From Desulfovibrionaceae bacterium (GTDB lineage: Bacteria > Desulfobacterota > Desulfovibrionia > Desulfovibrionales > Desulfovibrionaceae): DNA of 64,000 bases. Positions within the stretch are counted from its first letter, which is position 1; every line of letters begins with the position of its first letter. The position numbers were made by a program, and so were the translations under genes. This document shows, piece by piece, positions 1 to 64,000 of the stretch. Where the stretch lies: NCBI GenBank assembly GCA_910575755.1, contig CAJTFO010000001.1, forward strand, positions 310,001-374,000, read 5' to 3'. The notes beneath the pieces are model-generated. The model had not been told where the DNA came from. It saw only the letters and a program-made list of their open reading frames with translations, and did not search any database.

Positions 1-3000
1 ATGACGGGAGCGGGCAGGTGCTGTTCCAGGCGTCCAGCATGAAGCCCTCCCTCCCCCAGCGCTTTGCGGAAATGCCCGACATTGAGGCCGACAGTTCGCA
101 GTGGTTCGGCGAGGGAAAGGCCATTGCGGCGGACACGAAAAACCTGCGCAAAAACCTCAAAAAATGGGCCAAGGAAAATTTCTCCGGCAAGACGGCTGTC
201 GCCAATGCTGATACAGGATGGGAAGTGCGGGTGACGCCCAAAAGCGTCGAAAACTCTCTTTCACATGGCTTTGATGAACCCCTGGCCCGTTCCGTGCCGT
301 TTATTCCGCAAATTGTGGAAAGCGGCATTCATGTGGCTACCATAGAGAAGAAAGCCGGCCTCATGTCGCATATCTTTGCCAACAAGATCAGGCTGGACGG
401 CAAGGGGTATGTGGTGGGTTTTGTCGTGCGGGAGGATGCGAACGGGAATCGCTTCTATGATCACGAGCTGACGGAAATAATCGACCCCGGTTGGTTATAT
501 CAGGACCACTTCCAAAAAAAGGAAAACTGGTACACTGAGCCGGCCAACCGGGGCCATGTGATGAACATACTCCGGGACAAGCTTGGCGTCAATGACGGGA
601 GCGGGCAAGTGCTGTTCCAGGCGGCCAGCATGAAGCCCTCCCTCCCCCGGCGCTTTGCGGAAATGCCCGGCATTGAGGCCGACAGTTCGCAGTGGTTCGG
701 CGAGGGAAAGGCCATTGCATTGCCCGGCAAGATCGAGACGCCTGAACAGCGCAAAGCCCTGCGCGGCGCGCTCAAGCAATGGGCGAAAGAAAACTTTTCC
801 AGGGATACGGCTGTCGTCAATGCGGATACGGGCTGGCAAGTCCAGGTGACGCCCAAGGGCATAGAAGATTCGCTTTCACATGGCCTTGACGAACCCCTGG
901 CCCGTTCCGTGCCGTTCATTCCGCAAATTGTGGAAAGCGGCATTCATGTGGACAGTATCAGAAAAACACCGCAACTCATTTCACATTTATTTGCAAACAA
1001 AATCAGATTGGACGGCAAGGATTATGTGGTAGGCTTCGTGTTGAGGGAGGATGTCAACGGCAATCGTTTTTATGATCACGAGCTGACGGAAATAATCGAC
1101 CCCGACTGGCTCGCACCGGGCCATCCTTCAAGTGAAGGTCCTTCTGGAGAAGGGTCGTCTGGACACCGGACCAATCGGGGTGATGTGATGAACATACTCC
1201 GGGACAGGCTTGGTGTCAATGACGGGAGCGGACAGGTGCTGTTCCAGGCGGCCAGCATGAAGCCCTCCCTCCCCCGGCGCTTTGCGGAAATGCCCGGCAT
1301 TGAGGCCGACAGTTCGCAGTGGTTCGGCGAGGGGAAGGCCATTGCGGCGGATGGTCAAAATACGCGCAAGGCTGTCGTGGACTGGGCGCGTAGCGCATTC
1401 CCACAGGGCATGACGATCAGGAACGCGGACCAGGGCTGGGCCGTACAGGTTACACCGAACGGAATCAAGGCCAGCCTTCATCACGGGTATGACGATTTGC
1501 TGGCCCGTTCCGTGCCGTTCATTCCGCAAATTGTGGAAAGCGGCATTCATGTGGCTTCCACAGAGAAAAAAGCCGGCCTCATGTCGCATATCTTTGCCAA
1601 CAAGATCAGGCTGGACGGCAAGGATTATGTGGTGGGTTTTGTACTGCGCGAAGACAAAATGGGAAACCGCTTTTACGATCATGAACTGACGGAAATAATC
1701 GACCCCGACTGGCTAAAGCCGGGCCGAGACACTTCCGCGGAAGCCTTGGGACACCGGACCAATCGGGGCCATGTGATGAACATACTCCGGGACAGGCTTG
1801 GCGTCAATGACGGGAGCGGGCGGGTGATGTTCCAGCCCGATTCCGACCCGGCCAACGCGCGGGGGATGGTCCAGTTTCGCGCTGACGGAAGTTCCGTCAC
1901 CTCCATTTTTGCGGGCGCTTCCGACCTGTCAACCCCCATTCACGAGGGCGCGCACATCTTCATCAATGACCTTATCCGCGTGGTTGCGGGCGGTTGGCGC
2001 ATGGCCGAACAGCTCTTCGCGCGCGAATTCACAGCCGTCAGCAATGATGCCTCCATTGACGATTCCCTGCGGCAGCGCCGGCAGCGCGCACTCACCCGGC
2101 GCTGGAACAAGCACAAAATGGGGCTGTGGCAGGCGCGCGAAGATCTGGCCGCCCTGGTGGAGAACGCCAACGCCCAGCGTGAGGCCCACGGCAAGGCCAT
2201 TGGGGCGCATCTGCCCCCGGTGACGCTGGAAGAAGTTGTTCAGGGCACGGCGACCCCGGAGCAGATTCGGACATTGCAGGAGGTCAATGCCGTCAGCTTT
2301 GAAGGTTATGTGCGCGAAGGCAGGGCCCCTTCCTCAAGGCTGGCGGCCGTGTTTCACAAAATGCGGCAGTGGCTTGCCGCCATCTACCGGCTGGCCGGCA
2401 TTCATGGCGTCAAGGTGACGCCGGAAGTGCGCCGTGTCTTTGACCGCATGCTGGCCAATGATGAGGCCATCCGCAAGAGCGCCGCCGGAACGGCCCTGGC
2501 CGGGGAAGGGGAATTTCTTTCCATTGTGCGGGATGAGGAAGCGGAACTCGTCATAGACGAATCCGGTCAATGGAAGCGGAAAGACAGAATCAATTACAAG
2601 GCCGCGCTGAACAGGCAGAGCGAACATGAGCGGCTTCAGGAGCTGTATGAACGCGCCGAAGCCCATGTGACCGCCCGCATGGACAAGGCCACATTGCGGG
2701 ACAGAAACAAGCGCTGGAAGGCCTACTATGATGAAGGCAGGGAGATGGCCCGCGGCGATGTGTATTATGAAATTGTGGCCGCGCTGACCGTGAAGGAGGG
2801 CAACCCCTGGTCCGGCATCAGCCGCGCATGGCTGGAACAGCAGTATGGAAAGGCGGCCGTGGCCGACTTTATGAAGACGGCGCAGGGGCGGCGGCTGCTG
2901 AACAAAAACGGCGGCCAGACGCTGGACGCGGTGGGCGTCGGGGATATTGTGGGCAATATGGACAGAGCCGTGGCCATGGGCATTGCCGATGCCGACGGGC

Positions 3001-6000
3001 TGTACAATTATCTTTATGATAATGTTGTGACGCGCCGCCGTTCCCTTGCCGATGACGCCCGCGCCTGGGCTGATCAGCGCATGGCCGATGACGACGCCCG
3101 CGCCGAAGAGACCGGGAACGATCCGGGCGAAGCCTACCGCGCCTATCTGGAGGAAGTGGAAGCCACTGTGCTGCGTCTTGCCGCCAGACAGGATGCCGGC
3201 TGGCGCACGCCGGAGCAGCAGGCGCGCTGGGTGGAAGAGCAGCGCACGCCGTTGACGCAGGTGCGGCGTCAGGTCAAAAGCATCCTGCGCGGCAGACCTC
3301 TTAAGGAAATTCTGCCCAACCAGTTTGTGGGCGAAGTGCGCAAGGCGCTGCAAGAGCGCAACGCGGCGCTTGCAGCGGGCAATGCCCTGGACGCCCTCGC
3401 GGCTGTGGACCGCGCCCGCACGGCGCTGGAAAGCTGGATTGAAGCGAACCGCATTCGCAAGGAACAGGAAGACTTTGAACGGCTGGCGAAGCGTCTTTCA
3501 GCGCTCAAGCGGGATGTTGTGGTTCCGGAGGCATGGACGGCCATACAGGATATGCTGGAGCGTTTCGAGCTTGCAGCCAGGCGCCGTGCCGGCGACAGCC
3601 CTGTGACTCTCGGCGAGGCCGTGGCGGCCCTGTGTGCGGATTCCGCCGAAATCAACGGGCTGCCCGCCATTGCTGAATGGCTGCTGAACGAAAAGGAAAG
3701 CGGATCATACAGGAATCTGACAGCGGAACAACTGCGGGATGTGTCTGACGCGCTGAAGATGCTGGAACACATGGGGCGCGAGGCGCTGGCCGGCAACAAG
3801 GCGAGCGAGGCCGCGCGGGTAAGGGAAGTGGCTGACGCCGGCATGGAAAACATGAGCGGGCTGGCCCCCGTGTCCGTGGCTCGTGAAGGAACGGCATGGC
3901 GCAAATGGCAGGATTGGATGCGCTCGTACTTTGGAGGCATGCTTTCTTCCATACAATGGCAGTTGCGTCAGGCTGACGGTTTTTCCAACCTGGGGCCCGA
4001 AGGCAGGCGGGGCATCAGTGAAGAAAGGATATACGGCGCCATTGTGGATGGCGAGACCCGCCGCGAAGTGCGCATGCGCGGGCTGGTGGAACGCATGGAG
4101 CCAGTCTTCCGGCGACTCGCGGACAGCGCCAGGAAATGGGAGGCTGAGCGGGGCAAGGCATTGACCGGAGCGGACGGCAAGCCCTTGCCCGTGCCGGAAA
4201 TCATGCGCCGGGGCGGCAAGCTCAACTGGACGGCGGATCGCGTCATTGCTCTGGCCATGAACCTGGGCAATGAGGGCAACGCCTTGCGCCTGCGGGAGGG
4301 CTACCCGGACCTGACGGCGGATACGCTGGCCAGGCTTGTGGGGGATGACGCCACGCGGCTTGTGTTCTCCGACTGGCAGAGCACAGACAATGAAGGGCTG
4401 CTGTCCGCCCAGGACTGGCGGGATGTGCAGGAGGTGGGGAACATCCTGCAATCGCAATGGAAAGACATTCAGGCCACGCATGAGCGCATGTTCGGTTTCA
4501 AGCCGCGCGGCGTGGAGGCCCGGCCCATGACCATACGGGTGAAGGGCGAAAGCGTCAGCCTCAACGGCTGGTATTATCCCGCCGTCTATGACCCTTCGCT
4601 TTCTCCCGAAGTGCAAAAACGACAGGAACAGCAGGACGCCATTGTGCGCACGGAGGCCGTGTGCGCCGCGCCGGCCGCCAAACGCGGATTCACCAGGGCG
4701 CGGGCCAATGGAGGCGGCGGCGCGCCCCTGCTGCTGGAAACAGGCGTTATCATGGCGCACCTCAATGATGTGACCCGCTTCATCGAATTGGCGGAAACGG
4801 TGCGCTTCGCGGACAGGGTGACGCGGTCGGCTCAATGGCGGGACGCCTATATCCGCGCTTTCGGGCGGCAGGATTATGACGCCATACGACCCAACCTCAA
4901 GGGCATTGTGCTGGAAGAGCGGCCCGCCACCGACGCCATCAGCAAATCCGCCGACTGGCTGCGGGAAAGGCTCGTGCCCTGGGGGCTGGCCTTCAATTTC
5001 AAGACAGCCCTGCTGCAATCCACGGCCATCTTTCCGGCCATGAACGATCTGGGCGCGGCCAACGTGCTGCGCGGCGTGGCCGCCGTGGCCAGGGGCAGAT
5101 ATGCGCTGGTACGGCAGATATGGGAGCAGTCGCCCTATATGAAATCGCGCGCGCGGAACATTGACCAGGATTTGCGCAAGACCCTGCGGGGCGTTGACGC
5201 CCGCACCCGCCAGAAAACGCTCAAGCTGCTGGGAAAGGAGATATCCTGGCAGGATGTGGTGGACGCCGGCATGCTGCCGCTTGTTTCTGTTGACATGGCC
5301 GCGAGTTCCGCCATCTGGATGGCGGCCTACAATCGGGAAATGGCCATACTGGCGAACAGCCGTAACGTGCTCCCCGGCATTGACCCCGCGAGCGAACATC
5401 ACGCCGCGGCCGTGCGTGCGGCGGATATGGCCGTCAAGGCCATCAACCCGGACTTCAACCCTTCCAGCCGCAGCCAGTTTTTGCGCAGCCGCGGCGCGGT
5501 GCGGCTGCTGAACATCTTTTCCAGCGCCGTGGTGCTTTTCGCCCAGCGCCGGGCCTACAATGCCGCCGCCCGGCGGCAGGCCATACACGCGGGCGGCGGA
5601 GGCTACAGGGCGCGTCTGGCGGCCTGGGGAACATACGCCCGTTATGAGGCCTATGACTTCGCCCTGCAGGGCATAGCCATGGGGCTTGTTCTGTCCCTTG
5701 CCTATGGCGAGGACGAGCCGGACAAGTGGGCAAAAAACATGGGCGGGGCCTGGCTGGACGCCGCGTCCATGCGCGTGCCGGTGTTCAACAGCATGATTAC
5801 CGGCCTGATCACCGGCGACACCTGGCGCGGCATGTCCACCGTGTATCAGCAGCCGTGGGATATGGCCAAAAGGCTGCGCGGCGCGGCCAGGACGGGCGAG
5901 GCCGACAAGCTGACGGCATCAATGGCGGATGTGCTCAGCTTCCTCGTCAAGGTTCCCGCAAGCCGTGTATGGCGCAATGCCGAACGCGGCTATGAACAGT

Positions 6001-6059
6001 GGGAAAAGGGGGAAGGCACGCCGGCATCCGTGCTGATGCCCCGGCCCAACAGCTATTAA
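1..6059 (+). CDS. Giant phage polyvalent protein with tandem repeats and HExxH peptidase motif (5' end outside window)
   Basis: Reading is open from the first base. The repeat motif NDGSGQVLFQ, which closes each repeat, is already being read at base 1, so the gene begins upstream. Counting from the GTG at 18, residues 1-602 are three tandem repeats of 197, 209 and 196 residues, each beginning LFQ(A/S)SMKPSLP and ending GVNDGSG. Their core (DxGWxVxVTP...SLxHG...ANKIRLDG) recalls the LPD3/BECR-type RNase-like domains of polyvalent phage proteins. This assignment is from memory and tentative. Residues 642-646 are HEGAH, preceded by LSTPI, like the zinc peptidase domain of such proteins. Long helical, Arg/Ala-rich segments follow. 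The last 400 or so residues contain a hydrophobic stretch (GIAMGLVLSLAYG) and resemble LPD38-like C-terminal domains. Proteins of this kind are thought to be packaged and injected with phage DNA. No clear start can be given. Confidence 0.8.
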   Translation, partial: DGSGQVLFQASSMKPSLPQRFAEMPDIEADSSQWFGEGKAIAADTKNLRKNLKKWAKENFSGKTAVANADTGWEVRVTPKSVENSLSHGFDEPLARSVPFIPQIVESGIHVATIEKKAGLMSHIFANKIRLDGKGYVVGFVVREDANGNRFYDHELTEIIDPGWLYQDHFQKKENWYTEPANRGHVMNILRDKLGVNDGSGQVLFQAASMKPSLPRRFAEMPGIEADSSQWFGEGKAIALPGKIETPEQRKALRGALKQWAKENFSRDTAVVNADTGWQVQVTPKGIEDSLSHGLDEPLARSVPFIPQIVESGIHVDSIRKTPQLISHLFANKIRLDGKDYVVGFVLREDVNGNRFYDHELTEIIDPDWLAPGHPSSEGPSGEGSSGHRTNRGDVMNILRDRLGVNDGSGQVLFQAASMKPSLPRRFAEMPGIEADSSQWFGEGKAIAADGQNTRKAVVDWARSAFPQGMTIRNADQGWAVQVTPNGIKASLHHGYDDLLARSVPFIPQIVESGIHVASTEKKAGLMSHIFANKIRLDGKDYVVGFVLREDKMGNRFYDHELTEIIDPDWLKPGRDTSAEALGHRTNRGHVMNILRDRLGVNDGSGRVMFQPDSDPANARGMVQFRADGSSVTSIFAGASDLSTPIHEGAHIFINDLIRVVAGGWRMAEQLFAREFTAVSNDASIDDSLRQRRQRALTRRWNKHKMGLWQAREDLAALVENANAQREAHGKAIGAHLPPVTLEEVVQGTATPEQIRTLQEVNAVSFEGYVREGRAPSSRLAAVFHKMRQWLAAIYRLAGIHGVKVTPEVRRVFDRMLANDEAIRKSAAGTALAGEGEFLSIVRDEEAELVIDESGQWKRKDRINYKAALNRQSEHERLQELYERAEAHVTARMDKATLRDRNKRWKAYYDEGREMARGDVYYEIVAALTVKEGNPWSGISRAWLEQQYGKAAVADFMKTAQGRRLLNKNGGQTLDAVGVGDIVGNMDRAVAMGIADADGLYNYLYDNVVTRRRSLADDARAWADQRMADDDARAEETGNDPGEAYRAYLEEVEATVLRLAARQDAGWRTPEQQARWVEEQRTPLTQVRRQVKSILRGRPLKEILPNQFVGEVRKALQERNAALAAGNALDALAAVDRARTALESWIEANRIRKEQEDFERLAKRLSALKRDVVVPEAWTAIQDMLERFELAARRRAGDSPVTLGEAVAALCADSAEINGLPAIAEWLLNEKESGSYRNLTAEQLRDVSDALKMLEHMGREALAGNKASEAARVREVADAGMENMSGLAPVSVAREGTAWRKWQDWMRSYFGGMLSSIQWQLRQADGFSNLGPEGRRGISEERIYGAIVDGETRREVRMRGLVERMEPVFRRLADSARKWEAERGKALTGADGKPLPVPEIMRRGGKLNWTADRVIALAMNLGNEGNALRLREGYPDLTADTLARLVGDDATRLVFSDWQSTDNEGLLSAQDWRDVQEVGNILQSQWKDIQATHERMFGFKPRGVEARPMTIRVKGESVSLNGWYYPAVYDPSLSPEVQKRQEQQDAIVRTEAVCAAPAAKRGFTRARANGGGGAPLLLETGVIMAHLNDVTRFIELAETVRFADRVTRSAQWRDAYIRAFGRQDYDAIRPNLKGIVLEERPATDAISKSADWLRERLVPWGLAFNFKTALLQSTAIFPAMNDLGAANVLRGVAAVARGRYALVRQIWEQSPYMKSRARNIDQDLRKTLRGVDARTRQKTLKLLGKEISWQDVVDAGMLPLVSVDMAASSAIWMAAYNREMAILANSRNVLPGIDPASEHHAAAVRAADMAVKAINPDFNPSSRSQFLRSRGAVRLLNIFSSAVVLFAQRRAYNAAARRQAIHAGGGGYRARLAAWGTYARYEAYDFALQGIAMGLVLSLAYGEDEPDKWAKNMGGAWLDAASMRVPVFNSMITGLITGDTWRGMSTVYQQPWDMAKRLRGAARTGEADKLTASMADVLSFLVKVPASRVWRNAERGYEQWEKGEGTPASVLMPRPNSY
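18..1823 (+). repeat. Three tandem coding repeats of about 590-627 bp
   Basis: Repeat units begin at the same VLFQ codons at 18, 609 and 1236, and the next VMFQ junction is at 1824, giving periods of 591, 627 and 588 bp, all multiples of three. Blocks such as the codons for RSVPFIPQIVESGIHV are almost identical in all three copies. The segment after GEGKAIA and the linker after EIIDP differ in length and sequence. The partial repeat end before base 18 shows at least one more copy upstream. Confidence 0.95.
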
Positions 6060-6157
6060 CATCACGTTGCCCCAACTGCGGCAGCCCCGTACCGGCTGTC
6101 AGAACCGATTCCATGCCGGCCATGCCGGCAGAATATGATTTTCATTTTCCTGTGGCA

Positions 6158-6181
6158 ATTTCTTTTTCCAAAAAAAGAAAT
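6158..6181 (+). terminator. A/T-rich hairpin after the polyvalent gene
   Basis: About 100 bp after the stop codon a 10-bp A/T stem (ATTTCTTTTT paired with AAAAAGAAAT) encloses a 4-nt loop. It may end the late phage transcript. It is weak because it lacks a G/C core. The rest of 6060-6359 is AT-rich and shows no gene. Confidence 0.35.
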
Positions 6182-6359
6182 GTACCGGGCAAATCACAAA
6201 AAATTACATATAAGACATTGATATATTTTGATAAGTTTACTTGAAAAAAGAAATTCGACCTATGAGGATGCCTTGTAAAGCCTGTTAATTGTTCATAAAG
6301 CGTGTTCTTTGCCGCTGTTCCCCCGAAAGCATGACGTTTATGGATTTTGTCAAAGTTTT

Positions 6360-6566
6360 TTACCTCTTCATGCTTTCCGCGCCGGAAGGAATGTTTTCCT
6401 TAAAATTTTCAAGCCATTGAACATGTATTCGCCACGTTGGACGCCTGCTTTGCGCGGAGATATTCTTTGCCTGAATATGTCCCCTCCTGATAAGCTTGCG
6501 CACCGTATCGGCACTCACCCCCAGATTTTCCGCCACCTGGCCTACGCTATACCATTCCGTAGCCAT
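6360..6566 (-). CDS. Excisionase-like helix-turn-helix protein
   Basis: A 68-residue protein starting MATEWYSVGQVAENLG. The segment SVGQVAENLGVSADTVRKL followed by IRRG and later RRPTWRIH is the pattern of MerR-like/excisionase winged helix-turn-helix proteins, where the C-terminal wing precedes a short basic or acidic tail. The chosen ATG overlaps the last 20 bases of the upstream recombinase gene. A longer reading frame upstream lies inside the recombinase gene and is not believed. Position directly downstream of an integrase fits a recombination directionality factor, but a simple DNA-binding regulator is equally possible. No site for its binding was identified. Confidence 0.7.
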   Translation of the reverse strand: MATEWYSVGQVAENLGVSADTVRKLIRRGHIQAKNISAQSRRPTWRIHVQWLENFKENIPSGAESMKR

Positions 6567-7191
6567 GAATTGTCTCCATATGCCGCAAAGCGGACTGCTG
6601 ACATTCGCGATTGAAAGAGAGGTACATTTCCGTGCTGTCCATGGATTTGTGACCAAGAGCGCGAGAGGTTTCCAGCATGGGGTGAATCAATGCTCCGCGC
6701 CGCAGCATGGCTATAAAATGCCTGTGTACCTGCTCCGCATATGTCTTGCGCCAGGAATGCGTGCCCAGCGTGCCCTGATCCTCGTCAAGCCCGGCGGCGC
6801 GCGCCGCCTGATTGAAAATATTCCAGGCTTCGGCGCGGGTTATTGCCCGGCCGCCCATCTGGCTGAGAAACAAAAATTGCTGGCGGCCAAGATGACCGTT
6901 GTCCAGAAGCCATTGCACCTGACGGGCAATGGCCGCGCGAGCCGGGGCGGCAAGGTCAATGGTGCGACCGGCCAGAGCCCGCTTGGTGGAAGCTCTGGCT
7001 ATCTTGACCCGCCGCACGACGCGGCCTTTTTTCACCACGTCCGCCACGCGCAGGGACAAGGCCTCACTGACGCGCAGCCCCGTGGTGACGCAAAGCATGT
7101 GCAAAGCCTGATTCCGCAGCCGATATCTTCCCGCATACGCCCGGAACATGGCTGCGGATTCTTCAATGCTGAGTGGGCGGCAGCCTCTCAC
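6547..7191 (-). CDS. Phage integrase, tyrosine recombinase, catalytic domain only
   Basis: A 214-residue protein with the tyrosine recombinase residues in order: R40 (TTGLRVSEAL), H145 and R148 (HSWRKT), H181 (LGHKS) and Y190 (STEMYLSF). It would catalyse site-specific integration or excision. I chose the GTG at 7191 because a GGAGG Shine-Dalgarno sits about 8 bases before it and because its first bases (GTGA) overlap the stop codon of the upstream zinc-ribbon frame. An ATG at 7239 has no good ribosome site. Either start leaves the protein without the usual N-terminal core-binding domain, which is short for the family (typically over 300 residues). The excisionase-like gene overlaps its 3' end. 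Confidence 0.85.
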   Translation of the reverse strand: MRGCRPLSIEESAAMFRAYAGRYRLRNQALHMLCVTTGLRVSEALSLRVADVVKKGRVVRRVKIARASTKRALAGRTIDLAAPARAAIARQVQWLLDNGHLGRQQFLFLSQMGGRAITRAEAWNIFNQAARAAGLDEDQGTLGTHSWRKTYAEQVHRHFIAMLRRGALIHPMLETSRALGHKSMDSTEMYLSFNRECQQSALRHMETIHGYGMV

Positions 7192-7645
7192 GGCAAAACC
7201 TCCATAAACGGAAAATTGGCTATCTGATCGCGTGTCCATGCGGCAAAGCGCTGAAAGCGAGGGTCCGTATTGCAGGCGCAACGAAAAAGCTGAATATAGT
7301 CCCCCTCGCCGGCATGCGCATGAACATGAACCCGTATCCAGCCAGGGAAACCATGCGAGCAGTCCGGACAGCCCTCCCGCGGCCTGGAGCACGCTTCGCG
7401 AAACGATTCAACCTGCCTGTTTTTTTGTATTCTTCATACAGGGCGTTGAGTTCGTACCCCAGATTTGTGCCGCGCGTCATGCGCGCTGTCCGGCGGATAA
7501 ATTCGTTGACCACCCATGCCGACGCCATCAGCGGCATGTGCCCGGCAACCTGATGCCAGGCATGCAGCGTCGCATCCTCAGGCTCGGGAAAGACAAATGC
7601 CGCGCAGATTTTTTGCACCGCGGCGTCAAACTCCAGACGTGTCAT
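7188..7645 (-). pseudogene. Phage protein with C-terminal zinc ribbon, interrupted by a frameshift at an A7 run
   Basis: The gene starts at the ATG at 7645 (MTRLEFDAAVQK), 8 bases after the replication gene, with GAGG upstream. In the starting frame it runs on to 7220 with a composition unlike a folded domain. A minus-one shift at the A7 run (7420-7426) moves it into a frame reading QVESFREACSRPREGCPDC, a linker and RCACNTD, and ending at 7188. This gives two CxxC/CxC pairs typical of a zinc ribbon. That stop overlaps the GTG start of the recombinase in a GTGA, which strongly argues the second frame is the evolved one. It may be a genuine indel, a sequencing error in the homopolymer, or programmed slippage. 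The function is unknown. Confidence 0.65.
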
Positions 7646-7653
7646 TGTTCGCC

Positions 7654-8451
7654 TCACCCGCGCGCGCCCTGAAATTGCGCCGTGAGTTCATCAAAACTTG
7701 GCGCGGCGCAACGATGCGGCCCGGCCCGGCCCTGTTTGCGGCGGCGATCGGCCACGGCATCAAAAACCCATTTGCGCATGGCCAGGTAGTGGGACTTGTA
7801 CGGGTCCCGCTTTCTGCTGGCCCCCAGATGCTGGTCCAGCAGGGCTATGGCTTCATCCGTGGCGTCCGCGCCGTAGTGCTCACGCAACCTGTCAAGCTCC
7901 GTAGCCGTAAGCAGCACGTTGCCGTATTCTCCGTGTCTCTGCTTGCCTTCATGTTCCTCCGCCCTGACGGAGCGTGTGCGCGTCCGCGCGGACGCGTTTT
8001 CTTTCTCTGGGAGATTCCTGACAGGTTCTCTTGGAGATTCTCCCCGAACCACATTCGGGGGAGGAGTGAACGTGGTTCGGGGGAGGGGGGAACCAGATTC
8101 GGGGGTGTCCCGAACCACGTTCGGGGGCGCATCCCGTTCGGGGGTGAACGTGGTTCGGGGGCGCATCTCCTTCGGGGGCGCGCCGCTTTCCCTGCCCTGC
8201 ACGCCAAGAAGCTTGTAGGTATTGACCTTGCCGCACGCCGGCAGGCGACGAACAAGACCGAGCCCCTCCAGGTCCCTCATGGCCTTCTGCACGGCCCGGT
8301 CTGAAAGCCCGGTGTCCGCGCACAGACGCGCCAGTGATGGCCAGCAGGTGTGATCCTCGCCAGCGCGGTCAGCCATGGACAACAGCACAATCTTTTGCGT
8401 GGTGGTGATATGGCGTTGCTGCCACGCCCAGCGTGTTGCGTCGATACTCAT
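7654..8451 (-). CDS. RepO-like phage replication initiator with winged HTH domain
   Basis: A 265-residue protein. Residues 1 to about 90 (TTTQKIVLLSMADRAGED to KVNTYKL) form a winged helix-turn-helix domain of the kind seen at the N-terminus of phage replication proteins (HTH_36/RepO-like). A Pro/Thr/Arg-rich middle (about 91-135) is encoded by a DNA repeat array. The C-terminal part (LTATELDRLREHYG...SHYLAMRKWVFDAV) is helical. In lambda-like phages, O protein binds iterons located inside its own gene and recruits the helicase loader. The same arrangement is suggested here by the internal repeats, but is not proven. The start has a GGAGGA site that overlaps the stop region of the upstream ASCH gene. 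No helicase loader was seen nearby. Confidence 0.75.
   Translation of the reverse strand: MSIDATRWAWQQRHITTTQKIVLLSMADRAGEDHTCWPSLARLCADTGLSDRAVQKAMRDLEGLGLVRRLPACGKVNTYKLLGVQGRESGAPPKEMRPRTTFTPERDAPPNVVRDTPESGSPLPRTTFTPPPNVVRGESPREPVRNLPEKENASARTRTRSVRAEEHEGKQRHGEYGNVLLTATELDRLREHYGADATDEAIALLDQHLGASRKRDPYKSHYLAMRKWVFDAVADRRRKQGRAGPHRCAAPSFDELTAQFQGARG
8054..8178. repeat. Iteron-like array inside the replication gene, candidate phage origin
   Basis: Seven exact copies of TTCGGGGG on the + strand start at 8054, 8076, 8098, 8120, 8137, 8154 and 8171. The spacings are 22, 22, 22, 17, 17 and 17 bases. Several copies are extended to GAACGTGGTTCGGGGG, and at 8041-8061 and 8110-8127 the flanking CCGAACCAC makes an inverted arrangement. 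Because 22 and 17 are not multiples of three, the repeat is read in different codon frames, so the protein sequence alone does not explain it. Confidence 0.75.
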
Positions 8452-8455
8452 AGTA

Positions 8456-9061
8456 TCATTCCTCCGGCATGGGGATGGGGCCGGCCCACTGGCCTGGCAA
8501 TGACTCGTCCTCCACCCGCTTGAATATCACGACCCAGACCCAGGGATTTGCTTCCCAGCCAAGACCGCGTTTGGCATAGATATCGTTCCACAAGTCGCGG
8601 AACACTGTTTTTGGAGAAAGGCCATATGTCCCCATAATGGGATCGACAACGCCTTCTTTAATCGCTTCTTCTTCCGTGATGTCCTGCACCCGTTCCGCGC
8701 GGACGTCGGTGATTTCCAGAGTAATACGAGAGAGATAGCGCGGCATGTGAATAGAAGGCGTCCATTTTTGACGCTTGCCGCCAACATCCTCAGGATTATC
8801 ACCCTCGTCCGCGCGGTAGGCCACGCCGAAGTATGGCGGTTCCCCCAAAGCAAAAGTCTCTCGACCCCAGAGCCGGTCTCCGGGCTCGCCGAAGGGGCAT
8901 TTCCATGATCTCCATCGAGCGTCATCAAACATCTGCAACGGATTGACCGACGCAGGAGCCCGGTCAGGCTGGGGCTTCACCGGCCGCCGCGTCTGCGTCT
9001 TCTGGCCACACAGGATGGCATTGACCATAGAGCGGTTCATGAGTATGGGGCGTTCTTTCAT
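8456..9061 (-). CDS. ASCH-domain phage protein
   Basis: A 201-residue protein beginning MKERPILMNRSMVNAILCGQ, followed by KTQTRRPVKPQP. The pattern KxRPILM...I..G.KTQTRR and the later GDRLWGRE and ITDVRAERVQDITEEEA are hallmarks of small phage ASCH-fold proteins, which are thought to bind RNA or act on nucleotides. The exact role is unknown. The open frame extends upstream to 9394, but that part is a methyltransferase remnant. I place the start at 9061, where the ATG overlaps by one base the TAA of a short upstream frame. It is followed by the replication gene, whose ribosome site lies in this gene's last codons. Confidence 0.8.
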   Translation of the reverse strand: MKERPILMNRSMVNAILCGQKTQTRRPVKPQPDRAPASVNPLQMFDDARWRSWKCPFGEPGDRLWGRETFALGEPPYFGVAYRADEGDNPEDVGGKRQKWTPSIHMPRYLSRITLEITDVRAERVQDITEEEAIKEGVVDPIMGTYGLSPKTVFRDLWNDIYAKRGLGWEANPWVWVVIFKRVEDESLPGQWAGPIPMPEE

Positions 9062-9062
9062 T

Positions 9063-9352
9063 ATTTTTCCTGTAAGGTCGTATCCGCATCCTTGCCATGC
9101 AGCGGACACTCGGCGTTTATCCACCATCCGTACCGGTCCCCATCGCCGAGGCGGCCCCGACCATGCGCGGAAATCCAAAAGAGTGTCCGGCTCTATGGTG
9201 ATGACGCGCCGACCATGTATATTGCCGTGAGAACGATCAGTGACACTCAGAGTTTCGGCGCGGCAGTCTCCAAAGACAGCGCGTGGATCGTGTCGGTCAA
9301 ACCACGTCATGCGCGGGCCGCAACAGGGGTCGAGGGCAGAGGGAGCATTCAT
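9063..9352 (-). pseudogene. Truncated phage DNA methyltransferase fused by deletion to another small gene
   Basis: From the ATG at 9352 the frame reads LDPCCGPRMTWFDRHDP and then AVFGDCRAET, ending in IEPDTLLDFRAW. This is the N-terminal SAM-binding start of phage class I methyltransferases (D-CCG-RM-WFD, then FGD.R.E), but the catalytic NPPY/DPP part is missing. After about 9165 a different frame, one base off, reads RYGWWINAECPLHGKDADTT and ends at a TAA next to the ASCH start, like the C-terminus of a small cysteine-containing phage protein. The two pieces are probably joined by a deletion. No functional product is expected. Confidence 0.6.
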
Positions 9353-9390
9353 AGCCGCCCCCCACTGCGTAAGATGGTCGCAATAAGGTC

Positions 9391-9435
9391 GCAAAACAAA
9401 AAGCAGGTCACACCAGTTTTATGGTGTAACCTGCT
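9391..9435 (-). terminator. Rho-independent terminator of tRNA-Arg
   Basis: Immediately after the tRNA on its own strand, an imperfect stem of about 14 bp (AGCAGG...ACACCA paired with TGGTGT...CCTGCT) with a short loop is followed by TTTTTGTTTT. This is a convincing intrinsic terminator. It lies between the tRNA and the first phage-derived gene. Confidence 0.85.
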
Positions 9436-9444
9436 AAATTTATT

Positions 9445-9521
<77 letters not shown>

Positions 9522-9582
9522 ACAAGATGTGTCTTGATATGCTTTGTCCTTGTCTCTGTCAAGGCGTGCCCGCTCATGGTGC

Positions 9583-9619
9583 AGGGCAATCGCATGAAGT
9601 TCAGGCCGCCGGTTTGCCC
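9583..9619. repeat. About 38-nt repeat also found near 63328
   Basis: The stretch CAGGGCAATCGCATGAAG to GCCGCCGGTTTGCCC recurs at 63326-63363 with two mismatches. It begins GGGCAA and ends TTTGCCC, so its ends are inverted. It sits just outside the IS5 remnant, upstream of tRNA-Arg. It is probably debris of an insertion sequence. Confidence 0.55.
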
Positions 9620-9627
9620 ATTAAATT

Positions 9628-10040
9628 GTGTCGTCAAATTATTGCAGTCCATAACGAGATGCAGCGGATGAACCTTGCAGTGACTTGCATCCACCATGAG
9701 CCATTCAAAATCAGGCTCAACAATGACCACTTCCAGAAGATGCTCCCAAACCCCGCGATCCCTCCAGCGACAAAACCGACGATGAGTATTTTTCCAATCC
9801 CCATAATCCGGGGGCAGGTCCCGCCACGGAGCGCCAGTTCCTAATATCCAAAAAACAGCGTTGATAAACAGTCTGTTATCATTTGCAGGGCGACCAACAA
9901 GCCCTTTGCTCCCTGGCAGGTGAGCTTGGATGTTTTCCCAAATTCGATCAGAAATATCGTGCCTGCGATGAGCTTGCATAGTCCCTCCTCGGATGCCGTG
10001 AAGGGATTATAGCAAACTTTTTATAGTTTGACGACACTAT
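9628..10040 (-). mobile_element. IS5-type element with internal deletion (copy A)
   Basis: The element has inverted ends GTGTCGTCAAAT at 9628 and TTTGACGACAC ending at 10037. The right-hand end carries the transposase start MQAHRRHDISDRIWENI at 9979 and codes for about 118 N-terminal residues (IS5-type: GRPANDNRLFINAVFWILGT, then WRDLPPDYGDWK) up to VDASHCKVHP. It then jumps to the last codons of the transposase (CISLWTAII in another frame) and the second end. The catalytic middle is lost, so it cannot move by itself. The same ends occur in copy B near 32.6 kb. Confidence 0.85.
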
Positions 10041-10122
10041 TTAAGAAAGTCTATGAACATACCACCGCTACGCCGTGGCTACAGGCCGGGCGGCATGTGA
10101 CCCGGCCGGCGGCTTTCTACGT

Positions 10123-13100
10123 TCATGGCCGTTTCCGGAAATCCACGGGCACGCGCACACGTTGCCCGGCCTTGTTGCTGAACAGCAGATAGCCTTCACG
10201 CAGCCCCAGGAGATAAAGACGGCGGGTCAGCTCCACATCCTTGCGGCAATAGGCCGCTATTTCTTCACAGCGGCCCTGCTTCCACCACTGCAAAGCCTGG
10301 AGGCCGTCAGCGCTTTTGGCTTCCCCCAGGCTGGCCTGACCCAGATTGGTGAGCGAAACCCGGTAGCTGAGGCGTTCCTGCACGCGCTGCAAGAGGTCCA
10401 GGCCGGGCAGGCCGCGCAGATCATAGGGCGCAAAGGGAGCAAGCACCGCATAGTCAAAGCGCAGGCTGTTGAAGCCCACCACCAGTTCGGCGGCGCGCAG
10501 GCGCTCGAACATGTGGGGCAATGCGTCCTGACTGTAGGAAAAATACTCGTCGGCCAGACTGTCGTAAAGCACGGCCACGCTTACGCCCATCCGCCCGGCC
10601 TTGTGCCAGCCGCCCACCTCGGCGGCGGAGCGACGCGTTTCCACGTCGAAGACCACATAATGCCGGGGCGGCGGCGTGGGAATATGGGCCGTGAGGCCGT
10701 CGCGCGCGGCTGAATTTTTGTCCATGCCTTGCTCCTGATCCGGCGGCTGCGGCGTACAGGCGTCGGGCGCGCTCTGCCGCTCAGACCAGCGCGTTTCCTG
10801 AATCTCCAGACGTTCCGGGGGCGGACTGAGGTTGAGATTCCGGAAAAGCGCCTCGCCTTCATGGCCCGGCGCCAGCAACTCGTCCAGCAGGGCCAGAACG
10901 CCCTGCTTGCTGATGGGCCGGTTTCCCGAACCGCACTTGGGCGAGTGCACGCAGGAGGGGCAGCCGTCCTCGCAGGGGCAGCCCCCCACGGCGCGGCGGG
11001 TGACTTCCAGAAGATTCCGGGCGTCGGCAAAGGCCTGGCGAGTCAGCCCCGCGCCGCCGGGCAGGCCGTCGTAAACAAAAACGCAGGGCAGGCCCACTTG
11101 AGGATGCAAGGGAATGGAAATGCCGCCGAAGTCATTGCGGTCGGCCATGACCTGAAGGGGCAGCAGGCCGATGACGGCATGTTCCAGGGCATGGATGGAA
11201 CCCATGAAGTGCAGAAAGCGTTCTTCCAGCCCCACGCGGATGACATCCGGAATCACATACCAGAGACCATCGGTTTCAAAAACCTGGGGCGGCGCGTCCA
11301 GCGGCGCGATGCCCAGCAGGCGGTTGCCGGAGGTGGAGCGCTTTTCGTAGCCGGTGATCCGTTCGGTGATGCGCAGCCTGCCCCGGCAGACCAGCGCCCG
11401 GCCCAGAGCGCGACGTTCCGCCTCTTCCAGAATGTCCGTACTTTTCTGGCCGCGCGTGCGCGTGAACCAGGAAACCCTGGCTTCTCTGGCCAGGATTCTT
11501 GCCCGACCGGGGTCCACCTCTTCAATGACGTAGCTGCGGCCCCGGTGCAAATAGACCGCGCCGGGGTGCGTCTCGCGCCAGGCCCGGAAGCCGTCCACCG
11601 AACCGATGAGCGCGCCGTCCTGATCCTCAATGCTGTAGCTCCGGCCTGTGCCGCGCAGGTCCACCAGACGTTGGGGCCTTTTGCGCGCGGCCAGCCACTG
11701 CGCGCCGTCAGCGGATTGCAGCAGCAGGCCTTTGGCGCACAGCGCGCGCACGGCCGTGCGCGCGCCCGCTGACTGAAGCCAGGCTTCCTCCCCGGTCAGG
11801 GGCAGTTCGGCGGCCGCGCATTCCAGATGGCGGGCCAGAATGACCTCGTTCTCCGGGTTGACCACGGCCTTTTCCGGCGGACGGCTGAAAAAATCATCGG
11901 GATTGCGGGCAAAGTACTGGTCCAGGGCATCTTCTCCGGCCACCACAATGACCGCCGATTCCTGCCGCGCCCGGCCCACACGGCCGCCGCGCTGGAGGGT
12001 GGCCATGACCGTGCCGGGATAGCCCACCAGAATGCAGACATCCAGCCCGCCGATGTCTATGCCCAGCTCCAGGGCGCTGGTGCTGACCACGGCCAGCAGT
12101 TCGCCCGAAGCCATGCGCGCTTCCACCGCCCGGCGCTCTTCAGGCAGAAAGCCCGCGCGATAGGCGGAAATGCGCTCCTTGTACGGGCCGGACTGACTGC
12201 CTGCCCAAAGGCTGATCAGTTCTGTCATCCGCCGGGATCGGCAATAGACGATGGTGCGCAGATTGCGGGCCAGAGCCGCCTTGAGCAGATCAATGGCCGC
12301 TGTGGCCGGGCTCTGTTCGGGATTGAGAAAAGCGAAATGCCGTGGCCCGCGCGGGGCGCCGGACTGATCAATGACTACCGGCGCGGCGACCTGGCCGGAG
12401 CCCGTTCCGCCTCCCGCGCCGATGAGCCCGGCCGCCAGCTCGCCGGGATTGCCCACCGTGGCCGTGCAGAGCACATAGGTGGGCCGCGCGCCGTAGCGTC
12501 CGGCCAGGCGGTTCAGACGGCGGAAAACCTGGGCCATGTGCGCGCCGAACACGCCCCGGTAGGTGTGGGCCTCGTCCACCACCACAAAGCTCAGACCCGC
12601 CAGAAAGGCGGCCCATTGTTCGTGGTGGGGCAGAATGCCCAGATGCAGCATTTCCGGATTGCTGATCAGCACCGTGGGCGGGTCGCGTCGTATCTTGCGC
12701 CGGAAATGGTCGCTGGTGTCGCCGTCATAAAGCGCGACCGCGGGGCGGGCCGCCTGGGGCCAGGCGGCGGTCAGGGCCGTGAAAGCCGCCAGCTGATCCT
12801 GGGCCAGGGCCTTGAGCGGAAAAAGATACAGCGCCCGCGCCTCGGGATCGTGCAGATGGCGTTCCAGCACGGGCAGATTATAAATAAGGCTCTTGCCGCT
12901 GGCCGTGGGTGTGGCCACCACCACGGCATGCCCGGCGCGGATGTGGTCTGTGGCCAGGGCCTGATGGCTGTACAGGCGCACGTTGCGTTCTTCCAGCAGC
13001 CTGTCCACGGCGCGCGGCCAGGGCAGGCGGCTGGGCGCGAAAACGGCTTCCGCGCCGGGCAGCAAACGATGATGCGTGACCTGACTGCCCAGCCTGGCGG

Positions 13101-13161
13101 AGGCCAGCAGCGCGGTCATGTATTCGCCCACTGCCGAAGGCGCGGCCGCTTCAGAATCCAT
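10123..13161 (-). CDS. MrfA-MrfB fusion: DEAD/DEAH helicase with DUF1998 and RNase H-like exonuclease domain
   Basis: A 1012-residue protein. Residues 83-91 hold Walker A (TPTASGKS), 196-199 are DEAH, QRGGRVGRA is motif VI, and a four-cysteine cluster (CPCEDGCPSCVHSPKC) marks the DUF1998 part of MrfA (YprA). After a linker rich in Pro and Gln, residues 834-1012 form a DEDD-type RNase H-like nuclease like MrfB (YprB): FDVET at 838, GFNSLRFDYAVL and YCRKDVELT. In Bacillus these are two proteins that repair mitomycin C damage; here they are one chain. The ATG at 13161 is used, one base after the stop of the acyltransferase gene; a longer frame lies inside that gene. The operon position suggests cotranscription. 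Confidence 0.9.
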   Translation of the reverse strand: MDSEAAAPSAVGEYMTALLASARLGSQVTHHRLLPGAEAVFAPSRLPWPRAVDRLLEERNVRLYSHQALATDHIRAGHAVVVATPTASGKSLIYNLPVLERHLHDPEARALYLFPLKALAQDQLAAFTALTAAWPQAARPAVALYDGDTSDHFRRKIRRDPPTVLISNPEMLHLGILPHHEQWAAFLAGLSFVVVDEAHTYRGVFGAHMAQVFRRLNRLAGRYGARPTYVLCTATVGNPGELAAGLIGAGGGTGSGQVAAPVVIDQSGAPRGPRHFAFLNPEQSPATAAIDLLKAALARNLRTIVYCRSRRMTELISLWAGSQSGPYKERISAYRAGFLPEERRAVEARMASGELLAVVSTSALELGIDIGGLDVCILVGYPGTVMATLQRGGRVGRARQESAVIVVAGEDALDQYFARNPDDFFSRPPEKAVVNPENEVILARHLECAAAELPLTGEEAWLQSAGARTAVRALCAKGLLLQSADGAQWLAARKRPQRLVDLRGTGRSYSIEDQDGALIGSVDGFRAWRETHPGAVYLHRGRSYVIEEVDPGRARILAREARVSWFTRTRGQKSTDILEEAERRALGRALVCRGRLRITERITGYEKRSTSGNRLLGIAPLDAPPQVFETDGLWYVIPDVIRVGLEERFLHFMGSIHALEHAVIGLLPLQVMADRNDFGGISIPLHPQVGLPCVFVYDGLPGGAGLTRQAFADARNLLEVTRRAVGGCPCEDGCPSCVHSPKCGSGNRPISKQGVLALLDELLAPGHEGEALFRNLNLSPPPERLEIQETRWSERQSAPDACTPQPPDQEQGMDKNSAARDGLTAHIPTPPPRHYVVFDVETRRSAAEVGGWHKAGRMGVSVAVLYDSLADEYFSYSQDALPHMFERLRAAELVVGFNSLRFDYAVLAPFAPYDLRGLPGLDLLQRVQERLSYRVSLTNLGQASLGEAKSADGLQALQWWKQGRCEEIAAYCRKDVELTRRLYLLGLREGYLLFSNKAGQRVRVPVDFRKRP

Positions 13162-13162
13162 G

Positions 13163-13876
13163 TCAGACTCCGGCAGGCCGGGCGGGGGCCGGGCCGGACG
13201 CGCGGCTTTTTGCGTCCTCCGGCCCCAGACGGCGCAGCACGCGCGCGGGCGCGCCCGCGGCCAGACAGAAGGGCGGCACATGGCGCGTAACCACGCTGCC
13301 CGCGCCTATCATGGCGCCCTCGCCAATGCTCACGCCCTTGAGAATCAGACAATTCATGCCGATCCAGGCATAATCTCCGATAGTGACCGGCGCGTCCCGC
13401 TCATAGCCGGGATTGGTCAAACGCGCTTCAGGCGGCCAGATGGCGTGAAAATCCGAATCCACTATAACGCAATTGGGAGCCAGCATGACATGGCGGCCGA
13501 TGCTGATGCGCTGCGAGCGCGCGGTGATGGATGTTCCGTTCAGGCTCGCCCCCTCGCCGATCTCGATGGACGCGTCGGGCCCGAAAACGCGCAGGCGCAC
13601 GGGCGCTGTCAGACTGGCGGCCGTGGCCCGTCGCCAGGAAGAAATCAGACTCACGCCCGCGCCCATGCTGATGCTGCCGCCCGGCCAGCGCAACAACCCC
13701 ACAGGGCCGTGGGCGCGCACGCCCGGCCCCAGGCTCACGCCCAGCAGGGCGGCCTTGCAGCGCAGGCGCAGCGTGCCGAAGCAGACGCCCCAGAGGCGCA
13801 TGCACTCCAGAGAGAGATAACTGATGACGTTGCCGGGGGTCAGGCCCCTTTGCAAGGCTTTGCGCAGAATGTTCAT
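13163..13876 (-). CDS. Hexapeptide-repeat acyltransferase (LbH fold)
   Basis: A 237-residue protein. From about residue 95 it is built of hexapeptide turns (IEIGEGASLNGTSI, ISIGRHVMLAPNCVI, VTIGDYAWIGMNCLIL, VSIGEGAMIGAGSVV), the left-handed beta helix of O-acetyltransferases such as those of the maltose/galactoside/WbbJ group. The conserved DSDFH before the insertion loop carries the usual catalytic His. It probably acetylates a sugar or cell-surface glycan; the substrate cannot be read from sequence. The stop lies one base from the start of the helicase gene downstream, so they may be cotranscribed without sharing a function. The nucleotide-sugar epimerase gene starts divergently about 130 bp away. 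Confidence 0.8.
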   Translation of the reverse strand: MNILRKALQRGLTPGNVISYLSLECMRLWGVCFGTLRLRCKAALLGVSLGPGVRAHGPVGLLRWPGGSISMGAGVSLISSWRRATAASLTAPVRLRVFGPDASIEIGEGASLNGTSITARSQRISIGRHVMLAPNCVIVDSDFHAIWPPEARLTNPGYERDAPVTIGDYAWIGMNCLILKGVSIGEGAMIGAGSVVTRHVPPFCLAAGAPARVLRRLGPEDAKSRASGPAPARPAGV

Positions 13877-14004
13877 GAGCCTGAAACTAGCCCGGATCGC
13901 CGCGGGGGTAAAGCGGGGACGGCGTCAGCCCTGCCCCGCCACAGCCTGCCCTTGCCCCCGGCGGCTATCTGGCTTACCCTGTGGCGTATACGCAAGGGGG
14001 CGAC

Positions 14005-15024
14005 ATGCATATTCTGGTAACCGGCGCGGCGGGCTTCATCGGCAGCCACCTAGCCCGGCGGCTGCTGGCCGACGGGCACACGGTGGTGGGCCTGGACAAT
14101 TGCAACGACTATTATGACGTGCAATTGAAAAAAGACCGGCTGTCCAACCTGGAGGCCATGCCCGAAGCGCGCGGGCGCTTTCGCTTTGAACTTCTTGATC
14201 TGGCCGACGCGGACGGCATGGCCGGGCTGTTCCGGCGCGAGCGCTTCAGCCATGTGGTCAATCTGGCGGCTCAGGCCGGGGTGCGCTACAGCCTGAAAAA
14301 TCCCGCCTCCTACGTCAACGCCAATCTGGTCGGTTTCGGCAATCTGCTGGAGGGTTGCCGCCACGGCGGCGTGGAACACCTGCTCTTCGCCTCCTCCTCC
14401 TCGGTCTATGGCCTTAACGCCGCCCGGCCCTACTCCGTGCGCCATAATGTGGACCATCCGGTGAGCCTCTACGCGGCCACCAAGAAGAGCAACGAGCTCA
14501 TGGCCCATGCGTACAGCCATCTTTACCGCCTGCCCTGCACGGGCCTGCGCTTCTTCACTGTCTACGGCCCCTGGGGCCGCCCGGACATGGCTTTGCACCT
14601 TTTCACCACAGCCATTGTGCGCGGCGAGCCCATCAAGGTTTTCAACGAAGGGCGCATGCGTCGCGACTTCACCTATATCGACGATATTGTGGAAGGCGTG
14701 GTTCGCCTGCTGCCCCTCGCCGCCGCGCCGGACCCGGCCTTTGACCCCGCCGCGCCGGACCCGGCCTCCAGCTCCGCGCCCTGGCGCGTCTACAATATCG
14801 GCAACAACCAGACCGTGGAACTGAACGAATTTATCGCCGTGCTGGAAGAAGCCCTGGGCAAGACCGCCATCAAGGAACTGCTGCCCATGCAGCCCGGCGA
14901 CGTGGAAGCCACCTGGGCCGACATCGACGCCCTGACCACCGTCACCGGCTTTGCTCCGTCCACGCCACTGCGTGAGGGTATAGCCCGCTTTGTGGACTGG
15001 TACAAAGAGTATTACAAGATATGA
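14005..15024 (+). CDS. NAD-dependent nucleotide-sugar epimerase (UDP-glucuronate 4-epimerase-like)
   Basis: A 339-residue SDR-type epimerase. It shows the NAD-binding TGAAGFIGSHLAR at residues 6-18, SSSSVYG, the catalytic YAATK and a C-terminal substrate domain with RRDFTYIDDIV. The motif order and the N-terminal DNCNDYYDVQLK match UDP-glucuronate 4-epimerases, which supply UDP-galacturonate for surface polysaccharide. A Pro/Ala/Asp-rich insertion (AAAPDPAFDPAAPDPA) sits around residue 240. The ATG at 14005 has AAGGGGG six bases upstream; an upstream GTG at 13981 is less likely. The stop overlaps the next gene in an ATGA. Confidence 0.85.
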   Translation: MHILVTGAAGFIGSHLARRLLADGHTVVGLDNCNDYYDVQLKKDRLSNLEAMPEARGRFRFELLDLADADGMAGLFRRERFSHVVNLAAQAGVRYSLKNPASYVNANLVGFGNLLEGCRHGGVEHLLFASSSSVYGLNAARPYSVRHNVDHPVSLYAATKKSNELMAHAYSHLYRLPCTGLRFFTVYGPWGRPDMALHLFTTAIVRGEPIKVFNEGRMRRDFTYIDDIVEGVVRLLPLAAAPDPAFDPAAPDPASSSAPWRVYNIGNNQTVELNEFIAVLEEALGKTAIKELLPMQPGDVEATWADIDALTTVTGFAPSTPLREGIARFVDWYKEYYKI

Positions 15025-17198
15025 GTACACAGGACAGCCCACCCGCTCCCGCGCGCAAACCGGAAATTCTGGCCCCTGCCGGAGACGCGCCCTCTTTTCT
15101 GGCGGCCCTGGCCGCCGGGGCCGATGCCGTTTATCTGGGCCTGAAGCATTTTTCCGCCCGCATGCAGGCGGAAAACTTCGGCCTTGCCGAACTGTCCCGG
15201 CTCACGGATTTGGCCCATGCCGAAAACGCGCGGGTGTATGTGGCCATGAACACCCTGATCAAGCCCGGCGAAAGCGCCGCCGCCTACCGTCTGGCCGCGC
15301 GTCTGGCCCGGCAGGTGCGCCCGGACGGCCTGATCATCCAGGATCTGGCCATGCTGGATCTGGCCCGGCAGGCCGGTTTTGAGGGCGGCCTGTTTCTGTC
15401 CACCCTGGCCAACCTGACCCACCCCGAAGCCCTGCTTCAGGCCAGGGCCCTGGGCGCTGACCGGGCTATTCTGCCGCGCGAACTGTCCATTGACGAGATC
15501 CGCCGCATGGGCGAAGCCTGTCCGGACGGCCTTGATCTGGAATGCTTCATCCACGGGGCGCTGTGCTATTGCGTCTCCGGGCGTTGCTACTGGTCCAGCT
15601 ATATGGGCGGCAAAAGCGGCCTGCGCGGTCGTTGCGTGCAGCCCTGCCGCCGCGTCTACCGCCAGGGCGGCGCTGCGGCCCTGGCTCTCTTCCGCAATGC
15701 GGAAAATGAGGAACGGGAAGCCGCCCGGCGGGACGGAAAAAAAACGCGGGAGCGCCGTAACGCCCCCTCCGGCCGCGAGAACCGCCCCTTTGAGATTGAT
15801 GGCGGCCCGCGCCGCGCCCCCCGGCCGCCGCGCGGCAAGGAGCACAGCGGGCGCTTTTTCTCCTGCCTGGATCTTTCGCTAGATGTGCTGGCCAAGACCC
15901 TTCTGGACATTCCCCATCTGGTCTCCTGGAAAATCGAAGGCCGTAAAAAAGGCCCGCATTACGTCTACCATGTGGTCACGGCCTACCGCATGCTGCGCGA
16001 CAATGTGGGTGACCCAAAGGCCCGCAGGGCCGCTGAGGAAATTCTGGGCATGGCCCTTGGCCGCCCCGGCAGCCGGGCGCGTTTTCTGCCGCAGAAAAGC
16101 AGCGTGCCCACCACGCCTGACGGCCAGACCAGCTCAGGGCTGCTGGCGGGCAAAATCCGCGTGGAGCCAGACGGCCGCCTGCTGCTCAAGCCGCATTTCG
16201 AGCTGCTGCCGCAGGACTATCTGCGCATAGGCGTGGAGGATGAGCGCTGGCACGCCACCCTGCCCGTGACCCGCCGCGTTCCCAAGGCCGGGAGCCTGAT
16301 ACTGCGCCTGCCCAAACACAAGACGCCCAGGGCCGGCACGCCGGTTTTTCTCATTGACCGGCGCGAACCGGAACTGATGCAGGCGCTCAGGAGCTGGCAG
16401 GCCCGCCTTGAAGCCCTGCCGGGCCGCTCCAGCAAGGCCGTGGACAGCGCCCCCCGCCTGCCCGCGCCTGTCAAATGCCGCCCCAGGGCGGACATGCTCC
16501 TGCGCGCCACGCTGCCGCAGGGCCGGGAGACGCGCGGCGGCCGCAATCAGTTGCTGGCGCTCTGGCTTTCGCCGCGCAGCGCGGAAATTTCGCGCACCGT
16601 GGCCCCGCGCGTGGCCTGGTGGCTGCCGCCTGTGCTCTGGCCGGAGGAAGAGGACGGCCTGCGCCGGATGGTCGCCCGACTCTGGCGCGAGGGCGCGCGT
16701 CATTTTGTCTGCAACGCGCCCTGGCAACGCGGCTTTTTCCCGGCGGAACTGCCGGATGATGCGGATCTGCTGGCCGGGCCCTTCTGCAACGCGGCCAGCG
16801 CCCCGGCGCTGGGCGTGCTGGCGGGCATGGGTTTTGCCGGGGCCTTCGTCAGTCCGGAACTGGCCCGTGACGACCTGCTGGCCCTGCCCGCTCAGAGTCC
16901 CCTGCCGCTGGGCATGGTGCTCAGCGGCTTTTGGCCCGTGGGCCTCAGCCGCTTCGGCCTGCTGGGCGTCAAGGCCAATGAGCCTTTTATGAGCCCCAAG
17001 GGCGAGGTATTCTGGGCCAGACAGTATGGCGGCAATATCTGGCTCTACCCCGGCTGGCCTCTGGATCTCACGGCCAAGCGGCAGGAACTGACGGCCGCGG
17101 GCTACGGCTTTTTTGTCCATATACAGGAAAATCCGCCCGCGGGATTGCCGGAAGCGCGCCGGCAGGGCCTGTTCAATTGGGACGGCGCATTGCTGTAG
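15021..17198 (+). CDS. U32-family peptidase-like tRNA/rRNA hydroxylase (RlhA/TrhP type)
   Basis: A 725-residue protein. The N-terminal TIM barrel (ILAPAGDAPSFLAAL...GADAVYLG) and the cysteine segment CFIHGALCYCVSGRCYW...GRCVQPCR are signatures of family U32, whose members TrhP and RlhA hydroxylate uridine in tRNA or cytidine in 23S rRNA with prephenate and an iron-sulfur cluster. A charged insertion of about 60 residues (RDGKKTRERRNAP, PRRAPRPPRGKE) interrupts the conserved domain after the Cys motif and is not typical. The long C-terminal part (residues 350-725) fits the longer RlhA subtype, but I cannot choose between RNA targets. It starts within the epimerase stop codon (ATGA), so translation is coupled. 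Confidence 0.8.
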   Translation: MSTQDSPPAPARKPEILAPAGDAPSFLAALAAGADAVYLGLKHFSARMQAENFGLAELSRLTDLAHAENARVYVAMNTLIKPGESAAAYRLAARLARQVRPDGLIIQDLAMLDLARQAGFEGGLFLSTLANLTHPEALLQARALGADRAILPRELSIDEIRRMGEACPDGLDLECFIHGALCYCVSGRCYWSSYMGGKSGLRGRCVQPCRRVYRQGGAAALALFRNAENEEREAARRDGKKTRERRNAPSGRENRPFEIDGGPRRAPRPPRGKEHSGRFFSCLDLSLDVLAKTLLDIPHLVSWKIEGRKKGPHYVYHVVTAYRMLRDNVGDPKARRAAEEILGMALGRPGSRARFLPQKSSVPTTPDGQTSSGLLAGKIRVEPDGRLLLKPHFELLPQDYLRIGVEDERWHATLPVTRRVPKAGSLILRLPKHKTPRAGTPVFLIDRREPELMQALRSWQARLEALPGRSSKAVDSAPRLPAPVKCRPRADMLLRATLPQGRETRGGRNQLLALWLSPRSAEISRTVAPRVAWWLPPVLWPEEEDGLRRMVARLWREGARHFVCNAPWQRGFFPAELPDDADLLAGPFCNAASAPALGVLAGMGFAGAFVSPELARDDLLALPAQSPLPLGMVLSGFWPVGLSRFGLLGVKANEPFMSPKGEVFWARQYGGNIWLYPGWPLDLTAKRQELTAAGYGFFVHIQENPPAGLPEARRQGLFNWDGALL

Positions 17199-17253
17199 GG
17201 CAGGGGAGGCGGGACAATGCCATGATGCGGCATGCCGTAAAAATAAGACCTTG

Positions 17254-18066
17254 ATGGCGCGGGAACGACAGAAGCCGGAAAGCGTCAGCGCCGCTCGCGC
17301 GGCTTTCCCGCGGGGTCTGGAGCAGCCCGCCGGGGCATTGCGCTTCGGCCTGGACGCTCTGTTGCTGGCGGCCTTTGCGGCTCGCCACTGCGAGGAACGC
17401 CGCGCCCGCCTCAGCAGGGCAAAACCCCGGCCCCTGTCTGTTGCGGAGCTGGGTTGCGGCTGCGGCGCGGCCCTGCTGGGGCTGGCTCTGCGCTGCTCCG
17501 AAACGCGCGGGCTGGGCCTGGAGCGTGAGCCGGCCTTGCTGGAGGCGGCCCGGCGCAATGCGCGCGCCCTGGGTCTGGAGCAAAGCCTGCTCTTTCAGGC
17601 GGCGGATCTGGCGCTGCCTCTGCCCGTAGCGGACGGAACGCGCCATGTGGTGCTGGCCAACCCGCCTTATGGCCTGCCGGGCCAGGGCAGGGCTTCGCCC
17701 TTGGCACTGCGGGAACGCGCCCTGCGCGACGCCGAAGCCCTGCATGTTTTCTGCCGCGCCGCCGCCCGGCTTCTGCGTCACCACGGGCATTTTTTCTGCA
17801 TTTTCGAGGCGCGTTCCCTGTCCCGGCTTTGCGCGGCCCTTGAGGAAACACATCTGGGGCTGCGCCGGATCATTCCCGTGCGTCCCCACAGTCACAGCCC
17901 GGCCACGCGCCTGCTGGCGGAAGCCCGCAAGGACGCGGCCCCGGAACTGCGTCTGGAAAGCCCGCTGACCCTGCACCGCCGGCAGTCTGGGCCAACGACG
18001 CGCAGCTCACCCCTCTGGACGGCGCAGGCGCTGGCGTTCTGCCCCTGGCTGGCCGCCACAACATGA
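17254..18066 (+). CDS. TrmN6-like tRNA adenine methyltransferase
   Basis: A 270-residue class I SAM methyltransferase. VAELGCGCGAALLGLAL is motif I and ANPPYGLPGQG contains the NPPY catalytic motif of N6-adenine methyltransferases. The N-terminal FGLDALLLAAFA is shared with TrmN6 (YfiC), which methylates A37 of tRNA-Val. Protein target assignment is by family resemblance only. I take the ATG at 17254; the frame is open further upstream, but that part overlaps the end of the U32 gene out of frame and has unlikely composition. The ribosome site is weak. The gene ends in ACATGA, overlapping the first ATG of the helicase gene. Confidence 0.75.
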   Translation: MARERQKPESVSAARAAFPRGLEQPAGALRFGLDALLLAAFAARHCEERRARLSRAKPRPLSVAELGCGCGAALLGLALRCSETRGLGLEREPALLEAARRNARALGLEQSLLFQAADLALPLPVADGTRHVVLANPPYGLPGQGRASPLALRERALRDAEALHVFCRAAARLLRHHGHFFCIFEARSLSRLCAALEETHLGLRRIIPVRPHSHSPATRLLAEARKDAAPELRLESPLTLHRRQSGPTTRSSPLWTAQALAFCPWLAATT

Positions 18067-18074
18067 GGTTACAC

Positions 18075-21000
18075 ATGAATTTTATTGCGGATCTGCACAT
18101 CCATTCGCGTTTTTCCCGCGCCACCAGCAAGGCGCTCACCCCCCGCCATCTGGCGGCCTGGGCGCGCTGCAAGGGCATAGATGTGCTGGGAACCGGCGAT
18201 TTCACCCATCCGCAGTGGCGGGCGGAACTGCGGGAACAACTGGTTTTTGACGAGGCCAGCGGCCTCTATCGTTTGAAAGGCGAGCCGGAACAGTTGGAAA
18301 TTCTGGGTGGAGCGCAGCCCCGCGCCCATGCGGACAGGCCGGGGCCGCTGTTCTGCCTTCAGGCGGAAATCAGCTCCATTTACAAGCGACACGGCAAAGT
18401 GCGCAAGGTGCACAACCTGGTTTTTGTGCCGGATATGGAAGGCGCGGACCGCCTTTCCGAACGCCTGGCCCAGATCGGCAATCTCAATTCCGACGGACGG
18501 CCCATTCTGGGGCTGGACTCGCGCGACCTGCTGGAAATCATGCTGGAAACCGTGCCCCAGGCAGTGCTGATCCCCGCCCATGTCTGGACGCCCTGGTTTG
18601 CCCTGTTCGGCTCCAAATCCGGCTTTGACCGGCTGGAGGACTGCTTTGCCGACCTTTCGGAACATATTTTCGCCCTGGAAACCGGTCTTTCCTCGGACCC
18701 GGCCATGAACCGCCTCATCAGCCGCCTGGACGGCTACGCCCTGATCTCCAATTCCGATGCCCATTCCGGGGCCAACCTGGGGCGCGAGGCCAATCTTTTC
18801 GCCGGGTCGCCCTCCTATGCGGGCATGTTCGCGGCCCTGCGCGCCACAGCCCGGCGTGAGCGGCAGGACAGCCTGCCCTGCCGCTTTCTGGGCACCATGG
18901 AATTTTATCCTGAGGAGGGCAAATACCATCTGGACGGGCATCGGGCCTGCAATGTGGCGCTGGAACCGCGTGAGGCTCTGGCCCTGAACAATATCTGCCC
19001 TGTCTGCGGCAAGCCCCTGACCGTGGGCGTGCTGCACCGCGTGCTGGAACTGGCCGACCGCGAGACGCCCGCGGAATTGCCCCTGGAGCCTCAAGCCCGC
19101 CCCCTGATTCCCCTGCCGGAAGTGGTGGGCGAAATCCTGGGCGTTGGCTCCGGCTCGCGCAAGGTGCAGGATCGCTACAGCCGCCTGCTGAGCGAACTGG
19201 GGCCGGAGCTGGACATTCTTTGCCGTTTGCCGGAGGCGCGCCTGCGCGCCCACTGGGAACCGCTGGGCGAAGCCGTGGCCCGCATGCGGCGCGGCCAGGT
19301 GTTCCGGCAGGGCGGCTTTGACGGCCAGTATGGCGTGGTGCGCGTGTTTGCGCCCGATGAATTGCGCGATGCGCGCGGCGGCCAGAGCCTGCCGGGGCTG
19401 ACCCGGCCCGGACGCTCGCGCAAAAACGCGGCCCCCGCGCAAGGCGGCCTCTCGCTTCTGAACCTGACCAGGCCCGCGCCGGAACAGAAAAGCCATGCGA
19501 CGCCAGATGCACCTGTTAGCGTGGCATTCTCCGAAGAGCAGAAAGCGGCCCTGCGGGCCGGTCCCGGCCCGGTACTGATTCTGGCCGGTCCCGGCGCGGG
19601 CAAAACCCGCGTGCTCGTCGGTCGCCTGCAAGGCCTGCTGGAAAAAGGCGCGCCGCCTCAGGAACTGTTGGCCGTCACCTTTACCCGCCGCGCCGCCGGA
19701 GAATTGCGGGAACGCCTGAGCGCGGCCCTGCCCCGGCTCAGCGATCTGCCGCAATGCGACACCCTGCACGGGCTGGCCTGGGGCCTGCTGCGCGCGACAG
19801 AACCGCAAAGCCTGCTTCTGGCCGAGGATGCGGCCCTTCGTCTGTTCAGCGCCGCCAATGCGCATATGCCGGCGCGACGCCTGCGCTCACTCTGGGATGC
19901 CCTGAGCCTGGCCCGCGAAACGCAGCAAACGCCGACTGCGGGCAGCGAGCTGGCCAAAGCGGCCCACCGCTACAGCCAGCGCAAGACTGCCCGCAGTGAT
20001 CTGCGCTATGTGGACTATGCCGACCTGCTGGACTGGCTGCTGGAGCATGCCGCCGGCCTGAACGGACGCTGGCGGCATGTGCTGGTGGACGAGGTGCAGG
20101 ATCTTTCGCCGGTGCAACTGGCCGTGCTGCGCGCCCTGCTGCCGTCCGGCGGCCAGGGCTTTTTCGGCATCGGCGACCCGGATCAGGCCATTTACGGCTT
20201 TCGCGGGGCCACGGGGCAGAGCGAGGCATCCCTCAAGGCCTGCTGGCCGGAACTTGCGGTGTGCAGGCTGGGCCGCAGCTACCGCGCCAGCCAGGATGTG
20301 CTCAACATGGCCCAGAGCCTGCTGCAAGGCCAGGGGCAATGCGGCCCCCTGCGCGCGGCGCGGTCGCTGAGCGCCCAGTTGCAGCTTTTCGCCGCTCCGG
20401 ACGAACGGGCCGAGGCCCGCTGGCTGGCCGGACGCGTGCAGCGGCTTATAGGGGCCACGGCCCACACCCTGCTGGATCAGACCCGCAAGCGCGCCGACGC
20501 TTCGGAGCTGGACAACACCCTGTCGCCGGGCGATGTGGCTGTGCTGGTGCGGCTCAAGGCCCAGATTCCCCCCTTGCGCGCGGCGCTGGAGCAGGCCGGC
20601 GTGCCGTGCGCGGCCCCGGCGCAGGAGGAATTCTGGCAGGAATCGGTCTGTGCCCGTCTGCTGGCCCTGGCCGCAGAACATTGCGGTTTTGCGGAGATTG
20701 CGCCGTTCCCGGAGCAGACGGATCAAGCCACGTCTTTGGCGGGGCAGACGGCCCTGCCCTGGCCCGTCGGAAATCTGCCCAAACCGCAGGATATGACCAC
20801 CTGGCTGAATGCGCAGGCCTGGACCGGCGAAATGTTTTGCCAGAGCCGCCAATGGCGCTCGCTCTGCCGGCTCTGGCAGGAGTGCGGCGGCTGGCAGGCC
20901 CTGTTCCAGCGCCTGGCCTGGCTGCATGAGGCGGAACTGGTGCGCTCCAGGGCCGAGCATGTTCAACTGCTCACCCTGCATGCTTCCAAGGGGCTGGAAT

Positions 21001-21356
21001 TTCAGGCGGTCTTTCTGCCCGGTCTGGAAAACGGCCTGCTGCCGCTGCGGCGGGAACTGCTGTTTGAGACAGAGGCTGCGGATACAGCGGGCCCGGACAG
21101 CCAGGCCGCCCGTGACGCCGGCTGTATGGAGGAACTGGCCGAGGAACGCCGCCTGCTCTATGTGGGTCTAACCCGCGCCGCGCGGGCCTTGTTCGTGAGT
21201 TATTGCGCCCGGCGCACGCTGTACGGCAAAAAGCTGCGTCTCGCGCCCTCGCCCTTTTTGGCCCAGATCCGCGACTTCTGCCGCCAGAGCGCCCTGACGC
21301 CGCACACGCGTAAATCAGAAGAGCATCTTTCGCTGCTGTCCGGGCTGAAGAGCTGA
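18075..21356 (+). CDS. PHP phosphoesterase fused to UvrD-type helicase
   Basis: A protein of about 1093 residues. Residues 1-290 or so form a PHP domain: DLHIHSRFS at 6-14, GTGDFTHP, HVWTPWFALFGS, SNSDAHSG. A zinc-ribbon-like segment (ICPVCGKPL) follows. From about residue 500 it is a UvrD/PcrA-like SF1 helicase: ILAGPGAGKTRVLVGRL (Walker A), VDEVQDLSPVQ, GDPDQAIYGFRG, LLTLHASKGLEFQAVFLPG and LLYVGLTRA. A PHP domain in front of such a helicase suggests trimming of DNA ends during repair, but activity is untested. The ATG at 18075 has GAGG five bases upstream; an ATG at 18063 overlaps the preceding stop and adds four residues. Confidence 0.85.
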   Translation: MNFIADLHIHSRFSRATSKALTPRHLAAWARCKGIDVLGTGDFTHPQWRAELREQLVFDEASGLYRLKGEPEQLEILGGAQPRAHADRPGPLFCLQAEISSIYKRHGKVRKVHNLVFVPDMEGADRLSERLAQIGNLNSDGRPILGLDSRDLLEIMLETVPQAVLIPAHVWTPWFALFGSKSGFDRLEDCFADLSEHIFALETGLSSDPAMNRLISRLDGYALISNSDAHSGANLGREANLFAGSPSYAGMFAALRATARRERQDSLPCRFLGTMEFYPEEGKYHLDGHRACNVALEPREALALNNICPVCGKPLTVGVLHRVLELADRETPAELPLEPQARPLIPLPEVVGEILGVGSGSRKVQDRYSRLLSELGPELDILCRLPEARLRAHWEPLGEAVARMRRGQVFRQGGFDGQYGVVRVFAPDELRDARGGQSLPGLTRPGRSRKNAAPAQGGLSLLNLTRPAPEQKSHATPDAPVSVAFSEEQKAALRAGPGPVLILAGPGAGKTRVLVGRLQGLLEKGAPPQELLAVTFTRRAAGELRERLSAALPRLSDLPQCDTLHGLAWGLLRATEPQSLLLAEDAALRLFSAANAHMPARRLRSLWDALSLARETQQTPTAGSELAKAAHRYSQRKTARSDLRYVDYADLLDWLLEHAAGLNGRWRHVLVDEVQDLSPVQLAVLRALLPSGGQGFFGIGDPDQAIYGFRGATGQSEASLKACWPELAVCRLGRSYRASQDVLNMAQSLLQGQGQCGPLRAARSLSAQLQLFAAPDERAEARWLAGRVQRLIGATAHTLLDQTRKRADASELDNTLSPGDVAVLVRLKAQIPPLRAALEQAGVPCAAPAQEEFWQESVCARLLALAAEHCGFAEIAPFPEQTDQATSLAGQTALPWPVGNLPKPQDMTTWLNAQAWTGEMFCQSRQWRSLCRLWQECGGWQALFQRLAWLHEAELVRSRAEHVQLLTLHASKGLEFQAVFLPGLENGLLPLRRELLFETEAADTAGPDSQAARDAGCMEELAEERRLLYVGLTRAARALFVSYCARRTLYGKKLRLAPSPFLAQIRDFCRQSALTPHTRKSEEHLSLLSGLKS

Positions 21357-21482
21357 CGCGCAACACAATGCGGCGGCGTATGGCCGCCGCAGTCGAAGTT
21401 CCGTGATTCCGCAAGCAGACGCAAAGACAAAAAGCCGGCGTCACCGGGGAAAGAACGCAGCGTGATCAGGCGATTGCGCCTC

Positions 21483-21734
21483 TTATTCCTCAAGCCAGGA
21501 ATCGTCTTCCAGCACCTTATAGCCGCGCACCGTGAGGTAGCACACGTCCTCCGCCTCTTCGACCAGGCCAGTGACTTCCACGGGCGCGCTGACCTCGTCG
21601 GCCAGATCCACACCGGCCCCGCGCGGCAGTACACGGTATTCCACATCGTCCTGCACCACGGCCACTCTGGCCTGGCGATCATCCTGCGGCACAGCCGCTA
21701 CATAACCTTTAACGGTAACGGGACTTTTATTCAT
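21483..21734 (-). CDS. Conserved small hypothetical protein
   Basis: An 83-residue acidic protein (MNKSPVTVKGYVAAVPQDD...DDSWLEE) rich in beta-prone residues and without membrane segments. I do not recognise a family; the alternating hydrophobic pattern (VEVTGLVEEAEDVCYLTVRGY) would suit a small barrel such as an OB fold. It stands alone: it ends about 125 bp from the convergent helicase gene, and no gene lies immediately upstream. The inner ATG at 21734 is preferred over one seven codons upstream because the extra residues are an arginine/glutamine run. Confidence 0.65.
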   Translation of the reverse strand: MNKSPVTVKGYVAAVPQDDRQARVAVVQDDVEYRVLPRGAGVDLADEVSAPVEVTGLVEEAEDVCYLTVRGYKVLEDDSWLEE

Positions 21735-22022
21735 GCGCTGACGTTGCCTCTGCAAGGTTTTTCTGGGGCTATAGCGCCTTTTATGACATGAGGCAAGAGA
21801 TGCGGGAATACAAACCAGGGCAATGGCATGAAGGCAGTATAAAAATATATTTAATTAATTCAGAATATTGACTGTCATCTCCCAGAAGGATTGCCAATAT
21901 CAGACATCATTGCCATTTCTGTATTGAGGTTTTTGCGGAGCTGAATGACCCAAGGCAAACGGCGAAGGCCTTTATCCTGCCAAGCGAGCTGTCGCGGCGA
22001 AGTCACGTCCTGCTCGGCTCCG

Positions 22023-22051
22023 TAGAGCATTTCCATGCGCGAAATGCTCTA
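22023..22051. repeat. Inverted repeat with GAGCATTTC arms
   Basis: Arms TAGAGCATTTC and GAAATGCTCTA (11 bp) enclose a 7-base loop, placed at the stop codon of the small lipoprotein gene. A T-run is absent on either strand. It may act as a transcript stabiliser or terminator, or belong to a dispersed intergenic palindrome family. The stretch 21760-22020 shows no gene. Confidence 0.6.
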
Positions 22052-22180
22052 GCGGCTGCCCACCCCGACCCCCACAATGGTCTGTCCCCTGGCCCGTACC
22101 TGCGCGTTCTGGCCACAGGCGGCCAGCAGCAGCGCGCTCAGGCACAGCAGCAGAATCAGGGAGCGCGTCCGGCTACGCAT
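22049..22180 (-). CDS. Very small lipoprotein
   Basis: A 43-residue peptide, MRSRTRSLILLLCLSALLLA followed by ACGQNAQVRARGQT and so on. A basic start, a hydrophobic stretch and the lipobox LLAAC predict export and lipidation, leaving a mature peptide of about 22 residues with basic residues and a GVGVGSR tail. It overlaps the last 8 bases of the serine acetyltransferase gene and has GGAAAA before its ATG. Function unknown; it resembles entericidin-sized lipoproteins only in size. Confidence 0.55.
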   Translation of the reverse strand: MRSRTRSLILLLCLSALLLAACGQNAQVRARGQTIVGVGVGSR

Positions 22181-23090
22181 GCGGCTTTTCCTGTGAAATG
22201 CGGGCGCCGGCGGGCACGTCGTCGGTGATCCAGACATTGCCGCCGATGACCGCGCCGGAACCTATGGTCACGCGTCCCAGAATGGTGGCCCCGGCATAGA
22301 CCGTGACATTGTCTTCCAGCACCGGATGCCGGGGGATGCCCTTGGTCAGGGTGCCGTCGGGGTTTTTGGGAAAAGACAGCGCCCCCAGCGTCACGCCCTG
22401 ATACAGACGGCAGCCGCGACCCAGAACGCAGGTTTCTCCAATAACCACGCCTGTGCCGTGGTCGATGAAAAAATCCTCGCCTATGGTCGCGCCGGGGTGA
22501 ATGTCAATGCCCGTGCGGGAGTGGGCCATTTCGGAAATGATGCGGGGAATCACCGGCACGTTAAGCCTGTAGAGCACATGGGCGATGCGGTGATGCAGCA
22601 TGGCGTGCATGGAGGGATAGCAGAAAATGGTCTCGCCGGGGCTGGTGGCCGCCGGGTCGCCCTCGTAGGCGGCCTGGGCGTCGCCCGCCAGCAGGCGGCG
22701 GATCTCCGGCAGGCTCTCCATGAAATTCAGAGCCTCGGCCGCACCTTTGTTTTCACAGGCAGCGCAGGGCTCGGACGCCTGCCTGCCCTCGCAGGAAAAA
22801 CAGAAGCCGCGCGTGATCTGCTCGCTCAGCAGGTGGTAGATGGAATCCAGATTGGCCGAAAGGTGATAGCGCATGGACTCGCGCCGGACCCTGGTTGGGC
22901 CGAAATATCCCGGAAAAATGGCCGCGCGCAGGCGCTCCATTATTTCCCGCAACGCGTCCAGCGAAGGCATGGCCGCGCCCTGGGCCGGGCGGTGCCAGAC
23001 AATATCCAGAGAGGAGGGATGGCAGAGGCGCTCCACCACCGCATCCAGTTCCGGCATGGTCACGGCCTTGTCGTCATATGTTTTGCTCAT
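22173..23090 (-). CDS. epsC: Serine O-acetyltransferase (EpsC-type)
   Basis: A 305-residue protein that makes O-acetylserine from serine and acetyl-CoA, the first step of cysteine synthesis. The N-terminal helical region contains a Cys-rich insertion (CFSCEGRQASEPCAACENKG). The C-terminal left-handed beta helix shows GIDIHPGATIGEDFFIDHGTGVVIGE and GVTLGALSF, the EpsC catalytic signature with both His residues. The start at 23090 (MSKTYDDKAVTMPELD) is chosen over one 11 codons upstream. No cysteine synthase is adjacent, though an O-acetylhomoserine sulfhydrylase gene lies elsewhere in the window. The upstream 23091-23507 is AT-rich and without a recognisable gene. Confidence 0.88.
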   Translation of the reverse strand: MSKTYDDKAVTMPELDAVVERLCHPSSLDIVWHRPAQGAAMPSLDALREIMERLRAAIFPGYFGPTRVRRESMRYHLSANLDSIYHLLSEQITRGFCFSCEGRQASEPCAACENKGAAEALNFMESLPEIRRLLAGDAQAAYEGDPAATSPGETIFCYPSMHAMLHHRIAHVLYRLNVPVIPRIISEMAHSRTGIDIHPGATIGEDFFIDHGTGVVIGETCVLGRGCRLYQGVTLGALSFPKNPDGTLTKGIPRHPVLEDNVTVYAGATILGRVTIGSGAVIGGNVWITDDVPAGARISQEKPHA

Positions 23091-23507
23091 GGGGCATATC
23101 CTGTTGTTTTTCCTTTTGTACACGGCCTGTGGCCCGCCCGCAACGGCTTTGCCGCGACCGGGCAGGACAGAGGCATCTTATGGCATCTTTCGATTAAAAA
23201 TGTAAATTTTCAGAGACTTTTCACTTAAAGACAGAAATGCTTGGGCCTGATACTTTCCAAAAAGAGGGCCCTTCGCTACATGATGCCATAACCTTATTGA
23301 TTTCAGCGTTTATATCTAAACACCAAATACCCTCTTGAAACAACCTGACAGAACATCCTTTTTCGTTCTCAATTTTCGGATGGCTTGGCGTAGTAATTTC
23401 TCCAATATTTTTGAATAATGTTTAGAAAAAAATACCGAGAGCAATAAGGATCAGTAATTACCTGAACAGTTCATTGTTGTTGCGGTTCGCCTGTATATTT
23501 TAAATTT

Positions 23508-24632
23508 TCAATCTATCATTTTTAAAATAGCTTCACTTATCATGTTTTTCTTTTTCAAAGTATAATACCTGGATAACTCTTTATAACAAAATTCCAGTTC
23601 CTCACAGCCAATGTCATGGCGTGACATTTCCTTTTGTAAAAGTTTTAATGCCTTTTCCTTGTCTCTCGCAAGTAATGCCAATTTTATACCGATAATATGC
23701 AACTCAAAAGCATCGCTATACCGAGATAAACGTGAATACAACTTTTTTGCAGCAATAATATTGTCTGATTTGCATTCGGCAATAATTTTTTCTATACCTA
23801 TATTTATATCATATATTATATCACCTTTCACTATATTATGCAATATATTTATGGGATATTTTTCATATGTATTTAATATTTTTAAAAACTTAAAAATTGT
23901 TTTATCTTCTGTACATTCTCTTGACAGATGTCTATAAAACATATCCATATTTATGTTTACATTTGTTTTCGCCTGTGTTGCTCTGCCACGATTTATTTTT
24001 TCTTCAAAATCTTGCTGTGATTTATAATAATAATGATTGATACAGATTTTTTCTGATAACGGATATGAAGAAAAATTTTTTATTGGAATATAGTCTTCAT
24101 TAACACAATAATATCCATTTTTATATAAAAAATGATGTGGAGATAATGGTCGTACAGTTAGTTTTGGCCTGACAATGCTTTTTATATGACTATTCAGTTC
24201 TATTGCATTGAAATAATTTTCAATTGTTCTGCCTTTGGGCCTACAGACATGCCCATTTGATGAAAATATTTTCCACGTTATCCCCAAGCCTCCATAATCC
24301 CGGTAGTCATCCAGAATATCTTTTATATCATTTTTATTTATTGGAACAATAAATTCATCAATATCTATAAATGCGATCCAGTATGAATTACTTCCCCATT
24401 TATTAAGGCAGTGTAGATAGGCAGACAATTGTTGTGCCTTATCCATATCCAAATCAAATACGGTTATTAATCCATTCGATATAAATTCTGATAAAATATT
24501 TTTTATTGGATTCTTACTGTTATTATCATAAATAACTATATGTTCAAAACCGATTGCAAAATGATATAACACCCATTCTCTTAAATTTTTATCTTCATCT
24601 TTTGCAATAGAACATATAGATGCATAATACAT
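23508..24632 (-). CDS. Glycosyltransferase family 92-type protein, AT-rich and probably transferred
   Basis: A 374-residue protein with an N-terminal GT-A domain: ICSIAKDEDKNLREWVLYHF, then FEHIVIYDNNS, and the metal-binding DIDEF after SYWIAF. This is the layout of glycosyltransferase family 92 (DUF23-like) and related enzymes that extend surface glycans. The C-terminal part (residues 250-374) is helical and TPR-like. The gene is strikingly AT-rich, with many AAA, ATA and TTT codons, unlike the GC-rich neighbours, which points to horizontal transfer. A GAGGA ribosome site precedes the ATG. No glycan operon surrounds it. Confidence 0.8.
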   Translation of the reverse strand: MYYASICSIAKDEDKNLREWVLYHFAIGFEHIVIYDNNSKNPIKNILSEFISNGLITVFDLDMDKAQQLSAYLHCLNKWGSNSYWIAFIDIDEFIVPINKNDIKDILDDYRDYGGLGITWKIFSSNGHVCRPKGRTIENYFNAIELNSHIKSIVRPKLTVRPLSPHHFLYKNGYYCVNEDYIPIKNFSSYPLSEKICINHYYYKSQQDFEEKINRGRATQAKTNVNINMDMFYRHLSRECTEDKTIFKFLKILNTYEKYPINILHNIVKGDIIYDINIGIEKIIAECKSDNIIAAKKLYSRLSRYSDAFELHIIGIKLALLARDKEKALKLLQKEMSRHDIGCEELEFCYKELSRYYTLKKKNMISEAILKMID

Positions 24633-24684
24633 TATTTATGATCCTCAATTTCGCATATGTTAAACTTTTTGCCTTGGTTCCCAT

Positions 24685-24754
24685 AAAAGCACCTTCCTCA
24701 CTGATGGTATCTGCACTGGCCTGAACACCTCAGTGTATGAGGAAGGTGCTTTTT
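24685..24754 (-). terminator. Long-stem hairpin between the GltB-like gene and the glycosyltransferase
   Basis: A 16-bp perfect stem (AAAAGCACCTTCCTCA paired with its complement) with a loop of about 38 bases lies after the GltB-like gene. On the minus strand it is followed by TTTTA. It probably terminates that transcript; the sequence is nearly symmetric, so it could work both ways. Confidence 0.65.
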
Positions 24755-24797
24755 GACGTATAACTTCTTGCTTCCACTCCGGTTGGGAGAAGCTTCT

Positions 24798-26300
24798 TTA
24801 CCGCAGTTCACCGGCCTCGCGGGTCAGCGGGATCAGGTCGTCCGGCCCCAGCAGATTCACGTCAAATTTGCGGTTCAGAGCCGCGAAATGACGCAGGCCC
24901 AGGGCAATGCGGTTGAGATAGGAGAAGACGCCGATGGCCCCGGCGGAAAAACTGTTCGCCTCCTTGCCGTAAAGATGCCTGAGATCCGGCAGGTCGGCAA
25001 ACAGCGCTTCCCTGCTGTCCCCGAACTTTTTGAGGTGCGCGGGAATAGTGCCCGCCTCGATCAGTTCGCCCACCTTTTTGGCGCTGTTGGCGGCGGCCAT
25101 GGCCGCGCGGCAGAGGCCCACGGCCTGGAAATGCGGCGCGCCCAGGGCCAGGGCCTTGAATACCTGATCCTCGGTGGCGAAGCCGCCGGCAATGACCAGG
25201 GAGGGCAGTTCCAGCCCTTCTCTGGTCAGACGGCTGGCAATGCCGCAGACCACGCCTTGCAGGGGCACGGTGGGCAGGCCCCATTCATTCATCATCTTGC
25301 AGGGGCTGTAGCCCGATCCGCCCCCCGCGCCGTCAAAAGTGACCACATCCACTTCGGCGCAAGCGGCCATGCGCAGCACCCGTTCAATATCCACGGGATC
25401 AAAGCCGGTCATCTTGAAGTAGACGTTCTTCAGCCCCATATCCCGCAGGCGGGCGATGCGCGGGAGCAGATATTCCTCATCCCACATGGGCAGACGGCCG
25501 TAAACATAGAAATTGGGCGCTTCGCCCCTCTCGGCCGCGGCCCGGATGGCCGGGTCGGTGGGGTCCGGATGCACCAGCGCCCCGGTCTCTTTCTTTTGCA
25601 GGGCGGTTTCATAATCCTTGAGCCGTGTCACAGGCTGGGTGCCCTTGGCGGACTGGCCGAACTTGAATTCAATGGCTTCGGCTCCGCAATGGCTGATGGC
25701 GTATTCGGGCAGGCCCTGGGCGTCCTCTTCAAAATTGGCCTGCGGGACGATCTGGCCATAGCCCCGGTAGTAGCGGCGGAAGGCGTCCATGATTTCATTG
25801 AGATAGGGAAAGTGCTCAATTTTCCCGTTGCGCATTTTCAGCGCGGGGTCCTTGGAGGGCGAACCTTCGCCGATGACGCAGCAGACCCCGGCCATGGCGG
25901 CCCCGGCGAAATAATCCTGCCAGTTCATCTTGAGCAGGGCGGGCAGAAGCACGGGCAGGGCGATTTTGACCGGATGCCGCCGCCCCAGCGTGCGTTCAAG
26001 CCTGACGTTGAAAATGGCCGCCTGGTCCGCCTCGGCCGGGACGCCCTGCGCGCCGAAAACGCGCCCGTTGATGTTGAAGTGGGAGTAATCCAGCGGGTAA
26101 TCCTTTTCCGAGGCAATCTGATTGTTGCCCGTGGTGGTGGGATAAACGCTCTGCGCGCCCAGCACGGCGGACAGGCCGATCTCACAGGAGCCGGGGCAGT
26201 CGGCGTCGCAGAAGGCGCACATGCCGCTTTGCGGCGACAGGCTGCGGCTGCGGGTTTTGGTTTCGTTGAAACTGGAAGCAATGCCGGGATGAAAAGACAT
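24798..26300 (-). CDS. Stand-alone glutamate synthase FMN domain protein (archaeal GltB-like)
   Basis: A 500-residue protein matching the FMN-binding synthase domain of glutamate synthase: TFDGAGGGSGYSPCKMMNEWG, GGFATEDQVFKALALGA and GLCRAAMAA. The N-terminus has a cysteine group CAFCDADCPGSCEIG. The glutaminase and alpha-helical domains of the large bacterial enzyme are absent, as in archaeal-type split GltB. It may produce glutamate from 2-oxoglutarate with separate amidotransferase and electron-donor subunits, none of which is adjacent. The start at 26300 has AAGGAG in front. The cysteines suggest an Fe-S site, but cluster type is not determinable. Confidence 0.82.
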   Translation of the reverse strand: MSFHPGIASSFNETKTRSRSLSPQSGMCAFCDADCPGSCEIGLSAVLGAQSVYPTTTGNNQIASEKDYPLDYSHFNINGRVFGAQGVPAEADQAAIFNVRLERTLGRRHPVKIALPVLLPALLKMNWQDYFAGAAMAGVCCVIGEGSPSKDPALKMRNGKIEHFPYLNEIMDAFRRYYRGYGQIVPQANFEEDAQGLPEYAISHCGAEAIEFKFGQSAKGTQPVTRLKDYETALQKKETGALVHPDPTDPAIRAAAERGEAPNFYVYGRLPMWDEEYLLPRIARLRDMGLKNVYFKMTGFDPVDIERVLRMAACAEVDVVTFDGAGGGSGYSPCKMMNEWGLPTVPLQGVVCGIASRLTREGLELPSLVIAGGFATEDQVFKALALGAPHFQAVGLCRAAMAAANSAKKVGELIEAGTIPAHLKKFGDSREALFADLPDLRHLYGKEANSFSAGAIGVFSYLNRIALGLRHFAALNRKFDVNLLGPDDLIPLTREAGELR

Positions 26301-26429
26301 GACGCGTCTCCTTGCGGTTGGGGAAGAAAAATGCGGATTGTGACGTAAGACGCAACATACGCCATCTTTTCCATACAGCAAACCGGATTTCAGGCGAATT
26401 CCGCGGGGTGCCGCTCTATAGCATTTTTT

Positions 26430-26453
26430 GATTGAAAATGTACATTTTCAATC
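26430..26453. repeat. 24-bp perfect palindrome
   Basis: A perfect palindrome with half-site GATTGAAAATGT lies in the long gap between the GltB-like gene and rimO. A degenerate relative (GATTAAAAATGTAAATTTTC) occurs at 23186-23205 upstream of epsC. It could be a dimeric-regulator operator or an intergenic repeat family. The remaining 26301-26736 shows no gene. Confidence 0.6.
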
Positions 26454-26736
26454 TGTTCGCCGCCGTCATTTCGCGGAAAAAGCCTGGTTTTTCCGCTCAT
26501 TCGGTGCGCTTGTCCACTTGCGCGGCCAACAGGGCAGTTACCTGATTTCATCAGACAACTGCTCTAACAATAAGAGTTTCCGGCGCAGGCGGCGTCATCG
26601 CCACATAACAACGGACTGGCAAACCGCAATTCAGATGTGTGCGCCCTGGGCGCGAACCGGGTGACAAGAGGATGTGGGCGCTGCGGACATGTCTTTGAAC
26701 TTTGACTTTGCAAAAAGCCAAAGTTACCTTGCCTCA

Positions 26737-28068
26737 ATGAATATGCGCATTGTACCAAAAGCCCTGCCGGTCTGGTCCATGAGTCTGGGGTGTCCCAAAA
26801 ATCGGGTGGACAGCGAACGTCTGCTCGGCTCTCTGGGCGTGCCCGTCAAAAGCGTGGCCCAGATGGGCCGGGCGCGTCTGGTTTTCATCAATACCTGCGG
26901 TTTTATCGCCCCGGCCGTGCGCGAGTCCGTGCGGGCCGTGCTGGACGCCGCAAATCGCCTGGCCCGCTGCAAAAACAAGCCTCTGCTGGCCGTGGCCGGC
27001 TGCATGGTGGGCCGCTACGGCGCGCAGGAACTGGCCCGGGAACTGCCGGAGGTGGATCTTTGGCTGCCCACGGCGGAGCTGGCCCACTGGCCGGCACTGC
27101 TGACGCGCGCTCTGAATCTGCCGGAACCTCCCCAAAAAGCGGCGGCTGACGGAAACCGCCTGCTCTCCACCGGGCCGTCCTATGCCTGGCTCAAGATCGG
27201 TGAGGGCTGCCGGCACAACTGCGCCTTCTGTACCATCCCTTCCATCCGCGGTGGCCTGCGCTCCGAAGCGGTTCCGGCCCTGCTGGCCGAGGCCCGCGCC
27301 CTGCTGGCGCGGGGGGTGCGCGAACTGGCGCTGGTGGCTCAGGATGTCACAGCCTGGGGCGGCGATCTGGCGGAGAAAAAGAATCTGCCCTTCCTGCTGG
27401 AAAAGCTGATGGGGCTGGACGGCCTGACCTGGCTGCGCCTGCTCTATCTCTACCCCAGCGGCGTCACGCCGGAGCTGCTGCGCTTCATCAAGCAGGCGGG
27501 CGCGCCCCTGCTGCCCTATCTGGACATCCCCTTGCAGCATGCCCACCCGGATGTGCTGGCCCGCATGGGCCGGCCCTTTGCCGGCGACCCCCGGCGCGTG
27601 CTGGACCGGGTGCGCGACATTCTGCCAGAAGCCGCCGTGCGCACAACCTTCATTGTGGGCTATCCCGGCGAGAGCGAAGCCCATTTTGACAGCCTCTGCC
27701 GTTTTGTGGAGGAAAGTCGCTTCCAGCATCTGGGGGTCTTTGCCTATGAGGCTGAGGAGGGCACTGCGGCCGCCACGCTGCCGGATCAGGCGTCAGACGC
27801 GGTCAAGGAACGCCGCCGCGCCACGCTTATGGAAATTCAGGCGGGCATCAGCGAAAGCCTGCTGGAAACCCAGGTGGGCCGCCGCCTGCCCGTGCTGGTG
27901 GACGCGCCGCATCCCGATTGGCCGGGCCTGCACAGCGGGCGGGTCTGGTTTCAGGCGCCCGAGGTGGACGGCATGACCTATGTCAGCGGCCCCGGCGTCG
28001 CGCCTGGCGCGCTGGTGGAATGTGATATTGTGGAAAATACGGAATATGATCTGACAGCGCTGGCCTGA
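26737..28068 (+). CDS. rimO: Ribosomal protein S12 methylthiotransferase RimO
   Basis: A 443-residue radical SAM methylthiotransferase that modifies Asp88 of ribosomal protein S12. The N-terminal MTTase domain reads SLGCPKNRVDSERLLG and FINTCGFI, with a third cysteine in AVAGC. The radical SAM triad CRHNCAFC lies near residues 158-165, and a C-terminal TRAM domain follows. The start is uncertain: the frame is open to a GTG at 26674 and an ATG at 26689, but none has a convincing ribosome site. I give the ATG at 26737, just before the conserved domain. No neighbour shares its function, but a YcaO protein occurs 20 kb away. Confidence 0.9.
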   Translation: MNMRIVPKALPVWSMSLGCPKNRVDSERLLGSLGVPVKSVAQMGRARLVFINTCGFIAPAVRESVRAVLDAANRLARCKNKPLLAVAGCMVGRYGAQELARELPEVDLWLPTAELAHWPALLTRALNLPEPPQKAAADGNRLLSTGPSYAWLKIGEGCRHNCAFCTIPSIRGGLRSEAVPALLAEARALLARGVRELALVAQDVTAWGGDLAEKKNLPFLLEKLMGLDGLTWLRLLYLYPSGVTPELLRFIKQAGAPLLPYLDIPLQHAHPDVLARMGRPFAGDPRRVLDRVRDILPEAAVRTTFIVGYPGESEAHFDSLCRFVEESRFQHLGVFAYEAEEGTAAATLPDQASDAVKERRRATLMEIQAGISESLLETQVGRRLPVLVDAPHPDWPGLHSGRVWFQAPEVDGMTYVSGPGVAPGALVECDIVENTEYDLTALA

Positions 28069-28120
28069 ATGACCGAGAGGCTGAGCCGCGGCCGTGCTGG
28101 ACAAGGCGCGTTGAAAACTG

Positions 28121-28157
28121 AAATATCCCCGGAGGGGCGGACCCTCCGGGGATATTT
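28121..28157. terminator. Bidirectional terminator between rimO and flagellin
   Basis: A perfect 16-bp stem (AAATATCCCCGGAGGG and its complement) with a 5-base loop. A/T-rich stem ends give terminal T-runs on both strands, serving both convergent genes. Confidence 0.9.
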
Positions 28158-28191
28158 TGTCTATGCGTGCGAAGCACGCCCTCAACCTGGC

Positions 28192-29076
28192 CTAGCCGAT
28201 GAGCTGCATAGCCATCTGCGGCATGCTGTTGGCCTGCGAGAGCATGGCCACAGCGGACTGGGTGAGGATCTGGTTGCGGACAAACTGCGTCATTTCCGTG
28301 GCCACGTCCACGTCAGAAATGCGCGATTCAGCCGCCTGCAGGTTTTCGGCCTGGGTGGTAAGGTTGGAAATGGTGTTTTCCAGACGGTTTTGCAACGCGC
28401 CCAGATGCGCCCGGATCTTGTCCTTGGAAACCACAGCATTGTTCAGACCCACCAGAGCCTTCTGCGCGGCTTCCTGGGTGGAAACCGTGTAGGCGTCGGA
28501 CTTAGTGGAAGCCTGATTGCCCACGCCCAGAGCCGAGGCGGTGCTCGTGCCGATCTGGATGTAGTAATAGTCTTCCGCCGAGTCGTTGGCCGTGCCGAAG
28601 TGTACCTTCAGCTTGCCGGTGGAGGTCATCTTGCCGCCGTCATGCGTGCTGCTGGAGAGGTTGCCGTCCAGCAGCTTGATGCCGTTGAAGTCCGTGGCAT
28701 TGGCGATTCGGGTAATTTCCGAGGCCATGGCCTGATATTCGGATTCAATCATCAGACGCTGCGTGGAATCGTAGGTGCCGGTGGCCGCCTGTTCAGCCAG
28801 TTCCTTCATGCGGACCAGCTTTTCGTCGATGATGCCCAGGGCACCGTCGGCGGTCTGAATGAGGGAAATGGCGTCGTTGGCGTTGCGCACACCCTGCTGC
28901 AGAGCCGCGATATCAGTACGCATCAGTTCGCGGATCGCCAGACCGGCGGCGTCGTCAGCCGCGGAATTGACGCGCAGGCCCGAGGACAGGCGCTGGGTCG
29001 AGGTCTGCAAGTTGCCGTAGTGGCTGGTCAGGGTGTTGGAGACGTTGGTGGCCATTTGGTTGTGATTGATATACAT
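28192..29076 (-). CDS. Flagellin
   Basis: A 294-residue flagellin. The N-terminal D0/D1 domain (MYINHNQMATNVSNTL, SSGLRVNSAADDAAGLAI, GALGIIDEKLVRMKELAEQA) and the C-terminal D1/D0 domain (GALQNRLENTISNL, SRISDVDVATEMTQFVRNQI, ending AMQLIG) are complete. Between them is a short variable D2/D3 region (residues 140-200), so the filament surface is small. The ATG follows an exact AGGAGG-like site (GGAGGAATG). No flagellar assembly gene is adjacent, so it is a stand-alone transcription unit, consistent with a late-class flagellar promoter. Confidence 0.93.
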   Translation of the reverse strand: MYINHNQMATNVSNTLTSHYGNLQTSTQRLSSGLRVNSAADDAAGLAIRELMRTDIAALQQGVRNANDAISLIQTADGALGIIDEKLVRMKELAEQAATGTYDSTQRLMIESEYQAMASEITRIANATDFNGIKLLDGNLSSSTHDGGKMTSTGKLKVHFGTANDSAEDYYYIQIGTSTASALGVGNQASTKSDAYTVSTQEAAQKALVGLNNAVVSKDKIRAHLGALQNRLENTISNLTTQAENLQAAESRISDVDVATEMTQFVRNQILTQSAVAMLSQANSMPQMAMQLIG

Positions 29077-29203
29077 GACATTCCTCCATGAATGTGCTGT
29101 CTGCCCGGCGGTGCACTATGCACGCCCGCTTCCTTGCGGACTGCCGCCGCACAATGCCTGCGTTCACAGGGTTTAAATTGTTGTTGCCGATAGCCTGCCT
29201 GTT

Positions 29204-29230
29204 CTTTCGGCATATTATCCGAAAGCATTA
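29204..29230 (-). promoter_or_regulatory. Candidate sigma-28 promoter of the flagellin gene
   Basis: On the minus strand TAAT, 15 bases, then GCCGAAAG, compared with the FliA consensus TAAA-N15-GCCGATAA (9 of 12 positions). It lies about 130 bp before the flagellin ATG. The spacing is exact, but two half-site mismatches leave this as a prediction. Confidence 0.45.
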
Positions 29231-29350
29231 GGGCCTGACCTCTGCTTTCAAGGGGATACCCTTGTTTTCCCCTGACTCGTGGCGCCAGAGGGGCAAAAAC
29301 TGCCTGAAAACCTGCATTTACAATGAAGCATGATCCGTGCCAAAGCAAAG

Positions 29351-29400
29351 GTCGGAAGTCCGACGCGGCGCCGTGTGGCCGCGCGCGGCCGGCAGTTGAA
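29351..29400. other. Structured intergenic motif (copy 1), upstream of hsp20
   Basis: GTCGGAAGTCCGACGCGGCG, then a GC-rich palindromic stretch and CAGTTGAAC. The first part can fold as GTCGG-AAGT-CCGAC. A closely similar sequence occurs at 51184-51212, also followed by a GC hairpin and AGTTG. The gap 29077-29475 holds no gene. Whether it is an RNA element or an intergenic repeat is not known. Confidence 0.4.
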
Positions 29401-29475
29401 CTTTTCAACAGCCTATTGACGGCATAAAACGGATGATTATTCATGAGATAGAACGATTTTCACAGGAGAATTGCC

Positions 29476-30006
29476 ATGAATGATATGCTGCGTTTTTCCC
29501 CCTGTCGCTGGTTTGCCCCTCGCGAGAGCGCGTCCCGTGGGAATAATCTGCCGACAGCCCCGCGCGACGAAATAGACAGTTTTTTCCAGACCATGTTCCA
29601 CGGAATGGTGACGCCGTGGGAAGCCATGAATGCGTTTCTGCCCTTCCGGCGGCATCAGCGCGCCGAGGCCGGTATTCTGCCCAGCCTGGATCTGACCGGC
29701 GATGAGAAAGCCTACGCCCTGAGCGTGGAGCTGCCCGGCGTGGAGCCGCAGAACGTCAGGCTGGAAGTGCGCGACACGGCCCTGATCATTGCCGGCGAGA
29801 AAAAGCACGAGCGCGCCAATGACAAGGAAAACTGCCATGTGCTGGAGCGGGCCTACGGCTCCTTCCAGCGAGTCCTGGCCCTGCCGGATGACGCGGATGT
29901 GGACGCCATCACGGCGACGCACAAAAACGGGGTGCTGCATGTGGCCATTCCGCGCAAGGCCGCTGTCCAGCCTCAGGTCAAAACCATTGAAATAACCAGG
30001 GAATAA
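29476..30006 (+). CDS. Small heat-shock protein, Hsp20 family
   Basis: A 176-residue alpha-crystallin-type chaperone that holds unfolding proteins. The alpha-crystallin domain runs from about residue 72 (PSLDLTGDEKAYALSVELPG) to the end, with AIIAGEKKHE-like strands and the C-terminal GVLHVAIPRKA. A disordered N-terminal arm precedes it. AGGAG stands 8 bases before the ATG. A TTGACG element at 29414 with TATTCA 16 bases on may be a sigma-70-like promoter; no CIRCE or clear sigma-32 box is seen. It stands alone with a terminator shared with gap. Confidence 0.9.
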   Translation: MNDMLRFSPCRWFAPRESASRGNNLPTAPRDEIDSFFQTMFHGMVTPWEAMNAFLPFRRHQRAEAGILPSLDLTGDEKAYALSVELPGVEPQNVRLEVRDTALIIAGEKKHERANDKENCHVLERAYGSFQRVLALPDDADVDAITATHKNGVLHVAIPRKAAVQPQVKTIEITRE

Positions 30007-30166
30007 TGCCTCCACACGGGCCATGCGCCCCGCCAGTCCGCTTCTGGTCCGCCTGACAGGGAGCAGGCCGGAAGCGGACCTGGCAAGCATGTGAGAAAAA
30101 ATCCGCTTTTTCCGGTTCGCGGCAGGCAAAATTTTCCTCTTTGCCCTGCCTGTCGTCATGCGGCAT

Positions 30167-30207
30167 GTGAAAAGCCCCGCCTGTCCACGACAGGCGGGGC
30201 TTTTCAC
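30167..30207. terminator. Bidirectional terminator between hsp20 and gap
   Basis: A perfect stem of about 18 bp (GTGAAAAGCCCCGCCTGTC and complement) around CAC/GA, with A- and T-rich ends on both strands. Confidence 0.92.
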
Positions 30208-30225
30208 ATAAAAACGGGGCCTGGA

Positions 30226-31227
30226 TCAGAAGTCCTTGCCCACCATGCGCAGAAGACGCAGCAACTGGTTGGTGAAACCGGCCTCGTTATCATACCAGAT
30301 GAGCAGCTTGACCATGCTTTTGTCCAGCACCTGGGTGGACAGGGCGTCCACCACGCCACCGTAGGTGCTGCCCCTGTAATCAATGGAAACCAGGGGTTCC
30401 TCGGAAAAGCCCATGTTGTCGCGCAGCGCGCCCTGGCTGGCCGCCTTGAGCGCCGCGTTGACAGCCTCGGCGTCGCAGGGTTTTTCCACTTCACAGGTCA
30501 GATCGACCAATGAGCCGTCAAAGGTGGGCACGCGCACGGACATGCCGTTGATTCTGCCCGCCAGTTCCGGCATGACCACGCCCACGGCCTTGGCCGCGCC
30601 TGTACTGGACGGAACCATAGAGACCCCCGCGGCGCGACCGCGCCGCCAGTCCTTGTGCGAACCGTCCAGAATGCGCTGGCTCATGGTGTAGGAATGGATG
30701 GTGGTCATCAGGCCGTGACGGAAGCCGAAGTTCTCATGGATGACCTTGACAGCCGGGGCCAGGCAGTTGGTGGTGCAGGAGGCGGCGGAGAGAATGAAGT
30801 GTCTGGCCGGGTCGTAGACATCATGGTTGACGCCCATGACGATCATGGCGTCCACTCCCTTGCCCGGCGCGGAGATGACCACTTTTCTGGCGCCGCAGTC
30901 CAGATGCCGGGCGAGGCCCTCGCGATCCTTGATGGCGCCCGTGGTTTCCACAACCAGGCTCACGCCCAGACGCTCCCATTCCCATTCGCCGGCCTTGCAG
31001 CGCGTCACCGCGATATGGCGACCGTTGACGATAATGCCCTTGTCATCGTGCCCTACCTCACCGGCAAACACTCCGTAGGTGGAGTCGTACTTGAACAGAT
31101 AGGCCAGAGCGGCGTTATCCGCGCGGGCGTTGACGGCCGTGATCTGAAGTTCCTGATCGTCAGCCAGCAGGCGCAGCAGGTAACGACCGATGCGACCGAA
31201 GCCGTTCATTCCCAGTCTGACGGGCAT
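30226..31227 (-). CDS. gap: Glyceraldehyde-3-phosphate dehydrogenase
   Basis: A 333-residue NAD-dependent GAPDH converting glyceraldehyde-3-phosphate to 1,3-bisphosphoglycerate. The Rossmann start MPVRLGMNGFGRIGRYLLR, the catalytic cysteine in SAASCTTNCLAP, HSYTMSQRILDGSH and the C-terminal WYDNEAGFTNQLLR are all present. The frame is open far upstream, but the ATG at 31227 is preceded by AAGGAG at 8 bases and starts the conserved fold. It lies 26 bp after the aldolase gene, which it probably shares a transcript with, linking two consecutive glycolytic steps. Confidence 0.95.
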   Translation of the reverse strand: MPVRLGMNGFGRIGRYLLRLLADDQELQITAVNARADNAALAYLFKYDSTYGVFAGEVGHDDKGIIVNGRHIAVTRCKAGEWEWERLGVSLVVETTGAIKDREGLARHLDCGARKVVISAPGKGVDAMIVMGVNHDVYDPARHFILSAASCTTNCLAPAVKVIHENFGFRHGLMTTIHSYTMSQRILDGSHKDWRRGRAAGVSMVPSSTGAAKAVGVVMPELAGRINGMSVRVPTFDGSLVDLTCEVEKPCDAEAVNAALKAASQGALRDNMGFSEEPLVSIDYRGSTYGGVVDALSTQVLDKSMVKLLIWYDNEAGFTNQLLRLLRMVGKDF

Positions 31228-31253
31228 GCTTGCACTCCTTGTGTGCGAAAGGG

Positions 31254-32180
31254 TTATGCTTTGCCGGAAGATCCCATGACGTTGCGGATCTTGTGCGCCA
31301 CCATGTTTCTGACGGCCTCGCGGGCCGGAGCCAGATAGGCGCGCGGGTCGAACTGTTCCGGACGCTCGCTCAGGAACTGGCGGATGGAGGCGGTCAGCGC
31401 CAGGCGGATGTCCGTATCCACATTGATCTTGCACACGCCCATGCCCGCGGCCTTGCGCAGCATCTCTTCAGGCACGCCCCTTGCGCCGCCCACCTGGCCG
31501 CCATACTGATTGCACAGCTCCACAAATTCCTGCGGCACGCTGGAAGCCCCGTGCAGCACCAGCGGATATTCGGGCAGCAGGGCGCTGATGGCCTCCAGGC
31601 GTGTGAAATCCAGTTTGGCCTCGCCCTTGAACTTGTAAGCGCCGTGGCTGGTGCCGATGGCCACAGCCAGAGAGTCGCAGCCCGTGCGGCGGACAAAGTC
31701 CACGGCTTCGTCGGGGTCGGTATAGACATGCTCGGCGGAACTGACGTGCTCTTCCACACCGGCCAGCTTGCCCAGCTCGGCTTCCACCCAGACGCCCCTG
31801 GGGTGGGCGTAGTCCACCACCTGTTTGGTCAGGGCGATATTTTCTTCATAGGGCAGATGCGAACCGTCGATCATCACCGAGGTGAAGCCGCCGTCAATGC
31901 AGTCTTTGCACATCTCAAAACTGGGGCCGTGGTCCAGATGCACCACCACGGGCACGGAAGGATCTTCGGCCAGGGCGGCCTCCACCAGCTTCATGATGTA
32001 GGTTTGCCCCGCGTATTTGCGGGCCCCGGCCGACACCTGAAGAATCACCGGGGATTTCTCCTCCGAGGCGGCCCGCATGATGCCCTGGACAATTTCCATG
32101 TTGTTGACGTTGAACGCGCCCACGGCGTAGTGCCCGGCGTAGGCGGCGGCAAACATTTCTCTGGGGCCCATAAGAGGCAT
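31254..32180 (-). CDS. fba: Class II fructose-bisphosphate aldolase
   Basis: A 308-residue zinc aldolase splitting fructose-1,6-bisphosphate. It shows the zinc His pair in VVVHLDHGPSFEMCK, GFTSVMIDGSHLPYEEN, VEAELGKLAGVE, and the C-terminal LVLHGASSVP and KINVDTDIRLA. The ATG is preceded by CAGGAGGAAG. Same-strand gap follows 26 bp downstream, so the two form a glycolysis operon. Sequence is conventional for the class IIA/B enzymes of Deltaproteobacteria. Confidence 0.95.
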   Translation of the reverse strand: MPLMGPREMFAAAYAGHYAVGAFNVNNMEIVQGIMRAASEEKSPVILQVSAGARKYAGQTYIMKLVEAALAEDPSVPVVVHLDHGPSFEMCKDCIDGGFTSVMIDGSHLPYEENIALTKQVVDYAHPRGVWVEAELGKLAGVEEHVSSAEHVYTDPDEAVDFVRRTGCDSLAVAIGTSHGAYKFKGEAKLDFTRLEAISALLPEYPLVLHGASSVPQEFVELCNQYGGQVGGARGVPEEMLRKAAGMGVCKINVDTDIRLALTASIRQFLSERPEQFDPRAYLAPAREAVRNMVAHKIRNVMGSSGKA

Positions 32181-32576
32181 GGCTTCCTCCTGTCTGACTT
32201 GCGGTATGGCCGCGGAAGTCGCAGCGGCCGGAAAATGGTTTCAACCGTCACATATCCCATATGGGGAAAAAGCGCAAAGGGGAAGGCCATGCGTCACAGG
32301 GCTGACGCGTCTGATGTGAGCTTTGCGCCGGTTACTGGCTTATCTTCACAAGAAGACGCCATCATGCCCAAAAAAGGGATCACGGTTTTCACCGTACCCC
32401 CTGGAAAGCGGAATGCCTTGTTTTTTTGATGAATCCTGCGCGAAAGCCCATATGAAGCGTTTACGGGGAGGCCTCGCGGAGGGACTCGTTGCCATGCAAG
32501 TGCCCCTCCTGGACACTGGAAAACAGTGACGATGCTTTTTTCAATTCGTCCTGATGGAAGTAGTCATGTGAACTGA

Positions 32577-32808
32577 ATAGTATCGTCAAATTATAAAAAG
32601 TTTGCTATAATCCCTTCACGGCATCCGAGGAGGGACTATGCAAGCTCATCGCAGGCACGATATTTCTGATCGAAGTGAAGAATGCCTTTTTACATCTCAA
32701 AAGGTGGCGTGGAATTGCGACCCGTATGCAAAAACAAGCGATTCTTTTCTTGCTGCCGTCCAAATCAGATGCATGTCGTTATGGGCTGCAATAATTTGAC
32801 GACACTAT
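32577..32808 (+). mobile_element. IS5-type element reduced to its ends (copy B)
   Basis: About 232 bp with both ends preserved: ATAGTATCGTCAAAT at the left and ATTTGACGACACTAT at the right. The left end carries the same start MQAHRRHDISDR as copy A. The middle is deleted. The right part reads KRWRGIATR, then after a one-base loss AKTSDSFLAAVQIR and CMSLWAAII-stop, the C-terminus typical of IS5 transposases. It cannot encode a transposase and could move only with help from a full copy. The upstream gap 32181-32576 holds no gene I can support. Confidence 0.8.
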
Positions 32809-32818
32809 CTAATGCCTA

Positions 32819-33940
32819 ATTGCAAAAATAAGGATATGAATATATGGTGCTTCCAAAACGGGAGCGGTTATGGCGCGAACAGCACGAGAAGTCACTTGTT
32901 CAGGCGAAGAGGAACGTATTTTAAACAACATTGCGAGTAGCCGTACAGCGTCTTTTTCTGAAGTCCTACGGGCAAAAATTATCCTTTACTGTCTTCAGGG
33001 AATGCCGCTGTCCCATATTGCAAAAAAACTTGATGTCAGCCTAACAATGGTAACTCGCTGGAGGAACCGTTTTATCGAGTCAGGCAGTAAAGGACTTGTT
33101 GATCTTCATCGCAAGGGACGCCCTTCAGTTTACACTGAAAAATTCCGAGAAGACGTATTAAGAACCTTGGAATCCGCTCCTCCAATTGGGTATGGACAAT
33201 GGACAGGATCCTTGCTTGCTCAAAAATTGCAGGTCTCAAAACACGCTGTATGGCGTTTCCTCAGAGAGCAACGAATAAGTTTGGCGCGCAAGCGCAGCTG
33301 GTGTATAAGTACAGACCCGGAGTTTACATCAAAAGCGGCTGATGTCGTTGGGCTGTATCTCGCTCCTCCAGAGAATGCTTTCGTGATCTGTGTTGATGAA
33401 AAGCCAAATATACAGGCACTGGAACGACGGACAGGTTATGCGGTAACCTCAGACAATAAACTTGTTCATGGTTTTGAAGATAGATACAAGCGTAATGGAA
33501 CATTAAATTTGTTTGCGGCATTAGAAGTGGCAAGTGGAATAATCCATACGAAATCAACGGAAAGCAGTCAGAAAACAAAAAAGGGATTCAGAAATTTTTT
33601 GGAGGAAGTCTTGGCTGACCTGCCTGAATCCGCAGAATTTCATATTATTGTCGACAATCACGCTATTCATAAAAGACATGAGGCATGGCTCGAAAGCCAT
33701 GCAAATGTATTCTTTCATTATACACCAACCTATGCGAGTTGGCTGAACATGGTTGAAATCTGGTTTGGAATACTGACCCGTCAATCGTTACGCGGAGCAA
33801 GTTTTTCCAGTACACAGGCTCTCAGTGAACATATCGCGGCTTTTGTTGAGGCATATAACCAAGATGCGCAGCCATTTGTCTGGAGAAAAAGAGAAGTCAA
33901 GGGATGCCAACTTAGAAATAATGCGCGAAACTTTTGCAAT
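32819..33940 (+). mobile_element. Intact IS630-family insertion sequence
   Basis: Element of about 1122 bp with ends ATTGCAAAA (left) and TTTTGCAAT (right), flanked on both sides by TA, the usual IS630 target duplication. It encodes one complete transposase. The stop codon TAG at 33941 is made from the flanking TA plus the next base, so the frame is closed by the target. Confidence 0.88.
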
Positions 33941-33943
33941 TAG
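32870..33943 (+). CDS. IS630-family transposase
   Basis: A 357-residue DDE transposase. The N-terminal part contains a helix-turn-helix (LSHIAKKLDVSLTMVTRWRN) and a second winged-helix domain (GQWTGSLLAQKLQVSKHAVW). The catalytic domain has VICVDEKPNIQALERR (first Asp), HIIVDNHAIHK (second Asp) and SWLNMVEIWFGILTRQ (Glu). All residues and length match complete IS630-type enzymes, so it should be active. The start ATG follows a purine-rich stretch (GGAGCGGTT). Confidence 0.93.
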   Translation: MARTAREVTCSGEEERILNNIASSRTASFSEVLRAKIILYCLQGMPLSHIAKKLDVSLTMVTRWRNRFIESGSKGLVDLHRKGRPSVYTEKFREDVLRTLESAPPIGYGQWTGSLLAQKLQVSKHAVWRFLREQRISLARKRSWCISTDPEFTSKAADVVGLYLAPPENAFVICVDEKPNIQALERRTGYAVTSDNKLVHGFEDRYKRNGTLNLFAALEVASGIIHTKSTESSQKTKKGFRNFLEEVLADLPESAEFHIIVDNHAIHKRHEAWLESHANVFFHYTPTYASWLNMVEIWFGILTRQSLRGASFSSTQALSEHIAAFVEAYNQDAQPFVWRKREVKGCQLRNNARNFCN

Positions 33944-33966
33944 ACAAGAGTGGTGGGGAACTTCCC

Positions 33967-34079
33967 TGACGGCCAGTCGGCCCTGATGCTGGTCGCGGCT
34001 CGACTGAGATACCTCTCAGGGAAGAAATGGGGACTGGAACGGTATATCAACATGAAAACTTTCGGTGAACTCGACTGAG
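33967..34079 (+). pseudogene. C-terminal remnant of a Mutator/IS256-type transposase
   Basis: A frame of about 36 codons reads FPDGQSALMLVAARLR, then YLSGKKWGLERYINMKTF to a TGA. This is the usual end of IS256 (Mutator)-family transposases. Nothing upstream matches, since the IS630 ends just before it. It is debris. Identification is from recall of the motif and not from a search. Confidence 0.55.
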
Positions 34080-34105
34080 GGAAGCATCTAACCGATTGAG
34101 GCATT

Positions 34106-34471
34106 CTATGTGCGAAAAATTCTGGACGTTACCAATGATATCCCGAATTTTCGTAAAATTAGATCTCTGACACGGGATAGAGTCCAGACGGCTCCTGGAT
34201 AGCCGAAATGTTCAGCGCCAAGCGCCAGGAGTTTGCGTAGTTCATCTTTTTGTTCTTGCGAAAGCCGACATGGATTTTTTGTGATTTTCCGATAACGAAG
34301 AGCTTCAAGCCCTTTATCCCGATATGCGGAAAGCCATTGGCTTACGGCACCTCTGGTAACATTAAGCGCTCGTGCGATGGCAGCCTGCTTCATACCGCTT
34401 TCAAAAAGTTCCACTGCCCGCAATCGCCTGTACTCCCGAACGTTTTTTGCTTTGCTGCTTGGTAGTTCCAT
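34106..34471 (-). pseudogene. N-terminal remnant of an IS630-type transposase
   Basis: A 121-codon frame starting MELPSSKAKNVREYRRLRAV, with a helix-turn-helix (KQAAIARALNVTRGAVSQWL) and a second winged-helix domain (YPGAVWTLSRVRDLILRKFG). The DDE catalytic domain is missing. The downstream edge (near 34106) abuts the IS256 remnant, so later insertions or deletions removed the rest. A different subtype from the intact IS630 nearby. Confidence 0.65.
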
Positions 34472-34553
34472 GCCATGCAGTGTACCAGTTTTGCTAAACA
34501 TTGTTTAGTAAAAATTTGGAAGATCAGTAATTGCAGTCGTTTTTTTAGGTCCT

Positions 34554-34799
34554 TTGCTGCTTGGTTACTTCCATAAGCCTTTTTCATTGGCAGTTTTGAT
34601 TAATTCCATTTATCTTCCGGCTGGAATCTATCTTCCAAGACTTCTTGAAGACAGGATAGCCAAAAAAGTTGATACACTTGATCATTTATTGATTGTTATT
34701 TATCTGGCCTGCACTGGATTTGTTATTGGAGCAATAATGTTGTATACGGGAAAGATCATGAGGCACGTTGTCAACGCAGTAATTGCCTGGAGAAAATAG
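34554..34799 (+). pseudogene. Fragment of an unknown membrane protein
   Basis: An AT-rich 81-codon frame with two hydrophobic stretches (PFSLAVLINSIYLPAGIYL and LLIVIYLACTGFVIGAIML). It starts at a TTG without a ribosome site, so it is likely the C-terminal end of a gene broken by the neighbouring insertion sequences. I cannot name the parent family. The rest of 34500-35183 shows no gene; a hairpin with GGCGCTTTTTGC arms lies at 35028-35077. Confidence 0.3.
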
Positions 34800-35183
34800 A
34801 TATCCATACTGTGAGCGCGTAATGAAATTACCGATCATAGTATCGCGACTTTTCCCCGCAAAGGCACGCTTATTTGTCGCAAGCAAGCGCTGTGTCCAAG
34901 CCCAGGCTGGAAACTTGTTTCGCCGTTAAGCGGCAAATCCAAGCGATTATGACAATTTGATATTATTGGATGTTTTAAAATTTGCACTCTAAACTTTATT
35001 TTGTTGTTGTCACTGGCAAGGAAAAAGGCGCTTTTTGCGCGTAGCGTACCGGGTACATGAGCGGCAAAAAGCGCCAGATGCCGCAGCCAGCGTCGGAAAG
35101 CCCGGTTTTTACGGGGCATCACGACAAATTACTGGCTGCCAGAACTCAAATCAGATGCGGCAGTCCGGGAGGATGTCGCAGCC

Positions 35184-35810
35184 TTATTGCCTGTGCGGCT
35201 TCAGCTCTTCCAGAAAGCCTTCTGGCACCTCAAAGCCCAGCTCACGCGCCTTGTCAGCGGCTTCGATGGCCTGTGCGTATTCCTTGAGGTCAAAGAGCGC
35301 CAGGGCCAGATTGTTCCAGGCCGGGGCGAAGCCAGGTTCCTGGGCCAGAATATCCCTACAGGTTTCCTCGCAGGTCTTGAAGTCGCCCTTCATGTAATAG
35401 GCCGTGGCCAGAGCATTTTTGGCCTGTACGAATTTGGGATCCCACTTCAGGGCTTTGCGCAGGGCCGCTATGGCCTTGTCCGGTTCGCCGCGCTGGAGGT
35501 GCACAAAGGCGATGTTGCTCCAGGGGATGGGGAATTTGGCCCGGCAGTTGGCGGCTTCCTCGTTGTAGCGCAGACAGCCTTCCAGGTCGCCGCGTTCAAG
35601 GCAGATGCCGCCCAGTTGCACATAAGCTTCGGCCAGGTGCGGCGAATTGCGCACCGCATTGAGCAATGCCTCCTCGGCGGCCACAAAATCGCGCTTGCTC
35701 AACAGCGCCAGCCCCAGATTGTAGTAGTGGGTGGCGCATTGATCATTGGCCGCAATTTCATTTTTGAGGTCCGTGATGTATTCGTCCAGATCGTCGTAGC
35801 GCTCTTTCAT
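35184..35810 (-). CDS. TPR protein
   Basis: A 208-residue protein of five or so tetratricopeptide repeats (HYYNLGLALLSKRDFVAAEE, AYVQLGGICLERGDLEGCL, PWSNIAFVHLQRGEPDKAIA, AKNALATAYYMKGDFKTCE, AWNNLALALFDLKEYAQAIE). It has no signal peptide and would act as a cytoplasmic scaffold. It starts inside the stop of the 130-residue gene upstream (ATGA overlap), so translation is coupled. The operon also contains a Cys-cluster protein and a ferredoxin upstream. The partner is unknown. Confidence 0.9.
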   Translation of the reverse strand: MKERYDDLDEYITDLKNEIAANDQCATHYYNLGLALLSKRDFVAAEEALLNAVRNSPHLAEAYVQLGGICLERGDLEGCLRYNEEAANCRAKFPIPWSNIAFVHLQRGEPDKAIAALRKALKWDPKFVQAKNALATAYYMKGDFKTCEETCRDILAQEPGFAPAWNNLALALFDLKEYAQAIEAADKARELGFEVPEGFLEELKPHRQ

Positions 35811-36199
35811 TCGATATGCCCTTCTTTTTTCAGGAGATCGTGGTACCAGAGGCAGAAGTCGAAAATGCCCTGATATTTTTCATCCTTGTTGACCACGCCC
35901 AGAGCGCATTCCATGGCGCCCTTGCCGTAATCCTTGCTGTACGGACCCTTGCGGGCCGCCTCCCGCAGAAATTCATTGATCAGTTGCTGGCTGGTGCGTT
36001 TGCTCACATCCATGCGCAGATCCAGCGGATCGTTGGGCTTCTGGAAGGGATCCCAGGTTTCATAGCCGATGCGGTCCACAAACTTGCGGCGGCGCGGATT
36101 CATTTTTTCGTAGATTTCGCGCTTGAGCTTTTCCTGTTCTTCCGTGAGCGCCCGCGGCGTGCCATCGCGAAATACAGTGGCCGGAATACTGGCAAACAT
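35807..36199 (-). CDS. Conserved hypothetical protein of the ferredoxin/TPR cluster
   Basis: A 130-residue soluble protein (MFASIPATVFRDGTPRALTE...DDLLKKEGHIE), charged, helical and rich in Lys/Arg, with MNPRRRKFVDRIGYETWDPF as its most distinctive segment. I do not recognise a domain. It lies 6 bp from the YkgJ-like gene upstream and overlaps the TPR gene downstream by four bases. This tight linkage argues for a shared process, perhaps metalloprotein handling, but nothing in the protein itself shows metal ligands. Confidence 0.75.
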   Translation of the reverse strand: MFASIPATVFRDGTPRALTEEQEKLKREIYEKMNPRRRKFVDRIGYETWDPFQKPNDPLDLRMDVSKRTSQQLINEFLREAARKGPYSKDYGKGAMECALGVVNKDEKYQGIFDFCLWYHDLLKKEGHIE

Positions 36200-36205
36200 G
36201 GCGGC

Positions 36206-36874
36206 CTAATCCTCCGGCCTGGCCGGGCCGATGCCCAGATAAGCCTCGTCATAGCGGGTAAGCAGGGCCATGGACAGGGGCACATACACTTCGTGCAGTT
36301 CCGTAAAGCGGGATTTCACGGTTGCGGCCACATCCCGGCTGAGTTCCTCAAGTCGGGCCTGGATTTTATCCAGATGCACAGTGGGGTAGGGCCTGCCCTT
36401 TTCAAAGGCCGAGAAGCCGCAGACGTGTCCCTGCCCGGCAATGGCCGTGGGCACGCCGTACAGGCGGCAGGTGATGGGCCGGGCCGCGTAGAGCAGGCAG
36501 CGGTCTTCCCTGTCCAGCAGGGGGCAGCGCAGGCGTGCCTGGGCGGCCTGGGCCATGATGGCCTCCGGTTTTTCCCCGTCCTTTTCGGCGCGGAACAGCT
36601 CCCGCTTCAGACGGGTGAGGCGGCGGTCGCTTTCAGAGGCGCGGGCAAGAATGTCCGAACGTTCCGGCCCGTGGGCGAAAGCCGCTTCAAAGGCGCGGTT
36701 CAGGTACATTGCCTCCACCAGTGAGAGATCAAACAGGGCGTGGCAGCAGTCGCTACAGCCTTCCTTGCAGGTCACGCAGTCGGGCTGCGCCTCGCGCACG
36801 CGCGCAAACAGGGCGTCGGCCTCGGCCCGCAGGACTTCATAGCGGGAAAATATGGGGCTCAGATCGGGGATCAT
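36206..36874 (-). CDS. YkgJ-family cysteine cluster protein
   Basis: A 222-residue protein with the cysteine pattern of the YkgJ (CxCx-zinc/iron-chelatase) family: CVTCKEGCSDCCHALF near the N-terminus, then CPLLDREDRCLLYAARPITCRLYG and a further VCGF. Such proteins are thought to bind an iron-sulfur cluster or zinc; function is poorly known. Start at 36874 (MIPDLSPIFSRYEV) is chosen over a longer frame with an Arg-rich head. It is the second gene of a run ferredoxin, YkgJ, 130-residue protein, TPR. The gap 36875-37007 has no gene. Confidence 0.85.
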   Translation of the reverse strand: MIPDLSPIFSRYEVLRAEADALFARVREAQPDCVTCKEGCSDCCHALFDLSLVEAMYLNRAFEAAFAHGPERSDILARASESDRRLTRLKRELFRAEKDGEKPEAIMAQAAQARLRCPLLDREDRCLLYAARPITCRLYGVPTAIAGQGHVCGFSAFEKGRPYPTVHLDKIQARLEELSRDVAATVKSRFTELHEVYVPLSMALLTRYDEAYLGIGPARPED

Positions 36875-37007
36875 GGCTTTCCTACGACAACGCGGACGGG
36901 TTACAGCAGTGCCGCCAGACGCGCACACGCCTGGCGGCACTGTGGAAAGAACAAATCTTCCGTAAACGGGTCAGCAACGGAATGCCGCGTGGGCATTGCA
37001 CCGTTAA

Positions 37008-37196
37008 CTAGGCTTCTTCAACCGTGATGGCGCTGGTTTCGCAGACTTCCACACAGGATTCGCAGCCGAGGCACTCTTCGGCGTTCACGGGTTCGGACTT
37101 GCCGTCCTTGATTTCATAGACTTCCACAGGGCAAACATCCACGCATTCGCCGCAGCCCACGCACTTGTCGGCATCAACACTCACATTGTAGCCCAT
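37008..37196 (-). CDS. 2[4Fe-4S] ferredoxin
   Basis: A 62-residue bacterial-type ferredoxin. Two motifs CxxCxxCxxxC (C12, C15, C18, C22 and C42, C45, C48, C52) bind two [4Fe-4S] clusters. The first cluster has the usual Pro after its last Cys, the second has Glu in its place, a variation that may shift its potential. It is acidic. A GGAGG site precedes the ATG. It begins the cluster with the YkgJ-like, 130-residue and TPR genes, with a gap of about 130 bp that may hold a terminator or promoter. Confidence 0.95.
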   Translation of the reverse strand: MGYNVSVDADKCVGCGECVDVCPVEVYEIKDGKSEPVNAEECLGCESCVEVCETSAITVEEA

Positions 37197-37382
37197 TGTT
37201 TCCTCCCAGAGTAACTTTGTGTTCTGCTTGACGCAGGGGCGGCTGGAAACCGCTTGTGAAAGGGATAGCTTCAGCCCTTGGACCTGTCAAGTGCTTCCGT
37301 TTTTTTTGTCCAGATCCGGTCCATGCGCTTTCTTCATGCGCAAGGGGGCCGCGTCTTTCGGCAAGCGCGGTCGCCGCCGGGG

Positions 37383-38735
<1,353 letters not shown>

Positions 38736-39056
38736 GATTACCTTCCGCAATGCGTTTCAGCGCCGGGCCGGCTCTGTGCGGCGCACAGGCATCCGCACAA
38801 AAGGAAAAGAGCCGCCCTGCGGACGCTGTGAACCGTCTTATACATGATTCACCGGGTCAGATAAAGTCCCGCCGCCTCAAGCAACTCAGCCGGGCGGCGA
38901 CAGGAACGGCATGGTTGCCTGTGGAAGCTGCGCCCATCTTGTTTGTCAGGCACTGAGAGCGTGTTGTTGCGGCGCATCCTTTTCAACCTGAACATATTGC
39001 CGCCTTCCCATGTGCGCAACCTTGCGCTGTAAGCCCATACAGGCTACAACTGGCCA

Positions 39057-40196
39057 ATGGACAGGAAAATCAGTTTCACTCAGGCTGAATTTGAACGGCT
39101 TTTTCCTGGCGTGCGCATTGAGCGTCCGCGCCGGGAGCATCTGGCGGCGGCCCAGGCCCATCTGGACAATCTGACCAAGCCGCGCGGCAGTCTGGGCCGG
39201 CTGGAGGAAGTGGCCCGGCGTCTGTACGCCATGCGCCGCGGCCAACTGCCGCTTGCCGTGAGCCCGGCCCTGATGCTGACTGTGGCCGGGGATCATGGCG
39301 TGGCCGCCCAGGGCGTTTCGCCCTTTCCCCAGGCCGTGACCCGGCAGATGGTCATGAATTTTTTGCAGGGCGGGGCGGCGGTCAACGTGCTTTGCCGTTG
39401 TGGCGGGCTGGATTTGCGGGTGGTGGACGCCGGTTGCGCTGGCGGGCCGTTTGCGCCGCATCCCATGCTGCTGGACCGGCGGCTGGGCGACGGCACGGCG
39501 GATATGAGCCGTGGCCCGGCCATGAGCCGCGAGACCTGCCTGCGCGGCCTGCGCGGGGGCATGGAGCTGGCCGCCGAGGCGGCCGGGCGGGGGTACCGCT
39601 GTCTGGGAGCGGGAGAAATGGGCATTGCCAACTCCACAGCGGGCACGGCCCTCTACTGCGCGCTGCTGGGCCTGGAGCCGGATGCGCTTACCGGTCCCGG
39701 CGCGGGGGCCGATCCTGTGATGGTCCGGCACAAGGCGGGCATTGTGCGCGAGGCCCTGCGCGTCAACGCGCCCTTGCTGGCATCGGGCGATCCGGTGGAT
39801 ATTCTGGCCGCTGTAGGCGGTTTTGAAATCGCCATGATGAGCGGCATCATGCTGGGCGCGGCGGCGCAACGCCTGCCTGTGCTGGTGGACGGCTTTATCT
39901 GTAGCGCGGCCTATGCGGCGGCGCTGGCCATCTGCCCGGCCCTGGCCGAATATGCCGTGCTTTCCCACGCCTCGGCCGAACCGGGACACAGCCCGGCGCT
40001 GGCCAGACTGGCCCATGATGAAGCTGTTCCGGAAAGAGGAGGGGAACCCCTGCTGCACCTGGGCATGCGCCTGGGCGAGGGCACGGGTGGCGCTCTGGCC
40101 TATCACCTGTTGCTCTGCGCGGCGGCCATATATAATGATATGGCTACCTTTGACGCGGCGGGCGTGACAGCCACCGAAGCGGACAGGATTGCGTAA
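39057..40196 (+). CDS. cobT: Nicotinate-nucleotide:dimethylbenzimidazole phosphoribosyltransferase
   Basis: A 379-residue protein making alpha-ribazole phosphate for the lower ligand of cobalamin. [16 protein letters not shown] near residue 37, [46 protein letters not shown] and the terminal [11 protein letters not shown] / [16 protein letters not shown] contain the catalytic Glu and binding residues of the family. No cobalamin riboswitch was recognised in the 320 bp upstream. The stop codon directly abuts the ATG of the ABC ATPase gene. Confidence 0.95.
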
Positions 40197-41192
40197 ATGG
40201 CGGCCAGACCAGCTTCTCTGAGCAGCGCATGCGGCGCCGCGCCTCTTCTGGCGCTGGATGGCGTGACCCGCCGCTTCACGGTGCGGCGCGGCTGGTTTGG
40301 AGAGCAACGGGAACTTACCGCCGTGGACGGGGTGCGTTTTGACCTGCGCCGCGGTGAAAGCCTGGGTCTGGTGGGCGAATCCGGCTGCGGCAAATCCACG
40401 CTGGGACGTTTGGTCTGTGGTCTGCTGGCCCCTTCCGCGGGCCGGGTGCTGCTGGAAGGCAGGGCACTGCCCCCGGCCGGAGCGCGCAGTTGGGCCGCCG
40501 GGCGCATCCAGATGGTTTTTCAGGATCCTTTTTCCTCGCTTAATCCGCGTCTTTCCGTGCGGGCTTCCGTGGCCGAGCCCCTGGCCGCCCGCAACGTGCC
40601 CCGCGCCGAGCGCCGCCGTCTGGCCGACGAAATGCTGGACACCGTGGGGTTGAAAGGCATGGGCGGGCGATATCCGCACGAATTTTCCGGCGGGCAGCGC
40701 CAGCGCATCGCCGTTGCCAGGGCGCTGATCACCAGACCGGATGTGATCGTCTGCGACGAACCGGTTTCAGCCCTGGACGCCTCGGTGCAGGCCCAGGTGC
40801 TCAATCTGTTGCGCGAGGTGCAGGAACGCTTCAGCCCGGGCTACCTCTTCATTTCGCACGACTTGGCGGTGGTGGGCTTCATTTGTCCGCGCATTCTGGT
40901 CATGTATCTGGGTCAGGTGGTGGAGGAGGCCCCGCGTGAACGTCTGTTCGCTGGCGCGGCCCATCCTTACAGCCAGGCCCTGCTGGCGGCCATGCCTACC
41001 GACATGGCGAGAGAGCGTGGCGCAACGTCCCTGCCGCAGGCCCTGGAAGGGGAGCTGCCCAGCCCGCTCACGCCGCCGTCAGGCTGTCGTTTTCATCCGC
41101 GTTGTCCCAAAGCTGTGGAAATCTGCCGTCGCGAAGCCCCGGCCTGGAAAGAACTGGCCCCTGGCTGGCGGGCGCGCTGTCACCTGCTGTAA
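40197..41192 (+). CDS. Oligopeptide/dipeptide-type ABC transporter ATP-binding protein (OppF/DppF-like)
   Basis: A 331-residue ATPase: Walker [11 protein letters not shown]-loop [13 protein letters not shown], signature [15 protein letters not shown], Walker [13 protein letters not shown] and switch His in FISHDLAVV. The C-terminal oligopeptide extension [16 protein letters not shown] carries the cysteine pair typical of OppF/DppF, which may bind Fe-S. It would power nickel, peptide or similar uptake. The usual OppD partner and permeases are absent here. It starts right after the cobT stop, so the two are cotranscribed, raising the thought of metal or corrinoid transport, which is only inference. 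Confidence 0.9.
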
Positions 41193-41494
41193 ATGCAGAA
41201 AACGCTGCCCCCGCATATTGCGTACTGGAGAACTCTATTTCCAACGTATGCCGCAACATGAACCTTTCCAGGGAGGCTTTTTGAGGTGCAGGTCTGTATA
41301 TGCGGCAGCCCTGGAGGGCGCGTGGCGGTCGCTTGCCTTGCCTGGACGCATGGGATATCTTTCGCCGCGCGTTGTCTGTGAGGCAGCAGTCCAGCGGAGA
41401 GCCGGCGGCGGACCGTCACAATGCCGCAAGGCGGTTGCGTATCCCTGCCGCACGGATGCGCAGCGATTCAGCTTAGTCCGAGGAACGTACCATC

Positions 41495-42760
41495 ATGAAA
41501 TTGGAATCTCTTTGCCTGCACGCCGGCTACAGTCCTGAAAACGGACAACCGCGCGTTCTGCCCATCGCCCAGAGCACGACCTTCAAATATGCCTCCACCG
41601 TCGAAGTGGCCAAACTGTTTGATCTGACCGAAGCGGGATTTTTTTATACCCGTCTGGGCAATCCCACTGTGGACGCGGTGGAGCAGAAGATCGCCGCGCT
41701 GGAAGGCGGAGTGGGGGCTTTATGCACCTCCTCGGGACAGGCCGCCAACATGCTGGCCGTGCTTAATCTGGCCCGGAGCGGCGACCACCTGGTAAGCGCC
41801 GCCAGCATTTACGGCGGCACTTTCAACCTCTTTGCCGTCACCCTGAAAAGGCTGGGCATTGAAGTGACCTTCGTGGATCAGACCGCCTCTGACGAGGAAC
41901 TGGAAAAGGCATTCCGTTCCAACACCAGGGCTGTATTCGGCGAGACCCTGAGCAACCCCACCATGAATGTGCTGGATATCGGACGCTTCGCCCGGCTGGC
42001 CCACCGGCGCGGCCTGCCCCTGATAGTGGACAATACCTTTGCCACGCCCGTGCTCTGCCGCCCCTTTGATTTCGGAGCGGACATCGTGGTGCATTCCACC
42101 ACCAAATATATGGACGGTCACGCTCTGCAGGTGGGCGGCGTCATTGTGGACAGCGGCAATTTTGACTGGGCGTCGGGCGCATTTCCGGAATTCACCGAAC
42201 CCGATCCTTCCTACCATGGCCTTGTTTACAGTGAAGCCTTCGGTCGGGCCGCCTATATCGTCAAGGCCCGCGTGCAGCTCATGCGCGACATGGGGTGCTG
42301 TCAGAGTCCGCAGGGCGCGTTTTACATCAATCAGGGGCTGGAAACGCTGCCCCTGCGCATGGAGCGGCATTGCCGCAACGCAGAGGCCGCGGCGGAGTAT
42401 CTTGCAGGTCACGCCAAGGTGGAGTCGGTCAAGTATCCCCGTCTGCCCGGCAATCCCGACAAGGCCCTGGCTGATTTCTATCTGCCCAAAGGGTGCAGCG
42501 GCGTAGTGTCCTTTTCGCTCAAGGGCGGACGTGAGGCTGGCGCGCGCTTTATAGACTGTCTGAAGATGATTTCTCTTCAGGTGCATGTGGCGGACATTCG
42601 TACCTGCGTCCTGCACCCGGCCAGCTCCACGCATCGCCAGTTGAGTGACGAACAACTGAGAGAAGCGGGCATCACGCCCGGCATGGTGCGTCTTTCCGTG
42701 GGCCTGGAAAATCCGGACGATATTCTGGCGGATCTTGCTCAGGCTCTTGAACAGGCCTGA
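41495..42760 (+). CDS. metY: O-acetylhomoserine sulfhydrylase / cysteine synthase-like PLP enzyme
   Basis: A 421-residue PLP enzyme of the Cys/Met metabolism family. It has YTRLGNPTVDAVEQKIAALE, TSSGQAANMLAVLNLA, PLP-phosphate binding ASIYGGTFNLF, DNTFATPVLCRPFDFGAD and the catalytic Lys in HSTTKYMDGHA. The length and the GLETLPLRMERHC segment fit OAH sulfhydrylases (MetY), which add sulfide to O-acetylhomoserine to make homocysteine. No SAM riboswitch was recognised in the 300-bp upstream region, which shows no gene. A terminator follows. Confidence 0.92.
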   Translation: MKLESLCLHAGYSPENGQPRVLPIAQSTTFKYASTVEVAKLFDLTEAGFFYTRLGNPTVDAVEQKIAALEGGVGALCTSSGQAANMLAVLNLARSGDHLVSAASIYGGTFNLFAVTLKRLGIEVTFVDQTASDEELEKAFRSNTRAVFGETLSNPTMNVLDIGRFARLAHRRGLPLIVDNTFATPVLCRPFDFGADIVVHSTTKYMDGHALQVGGVIVDSGNFDWASGAFPEFTEPDPSYHGLVYSEAFGRAAYIVKARVQLMRDMGCCQSPQGAFYINQGLETLPLRMERHCRNAEAAAEYLAGHAKVESVKYPRLPGNPDKALADFYLPKGCSGVVSFSLKGGREAGARFIDCLKMISLQVHVADIRTCVLHPASSTHRQLSDEQLREAGITPGMVRLSVGLENPDDILADLAQALEQA

Positions 42761-42778
42761 ACCGGCCGCTGCTCAGGC

Positions 42779-42814
42779 AAAAAGCGGGAATGCGCGAAGC
42801 CTTTCCCGCTTTTT
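42779..42814. terminator. Bidirectional terminator after metY
   Basis: A perfect 12-bp stem (AAAAAGCGGGAA and complement) with a 12-base loop and a T-run on each side. It serves metY and the convergent K+ channel gene. Confidence 0.9.
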
Positions 42815-42850
42815 GCCCTGGCGTTGCCTGGTCGGCCCGCCCCTGCCGTT

Positions 42851-44575
42851 TCAATCCAGCAATGTGCTGTCCTGCCCGTATGTTTCATAAAAGGCTTTTT
42901 CCGCCTGAGAATCCCCGATAATATACATTTCCTCCCCTTCCGCGAAAACATGGTTGGGGTCGGGATTGATGTGCATTGTGCCCTCGCGGTCGCGCAGGGC
43001 CACGACGCTGCAATGGGTTCGGCTGCGGATGCCGCTGCCCATGAGCTGCTTGCCGGCAAGATTTTTGCCTACGGCGCTGCGGAAAATATTCAGTCCTTCA
43101 TTGATCATCAGCACCTTGCCGGGCGCCAGCAGGTTGATGATGCTGTTAGTGACCATAGAGGCCAGGGAGAGCACCAGATCCGCTCCGGCCGCATGCAGAA
43201 TGCCCACATTGCGGTCAAGAGTGGCGCGGCTGATAATCTGGATGTCCTTGCGCAGGCGGCGGCAGTAAAGGGTCAGATAAATGTTGGTGTCGTCGTCGTG
43301 GGTCGTGATGAGCACCGAGGGCGCCGTGCGGATGCCCGCTTTCTCCAGCACGTCCAGGTCGGCGGCGTCACCCGCGACCAGATGTTCTTTCGGGACGCTG
43401 GGCTTGGGATTTTTGTCCACAATGCTGTACTCACGGCCGCTGGCGTGCAGTTGCCGGGCTGCCGCCAGGCCCACCCGTCCGCACCCCAGAATGACCACAG
43501 GCGCTTCGTTGCAGCTCTTGGCGACGGGGTCGCATGGACCCAGCAGGTGGTTTACGGCGTCTATCTGGCGATAGTCGCCGGCGATGACCATAACCGTGGT
43601 GTCCGTAAATATGCTATCCGGAGCCGGGAGCAGGAATTTGCCGCGTTCCCACAAGCCCACCACATTGGCGCCGGTGGCCTTGCGCAGGCCGCTTTCGCGC
43701 AGGGATTTGCCCACCAGCGGCGTGCGCATGACCGGGGTTTCCGCCACCACCAGCTCGTTGTAGCGGCTGATGACGCTGGAGCGGGCCTGAGCGTTGAGTA
43801 CGCGCCGGGCCAGGGCTTCCCCCAGCAATTTATGGAACTGAAAAACATTGGACGAGCCCGCCAGTTGCAGGATGTCGATGGCGTCTCCGCTCTGGGCCGC
43901 CGCCACAATGGGCACAGCGGCATCCACGTCGCGGGCGGTGAAAACGATGTTGGTATTACGCACGTCGCTGTCCAGAGCCACCAGCATGGCGGCTTCGGGC
44001 AGGCGCAGATTGCGGTACACCTCGCTGGAGTCATGTTCGCCCACCACCGCCTCATACCCCTGGTCCAGCATCTCCAGGGTCGTCTGGCTGTCATGACAGA
44101 GCAGCACGCACCGGGCGCCGTAATTTTTCAGATCATCCACCAGGTTGAGGGCAATGGGACTGGTGCTGACCACAATGACATGGCCCCTGGCATCCGCCGG
44201 AATGGAGCGGGGCGTGTGTCCTTTTTTCTGAGCCTCCAGCCAGGGAGCGTAAAAAAACTGGATGAACGTAAAGGGCAGCATGATCAGAAGCAGCAGCACC
44301 CCGGACATGAGCACCACTATGGAGAACATCCGTCCCAGATCCGAGGTGAAGGTAATGTCGCCGAAACCCAGGGTGGACATGACCGTCAGTGTCCAGTATA
44401 CGCCAGTCACCCAGGAAAAACTGCGGTCCTCATACTGCATGATGTAGTGGAAAAGTATGCTGTAGACGATGATGAGACCCAGCAGCATGGCGAAGAAGCG
44501 CAGCAGGAAGCCCATATTCCGGCGTACACTGTGTTGTTGCATGAAAAGGGTGATTTGTGCCGAAAGAAATTTCAT
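42851..44575 (-). CDS. Potassium channel with two RCK/TrkA domains
   Basis: A 574-residue protein. Two N-terminal membrane helices (FLLRFFAMLLGLIIVYSILF and VVLMSGVLLLLIMLPFTFI) flank the selectivity filter TLGFGD at residues 68-73. Two soluble RCK-type domains with Rossmann signatures (VIVVSTSPIALNLVDDL; VVILGCGRVGLAAARQL) follow, each with a TrkA-C-like module. It gates K+ flow in response to nucleotides or metal. Two concatenated RCK modules in one chain, as in MthK-like double-RCK channels, form the gating ring. It stands alone. Confidence 0.9.
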   Translation of the reverse strand: MKFLSAQITLFMQQHSVRRNMGFLLRFFAMLLGLIIVYSILFHYIMQYEDRSFSWVTGVYWTLTVMSTLGFGDITFTSDLGRMFSIVVLMSGVLLLLIMLPFTFIQFFYAPWLEAQKKGHTPRSIPADARGHVIVVSTSPIALNLVDDLKNYGARCVLLCHDSQTTLEMLDQGYEAVVGEHDSSEVYRNLRLPEAAMLVALDSDVRNTNIVFTARDVDAAVPIVAAAQSGDAIDILQLAGSSNVFQFHKLLGEALARRVLNAQARSSVISRYNELVVAETPVMRTPLVGKSLRESGLRKATGANVVGLWERGKFLLPAPDSIFTDTTVMVIAGDYRQIDAVNHLLGPCDPVAKSCNEAPVVILGCGRVGLAAARQLHASGREYSIVDKNPKPSVPKEHLVAGDAADLDVLEKAGIRTAPSVLITTHDDDTNIYLTLYCRRLRKDIQIISRATLDRNVGILHAAGADLVLSLASMVTNSIINLLAPGKVLMINEGLNIFRSAVGKNLAGKQLMGSGIRSRTHCSVVALRDREGTMHINPDPNHVFAEGEEMYIIGDSQAEKAFYETYGQDSTLLD

Positions 44576-44738
44576 GGCGGTTCAGGTGTGAAGGTGAACG
44601 ATGCTGACGGCTGTCCGGCGCGCGCCCTGTACAGCTTGTCATAAATCCGTAACAAAATGAAAACGTCACAGGACAAGGCTGCGAGCATCAGCCTGTGACG
44701 TTTCTGAACAGAAGAGCGCGTTGACGCGCCGGAACAAC

Positions 44739-45461
44739 TTACAGACTCCGTTCTTCCAGCCCGTCATCATTGCCGGCCGGATTTTTTTTCGGCGGTTCTG
44801 TGACGGTTTGCAGACCGGGCACCACATCCTGTATCTCGGTGGCGGGCAGCAGCGGATCGGCGGCGGCCCGTTCAATAACTTTGCTGTCGCGCACATAGAG
44901 ATTGCAGGCCAGGCCGAAGCATTCCCACACGGCGGCTACAGTGCCCCTGAGCGCTTCACCCGCGTTGCGCGGCGGCGGCACAAGCACATAATAGGTACGG
45001 GCGCGCCCGCCCCTTTCGGGTTCCACCAGACAGGAAACGATCCACTCGTCCTCGCCGTCGTTGTTCCAGTCGGCAATGGCCACCATGCTGACGGTCAGCT
45101 TCTGGGTGGCATGGTTGATGGTGAAGCCGTTGGGACGGCGCGTGACCCGGCTGTCAGGCTGGAGCGTGGCGGCAAAGTTTTCCCCTAGATAGACGTGCCC
45201 TGAATCGCCGAACAGGAAGGAGGGCGAAAGTCTGCGGAAGAGCGTGTCGCCGTAATTGCTGAAACCCGCCAGGGAAAAGGGGGCCACATAGGAGCCGTCG
45301 CTGTCCAGCAGGCGGCGGGCCTGGAGTTCCCTGGGCATATGCCGGGCCATCTGGACGAATTCCTCTTTTTCCACCACGATCACAGGGCGGGTGGCGCATC
45401 CGAACAACACTCCGCTCAGGCAGAGCAGGGCGCAAAAACGTAGTATGGACATGAGGGACAT
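44739..45461 (-). CDS. Lipoprotein of unknown function
   Basis: A 240-residue protein with a lipoprotein signal (MSLMSILRFCALLCLSG and lipobox LFGCAT). The mature part has VSMVAIADWNNDGEDEWIVS, reminiscent of calcium-binding FG-GAP-like repeats, but only once. No family is recognised. The start at 45461 has AGGAGA five bases upstream; the longer frame is rejected. The C-terminal tail (PPKKNPAGNDDGLEERSL) is charged. The gap to the HlyD gene, transcribed divergently, is about 176 bp. Confidence 0.75.
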   Translation of the reverse strand: MSLMSILRFCALLCLSGVLFGCATRPVIVVEKEEFVQMARHMPRELQARRLLDSDGSYVAPFSLAGFSNYGDTLFRRLSPSFLFGDSGHVYLGENFAATLQPDSRVTRRPNGFTINHATQKLTVSMVAIADWNNDGEDEWIVSCLVEPERGGRARTYYVLVPPPRNAGEALRGTVAAVWECFGLACNLYVRDSKVIERAAADPLLPATEIQDVVPGLQTVTEPPKKNPAGNDDGLEERSL

Positions 45462-45637
45462 GGTTTCTCCTGTTATGGACATGCCTGCCGGGGTATCGTC
45501 CCGCGCGGCCTTGGAAGCTCCGCCTTTGTATGCGTCCGGACCGGGCTTGTAAAGAGAACCCGTCCGGCGCTGGTACAATATCTGCATGTTTTTTTCAGGT
45601 TTGTTTTTTCTGACAATTCTCATCTGCCGAGGCATGT

Positions 45638-46843
45638 ATGGCGGAAGCTCTGTATCTGGAAATGCCCTCGCGAAAAAAGTCCCCGCTGAGGGAGCTGGTT
45701 CGCCGGTTGTGGCTTGTGATTTCTCTTGCCGTGCTCTTTGTTCTGCTGCTTGCCGGCTGGTGGTGGCTGGACAGCGGACGCACGGCCAGCGTCTGGGCCA
45801 TGCTGGACGGCATGGTCTACGCGGTGTCGCCGGAATTTTCGGCCCGGCTGGAAGCGCTGCATGTGCGCGAGGGCGACATGGTCGTTGCGGGCCAGCCCGT
45901 GGGGCGTGTGGACACGGGCGGGTATGCCCGCCACCTGAGAGAGGCCGGACGGGAAGCGGCCTCCCTGCGTCCGCCGGACATGGCGGAAATAGACGGACGG
46001 CTCCGGCAGGCGCAGGAGGCGGAAAAGGAGCTGGTGGCGCGTCTGGCCCAGGCGCGGCATGAGGAAGAAGTCAAACGGCGCCAGCGTGAAGAGCGTGTCG
46101 CCGAGCATGTGCGGGCCCAGCTCAATCTGCGCTCTCTGGACAGCCAGGGCGGGGAACGCGCGGCGGGTAAAAGCCGCTACGCCACGGCACAGCGGGCCGA
46201 AACTGAAGCGCGCGCCCGCATGGAGAGCGCCAAGGCGGACTTTGAGCAGGTCAGCCGTGCGCGTGCGGCCATGGATCAGGAATTAGGGCGGATTCGTGAT
46301 GAAGTGCTGCGGGCCAGGCAACTGGCGTCACGCAACCGCTACGCCGCGCCGGGAAGATCCCGCGCGTCCGCGCCCTTGTCCGTCCAGGAGGATGGGGTTC
46401 TCTACGCGCCGGCAAGCGGTCGTGTGCTGCGGGGCAGCGCCAGGCCCGGCCAGGTGGTGCAGAGCGGCGAACCCGTGCTGTTGATTCTGCCCGAAGGCGC
46501 AGACGCGGCTCAGGCCTACTGGGTGCAGGCGTATTTTCCTCTGTCGGACGGCAAGGCCGTCAAGGCCGGGCAGGCCTGCGACATCCGGATCAAGTCCGAT
46601 GGCGCGCGCCTGAGCGGCACAGTGGCCGAAGTGCTTGCGCCCCAGCCTCTGCCGGACGGAGAGGCGCGGGCAGCGGTGCAGAGCATGACACAACAGGCCC
46701 AGGGGGACGACGCACGCGGTACGGCACGTTTCCTGCCTGCAAGGATCGCGCTTGACGGCCCGCCGCCCGTTGGCCTGACGCCGGGCGAAGCCGTGGACTG
46801 CGTGGTGAGAACCCGTACTATTCTGGGCTTCAGCGGTTTTTAG
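45638..46843 (+). CDS. HlyD-family membrane fusion/secretion protein
   Basis: A 401-residue protein anchored by one N-terminal helix (VISLAVLFVLLLAGWWWLD). A lipoyl/barrel half motif (FSARLEALHVREGDMVVAGQPVGRVD) is followed by a long coiled coil (residues 100-230, Arg/Ala/Glu rich) and the second half (VLYAPASGRVLRGSARPGQVVQSGEPVLLI) plus a beta-barrel domain. It links an inner-membrane transporter to an outer-membrane channel or acts on glycan synthesis. Neither the ABC/MFS partner nor TolC is adjacent. The ATG at 45638 has GAGG a few bases upstream. Confidence 0.85.
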   Translation: MAEALYLEMPSRKKSPLRELVRRLWLVISLAVLFVLLLAGWWWLDSGRTASVWAMLDGMVYAVSPEFSARLEALHVREGDMVVAGQPVGRVDTGGYARHLREAGREAASLRPPDMAEIDGRLRQAQEAEKELVARLAQARHEEEVKRRQREERVAEHVRAQLNLRSLDSQGGERAAGKSRYATAQRAETEARARMESAKADFEQVSRARAAMDQELGRIRDEVLRARQLASRNRYAAPGRSRASAPLSVQEDGVLYAPASGRVLRGSARPGQVVQSGEPVLLILPEGADAAQAYWVQAYFPLSDGKAVKAGQACDIRIKSDGARLSGTVAEVLAPQPLPDGEARAAVQSMTQQAQGDDARGTARFLPARIALDGPPPVGLTPGEAVDCVVRTRTILGFSGF

Positions 46844-46910
46844 TTTTACATTGAAGATGGTCGGCTGTCAGCGAGAGCTGGCAGCCGCCGGCAAACATTC
46901 CCGCGGGCAT

Positions 46911-46952
46911 GGCAATGAATGCTGACGTTGCACAACGTCAGCATTCATTGCC
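46911..46952. terminator. Long perfect hairpin between convergent genes
   Basis: A 19-bp perfect stem (GGCAATGAATGCTGACGTT and complement) with loop GCAC between the HlyD and YcaO genes. It has no T-run, so it is a stable barrier or transcript-end hairpin for both, not a standard intrinsic terminator. Confidence 0.6.
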
Positions 46953-47003
46953 TCCAGCGCATTTTACTTTGAGCCTGCGCTGGCGGCATGCGGACAAAGG
47001 CCG

Positions 47004-48740
47004 TCAGCCCTCCAGCTCCGCCAGGTGCTTGCGGGCAAACTCCAGAGAGGGGTCCAGCTCCAGAGCGGCGCGCAAATGCCTGGCCGCATCTTCCTTTTGG
47101 CCCAGGAACTTCTGGCAGAGTCCCAGATTGGCCAGATCCAGAACTGAGCCCTTGTCCACCCTGAGCACCGCCGAAAAGGCCTCGGCGGCTTCGGCGTAAC
47201 GACCGGTTTTGAAGCGGGCCACACCCAGCAGATTGCCGTATTCCTTCATTTCCGGGCAGAGTTCCACGGCGCGGGCCAGAGCTGGCAGGGCCTCCTGCCA
47301 ATGGTTCCGCAAGGTGTCCGCGTAACCGGCATAGAAGGCGGCCAGCGCGGCGGCGTCATCGTCGGGTTGCAAGGGGAGGGCAGCGTTGAAAAAATCGCGC
47401 GCGGCCTCCCACTGTTCCGCGCGCAGGGCCAGCATACCCCGGAAAAAGGGCAGAAAGTGCGCCTGCGGGTAACATTCTTCCAGTGTCTTCAGCCCGGCCA
47501 GGGCGTGCGCGGCGTCAGCCTCTTCGGCCAGTTTGCGGCCCACAAACAGGCCCAGGCTCTGGTTGCGGTCCCGTTCACGGAAGGACAGTCCCGGCACGAT
47601 GCAGTAGTGGGCCGGAATGCCCAGAGCGGGGTGGGTGGTCTCCACGGCATAGACTTCCAGCGGGGCCAGACCGCGCAGAGCGGCCAGCAATTCGTCGCGG
47701 ATGTCGGCGGCCTCCACGCTCGGCAGACGTTCCAGCGACGTCAGCGGGCCTTCAAGCAGCCAGGCGGCCTGCTCCAGACAGGTGAACTTGGGCAGCCCCG
47801 ATGCCTCATAACAGGCCTGGGTACAGAAATCTCCGGCCAGCTGGGCTACCTCGGTTACGGCGCGGATAGCCGCCTTGGCCGGGGAAGCCGCCGTGCCCGC
47901 CGTAAAGACGATTTCCGAACTCTGCGGAAACGTGGCAGGATCCCAGGCCAGCGCCGCCACTGTGGGCAGGGGCATGCCCAGGGAGAAATCCTTGAGGATC
48001 AGGCGCACGCCCTCACGCTCGAAGGCGGCCAGCAGTTCCCGCAACACCGGGTCGTTACAACTGTTTGGATCAATGGTCGGCGTTTGCGGGCGTTGACGAT
48101 CCGCTCGGCAGCAGACGTGCCGTTCCACCAGTTCGCTCAGCCCCTGCAACAGGGACTCTTCGTCACTGTTGCCCGCCGAAGTGCCGTTGAACTCACTGAG
48201 CAGCTTGAACCAGTCCAGAGGCAGCCAGACCGTGCGGCCGCTCAACAAATGCGTGGCCGGGTAAAACTGCCACGGAGTCAGATCCAGCACGCGCCGGGCC
48301 TGTTCAAGAGGAAGCCGGTCGTCCACGGAGCTCAGCATGGCTTCCAGGGGAAGTACGGCGTCTCCGAAGCGGGTTTCGGCCTCGCTCCAGGTAAGGCGCT
48401 GCATGTGCGGACGCTTCTGCCAGAAGCTGAAAAAGGCAAAGCGTTCCATGAGTTCCATCAGGGCCGAGGCCTGGGCCTGCTCCGCCGAGGAGCCTTTGCC
48501 CATCTGCTTGCGAGTGGGCATGATGGCGCGGGCGTCAGCGCCGCAGACGCTGAGATAGACCGGGATGCCCAGGCGGCCTGCGTCCACCCGGCGGGTTTCC
48601 GCCAGGATGTCCAGATTCGCGGCGGCCAGACAGTTGCGTACTCGGGCTATGGTCTGTGCCGGGCTGACGGCCTTGTCCAGATCTTTGACATATCCCTTGG
48701 GGCAGGGACACAGACGGATAATCGGCAGGGATGCGCTCAT
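47004..48740 (-). CDS. YcaO-domain protein with C-terminal TPR repeats
   Basis: A 578-residue protein. Residues 1-390 contain the YcaO ATP-grasp-like core: SAEQAQASALMELMERFAFF and NSDEESLLQGLSELVERHV supply the conserved Glu residues for ATP/Mg binding, then FTAGTAASPAKAAIRAVTEVAQ. YcaO enzymes activate peptide backbone amides (azoline, thioamide or amidine formation). The C-terminal region (residues 440-578) is TPR repeats (GYADTLRNHWQEALPALARA, LLGVARFKTGRYAEAAEA, NLGLCQKFLGQKEDAARH) instead of the proline-rich tail of RiPP cyclodehydratases. Its start overlaps the methyltransferase stop (ATGA). No precursor peptide or TfuA gene is seen. Substrate unknown. Confidence 0.85.
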   Translation of the reverse strand: MSASLPIIRLCPCPKGYVKDLDKAVSPAQTIARVRNCLAAANLDILAETRRVDAGRLGIPVYLSVCGADARAIMPTRKQMGKGSSAEQAQASALMELMERFAFFSFWQKRPHMQRLTWSEAETRFGDAVLPLEAMLSSVDDRLPLEQARRVLDLTPWQFYPATHLLSGRTVWLPLDWFKLLSEFNGTSAGNSDEESLLQGLSELVERHVCCRADRQRPQTPTIDPNSCNDPVLRELLAAFEREGVRLILKDFSLGMPLPTVAALAWDPATFPQSSEIVFTAGTAASPAKAAIRAVTEVAQLAGDFCTQACYEASGLPKFTCLEQAAWLLEGPLTSLERLPSVEAADIRDELLAALRGLAPLEVYAVETTHPALGIPAHYCIVPGLSFRERDRNQSLGLFVGRKLAEEADAAHALAGLKTLEECYPQAHFLPFFRGMLALRAEQWEAARDFFNAALPLQPDDDAAALAAFYAGYADTLRNHWQEALPALARAVELCPEMKEYGNLLGVARFKTGRYAEAAEAFSAVLRVDKGSVLDLANLGLCQKFLGQKEDAARHLRAALELDPSLEFARKHLAELEG

Positions 48741-49456
48741 GCCCGCTCCAGAATCAGAATGCTGTAGACGCGTCGTTGCTCCGCGCCGTCCTCGTCCCGA
48801 CTTTTGACGCCGATGCGGCCTTCCGTGATCTTGAATGATCGGGCCGCCAGTTTGGCGAAATGGGGCTTGGCCCGGGCCAGATCCGTGCAGAACAGGGCTT
48901 TGCCGCCGGGGGCCAGATGCCGGCCCACGAATTTGAGCAAAGGCCGGTGCAGATCGTCAAGATAGAGGATCTCAGAGGCCGCAATAAGGTCGAAGCCTTC
49001 GCTGAAGCGCGGGTCGCGGCCCGGCGTGGTCACGTCCACACGGCGCACTTCCACCCGGTCCTGAAGGCGGTTGCGCAACACATTGGCCCTGGCGAAGCGC
49101 AGGGCGTCCTCCACAATGTCGCTGAGGACAATGCGCGCAAAGCCGTAGCGCGCGGCCACCATGCTGAGGATGCCGCAACCCGCGCCCAGTTCCAGCAGGC
49201 TTTTGCCCTCGGGCTCGTACTTGCGCAGCAGACGGCCCAGCACAAAGGATCCCGGCCAGATTTTGGCCCAGAGCGGCAGGTCCTTGAGAGGATCGCGGAT
49301 GGCCCTGCGTTGCAGCAGGCCGTCCAGATGGGATTGCATATTGCGGATGGTCAGCACTTCCAGAGCGCTTTCATCCACCTGCAATGGTTCAAATTCCACC
49401 TCAAAAGTGGCGCGGATGGCGGCGAGAAGGCTGTCAATATCTTCAGTCTGGGGCAT
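48737..49456 (-). CDS. Class I SAM methyltransferase linked to the YcaO gene
   Basis: A 239-residue methyltransferase. Motif I is LLELGAGCGILSMVAARYG, followed by RIVLSDIVEDALRFA and the post-motif DLIAASEILYLDDLHRPLL. WAKIWPGSFVLGRLL before motif I is the entry seen in the lysine-methyltransferase (METTL21/FAM86-like) group, which suggests a protein target. Start at 49456 (MPQTEDIDSLLAAI); the longer frame overlaps the region of the divergent prmA promoter. It overlaps the YcaO gene in an ATGA, so they form a two-gene operon, divergent from prmA by about 158 bp. Confidence 0.8.
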   Translation of the reverse strand: MPQTEDIDSLLAAIRATFEVEFEPLQVDESALEVLTIRNMQSHLDGLLQRRAIRDPLKDLPLWAKIWPGSFVLGRLLRKYEPEGKSLLELGAGCGILSMVAARYGFARIVLSDIVEDALRFARANVLRNRLQDRVEVRRVDVTTPGRDPRFSEGFDLIAASEILYLDDLHRPLLKFVGRHLAPGGKALFCTDLARAKPHFAKLAARSFKITEGRIGVKSRDEDGAEQRRVYSILILERA

Positions 49457-49614
49457 GTCTTTTCCTTGCGGCGGGTTGGTGCGCGGCGGACTCTGCCATA
49501 TGTACAGCGAGTTTGGCCACAAATCAATCTGGGCTTGTGTTTGGAAACGGCGGCGGCTACCATTCACAGATCAAACGGACGCGGCCTCGCCGCGCAAGAC
49601 AAAGGAATATATGG

Positions 49615-50463
49615 ATGCAGCAGATTTTCCGTCTGGATATTGTGGCCCGGGAAGAAGATGCCGACCGCGTGAGCGGCCTGCTTGCCGTGCGTGCGCCCTT
49701 CGGCTGGGAGGAAGAAAGCCTGCCCACGGGAGAGACGCGCTTTCGCGTGCACTGTGAAAAGGAAGATTTTCTCCTCGCCCTGCGGGACGGCATACTGCTG
49801 ACCACGCCTGAGGCATATTTCACTTTTGAGGCGCTGGAAGAGCAGGACTGGCTCGCGGCCTGGCGACAATTTTTCACGCCGGTGCTTTGCGGTTCGCGCT
49901 TTGTGGTGCTGCCGCCCTGGCTGGCCCACAGCCCGGACTTTCCGGATCGCACGCCTGTTCTCATTGAGCCCAAGAGCGCTTTTGGCACTGGCCATCATGC
50001 CACCACGGCGCTGTGCCTGAGAGTTGTGAGCGATCTGCTGGACCAGGGACGCATAACGCCCGGCCAGAATTTTCTGGATCTGGGCACGGGTTCCGGCGTG
50101 CTGGGCATAGCCTGCTGCAAGAGCGGCCTCAGCGGTCTGGGTTTGGATATTGATCCTCTGGCTGTGGACAATGCGCTGGAGAACCGGGCGCTTAACCATG
50201 TGGATGGCTTCTCGGCGGCTCTGGGCGGCATTGAAGCCGCTGCCGGGCGTACTTTTGATCTGGTGCTGGCCAATATTCTGGCCCGTCCCCTGATAGAGCT
50301 GGCGCCGGCTGTGGCGGCGGCCCGCAAGCCCAGAGGCTGCCTGGTTCTTTCGGGTCTGCTGGAAATTCAGGCTGATGGCGTGGAAGCCGCGTATACAATG
50401 CAAGGCCTGCCCGCAGCCCGACGAATCACTGAAGGGGAATGGTGCGCTCTGCTTTGGGAGTAG
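49615..50463 (+). CDS. prmA: Ribosomal protein L11 methyltransferase
   Basis: A 282-residue methyltransferase that trimethylates ribosomal protein L11. An N-terminal recognition domain (MQQIFRLDIVAREEDADR to about 115) is followed by the catalytic domain with PKSAFGTGHHATTALCL, LDLGTGSGVLGIACCKSG, LGLDIDPLAVDNA and LANILARPLIELAP. The ATG at 49615 follows AAGGA; another frame with ATG at 49611 runs across it but does not encode a family. It faces the YcaO/methyltransferase operon. The tpx gene starts about 98 bp downstream. Confidence 0.93.
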   Translation: MQQIFRLDIVAREEDADRVSGLLAVRAPFGWEEESLPTGETRFRVHCEKEDFLLALRDGILLTTPEAYFTFEALEEQDWLAAWRQFFTPVLCGSRFVVLPPWLAHSPDFPDRTPVLIEPKSAFGTGHHATTALCLRVVSDLLDQGRITPGQNFLDLGTGSGVLGIACCKSGLSGLGLDIDPLAVDNALENRALNHVDGFSAALGGIEAAAGRTFDLVLANILARPLIELAPAVAAARKPRGCLVLSGLLEIQADGVEAAYTMQGLPAARRITEGEWCALLWE

Positions 50464-50482
50464 CGCAGTTTTTACATATCAC

Positions 50483-50505
50483 TTGTCAGGAATGATTATT
50501 GACAA
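50483..50505. promoter_or_regulatory. Inverted repeat and possible promoter before tpx
   Basis: TTGTCA, 11 bases, TGACAA forms an inverted repeat whose second arm overlaps a TTGACA (-35-like) element at 50499. This is a suitable place for a redox or oxygen-responsive regulator, but I do not recognise the motif, and a -10 box is unclear. Confidence 0.3.
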
Positions 50506-50561
50506 TTTGAAGCGTATGCGGCAAAACCTTTACATCAAAACAGTTATCAAGGAGTTTTCAT

Positions 50562-51065
50562 ATGAATACGGTTACATTTCAGGGCAATGGCCTGCATCTC
50601 GAAGGCGAACTGCCCGTTCAGGGAGGCAAGGCCCCTGATTTTGCCTTGGCGGCCAATGATTTGAGCCCGCGCAGCCTCAAGGATTACGCTGGTAAAGTGC
50701 TGGTGCTGGTCAGTGTGCCCTCGCTGGACACGCCCGTCTGTGATCTGGAAGTGCGCCGCTTCAATGCCGAAGCCGCCGCGCTGTCCGACAAGGTGCGCAT
50801 TGTGGCCGTGAGCTGCGATCTGCCTTTTGCCCAGGCCCGCTGGTGCGGCGCGGCCGGGGTCAAGGCAGTGGAAACCCTGTCCGATTACAAGGACACAAGC
50901 TTTGGCAGAAATTATGGTGTGCTGATTCAGGAACTTCGTCTGCTGGCCCGCGCCATTTTCGTGGTGGCCCCTGACGGCGTCCTGGCCTATAGCCAGCTTG
51001 TGCCTGAAGTGACCAGTGAACCGGACTATGACGCCGCGCTGGCGGCAGTGAAAAAACTGATTTAA
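50562..51065 (+). CDS. tpx: Thiol peroxidase
   Basis: A 167-residue Tpx-type peroxiredoxin. The peroxidatic Cys60 sits in SVPSLDTPVCD and the resolving Cys95 in QARWCG; C85 is the third Cys. It reduces hydroperoxides with thioredoxin. The ATG is preceded by AAGGAG (8 bases). The 98-bp upstream gap carries an inverted repeat. It is a single-gene unit ended by several hairpins and a terminator. Obligate anaerobes such as these use it for oxygen exposure. Confidence 0.94.
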   Translation: MNTVTFQGNGLHLEGELPVQGGKAPDFALAANDLSPRSLKDYAGKVLVLVSVPSLDTPVCDLEVRRFNAEAAALSDKVRIVAVSCDLPFAQARWCGAAGVKAVETLSDYKDTSFGRNYGVLIQELRLLARAIFVVAPDGVLAYSQLVPEVTSEPDYDAALAAVKKLI

Positions 51066-51155
51066 AAGACAGTGCATGAATTTTCAGGAAATGGCTTCCA
51101 AGGCAAATGAACCTTGATCTTGTACAAGGGCAAAGTTCAAAGACTGCCCGCAGGC

Positions 51156-51212
51156 CATTTTCAATATGAAAATGGCCCAACGTCAGACGGAAGTCTGGCG
51201 CGGCGCGAAAAG
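51156..51212 (+). other. Series of hairpins, structured intergenic motif (copy 2)
   Basis: Three stem-loops in a row after tpx: GGCCATTTTCA-ATA-TGAAAATGGCC at 51156, CAGAC-GGAA-GTCTG at 51184, and CGCGGCGC-GAAAA-GCGCCGCG. The second and third resemble the sequence at 29351 (19 of 22 positions around CGGAAGTC), including a following AGTTG. The region 51066-51406 has no protein gene. A small RNA or an mRNA 3' element ending at the terminator is possible. Confidence 0.45.
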
Positions 51213-51257
51213 CGCCGCGAGTTGTGGAAGCAGCCTGTGTTACAGTTTCTGGTTATG

Positions 51258-51297
51258 TGCCGGTTGTCTTGAGAGTAGAGGACAACCGGCATTTTTT
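51258..51297 (+). terminator. Rho-independent terminator downstream of tpx
   Basis: An 11-bp stem (TGCCGGTTGTC paired with GACAACCGGCA) around TTGAGAGTAGAG, followed by TTTTTT. It ends tpx and/or a small RNA, before the lipoprotein gene. Confidence 0.95.
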
Positions 51298-51406
51298 ATC
51301 TGTGGACGGGGTGCCGCGTTTGCAGGATGGCTTCCGTCCTGAAAAACAGAAAAGCGTTGTCCGGCGCTGACTTCCTTAAGGCAGCGCCGGCTTGGAGGAT
51401 TGCACC

Positions 51407-52153
51407 ATGACAATGAAGGGCATGTATCTTTGGGGTATAGCGGCTTTGATGCTGCTGACGGCTGGCTGCAATGCCGCGCAGCAACGCGGCATGCTCGGTT
51501 CCGCCTATGTTTCCACCGCCCGTCCGGCCATTACCGTGGAAGCCGGAAACATGCCCCTGCTCACGGCGGGGCGGGGAACGGCGAACCTGACCAGAAGCAG
51601 CATGATGGGCGGCCTGCCCATTGACGTATGGCTTGCGGTCTATGGCGCGGGCGCCAGTGGCCCCCTGGCTGTGGCGGCTCAGGCTGAAGTGCCCCAGGGC
51701 TGGCACTGGGACGGTATTATGCGCCGCCCGTTCAGCATGAATGAAGCAGTGGAGATTTTTGACGGCATGGGCTATCAGGCCTGTACCTATATTGTAGATG
51801 GCAGCCGCGATCCCTTTGGCGCGCTGGTGGCCGGCAAAACTCCGGAAGGGCGTCCCATGCGCTGGCTGGCGCGTGGTTTTGCGGCCCGCTACAACTTTAA
51901 TAGCGATAAGATCATTATGGAGTACCGTGAACCGCTTCCCGCAGGAATAGAATCTCTTTCAGCCCTGCCCCTGGGGGCCGCGGACATGCTCAAAGGTTTT
52001 GAACAGCGGGCGCGGGAGATATTCAGCGTGGGACCAGCGCCCGCCGACCGTTCCCCGTTGCGCCAGGGGTACGCGCAAGGGGTGCAGTGGCAGTACATGG
52101 ATGAGAGTTTTCTGGGTACCGTATCCCAATATGACTTTTTCAACGATAATTAA
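51407..52153 (+). CDS. Lipoprotein, possibly DUF4851-like
   Basis: A 248-residue protein with lipoprotein signal (MKGMYLWGIAALMLLTAGC; lipobox LTAGC). The mature domain has GPLAVAAQAEVPQGWHWDGI, AVEIFDGMGYQACTYIV and AARYNFNSDKIIMEYREPLP. I associate this pattern with an uncharacterised Desulfovibrio lipoprotein family (I recall DUF4851), which should be confirmed. GGAGG stands seven bases from the ATG at 51407; an upstream ATG is ignored. Single-gene unit. Function unknown. Confidence 0.75.
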   Translation: MTMKGMYLWGIAALMLLTAGCNAAQQRGMLGSAYVSTARPAITVEAGNMPLLTAGRGTANLTRSSMMGGLPIDVWLAVYGAGASGPLAVAAQAEVPQGWHWDGIMRRPFSMNEAVEIFDGMGYQACTYIVDGSRDPFGALVAGKTPEGRPMRWLARGFAARYNFNSDKIIMEYREPLPAGIESLSALPLGAADMLKGFEQRAREIFSVGPAPADRSPLRQGYAQGVQWQYMDESFLGTVSQYDFFNDN

Positions 52154-52352
52154 TGTCACTATGAATGGATGAAAAATGACTGCGCTACGCCCAATAGAGA
52201 ACAATACAATTGACGGGCCATGACGTAGTGTGTATGGTATGCCTCCCTGTAGCAGGGAGAGGCTGAAGCTGTTCTGAGGCGCGGTTTTTGTAACTCAAGA
52301 TACCGTGCGTCATGCTGGAAACAAAAGACATGCCACAAGCAAGAGGTGGGCA

Positions 52353-52754
52353 ATGGACGATTATTTAAAAGAAGCGCTGGAAATAACTCGCGCCCAGGCC
52401 GGTGTCCGGGTTATGACCGAAGAAGAAATCTCTGCCTTTATTCAGAAGGTGGCGGTGGGGATTCGTGCTGTGGCCGAAGGTGACGCGCCGGTGGAACTCG
52501 ACAGCGCTGAAATGGCTCTGGAAGCCCGCAAGTCGGTGAAGGAAAAATCCGTTACCTGTCTTGAGTGTGGAAAGAGCTTCAAGATCCTGACAAAGCGGCA
52601 TCTGGCCAGTCATGGTATGGATAGCGCCGAGTACAGGGAAAAATGGGGTTTCAAGAAAGATGCGCCGCTGGTCTGCAAGGCCCTGCAGCGTGAACGCCGC
52701 AAAAAAATGAAAGATATGAAGCTGTGGGAAAAGCGGCGTAAAGCGGGCAAATAG
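52353..52754 (+). CDS. MucR/Ros-type zinc-finger transcriptional regulator
   Basis: A 133-residue DNA-binding protein. The zinc-finger core CLECGKSFKILTKRHLASHG with H and Cys ligands and the following MDSAEYREKWGFKKDAPLV match the MucR/Ros family, typical of Alphaproteobacteria and also seen in Desulfovibrio. A basic C-terminus (QRERRKKMKDMKLWEKRRKA) aids DNA binding. An upstream start adding 16 residues is rejected; AGAGGTGG precedes the ATG at 52353. An intrinsic terminator follows. It sits between the lipoprotein and biotin genes; a control link to biotin is unproven. Confidence 0.9.
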   Translation: MDDYLKEALEITRAQAGVRVMTEEEISAFIQKVAVGIRAVAEGDAPVELDSAEMALEARKSVKEKSVTCLECGKSFKILTKRHLASHGMDSAEYREKWGFKKDAPLVCKALQRERRKKMKDMKLWEKRRKAGK

Positions 52755-52770
52755 GGCCGCTACGCCATGA

Positions 52771-52795
52771 AGCCCGCTGTACGGCGGGCTTTTTG
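52771..52795 (+). terminator. Terminator of the mucR-type gene
   Basis: Stem AGCCCGC/GCGGGCT with loop TGTACG, followed by TTTTTG directly after the gene. Clear intrinsic terminator. Confidence 0.92.
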
Positions 52796-52889
52796 CCTGC
52801 CGCAGCCTGCCGGCGCGCGGTCGAACCTGTTCGGTTTGAGCGCCCGGCCCTGCGGCGGCAGGCGGTTATACTGTTCAAAGGTAGATGGA

Positions 52890-53834
52890 ATGAATATGCC
52901 CCCGGCAACGCCCGCCCAGGCTCTGGCGCTTTTGTCCCTGCCCGACGCCCGACTTTTTGAACAGGCTGCGCGTTTGCGTGAGGCAGCTTTCGGTCGCGTG
53001 GTGGACCTTTGCGCCATCATTAACGCCCGCAGCGGCAACTGCGCCATGGACTGCCGCTTCTGCTCCCAGAGTCGCCATAATCATACGCCCATAGCCGTAT
53101 TTGAGCTGCTGCCTGATGCGACGCTGCGGGAGCGCATTCTGAAACTGGCCACTCTGCCGGTGAATCATATCGGCATTGTCACCAGCGGCGCGGCGCTCAA
53201 CGAGGAGGAACTGGCGCGTTTGCGCCGCGTACTGGCCGCATTGCCGGATGCTGTGCGACCCCGCGTCTGCGCTTCTCTGGGGCGGCTGACCTCGTCCCAG
53301 CTTGAGCAACTGGTCGGGGCCGGGCTTACCCGTTATCACCACAATCTGGAAACGGCACAAAGCTATTATCCACGTGTCTGCACCACCCAAACCTGGGCGC
53401 AGCGCCGTGATACGGTACTCCGGGCCCGGCGCGCCGGCCTGACGGCATGCAGCGGCGGTTTGTTCGGTCTGGGTGAAAGCTGGGAGGATCGCATCGCCTT
53501 TGCCTTCAGCCTCAAAGAGCTGGGCGTTCGTCATGTGCCCATGAATTTTCTGCATCCTCACCCGCAAACGCCGCTGGCCGGGCAAGAGATTCTCTCCGCT
53601 GGCGAAGCGTTGCGCATCATCGCCCTGTTTCGCCACATTCTGCCTGAGGCCACGCTGCGCATCTGCGGCGGTCGCCCCACAGTCCTGGGGGCCCGGCAGC
53701 ATGAAATTTTCGTCGCCGGGGCCAACGCCCTGATGACCGGCGATTATCTCACCACGCACGGACAGGGCATTGAAGAAGACCTTGCCATGATTGGAGCGCA
53801 GGGGCTGGAGGCGGGCATTCATGCGCGGCCCTGA
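52890..53834 (+). CDS. bioB: Biotin synthase
   Basis: A 314-residue radical SAM enzyme inserting sulfur into dethiobiotin. The [4Fe-4S] motif is C51-AMD-C55-RF-C58, with LCAIINARSGN before it. GLFGLGESWEDRIAF and HVPMNFLHPHPQTPLAGQ are conserved biotin synthase segments, and the [2Fe-2S] cysteines (CASLG, CTTQ) follow. The start at 52890 (MNMPPATP) is chosen; a longer frame overlaps the terminator. It overlaps the bioDA fusion gene by 14 bases (53821-53834). Upstream TATACT at 52866 may be a -10 box. Confidence 0.93.
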   Translation: MNMPPATPAQALALLSLPDARLFEQAARLREAAFGRVVDLCAIINARSGNCAMDCRFCSQSRHNHTPIAVFELLPDATLRERILKLATLPVNHIGIVTSGAALNEEELARLRRVLAALPDAVRPRVCASLGRLTSSQLEQLVGAGLTRYHHNLETAQSYYPRVCTTQTWAQRRDTVLRARRAGLTACSGGLFGLGESWEDRIAFAFSLKELGVRHVPMNFLHPHPQTPLAGQEILSAGEALRIIALFRHILPEATLRICGGRPTVLGARQHEIFVAGANALMTGDYLTTHGQGIEEDLAMIGAQGLEAGIHARP

Positions 53835-55935
53835 TTCCACAGACGGCACGAGGCGGGGGGGCCGCCCTCTTTGCGCCGTATTTGTGAGCGGAACCGGCAC
53901 GGATGTGGGCAAAACCGTGTTGACAGCCGCCCTGTTGCGTGCGCTGCGCCTTGCGGGGGTGGCGGCTCAGGCCGTGAAGCCCGTGCAGACCGGTGTGCCC
54001 GCAGGGGAGGAATATACCGCGCAACAGGCTGATGCGCGGGTGTACGCGTCGGCTGTGGCTGATCTGTCGCCTGTGCCGGGCTTGGCTCCCGCATCTGTGC
54101 TGCGCAGTTTTTCTCTGCCCGCTTCGCCGCATCTGGCCGCGGCGTGCCAGGGCAAGCGCCTGGAAGCGGCAGAATTGGCCCAGGATGTCCTGAAGCATTG
54201 GGAGAGCCTGAACGGCGCGGCGGAACTTCTGCTGCTGGAAGGCGCGGGCGGGTTGTGCGTGCCTCTCAATGAGCGGGAGGACATGCTGGATTTGATGGCC
54301 GCCCTGGATTTGCCAGTGCTGCTGGTGGGCGGCAACGGTCTGGGCGCGCTGAATCATGCGCTGCTTTCTCTGGCCGCCCTGCGCGACAGGGGGCTTGGTC
54401 TGGCGGCTCTGGCCCTGATTCCCACGCAGCCTGCCACAGTGGGCGCGGAAGATGAAGCCCGCATTCTGGCCGACAATCTCCGGATGTTGCGCGCGCGGCT
54501 GGCGCGATCCGGCTGTGACGCGCCAGTGCTGGAGCTGCCTCGTCTGGCGCGCCTGGATGGCGCGGCATGGCAGCGTCTGGCTGAGGCATTGTCCCCTCTG
54601 GCGGAGAAATTGACTCACTGGGCAGAGCGGGCGCGCGGCGAGATGGCAGCGGACCTGGTGGCGCGCGACCACGGCACGGTCTGGCATCCCTATGCCTCCG
54701 CCGTGGCATTGCCGCCCTTGTGCGCAGCCCGGAGCAGTCATGATAATCGCATCGTTCTCACTGACGGACGGGAATTGATCGACGGCATGTCTTCCTGGTG
54801 GTCGGCGGCGCATGGCTACAATCATCCTCGCTTGCTTGCGGCCCTGCGTTCCCAGGCCGGTCGCATGCCGCATGTGATGTTCGGCGGCCTGACGCACGCC
54901 CCGGCGGTGGATCTGGCCGAACGACTGCTGCAACACATGCCTCCGGGGCTGGAGCGTGTCTTTTTTGCTGATTCCGGCTCCGTGGCGGTGGAAGTGGCGC
55001 TGAAAATGGCTCTGCAATATCAGCAGGGCAGGGGAGAGACGCGGCGCACCCGTTTTCTGACGCCGCGCGGCGGCTATCATGGCGATACCCTGGGGGCCAT
55101 GTCGGTCTGTGACCCGGTGACGGGCATGCACAGTCTGTTTGCTGGTCTGCTGCCGCAACAGATTTTTGTGGAGCGCCCCTCCTGCCGTTTTGACATGCCC
55201 TTTGACCCTGCCAGCCTGGACGACGCCCGCCGCGCGCTGGAGCATCACGGCCAGGAGGTCGCGGCGGTGATTCTGGAGCCTGTGGTGCAGGGCGCGGGCG
55301 GCATGTGGTTTTACCATCCGGACTATTTGCGCGGGCTGACCGCGCTTTGCCGCGAGGCCGGAACATTGCTGATTTTTGACGAAATAGCCACCGGTTTTGG
55401 CCGTACCGGAAAATTCTTTGCCGCGGAATGGGCCGGGGTCACTCCTGACATTCTCTGCTGCGGCAAGGCCCTGACCGGCGGCGTGCTCACCCTGGCGGCC
55501 ACGGCCTGCACCGGCGATGTGGCGCGGGGCATTTGCGGTGCAGGCCGGGTTTTCATGCACGGACCCACCTTCATGGCCAATGCTTTGGCCTGCGCCGTGG
55601 CCGGGGCCGCTCTGGACATTCTGGACGAAAACCGCTGGCAAATGCAGATTGCCGGGCTGGAAGCCGCCATGCGCAAAGGGCTGGAACCCTGCCGCTCACT
55701 GCCCGGCGTGGCGGATGTGCGGGTGCTGGGCGGCATCGGCGTGGTGGAAATGGAACAGCCTGTGAATACGGCTGCCTTGCAGCGCTTTTTTGTGGAGCAG
55801 GGGGTCTGGATCAGGCCGTTCAACCGTCTGATCTACCTCATGCCGCCCTATGCGAGCCCTCTGGCGGACGTATCCCGGCTTTGCGCAGTGGTGAAGGAAG
55901 CTGTGCACCGGGGGGCATACAGGACGGGCGTTTGA
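53821..55935 (+). CDS. BioD-BioA fusion: dethiobiotin synthetase and adenosylmethionine-8-amino-7-oxononanoate aminotransferase
   Basis: A 704-residue bifunctional protein. Residues 1 to about 270 are BioD: SGTGTDVGKTVLTAALLRAL (P-loop) near 22, KPVQTG, and LLLEGAGGLCVPL. From about 280 (ADLVARDHGTVWHPYASA) it is BioA: DGMSSWWSAAHGYNHPRLL, FFADSGSVAVEVALKMALQY, FDEIATGFGRTGKFFAAE, and catalytic Lys near 549 in CCGKALTGG. BioA makes DAPA and BioD closes the ureido ring, so the chain joins consecutive steps, as in plant BIO3-BIO1. GGAGG lies 8 bases before the ATG. It overlaps bioB. BioF/BioC are not in this window. Confidence 0.93.
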   Translation: MRGPDSTDGTRRGGRPLCAVFVSGTGTDVGKTVLTAALLRALRLAGVAAQAVKPVQTGVPAGEEYTAQQADARVYASAVADLSPVPGLAPASVLRSFSLPASPHLAAACQGKRLEAAELAQDVLKHWESLNGAAELLLLEGAGGLCVPLNEREDMLDLMAALDLPVLLVGGNGLGALNHALLSLAALRDRGLGLAALALIPTQPATVGAEDEARILADNLRMLRARLARSGCDAPVLELPRLARLDGAAWQRLAEALSPLAEKLTHWAERARGEMAADLVARDHGTVWHPYASAVALPPLCAARSSHDNRIVLTDGRELIDGMSSWWSAAHGYNHPRLLAALRSQAGRMPHVMFGGLTHAPAVDLAERLLQHMPPGLERVFFADSGSVAVEVALKMALQYQQGRGETRRTRFLTPRGGYHGDTLGAMSVCDPVTGMHSLFAGLLPQQIFVERPSCRFDMPFDPASLDDARRALEHHGQEVAAVILEPVVQGAGGMWFYHPDYLRGLTALCREAGTLLIFDEIATGFGRTGKFFAAEWAGVTPDILCCGKALTGGVLTLAATACTGDVARGICGAGRVFMHGPTFMANALACAVAGAALDILDENRWQMQIAGLEAAMRKGLEPCRSLPGVADVRVLGGIGVVEMEQPVNTAALQRFFVEQGVWIRPFNRLIYLMPPYASPLADVSRLCAVVKEAVHRGAYRTGV

Positions 55936-55958
55936 GCCGCGTGTTCCGGGGTGTGGTC

Positions 55959-56165
55959 TTATTCAGCGGGAGGCGGCGGCACAGGCAGGCCCCGAAAGAT
56001 GAGCCGCGTGGCTGTGGCGTCGGCCAGTTCGGCCACATCCATAAGTTTTTCCAGCAGTTCCAGCAGGTAAAAGCGGTCATTTTCGCAGCCGTCCTTGAAG
56101 TCGGCTTCCAGTTGGCCTGAACGCATATAGCTTTCCAGTTCTTCAAGATCCTTCACTGTCAGCAT
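55959..56165 (-). CDS. Small hypothetical protein
   Basis: A 68-residue acidic protein (MLTVKDLEELESYMRSGQLE...GLPVPPPPAE), helical in prediction from composition, with no signal peptide or recognised family. It overlaps the upstream LpdD-like gene by 7 bases (ATGCTGA), so the two are translationally coupled. It ends close to the convergent bioDA gene. Function unknown. Confidence 0.65.
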   Translation of the reverse strand: MLTVKDLEELESYMRSGQLEADFKDGCENDRFYLLELLEKLMDVAELADATATRLIFRGLPVPPPPAE

Positions 56166-56521
56166 GCTTCATCCTTGTGCTGCGTCGCCAGGGCGGCCAG
56201 GCAGCGCTCTGTCAGCGTTTCAGCCAAGCGTTCCACAGCGGCGATTTCTTCTTTACTGATGTTTTCGTAATGAATACCCGCGCTGACGCAGACGGTACAA
56301 CTAAGGGCGTCGGCCATGCGCCGGGCCATGCGCCAGGCTAACTGATCCTCCCTGTGGCCCGGCAGAACAAGCAGCTTCGCTTCAGCCGCGCCGCCAGGCG
56401 CGGCCAGGGCCACGGCTCCCAGATGGGCCGCGCCGCCGTTCAGTATTACCTGAAGATCGCGCCCCATCCGCAGCGCGCACAGCTCCAGTTTCAGTCGCCC
56501 CTGGCAGAGGCAAAAGCGCAT
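56159..56521 (-). CDS. LpdD-like prenyl-FMN decarboxylase accessory protein
   Basis: A 120-residue protein (MRFCLCQGRLKLELCALRM...). VILNGGAAHLGAVALAAP, LVLPGHREDQLAWRMAR and VCVSAGIHYENISKEEI fit, from memory, the LpdD/UbiD-associated family described as a chaperone for prenylated flavin in gallate/phenolic acid decarboxylases. No UbiD-type decarboxylase or UbiX is in the window, so its partner is elsewhere or the role differs. The longer frame (from 56596) is rejected. A good ribosome site was not identified. Gap 56522-56774 shows no gene. Confidence 0.6.
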   Translation of the reverse strand: MRFCLCQGRLKLELCALRMGRDLQVILNGGAAHLGAVALAAPGGAAEAKLLVLPGHREDQLAWRMARRMADALSCTVCVSAGIHYENISKEEIAAVERLAETLTERCLAALATQHKDEAC

Positions 56522-56774
56522 GGCGACTCCTTGGACGTTTTTTGTCAACATGAAACAGAAAAGCTGTCCTGGCAAGTGCAAACATACGGCCCGCATGGCG
56601 GTTATCCGGTCATATAACCCATAAATAAAGGTTTTTATATGCCGCGACCCTGTGGCGTGAGGGTCTTTTTCTTTACTTTACACAGTTTTCAGTCTATAAA
56701 ATTTGGCTACACCTACTACATGAACCTGCCGGGAATGGCGCGCGACGCATTGTCGGAAGGGAAGGAGTTACTAC

Positions 56775-57644
56775 ATGGCCGCAGGATTGCATTTCACAAA
56801 AATGCAGGGCATCGGCAATGATTATGTTTATGTGAACGGCTTTGAGGAGCGCGTGGACAACCCCGGTGAACTGGCCAAAAGGATCAGCGACCGGCATTTT
56901 GGCGTGGGCTCCGATGGTCTGGTGCTGATTTTGCCCTCCGCTGTGGCCGATCTGCGCATGCGCATGTTCAACGCTGACGGTTCGGAAGCCGAAATGTGCG
57001 GCAACGCCACCCGCTGCGTGGGCAAGTACGCGCGCGATCACGGCATCGTCAACAAGGATGTTATCCGCCTGGAAACGGGGGCGGGCATCAAGATAATCCG
57101 TTTGCTCTTCGAGGCCGGGGAGGTTCGCGGGGCTACCGTGGATATGGGCGAACCCGTGTTCGCTCCTGAGCGCGTTCCCGTGCTGGCGGCCCCTGCCCTG
57201 ACCGAGGGCGAAGACCCGCAGCGCTTCATCGCCCGCCCGGTGGAGGTGGATGGCCGCACTTACGCTGTCACCGCCGTGTCCATGGGTAACCCGCACGCGG
57301 TGGTTTTCATGGACGGCATTGATGAGCTGGATCTGCCCGGACTGGGGCCGAAATTCGAGCATCACCCCATTTTCCCCAGGCGCACCAATACGGAATTTGT
57401 GGAGGTCATTTCCTCCGATAAAATCAGAATGCGCGTCTGGGAGCGCGGGGCCGGAGAAACCCTGGCCTGCGGCACCGGCGCGTGCGCCGCGGCTGTGGCC
57501 AGCGTGCTCAACGGCCATACGGGCCGTTCGCTGGATGTGGAACTCAGGGGCGGCGTGCTGCATATCGACTGGGATAAGAGCGACGGCCATGTCTACATGA
57601 CGGGCGGCGCTGTGACCGTTTTTGAAGGCGTATATTTTATCTGA
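56775..57644 (+). CDS. dapF: Diaminopimelate epimerase
   Basis: A 289-residue enzyme converting LL- to meso-diaminopimelate for lysine and peptidoglycan. [16 protein letters not shown], the catalytic cysteines in [13 protein letters not shown] (residue about 75) and [15 protein letters not shown] (about 231) are conserved. GAAGGAG precedes the ATG. dapL follows 16 bp downstream on the same strand, so the pair is an operon and performs consecutive steps: DapL makes LL-DAP, DapF epimerises it. Confidence 0.95.
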
Positions 57645-57660
57645 CAAAACCGAGGACTGC

Positions 57661-58887
57661 ATGGCTACGATCAACAGCAATTTTCTCAAGCTTCAGAGCA
57701 ATTACCTTTTTGCCGACATTGCCCGCAAGGTCGCCAGTTTCAAAGATTCCAATCCGGACAGCCGGGTCATCAGCCTGGGCATCGGCGATGTGACGCGCCC
57801 CCTGGTTCCGGCGGTGGTGGAGGCCCTGCACAAGGCCGTGGACGAAATGGGCGATGCCGCGCATTTTCACGGTTACGGCCCGGAACAGGGCTATGCCTTT
57901 CTCCGCGACCTGATTATGGAGAATGACTACAAGGCGCGCGGCGTGAACCTCAGTCCGGATGAAATTTTTATCAGCGACGGGGCCAAGTCCGATGTGGGCA
58001 ACTTTCAGGAGGTTTTCGCCCAGGACAGCATTGTGGCCGTGACGGACCCGGTTTACCCGGTCTATGTGGACTCCAACGCCATGGCCGGGCGTGCCGGTGA
58101 GATGGAGGGCAGGCAGTGGAACAGGCTTGTCTATCTGCCTTGCGTCAGAACCAATGATTTTGTGCCGGATTTTCCCAAAACCCGGCCGGACATGATTTAC
58201 CTCTGCTATCCCAACAACCCTACGGGCACAGTGCTTTCCCGCGCGGCCCTGCAAGGCTGGGTGGACTATGCCCGGCGCGAGGGCTGCGTGATTCTCTACG
58301 ATTCGGCCTATGAGGCATTCATCCGTGATCCGGATGTGCCGCACAGCATCTATGAGCTGGACGGAGCGCAGGAAGTGGCTGTGGAATTTCGCAGTTTTTC
58401 CAAAACCGCCGGTTTCACCGGTCTGCGCTGCGCCTATACCGTGGTTCCCAAGGCCCTGCAGATCAGCGACGGCAAAGGCGGCAAGACGGGGCTTAACGCT
58501 CTCTGGAACCGCCGCCAGTGCACCAAGTACAATGGTTGCGCCTACATTGTGCAGCGCGCCGCCGCCGCCGTGTACAGCGAGGAAGGCCGCCGCCAGATCG
58601 AGGGCGTGATCAGGGGCTATCAGAGCAATGCGGCGCTGCTCAGCGCGGCAGTGAGGGAAATGGGGCTGGAGGTTTTTGGCGGGGTCAATGCTCCCTATAT
58701 CTGGGTAAGCGTGCCCAGGGGCATGGATTCCTGGGGCTTCTTCGATCATCTGTTGCAGTCCGCCGCTCTGGTCTGCACGCCTGGCGCGGGCTTCGGCGCC
58801 AGCGGCGAAGGCTATGTGCGCCTGACAGCCTTTGGTTCGCCTGAAGATACGGAAGAAGCCATCCGCCGCATGCGGCAATTGAGCTGA
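57661..58887 (+). CDS. dapL: LL-diaminopimelate aminotransferase
   Basis: A 408-residue PLP enzyme converting tetrahydrodipicolinate directly to LL-diaminopimelate, bypassing Dap[62 protein letters not shown] and catalytic Lys near 248 in [17 protein letters not shown], plus RRQCTKYNG, match DapL. GAGG stands before the ATG at 57661; the open frame begins earlier but within the dapF end. Absence of acyl-intermediate genes nearby is consistent with this route. Confidence 0.94.
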
Positions 58888-58955
58888 AGCACGGCATCGG
58901 ACAGATATTCAGAAAGGGGAGGGCGACCTCCCCTTTCTGGTGATTTACAAAGAAG

Positions 58956-60173
58956 CTATGCGGGGTTCAGCGCCTCCAGGCGTTGGCGGACAATGCTCAC
59001 GGGATGCAGGCACGGCAGTTCACTGCCGTGCAGAATCTGCACGCGGCAGGTTCCGCACTCTGAGACGGCCACATGCGCCCCGCTTTCGCGCACGGTTCTG
59101 AACAGCGTAGCGCCGATATCCTGAGCAATGGCGTATTTTTCTTTTTTGAAGCCGTAGCTGCCCGATATGCCGCAGCAACCCGCGTCGGCATTGCGGGATG
59201 CGACACCGGGCAGGCGGCGCATCAGCTCCAGACCGGGCAGGCCGTTGCCCTGGGCGCGTAAATGACAGGGGGCATGGTAGATGACGCGCAGTTCCGGCAG
59301 GCTTGCGCGATTTTCGGATTCCAGCCGCAGTTCGCCGCGTTCCACGCAGTCCAGCAGAAATTCCTGTGCGTCCTCCAGCGGGGTCAGGCCGTGCTTTTCG
59401 GCCAGATCCGGAAAAAATTCCGGCAGTTCGGTTTTGAACATGAGGGCGCAGCTGGGGCAGCCGGTAATGATCGGAATGCCCTGCTCCCGCCAGCGGGCCA
59501 GCGTCGCCAGATTGCGCTCGGCATTGGCGCGGGCGTCCTGCCAGAAGCCGTTGGCGACCATCGGCAGGCCACAGCAGACGAATTCATCCGGCACAATGAC
59601 TTCATACCCGGCCCGGTTCAGCGTCCAGAGCATATCCAGGCCGGTGCGGGGGTCGTACACATCCACATAACAACCCGGAAAAAAGACGACTTTGCGATTT
59701 TGGCCCGACTGCCTGAAGCCGCGGGCCTGCTGCCGGAATGTCTGGCTGGCGAAGCGGGGCAGGGGGGCACGTTTGTCGATGCCCAGGGCGTCCAGCACAG
59801 CGCGGGTCACGGGGTTGAGCATGCCGAAATTTTTGAGCCCGGCCGGGATCAGGCGCAGCCAGCGCGCCTGAAGTTCGCCATGCGCCAGCACCCAGTCGCG
59901 CAGGCCGGGGCGCTGTTTTTTGCACTGCTCGGCGCGGGCCAGCATGTTGATGCTGGATACGGGAACATCGTGCGGGCAGGAAATGTCGCAATTCTTGCAG
60001 TTGGCGCAATAGTGCAGGGAGGGGTCTTCCGCCAGCCCCAGCAGGCGGAATCGCTCATAGGCCGGGCCGATCATGCGCGGCCCGAGAAAGTTGGGCGTGG
60101 CCTCGGCCACCGGGCAATGCACCACACAGGTGGTGCAGGCGATGCATTGATCGGGATTGATGCGTACGCTCAT
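58956..60173 (-). CDS. glpC: Anaerobic glycerol-3-phosphate dehydrogenase subunit C
   Basis: A 405-residue iron-sulfur electron-transfer subunit. Two ferredoxin motifs (CIACTTCVVHCPVAEATP; CANCKNCDISCPHDVPVS) at the N-terminus bind [4Fe-4S] clusters. Two CCG-type domains follow (FFPGCYVDVYDPRTG ... CCGLPMVANG; YHAPCHLRAQGNG ... GCCGISGSYGFKKEKY), which take electrons to quinone. It overlaps glpB in an ATGA. It would pass electrons from GlpA/B to the membrane during anaerobic growth on glycerol phosphate. Confidence 0.94.
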   Translation of the reverse strand: MSVRINPDQCIACTTCVVHCPVAEATPNFLGPRMIGPAYERFRLLGLAEDPSLHYCANCKNCDISCPHDVPVSSINMLARAEQCKKQRPGLRDWVLAHGELQARWLRLIPAGLKNFGMLNPVTRAVLDALGIDKRAPLPRFASQTFRQQARGFRQSGQNRKVVFFPGCYVDVYDPRTGLDMLWTLNRAGYEVIVPDEFVCCGLPMVANGFWQDARANAERNLATLARWREQGIPIITGCPSCALMFKTELPEFFPDLAEKHGLTPLEDAQEFLLDCVERGELRLESENRASLPELRVIYHAPCHLRAQGNGLPGLELMRRLPGVASRNADAGCCGISGSYGFKKEKYAIAQDIGATLFRTVRESGAHVAVSECGTCRVQILHGSELPCLHPVSIVRQRLEALNPA

Positions 60174-61477
60174 AGCTGCTCTCCGGACGCCGGTTCATGG
60201 AATTTTCCCGCTGTGGCGGCGGCCATGCGGCCGGCTTGCCAGCCGGTGGCCAGGGCGACGCCGTGGCCGCTTTTTTCGGTTGCGAAGTCATAGCCGCCGA
60301 CGCTGCGCCCGGCGAAAAAGATGTTATCATACCATGCCTGACCACTGTCGTCCTGCGGGCGCATCTCTCCGTCCACCCGGACGCCCAGACGGGAAAAGAC
60401 ATGATTGCCGAAAATTTCCGGTTCGGACCACAGCGTGACGTCCGACGGAACGGGGATATCCAGTTTGAACACGCTTTCGCGGGCGCTGCCCGGCGCAAGC
60501 TCGATACCGCCGCCCAGAATGCCGCCCGTGGCCAGCACAAAGGCGCGGGCAGTGTGGCGGCGTTCCTGCCCGGCGGCCAGCGCCGTGAGAGAAGTACAGC
60601 GTTTTCCATCGGTGGTGGCGCGGATGATGCGGGCGTTTTCCACCAGCTCGAAATCATGGCGGCGCAGTTCGCGCAGCAGGGCGTCTCGCAGGCGCAGGCC
60701 GCCCACGCCCGGCGGGATGGAAAGCATCTCCACCAGCGGACAGGCCACAGCCTGATTGAGTTCATGCCAGATTGAGGCGTCGGCCCTGCTGCCGCAAATG
60801 GGCGGCAAAAGCACGGCGTCGCACTGGCCGGCATGCTTTCTGAGGTTTTGAATCAGCCAGTCCCGCCCCCGTGGCCTGTCCACCAGTCGGGCGAGATCCA
60901 GGGCGCTCAGGCTGCGATGGGTCGCCCCCAGCGGCGAGGGCAGCATGAACGGGACAAAGTCCTTGTCCGCCCAGTCCCGGTAGCGCCGCAACTGACTGAC
61001 GATCAGCGCGGGCCGACAGTCGCGCAGGCCGTGCACGCCGGCCACAAGTATGCGCCTGGCCCTGGCCAGGGCTGCGGGGTCCAGCCCGTCGGGCAGAAGA
61101 TAGCTTGGCTTGAGCGTGCCCATGATGGTGGGCAGCAGGGCATTGCATGGCGCGCCCTCAGGGGTTGCGGCCGTGTGCAGGGGCCAGCCCTGGTCAGCCG
61201 CGCATTGAAGCAGCATGTCCACAGCAGCGCGGACACGGCTTGCGCCAAGCAGGCGATAGGGGTGCGCCGGCGGCAGAAGATCCATGCCGCTCCAGGGGTC
61301 GTTCAGGCGCTGACCACCCGCATAACCCAGCAGGTCCACGCAGCCGCCGCTGATAGCCAGCGAACCCATGCCGTCAGTTACCATCCGCACACTGCGGCCC
61401 TCGCGGGCGGCGGTGAGCGCGGCCACAAGTCCAGCCAGGCCGGAACCGACCACCAGTACGTCAATTATCCTGCTCAT
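60170..61477 (-). CDS. glpB: Anaerobic glycerol-3-phosphate dehydrogenase subunit B
   Basis: A 435-residue flavoprotein: VLVVGSGLAGLVAALTAARE (FAD-binding dinucleotide fold), MGSLAISGGCVDLLGY, and the C-terminal NIFFAGRSVGGYDFATEKSG. It is the second subunit of the GlpABC complex, which oxidises sn-glycerol-3-phosphate to dihydroxyacetone phosphate. The start at 61477 (MSRIIDVLVV) overlaps the end of glpA by 17 bases. It overlaps glpC in an ATGA. Tight overlaps through the operon keep subunits in fixed ratio. Confidence 0.93.
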   Translation of the reverse strand: MSRIIDVLVVGSGLAGLVAALTAAREGRSVRMVTDGMGSLAISGGCVDLLGYAGGQRLNDPWSGMDLLPPAHPYRLLGASRVRAAVDMLLQCAADQGWPLHTAATPEGAPCNALLPTIMGTLKPSYLLPDGLDPAALARARRILVAGVHGLRDCRPALIVSQLRRYRDWADKDFVPFMLPSPLGATHRSLSALDLARLVDRPRGRDWLIQNLRKHAGQCDAVLLPPICGSRADASIWHELNQAVACPLVEMLSIPPGVGGLRLRDALLRELRRHDFELVENARIIRATTDGKRCTSLTALAAGQERRHTARAFVLATGGILGGGIELAPGSARESVFKLDIPVPSDVTLWSEPEIFGNHVFSRLGVRVDGEMRPQDDSGQAWYDNIFFAGRSVGGYDFATEKSGHGVALATGWQAGRMAAATAGKFHEPASGEQL

Positions 61478-63086
61478 TGGCGGCTCCGTCCAGGTTGAGG
61501 GTTCCTGCATACACTGCTCTTCCCAGTTCCATTTCGCGTGCCTGCGTACCCCAGAGGGCCGGGCGCAGACCGCGCCAGCGCTCCTGCAGGAAGCGCCGCA
61601 CATTGTCCGTGGGCGAGAGCTCCAGGGGCACGCCGTGTTCCACCAGCGCGCCGATGGTCCGCAACGAGCAGAAGGTTCCCTGGCAGGTCCCCATGCCCAG
61701 CCTTGTGCGCAGCCTGATGTCCGTCAGGGAATGGGTGGAGGGATCGCGCGCCACGCGTTCAATTTCAGCCAGGCTGACCATTTCGCATTCGCACAGCAGG
61801 GGATTGCCGTCGCTTTCTCCGGCGCGGCCCGCCAGCTCCACCTGTTGCAGTACATCGGGCAGATCGTCGCCCAAACGGTCCGCCATGAGCTGGAGGCCCT
61901 GCACGGGAAAATAGCGCGCCGCGCGGCGCAGCATGGCCTGGTCGGGATCGGGTATCAGGGCTTCGTCAGCGGTGCGACAGGGCGCATGCACGCCGAGCCT
62001 GGCGCAAACATTGTCGCTGACGCGTTCGGCCATCAGGCGGTAGGTGGTCAGCTTGCCGCCGAAGATGGACACCATGCCTTCCAGACCCTGCTCCGCATGG
62101 TCCACCACATGAAAATTGCGGCTGGCCTTGCGTCCCGCGGCATTGCCCGGCGTATAGAGGGGGCGCGTGCCCGCAAAGGCGCGCAGGATGCGGTATTGGC
62201 GCACTGCCGGAAACAGAGGTTCGCCCAGGTCAAGCAGGCGCAACACTTCCGTGCAGGTGGGCGTGGTGTCGTCGGGGCGTTCCGTGGGTGTGGAGGTGGT
62301 GCCGAGAATGGTGATGGAACCATGCGGCACAAAAATATCGCCGTCCGCGCCGGGGTGCAGGCGGTTGATCACGCGCGAGGTAAAGCGGTGGTTGAATACG
62401 ATCAGCGTTCCCCTGTCCGGCGACACGGCCACATCCAGACCGGCCAGGCCGGCAATGCGGCCCGACCAGGAGCCGGCGGCGTTGACCACGCACTGGCAGG
62501 CGATTTCCAGGCTTTCGCCGCTGATGCTGTTGCGGGCCGTCACGCCGCACACTTTGCCGTTACGCTGATGGATGGCCGTGACTTCATGATAAGTCATCAC
62601 CCGACCGCCGTGACGCCTGGCGGACATGGCGTTGTGCAGCGCCAGACGGAAACCGTCCACGCAGGAATCGGGCACGCGGAAGACGCGGCGGATGTCCGGG
62701 GAAAGATTCGGTTCCAGACGCAGGGCTTCGGCCACGTCCAGTTCCTGCGCGTCAATGCCCGCTTTGCGGCAGGCTTCGGCCCAGGGCTCCACATAGGCCG
62801 GGTCGTCGCCAGGCGTCAGAGCGAAAAATCCTTCGGTTTCCTCCACACACTGCCTGCCGATGCGCCGAACAATCATGTTCTCTTCAATACATTCGCGCGC
62901 GGATTCATTGTCGTTGACCGCATAGCGGCCCCCGCTGTGCAGCAGCCCGTGAAAACGCGAACTGGTGCCGTGGGCAAGGCCGCCCTGTTCCAGCAGAATG
63001 GCGGGCACGCCGCGCATGCACAGATCGCGCAACGTGCCCATGCCGGTAGCGCCGCCGCCAATGACGACAACCGTGGTCTCCAGCAT
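61461..63086 (-). CDS. glpA: Anaerobic glycerol-3-phosphate dehydrogenase subunit A
   Basis: A 541-residue FAD subunit. VVVIGGGATGMGTLRDL is the FAD fold, SSRFHGLLHSGGRYAV and VVNAAGSWSGRIA typical of the GlpA/GlpD family, and the C-terminus has a BFD-like [2Fe-2S] domain (LLCECEMVSLAEIERVA and RLGMGTCQGTFC). It dehydrogenates glycerol-3-phosphate. AGGAGG lies five bases before the ATG. It starts the glpABC operon. glpF, glpK and a GlpR-type regulator are not in the window. Confidence 0.94.
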   Translation of the reverse strand: MLETTVVVIGGGATGMGTLRDLCMRGVPAILLEQGGLAHGTSSRFHGLLHSGGRYAVNDNESARECIEENMIVRRIGRQCVEETEGFFALTPGDDPAYVEPWAEACRKAGIDAQELDVAEALRLEPNLSPDIRRVFRVPDSCVDGFRLALHNAMSARRHGGRVMTYHEVTAIHQRNGKVCGVTARNSISGESLEIACQCVVNAAGSWSGRIAGLAGLDVAVSPDRGTLIVFNHRFTSRVINRLHPGADGDIFVPHGSITILGTTSTPTERPDDTTPTCTEVLRLLDLGEPLFPAVRQYRILRAFAGTRPLYTPGNAAGRKASRNFHVVDHAEQGLEGMVSIFGGKLTTYRLMAERVSDNVCARLGVHAPCRTADEALIPDPDQAMLRRAARYFPVQGLQLMADRLGDDLPDVLQQVELAGRAGESDGNPLLCECEMVSLAEIERVARDPSTHSLTDIRLRTRLGMGTCQGTFCSLRTIGALVEHGVPLELSPTDNVRRFLQERWRGLRPALWGTQAREMELGRAVYAGTLNLDGAANEQDN

Positions 63087-63325
63087 GGGGCCTCCTGATA
63101 TATGGCTGAAATATTCGCGCCACCGGGCCGCGTTGCCGATGGCGCGCCTTTATTCCGGCGAAGCTTTTACTGCAAGCTGCATACAGCCAGAACTTACGGC
63201 GCTTTCACGCCGCGCCAGGCTCTCGTCTGACGGGAAGTTCATGATTTGCATGAAATGACTCCCAGACAGAAATTTTCATTCTTTTACCCTTGTTCGTCAA
63301 GAGGCTCCTGCCCATCCACCAGGGC

Positions 63326-63363
63326 AATCGCATGAAGGTCAAGCCGCCGGTTTGCCCCTCAAC
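63326..63363. repeat. Second copy of the about 38-nt repeat
   Basis: Same sequence as at 9583, with two mismatches, in the region between glpA and tRNA-Met (63087-63647). That region contains only short frames (MKVKPPVCPSTQCSLMV and similar) which I do not trust. Probably IS debris. Confidence 0.55.
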
Positions 63364-63613
63364 ACAGTGTTCCCTGATGGTTGTGCACGGGGAACCTGTG
63401 CGTTTCGGCTTGCGCTATAAAAAAGCTCTAAATCCAGCCGAACAAGAGGTATTTATGGAGAAAAAAGCGGGCAGCAGGAGCAATTTTGCGAAAACTTTGT
63501 GAGTGGAAGGCAGTGCACATTTACGGGCCGCAGGTAGCAGAAATGCAAATGTCAGATTGCACATGCGCCTGGTAGGGCGCTGCTGGCAAGAGAGCCTTAC
63601 AGACACATATGAA

Positions 63614-63645
63614 GAACCCCCGACTATGCCGGGGGTTCCTTTTTT
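63614..63645. terminator. Hairpin downstream of tRNA-Met
   Basis: A 9-bp stem (GAACCCCCG paired with CGGGGGTTC) around ACTATGC, followed on the + strand by CTTTTTT. On the tRNA strand the downstream T-run is weak (TTCTTCAT), but the hairpin directly follows the tRNA and probably ends it. Confidence 0.7.
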
Positions 63646-63647
63646 GC

Positions 63648-63724
63648 TGGTAGCAAGGGAGGGATTTGAACCCCCGACACTGCGGGTATGAACCGCATGC
63701 TCTGACCAACTGAGCTACCTTGCC
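63648..63724 (-). tRNA. tRNA-Met (anticodon CAT, elongator-like)
   Basis: On the minus strand the 77-nt sequence begins GGCAAGGTAGCTCAGTTGG, has anticodon stem-loop TGCGG-TTCATAC-CCGCA with anticodon CAT, T loop TTCAAATC, and ends CCTTGCT-A-CCA. The first acceptor pair would be G-U, others pair. With full pairing of the acceptor stem otherwise, it is an elongator rather than an initiator, which would have a mismatch. An Ile-lysidine use of CAT cannot be excluded by eye. Confidence 0.9.
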
Positions 63725-63801
63725 CTGTTGCGTCCAGTGACGACGCGCTGATTTATCTATACAATTTCTCCCTGCTTGGCAAGCATTTTTTGCTCCGTCC
63801 G

Positions 63802-64000
63802 TCAATGAACCATGAAATAATAGATAAAGGGCGCGATCAGTAACCGGTAAACGGCAAAGGGCGCCAGGGTCATCCGTCCCACCAGAGCCACGAAAACCTT
63901 CACCGCCAGCAGGGCGGAGATGAAGGAACCAAGTATGCCCACCGCGAAAAAGGGAATATCTGCCACAGAGAACAGGCTGAGACTCTTGAGCATGTCAAAA
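63802..64000 (-). CDS. uppP: Undecaprenyl-diphosphatase UppP, C-terminal end (partial)
   Basis: The reading frame is open to the window edge and continues beyond it. The visible 66 residues (FDMLKSLSLFSVADIPFFAV, GILGSFISALLAVKVFVALV, LAPFAVYRLLIAPFIYYFMV) match the last membrane helices of UppP/BacA, which dephosphorylates undecaprenyl diphosphate for peptidoglycan. The catalytic N-terminal motif is off the window. The stop is at 63802. Confidence 0.8.
   Translation of the reverse strand, partial: FDMLKSLSLFSVADIPFFAVGILGSFISALLAVKVFVALVGRMTLAPFAVYRLLIAPFIYYFMVH

Follow-up and report, generated by a model that had tools for sequence, protein, structure and literature searches.

The initiator gene and its prophage setting

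The 64-kb stretch of DNA analysed here (the window) carries on its minus strand, at positions 7654–8451, a gene for a protein of 265 amino acids, which is assigned as a replication initiator from Pfam, PHROG and an AlphaFold2 model. The protein matches the HTH_36 profile (PF13730) with an E-value of 6.8e-14 and 51.9 bits against a curated cut-off of 25, and its PHROG matches are replication initiation or O-like families (phrog_6643, 8.5e-28; phrog_1032, 6.3e-25; phrog_391, 2.3e-19). In the model, the HTH_36 domain (residues 1–82) forms a confident winged helix, which is followed by a proline-rich linker of low confidence (residues ~83–178, disordered) and by a helical C-terminal part (residues 183–261) with a match to a replisome-organizer family. 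The codons of the recognition helix (residues 51–63, the first being Asp51) are located approximately at positions 8267–8301 of the minus strand, as judged from the AlphaFold2 helix and from the residue–base association described below. Comparison of the initiator with solved structures gave no match by sequence, and a fold search with the model returned generic winged-helix matches only, none with E below 0.001. Used as sole query, the initiator found no relative among the viral contigs.

The gene is part of a prophage. Integrase and excisionase-like genes adjoin it, the former being a tyrosine integrase on the minus strand at 6547–7227 (Pfam Phage_integrase, E 8e-15; PHROG integrase), and genes for terminase, head-tail adaptor, tail and lytic transglycosylase lie to the left. 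The end of the structural genes is formed by a virion-type protein of 2013 amino acids (18–6059) carrying three LPD3 (large polyvalent protein) domains in tandem. A tRNA-Arg is present to the right of the initiator gene, and directly right of this tRNA an ORF at 9512–9979 resembles, by eye, a truncated IS transposase. An attachment repeat, looked for up to 60 kb leftward, was not found. The ORF next to the initiator (7220–7657, minus strand, 145 aa) overlaps the initiator stop by 4 bp and matched nothing in Pfam, PHROGs or NCBIfam. The analysis identified no gene for a helicase loader, and from its position this ORF is, as a guess, a candidate for a partner of that kind.

A seven-unit repeat array in the linker-coding region

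Exact matching across the window confirms the seven copies of TTCGGGGG which the sequence-only reading had described, with plus-strand starts at 8054, 8076, 8098, 8120, 8137, 8154 and 8171 and steps of 22, 22, 22, 17, 17 and 17 bp. On the minus strand, in the direction of the gene, the unit reads CCCCCGAA (n = 7) and the steps run 17, 17, 17, 22, 22 and 22. The count of this 8-mer is by itself unremarkable (4.2 copies are expected per 64 kb), and it is the clustering which is the notable feature. Outside the array, the only further copy in the window is an isolated one at 6320 on the minus strand, and an array of this kind occurs only once in the host genome.

Analysis of the flanking bases reveals that the unit is longer than 8 bp and consists of a C-tract followed by an 11-bp dyad, GAAC-NNN-GTTC, the ideal unit being CCCC-GAAC-NNN-GTTC. 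The array of seven units occupies positions 8045–8178 of the minus strand, in the linker-coding region. Its span had been given earlier as 8054–8178, which is right in location and slightly short, as the last unit extends with its right arm to ~8043. Units 1 (8162–8178, CCCCCGAAGGAGATGCG), 2 (8145–8161, CCCCCGAACCACGTTCA) and 3 (8128–8144, CCCCCGAACGGGATGCG) are each followed by the next unit at +17, while units 4 (8111–8127, CCCCCGAACGTGGTTCG), 5 (8089–8105, CCCCCGAATCTGGTTCC) and 6 (8067–8083, with the same letters as unit 2) are followed by the next at +22. Unit 7 (8045–8061, CCCCCGAATGTGGTTCG) contains the best dyad (CCCCGAATGTGGTTCGGGG). The left dyad arm is GAA in all seven units, and the right arm is TTC in five, with TGC in units 1 and 3. 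The 22-bp step is the 17-bp unit plus 5 bp, i.e. half a helical turn. It had been proposed that the two spacings mark two classes of binding site. This is probably not the case, because one and the same unit is found both with and lacking the 5 extra bases and the 17-bp steps precede the 22-bp steps in nearly all GAA- and GCA-type relatives.

The copies begin at codons 92–131 of the initiator gene and use all three frames (0, 2, 1, 0, 1, 2, 0), so that they are translated as PPKE, RPRT, TPER, PPNV, TPES, LPRT and PPNV. When synonymous codons were shuffled with the protein held fixed, a mean of 0.6 and a maximum of 4 copies were obtained, and never seven, in 5000 trials. The array is thus a regular in-gene repeat which the protein sequence fails to explain, in agreement with the earlier view that it belongs to the DNA and is not a protein repeat.

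Conservation of the spacing layout among relatives

Relatives were collected in two ways. A motif-selected set was obtained by scanning viral contigs for three spaced copies of TTCGGGGG, which gave at least 120 stretches. Among the matches listed, most arrays whose spacing is a multiple of three are protein repeats. Arrays with other spacings that fall in an open frame are located in HTH proteins at 64 of 87 GAA-type loci and, in a scan for CCCCCGCA, at 78 of 87 GCA-type loci (among the matches listed), and the GAA-type arrays of this kind have mostly steps of 17 and 22 bp. A second kind of CCCCCGAA array, with steps of about 24, 25 and 46 bp and lying outside HTH_36-type proteins, is present in L016, L026, L028, L035, L054, L056, L060, L064, L100 and L115, in L035 on both strands.

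The unselected set consists of genes fetched through the HTH domain alone, the motif being ignored (172 nonredundant genes among the matches listed). The decisive test of spacing is the pooled lag test on this set: near-identical 9-mer pairs number 210 at lag 17 against 28 in synonymous shuffles, and 232 at lag 22 against 29. Neighbouring control genes show no such excess, with 14 observed against 13 shuffled at lag 17 and 11 against 12 at lag 22. The signal is kept in the 146 unselected genes without repeated CCCCGAA (148 against 21 at lag 17, 189 against 23 at lag 22). The commonest 8-mer exceeds its synonymous shuffles in 49 of 183 genes and 3 of 181 controls, a weak test because the shuffles retain the array's own codons.

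The letters of the repeat vary widely among the unselected genes (CCCGTCTCAC, AGTACCAAAA, TGTCACCC, CTAGGCCG and others), and many units are dyads. Spacing and place stay despite the change of motif, the array usually starting at codon 80–100, although some of these genes have a weak array or none that is detectable. Step order is also conserved: in 124 chains it is short-then-long in 67, long-then-short in 6 and mixed in 35, and the 17-bp steps come before the 22-bp steps in 35 of 35 chains of the GAA set and 40 of 41 of the GCA set (among the matches listed). An alignment of 12 sequences held too much diversity for scanning the locus, and close subsets took its place. Orthologs from the same genus, at ~50% identity, keep the array with a drifting motif, and one of them (L130) differs on both dyad arms (GACA-NNN-TGTC). 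Relatives with other iterons have other linker residues. The sequence-only reading had placed iterons inside an O-like gene and had proposed to check whether base spacing is kept among relatives while protein residues drift. The comparison supports this reading, motif and residues both drifting under a constant 17/22 spacing, and the opposite pattern, in which amino acids are conserved and base spacing is lost, is not what the relatives show. Searches of the open-access literature turned up neither the 17/22 layout nor the D/E rule presented below.

Co-variation of the recognition helix with the repeat

The pairing of Asp51 with GAA and Glu51 with GCA was written down as a prediction from the chains before arrays of CCCCCGCA were scanned. 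Among the matches listed, the first residue of the recognition helix is Asp in 58 and Glu in 2 of 66 genes with CCCCCGAA (GAA) arrays, and Glu in 67 and Asp in none of 79 genes with CCCCCGCA (GCA) arrays; 18 of these 145 genes have neither residue at position 51. In the unselected set, the ratio of D to E is 25:0 for GAA and 0:21 for GCA. A tree built without the recognition helix (73 columns, with many forks unresolved) places at least eight D/E changes on supported branches. In nearly every random pairing, the supported independent pairs agree 7 of 7, with a median p of 0.016 in the sign test.

The switch is best seen in two nearly identical genes from relatives, L008 (2752–3459) and L498 (4425–5141), both having six units with steps of 17, 17, 22, 22 and 22. 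Their domains differ by D/E, K/N and I/V and by one residue at the domain end. The left arms are GAA in 6/6 units of L008 and GCA in 6/6 of L498, and the right arms are TTC in 6/6 and TGC in 6/6, so that 12 of 12 half-sites differ, against 6% of the bases outside the array. At each unit the two genes encode different residues, while the spacing of the DNA and the symmetry of its dyads are kept. L437 (2823–3131) was considered as switch partner and set aside in favour of L498, which is intact. The L437 array appears collapsed to three full units, with a shift of frame and a shortened gene as the result, and this may reflect faulty assembly of the repeats.

The D/E rule depends on context, as genes with an Arg five residues beyond position 51 are associated with GACA or GCCA arrays, irrespective of whether the preceding residue is D or E. 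Such an Arg is present in L174, L179, L181, L202, L232, L257 and L130, several of which have GACA or GCCA half-sites. This suggests that the Arg position is a second specificity residue. Taken from sequences, the co-variation of the repeat with the recognition helix strongly suggests that the HTH domain reads the repeats of its own gene, and it points to the array as the initiator's own set of binding sites.

A region of low stability behind the array

A nearest-neighbour stability profile of the gene has its least stable 50 bp at 7996–8045 (minus strand), directly behind the last unit. This region is only 52% AT and is weaker than that of lambda, but it is likely, from its predicted stability and place, to be the unwinding region. 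In 56 of 122 relatives, the least stable 50 bp set in 0–39 bp downstream of the point where the last unit starts. Inside this candidate region, two near-identical repeats of 15 bp (8003–8017, TTCTCTGGGAGATTC; 8026–8040, TTCTCTTGGAGATTC) lie 23 bp apart, and each contains a 4-3-4 dyad, TCTC-NNN-GAGA.

Comparison with known in-gene origins

A close parallel is lambda, where the iterons also lie within the initiator gene, behind the DNA-binding domain and in several frames. The annotated iterons in O are located at 39034, 39054, 39078 and 39101 (steps 20, 24 and 23; frames 0, 2, 2, 1; from codon 117). Each likewise combines a dyad with C- and G-tracts, and behind them is an A-rich stretch that melts. 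Classical hybrids of the lambda/phi80 type had already assigned the origin specificity of O to its N-terminal portion. However, lambda O belongs to another family (PF04492, Phage_rep_O, 5.7e-36), to which the HTH_36 protein of the window has no match even at E up to 1, and it has four iterons and no 17-bp regime, in contrast to the seven units found here. Binding of O to its iterons is established (PMC7466680).

Gp38 of the Bacillus phage SPP1 binds direct repeats in its own gene (oriL), beside an AT-rich unwinding element (PMC6316719). The likeness to the window initiator is one of description, and SPP1 differs in having a second origin, oriR. In Rep of plasmid pSK41, an N-terminal domain binds boxes located centrally within rep, the ori-encoded linker is dispensable, and a C-terminal domain follows (PMC5703833). 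The window initiator has the same arrangement of DNA-binding domain, central in-gene sites, linker and C-terminal part. However, pSK41 is a plasmid with four Rep boxes and a RepA_N domain, and the window protein, having no match to RepA_N up to E 1, is not a member of that family. The O-like gp56 of Pseudomonas phage MD8 is a homolog of the window initiator (tblastn). Repeats within this gene are noted in one line of the MD8 report, in a mention that comes without analysis of spacing, dyad or recognition (PMC8508860). As far as sequence can tell, the array of the window works like the lambda origin, as a variant which differs in its domain family, its larger number of units and its order of 17-bp before 22-bp steps.

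Proposed function and alternatives

The explanation that we consider very probable is that the array represents the initiator's iterons, placed within linker-coding DNA and forming a lambda-type origin. The winged-helix domain, probably in dimeric form, would read the dyad arms through its recognition helix, with Asp51 matched to the GAA of CCCCCGAA. Several dimers would occupy the units spaced first by 17 and then by 22 bp and build a nucleoprotein complex, which would open the low-stability DNA at 7996–8045, and the C-terminal part of the initiator might then assist in loading the host helicase. The linker amino acids would largely be a by-product of the DNA sites. We infer origin function from homology, the place of the array, the adjoining low-stability region and precedent, and the repeats are taken as the initiator's sites from their co-variation with the recognition helix.

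It is also conceivable that the bound sites serve mainly as an operator or in copy-number control, through autorepression or handcuffing, and that the prophage has its true origin at another place. The co-variation speaks for binding and not for replication as such, and the iteron arrays of iteron plasmids often serve both replication and control. However, the array is central in the gene and not at a promoter, the least stable DNA comes after it as in lambda, and arrays in the equivalent place are origins in lambda, SPP1 and pSK41, which makes a mainly regulatory role improbable. That the region is simply a low-complexity Pro/Thr linker with incidental DNA repeats would fit its Pro-rich composition and its disorder in the model. 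Such a protein repeat is rejected with near certainty on the use of all three frames, on the failure of synonymous shuffles to yield the copies, and on the co-variation, with linker residues that differ between relatives with different iterons and change at each unit between L008 and L498 under constant DNA spacing and dyad symmetry. Other bacteria are known to carry in-gene palindromic repeats that land in more than one frame, but a mobile or amplified palindrome unrelated to gene function can hardly account for an array which occurs once in the host genome, recurs with spacings other than multiples of three in HTH proteins (in the proportions given above) and depends in sequence on the recognition helix of the protein.

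Implications

In-initiator origins are known one by one (lambda, SPP1, pSK41). Here a common spacing layout is seen in hundreds of phage initiators, whose widely differing repeats change alongside the recognition helix. We lean towards the view that the HTH_36 phage initiators are a very large class of self-recording origins, composed of dyads spaced by 17 bp, then dyads spaced by 22 bp and then a melting region, in which the dyads evolve with a few residues of the recognition helix (GAA accompanying D, GCA accompanying E, and GACA accompanying an Arg five positions further on). If this is true, sequence alone could suffice to read a recognition code, together with a series of mutually orthogonal origins. 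Because protein and target are present in one gene, many natural protein–site pairs can be read directly, and a recognition code for the HTH_36 winged-helix family becomes testable, with the L008/L498 pair as a ready specificity-switch experiment. Such reading also helps to find phage origins in metagenomes.

A minor observation concerns units 1 and 3 of the window array (8162–8178 and 8128–8144), in which a GAA left arm is combined with a TGC right arm of the GCA type. Compared with an L498 unit (CCCCCGCAGGAGATGCA), unit 1 is altered only at the switch base and at its final base, and the close relative L129 is of the Glu/GCA type. These two units could be remnants of a former GCA-type array.
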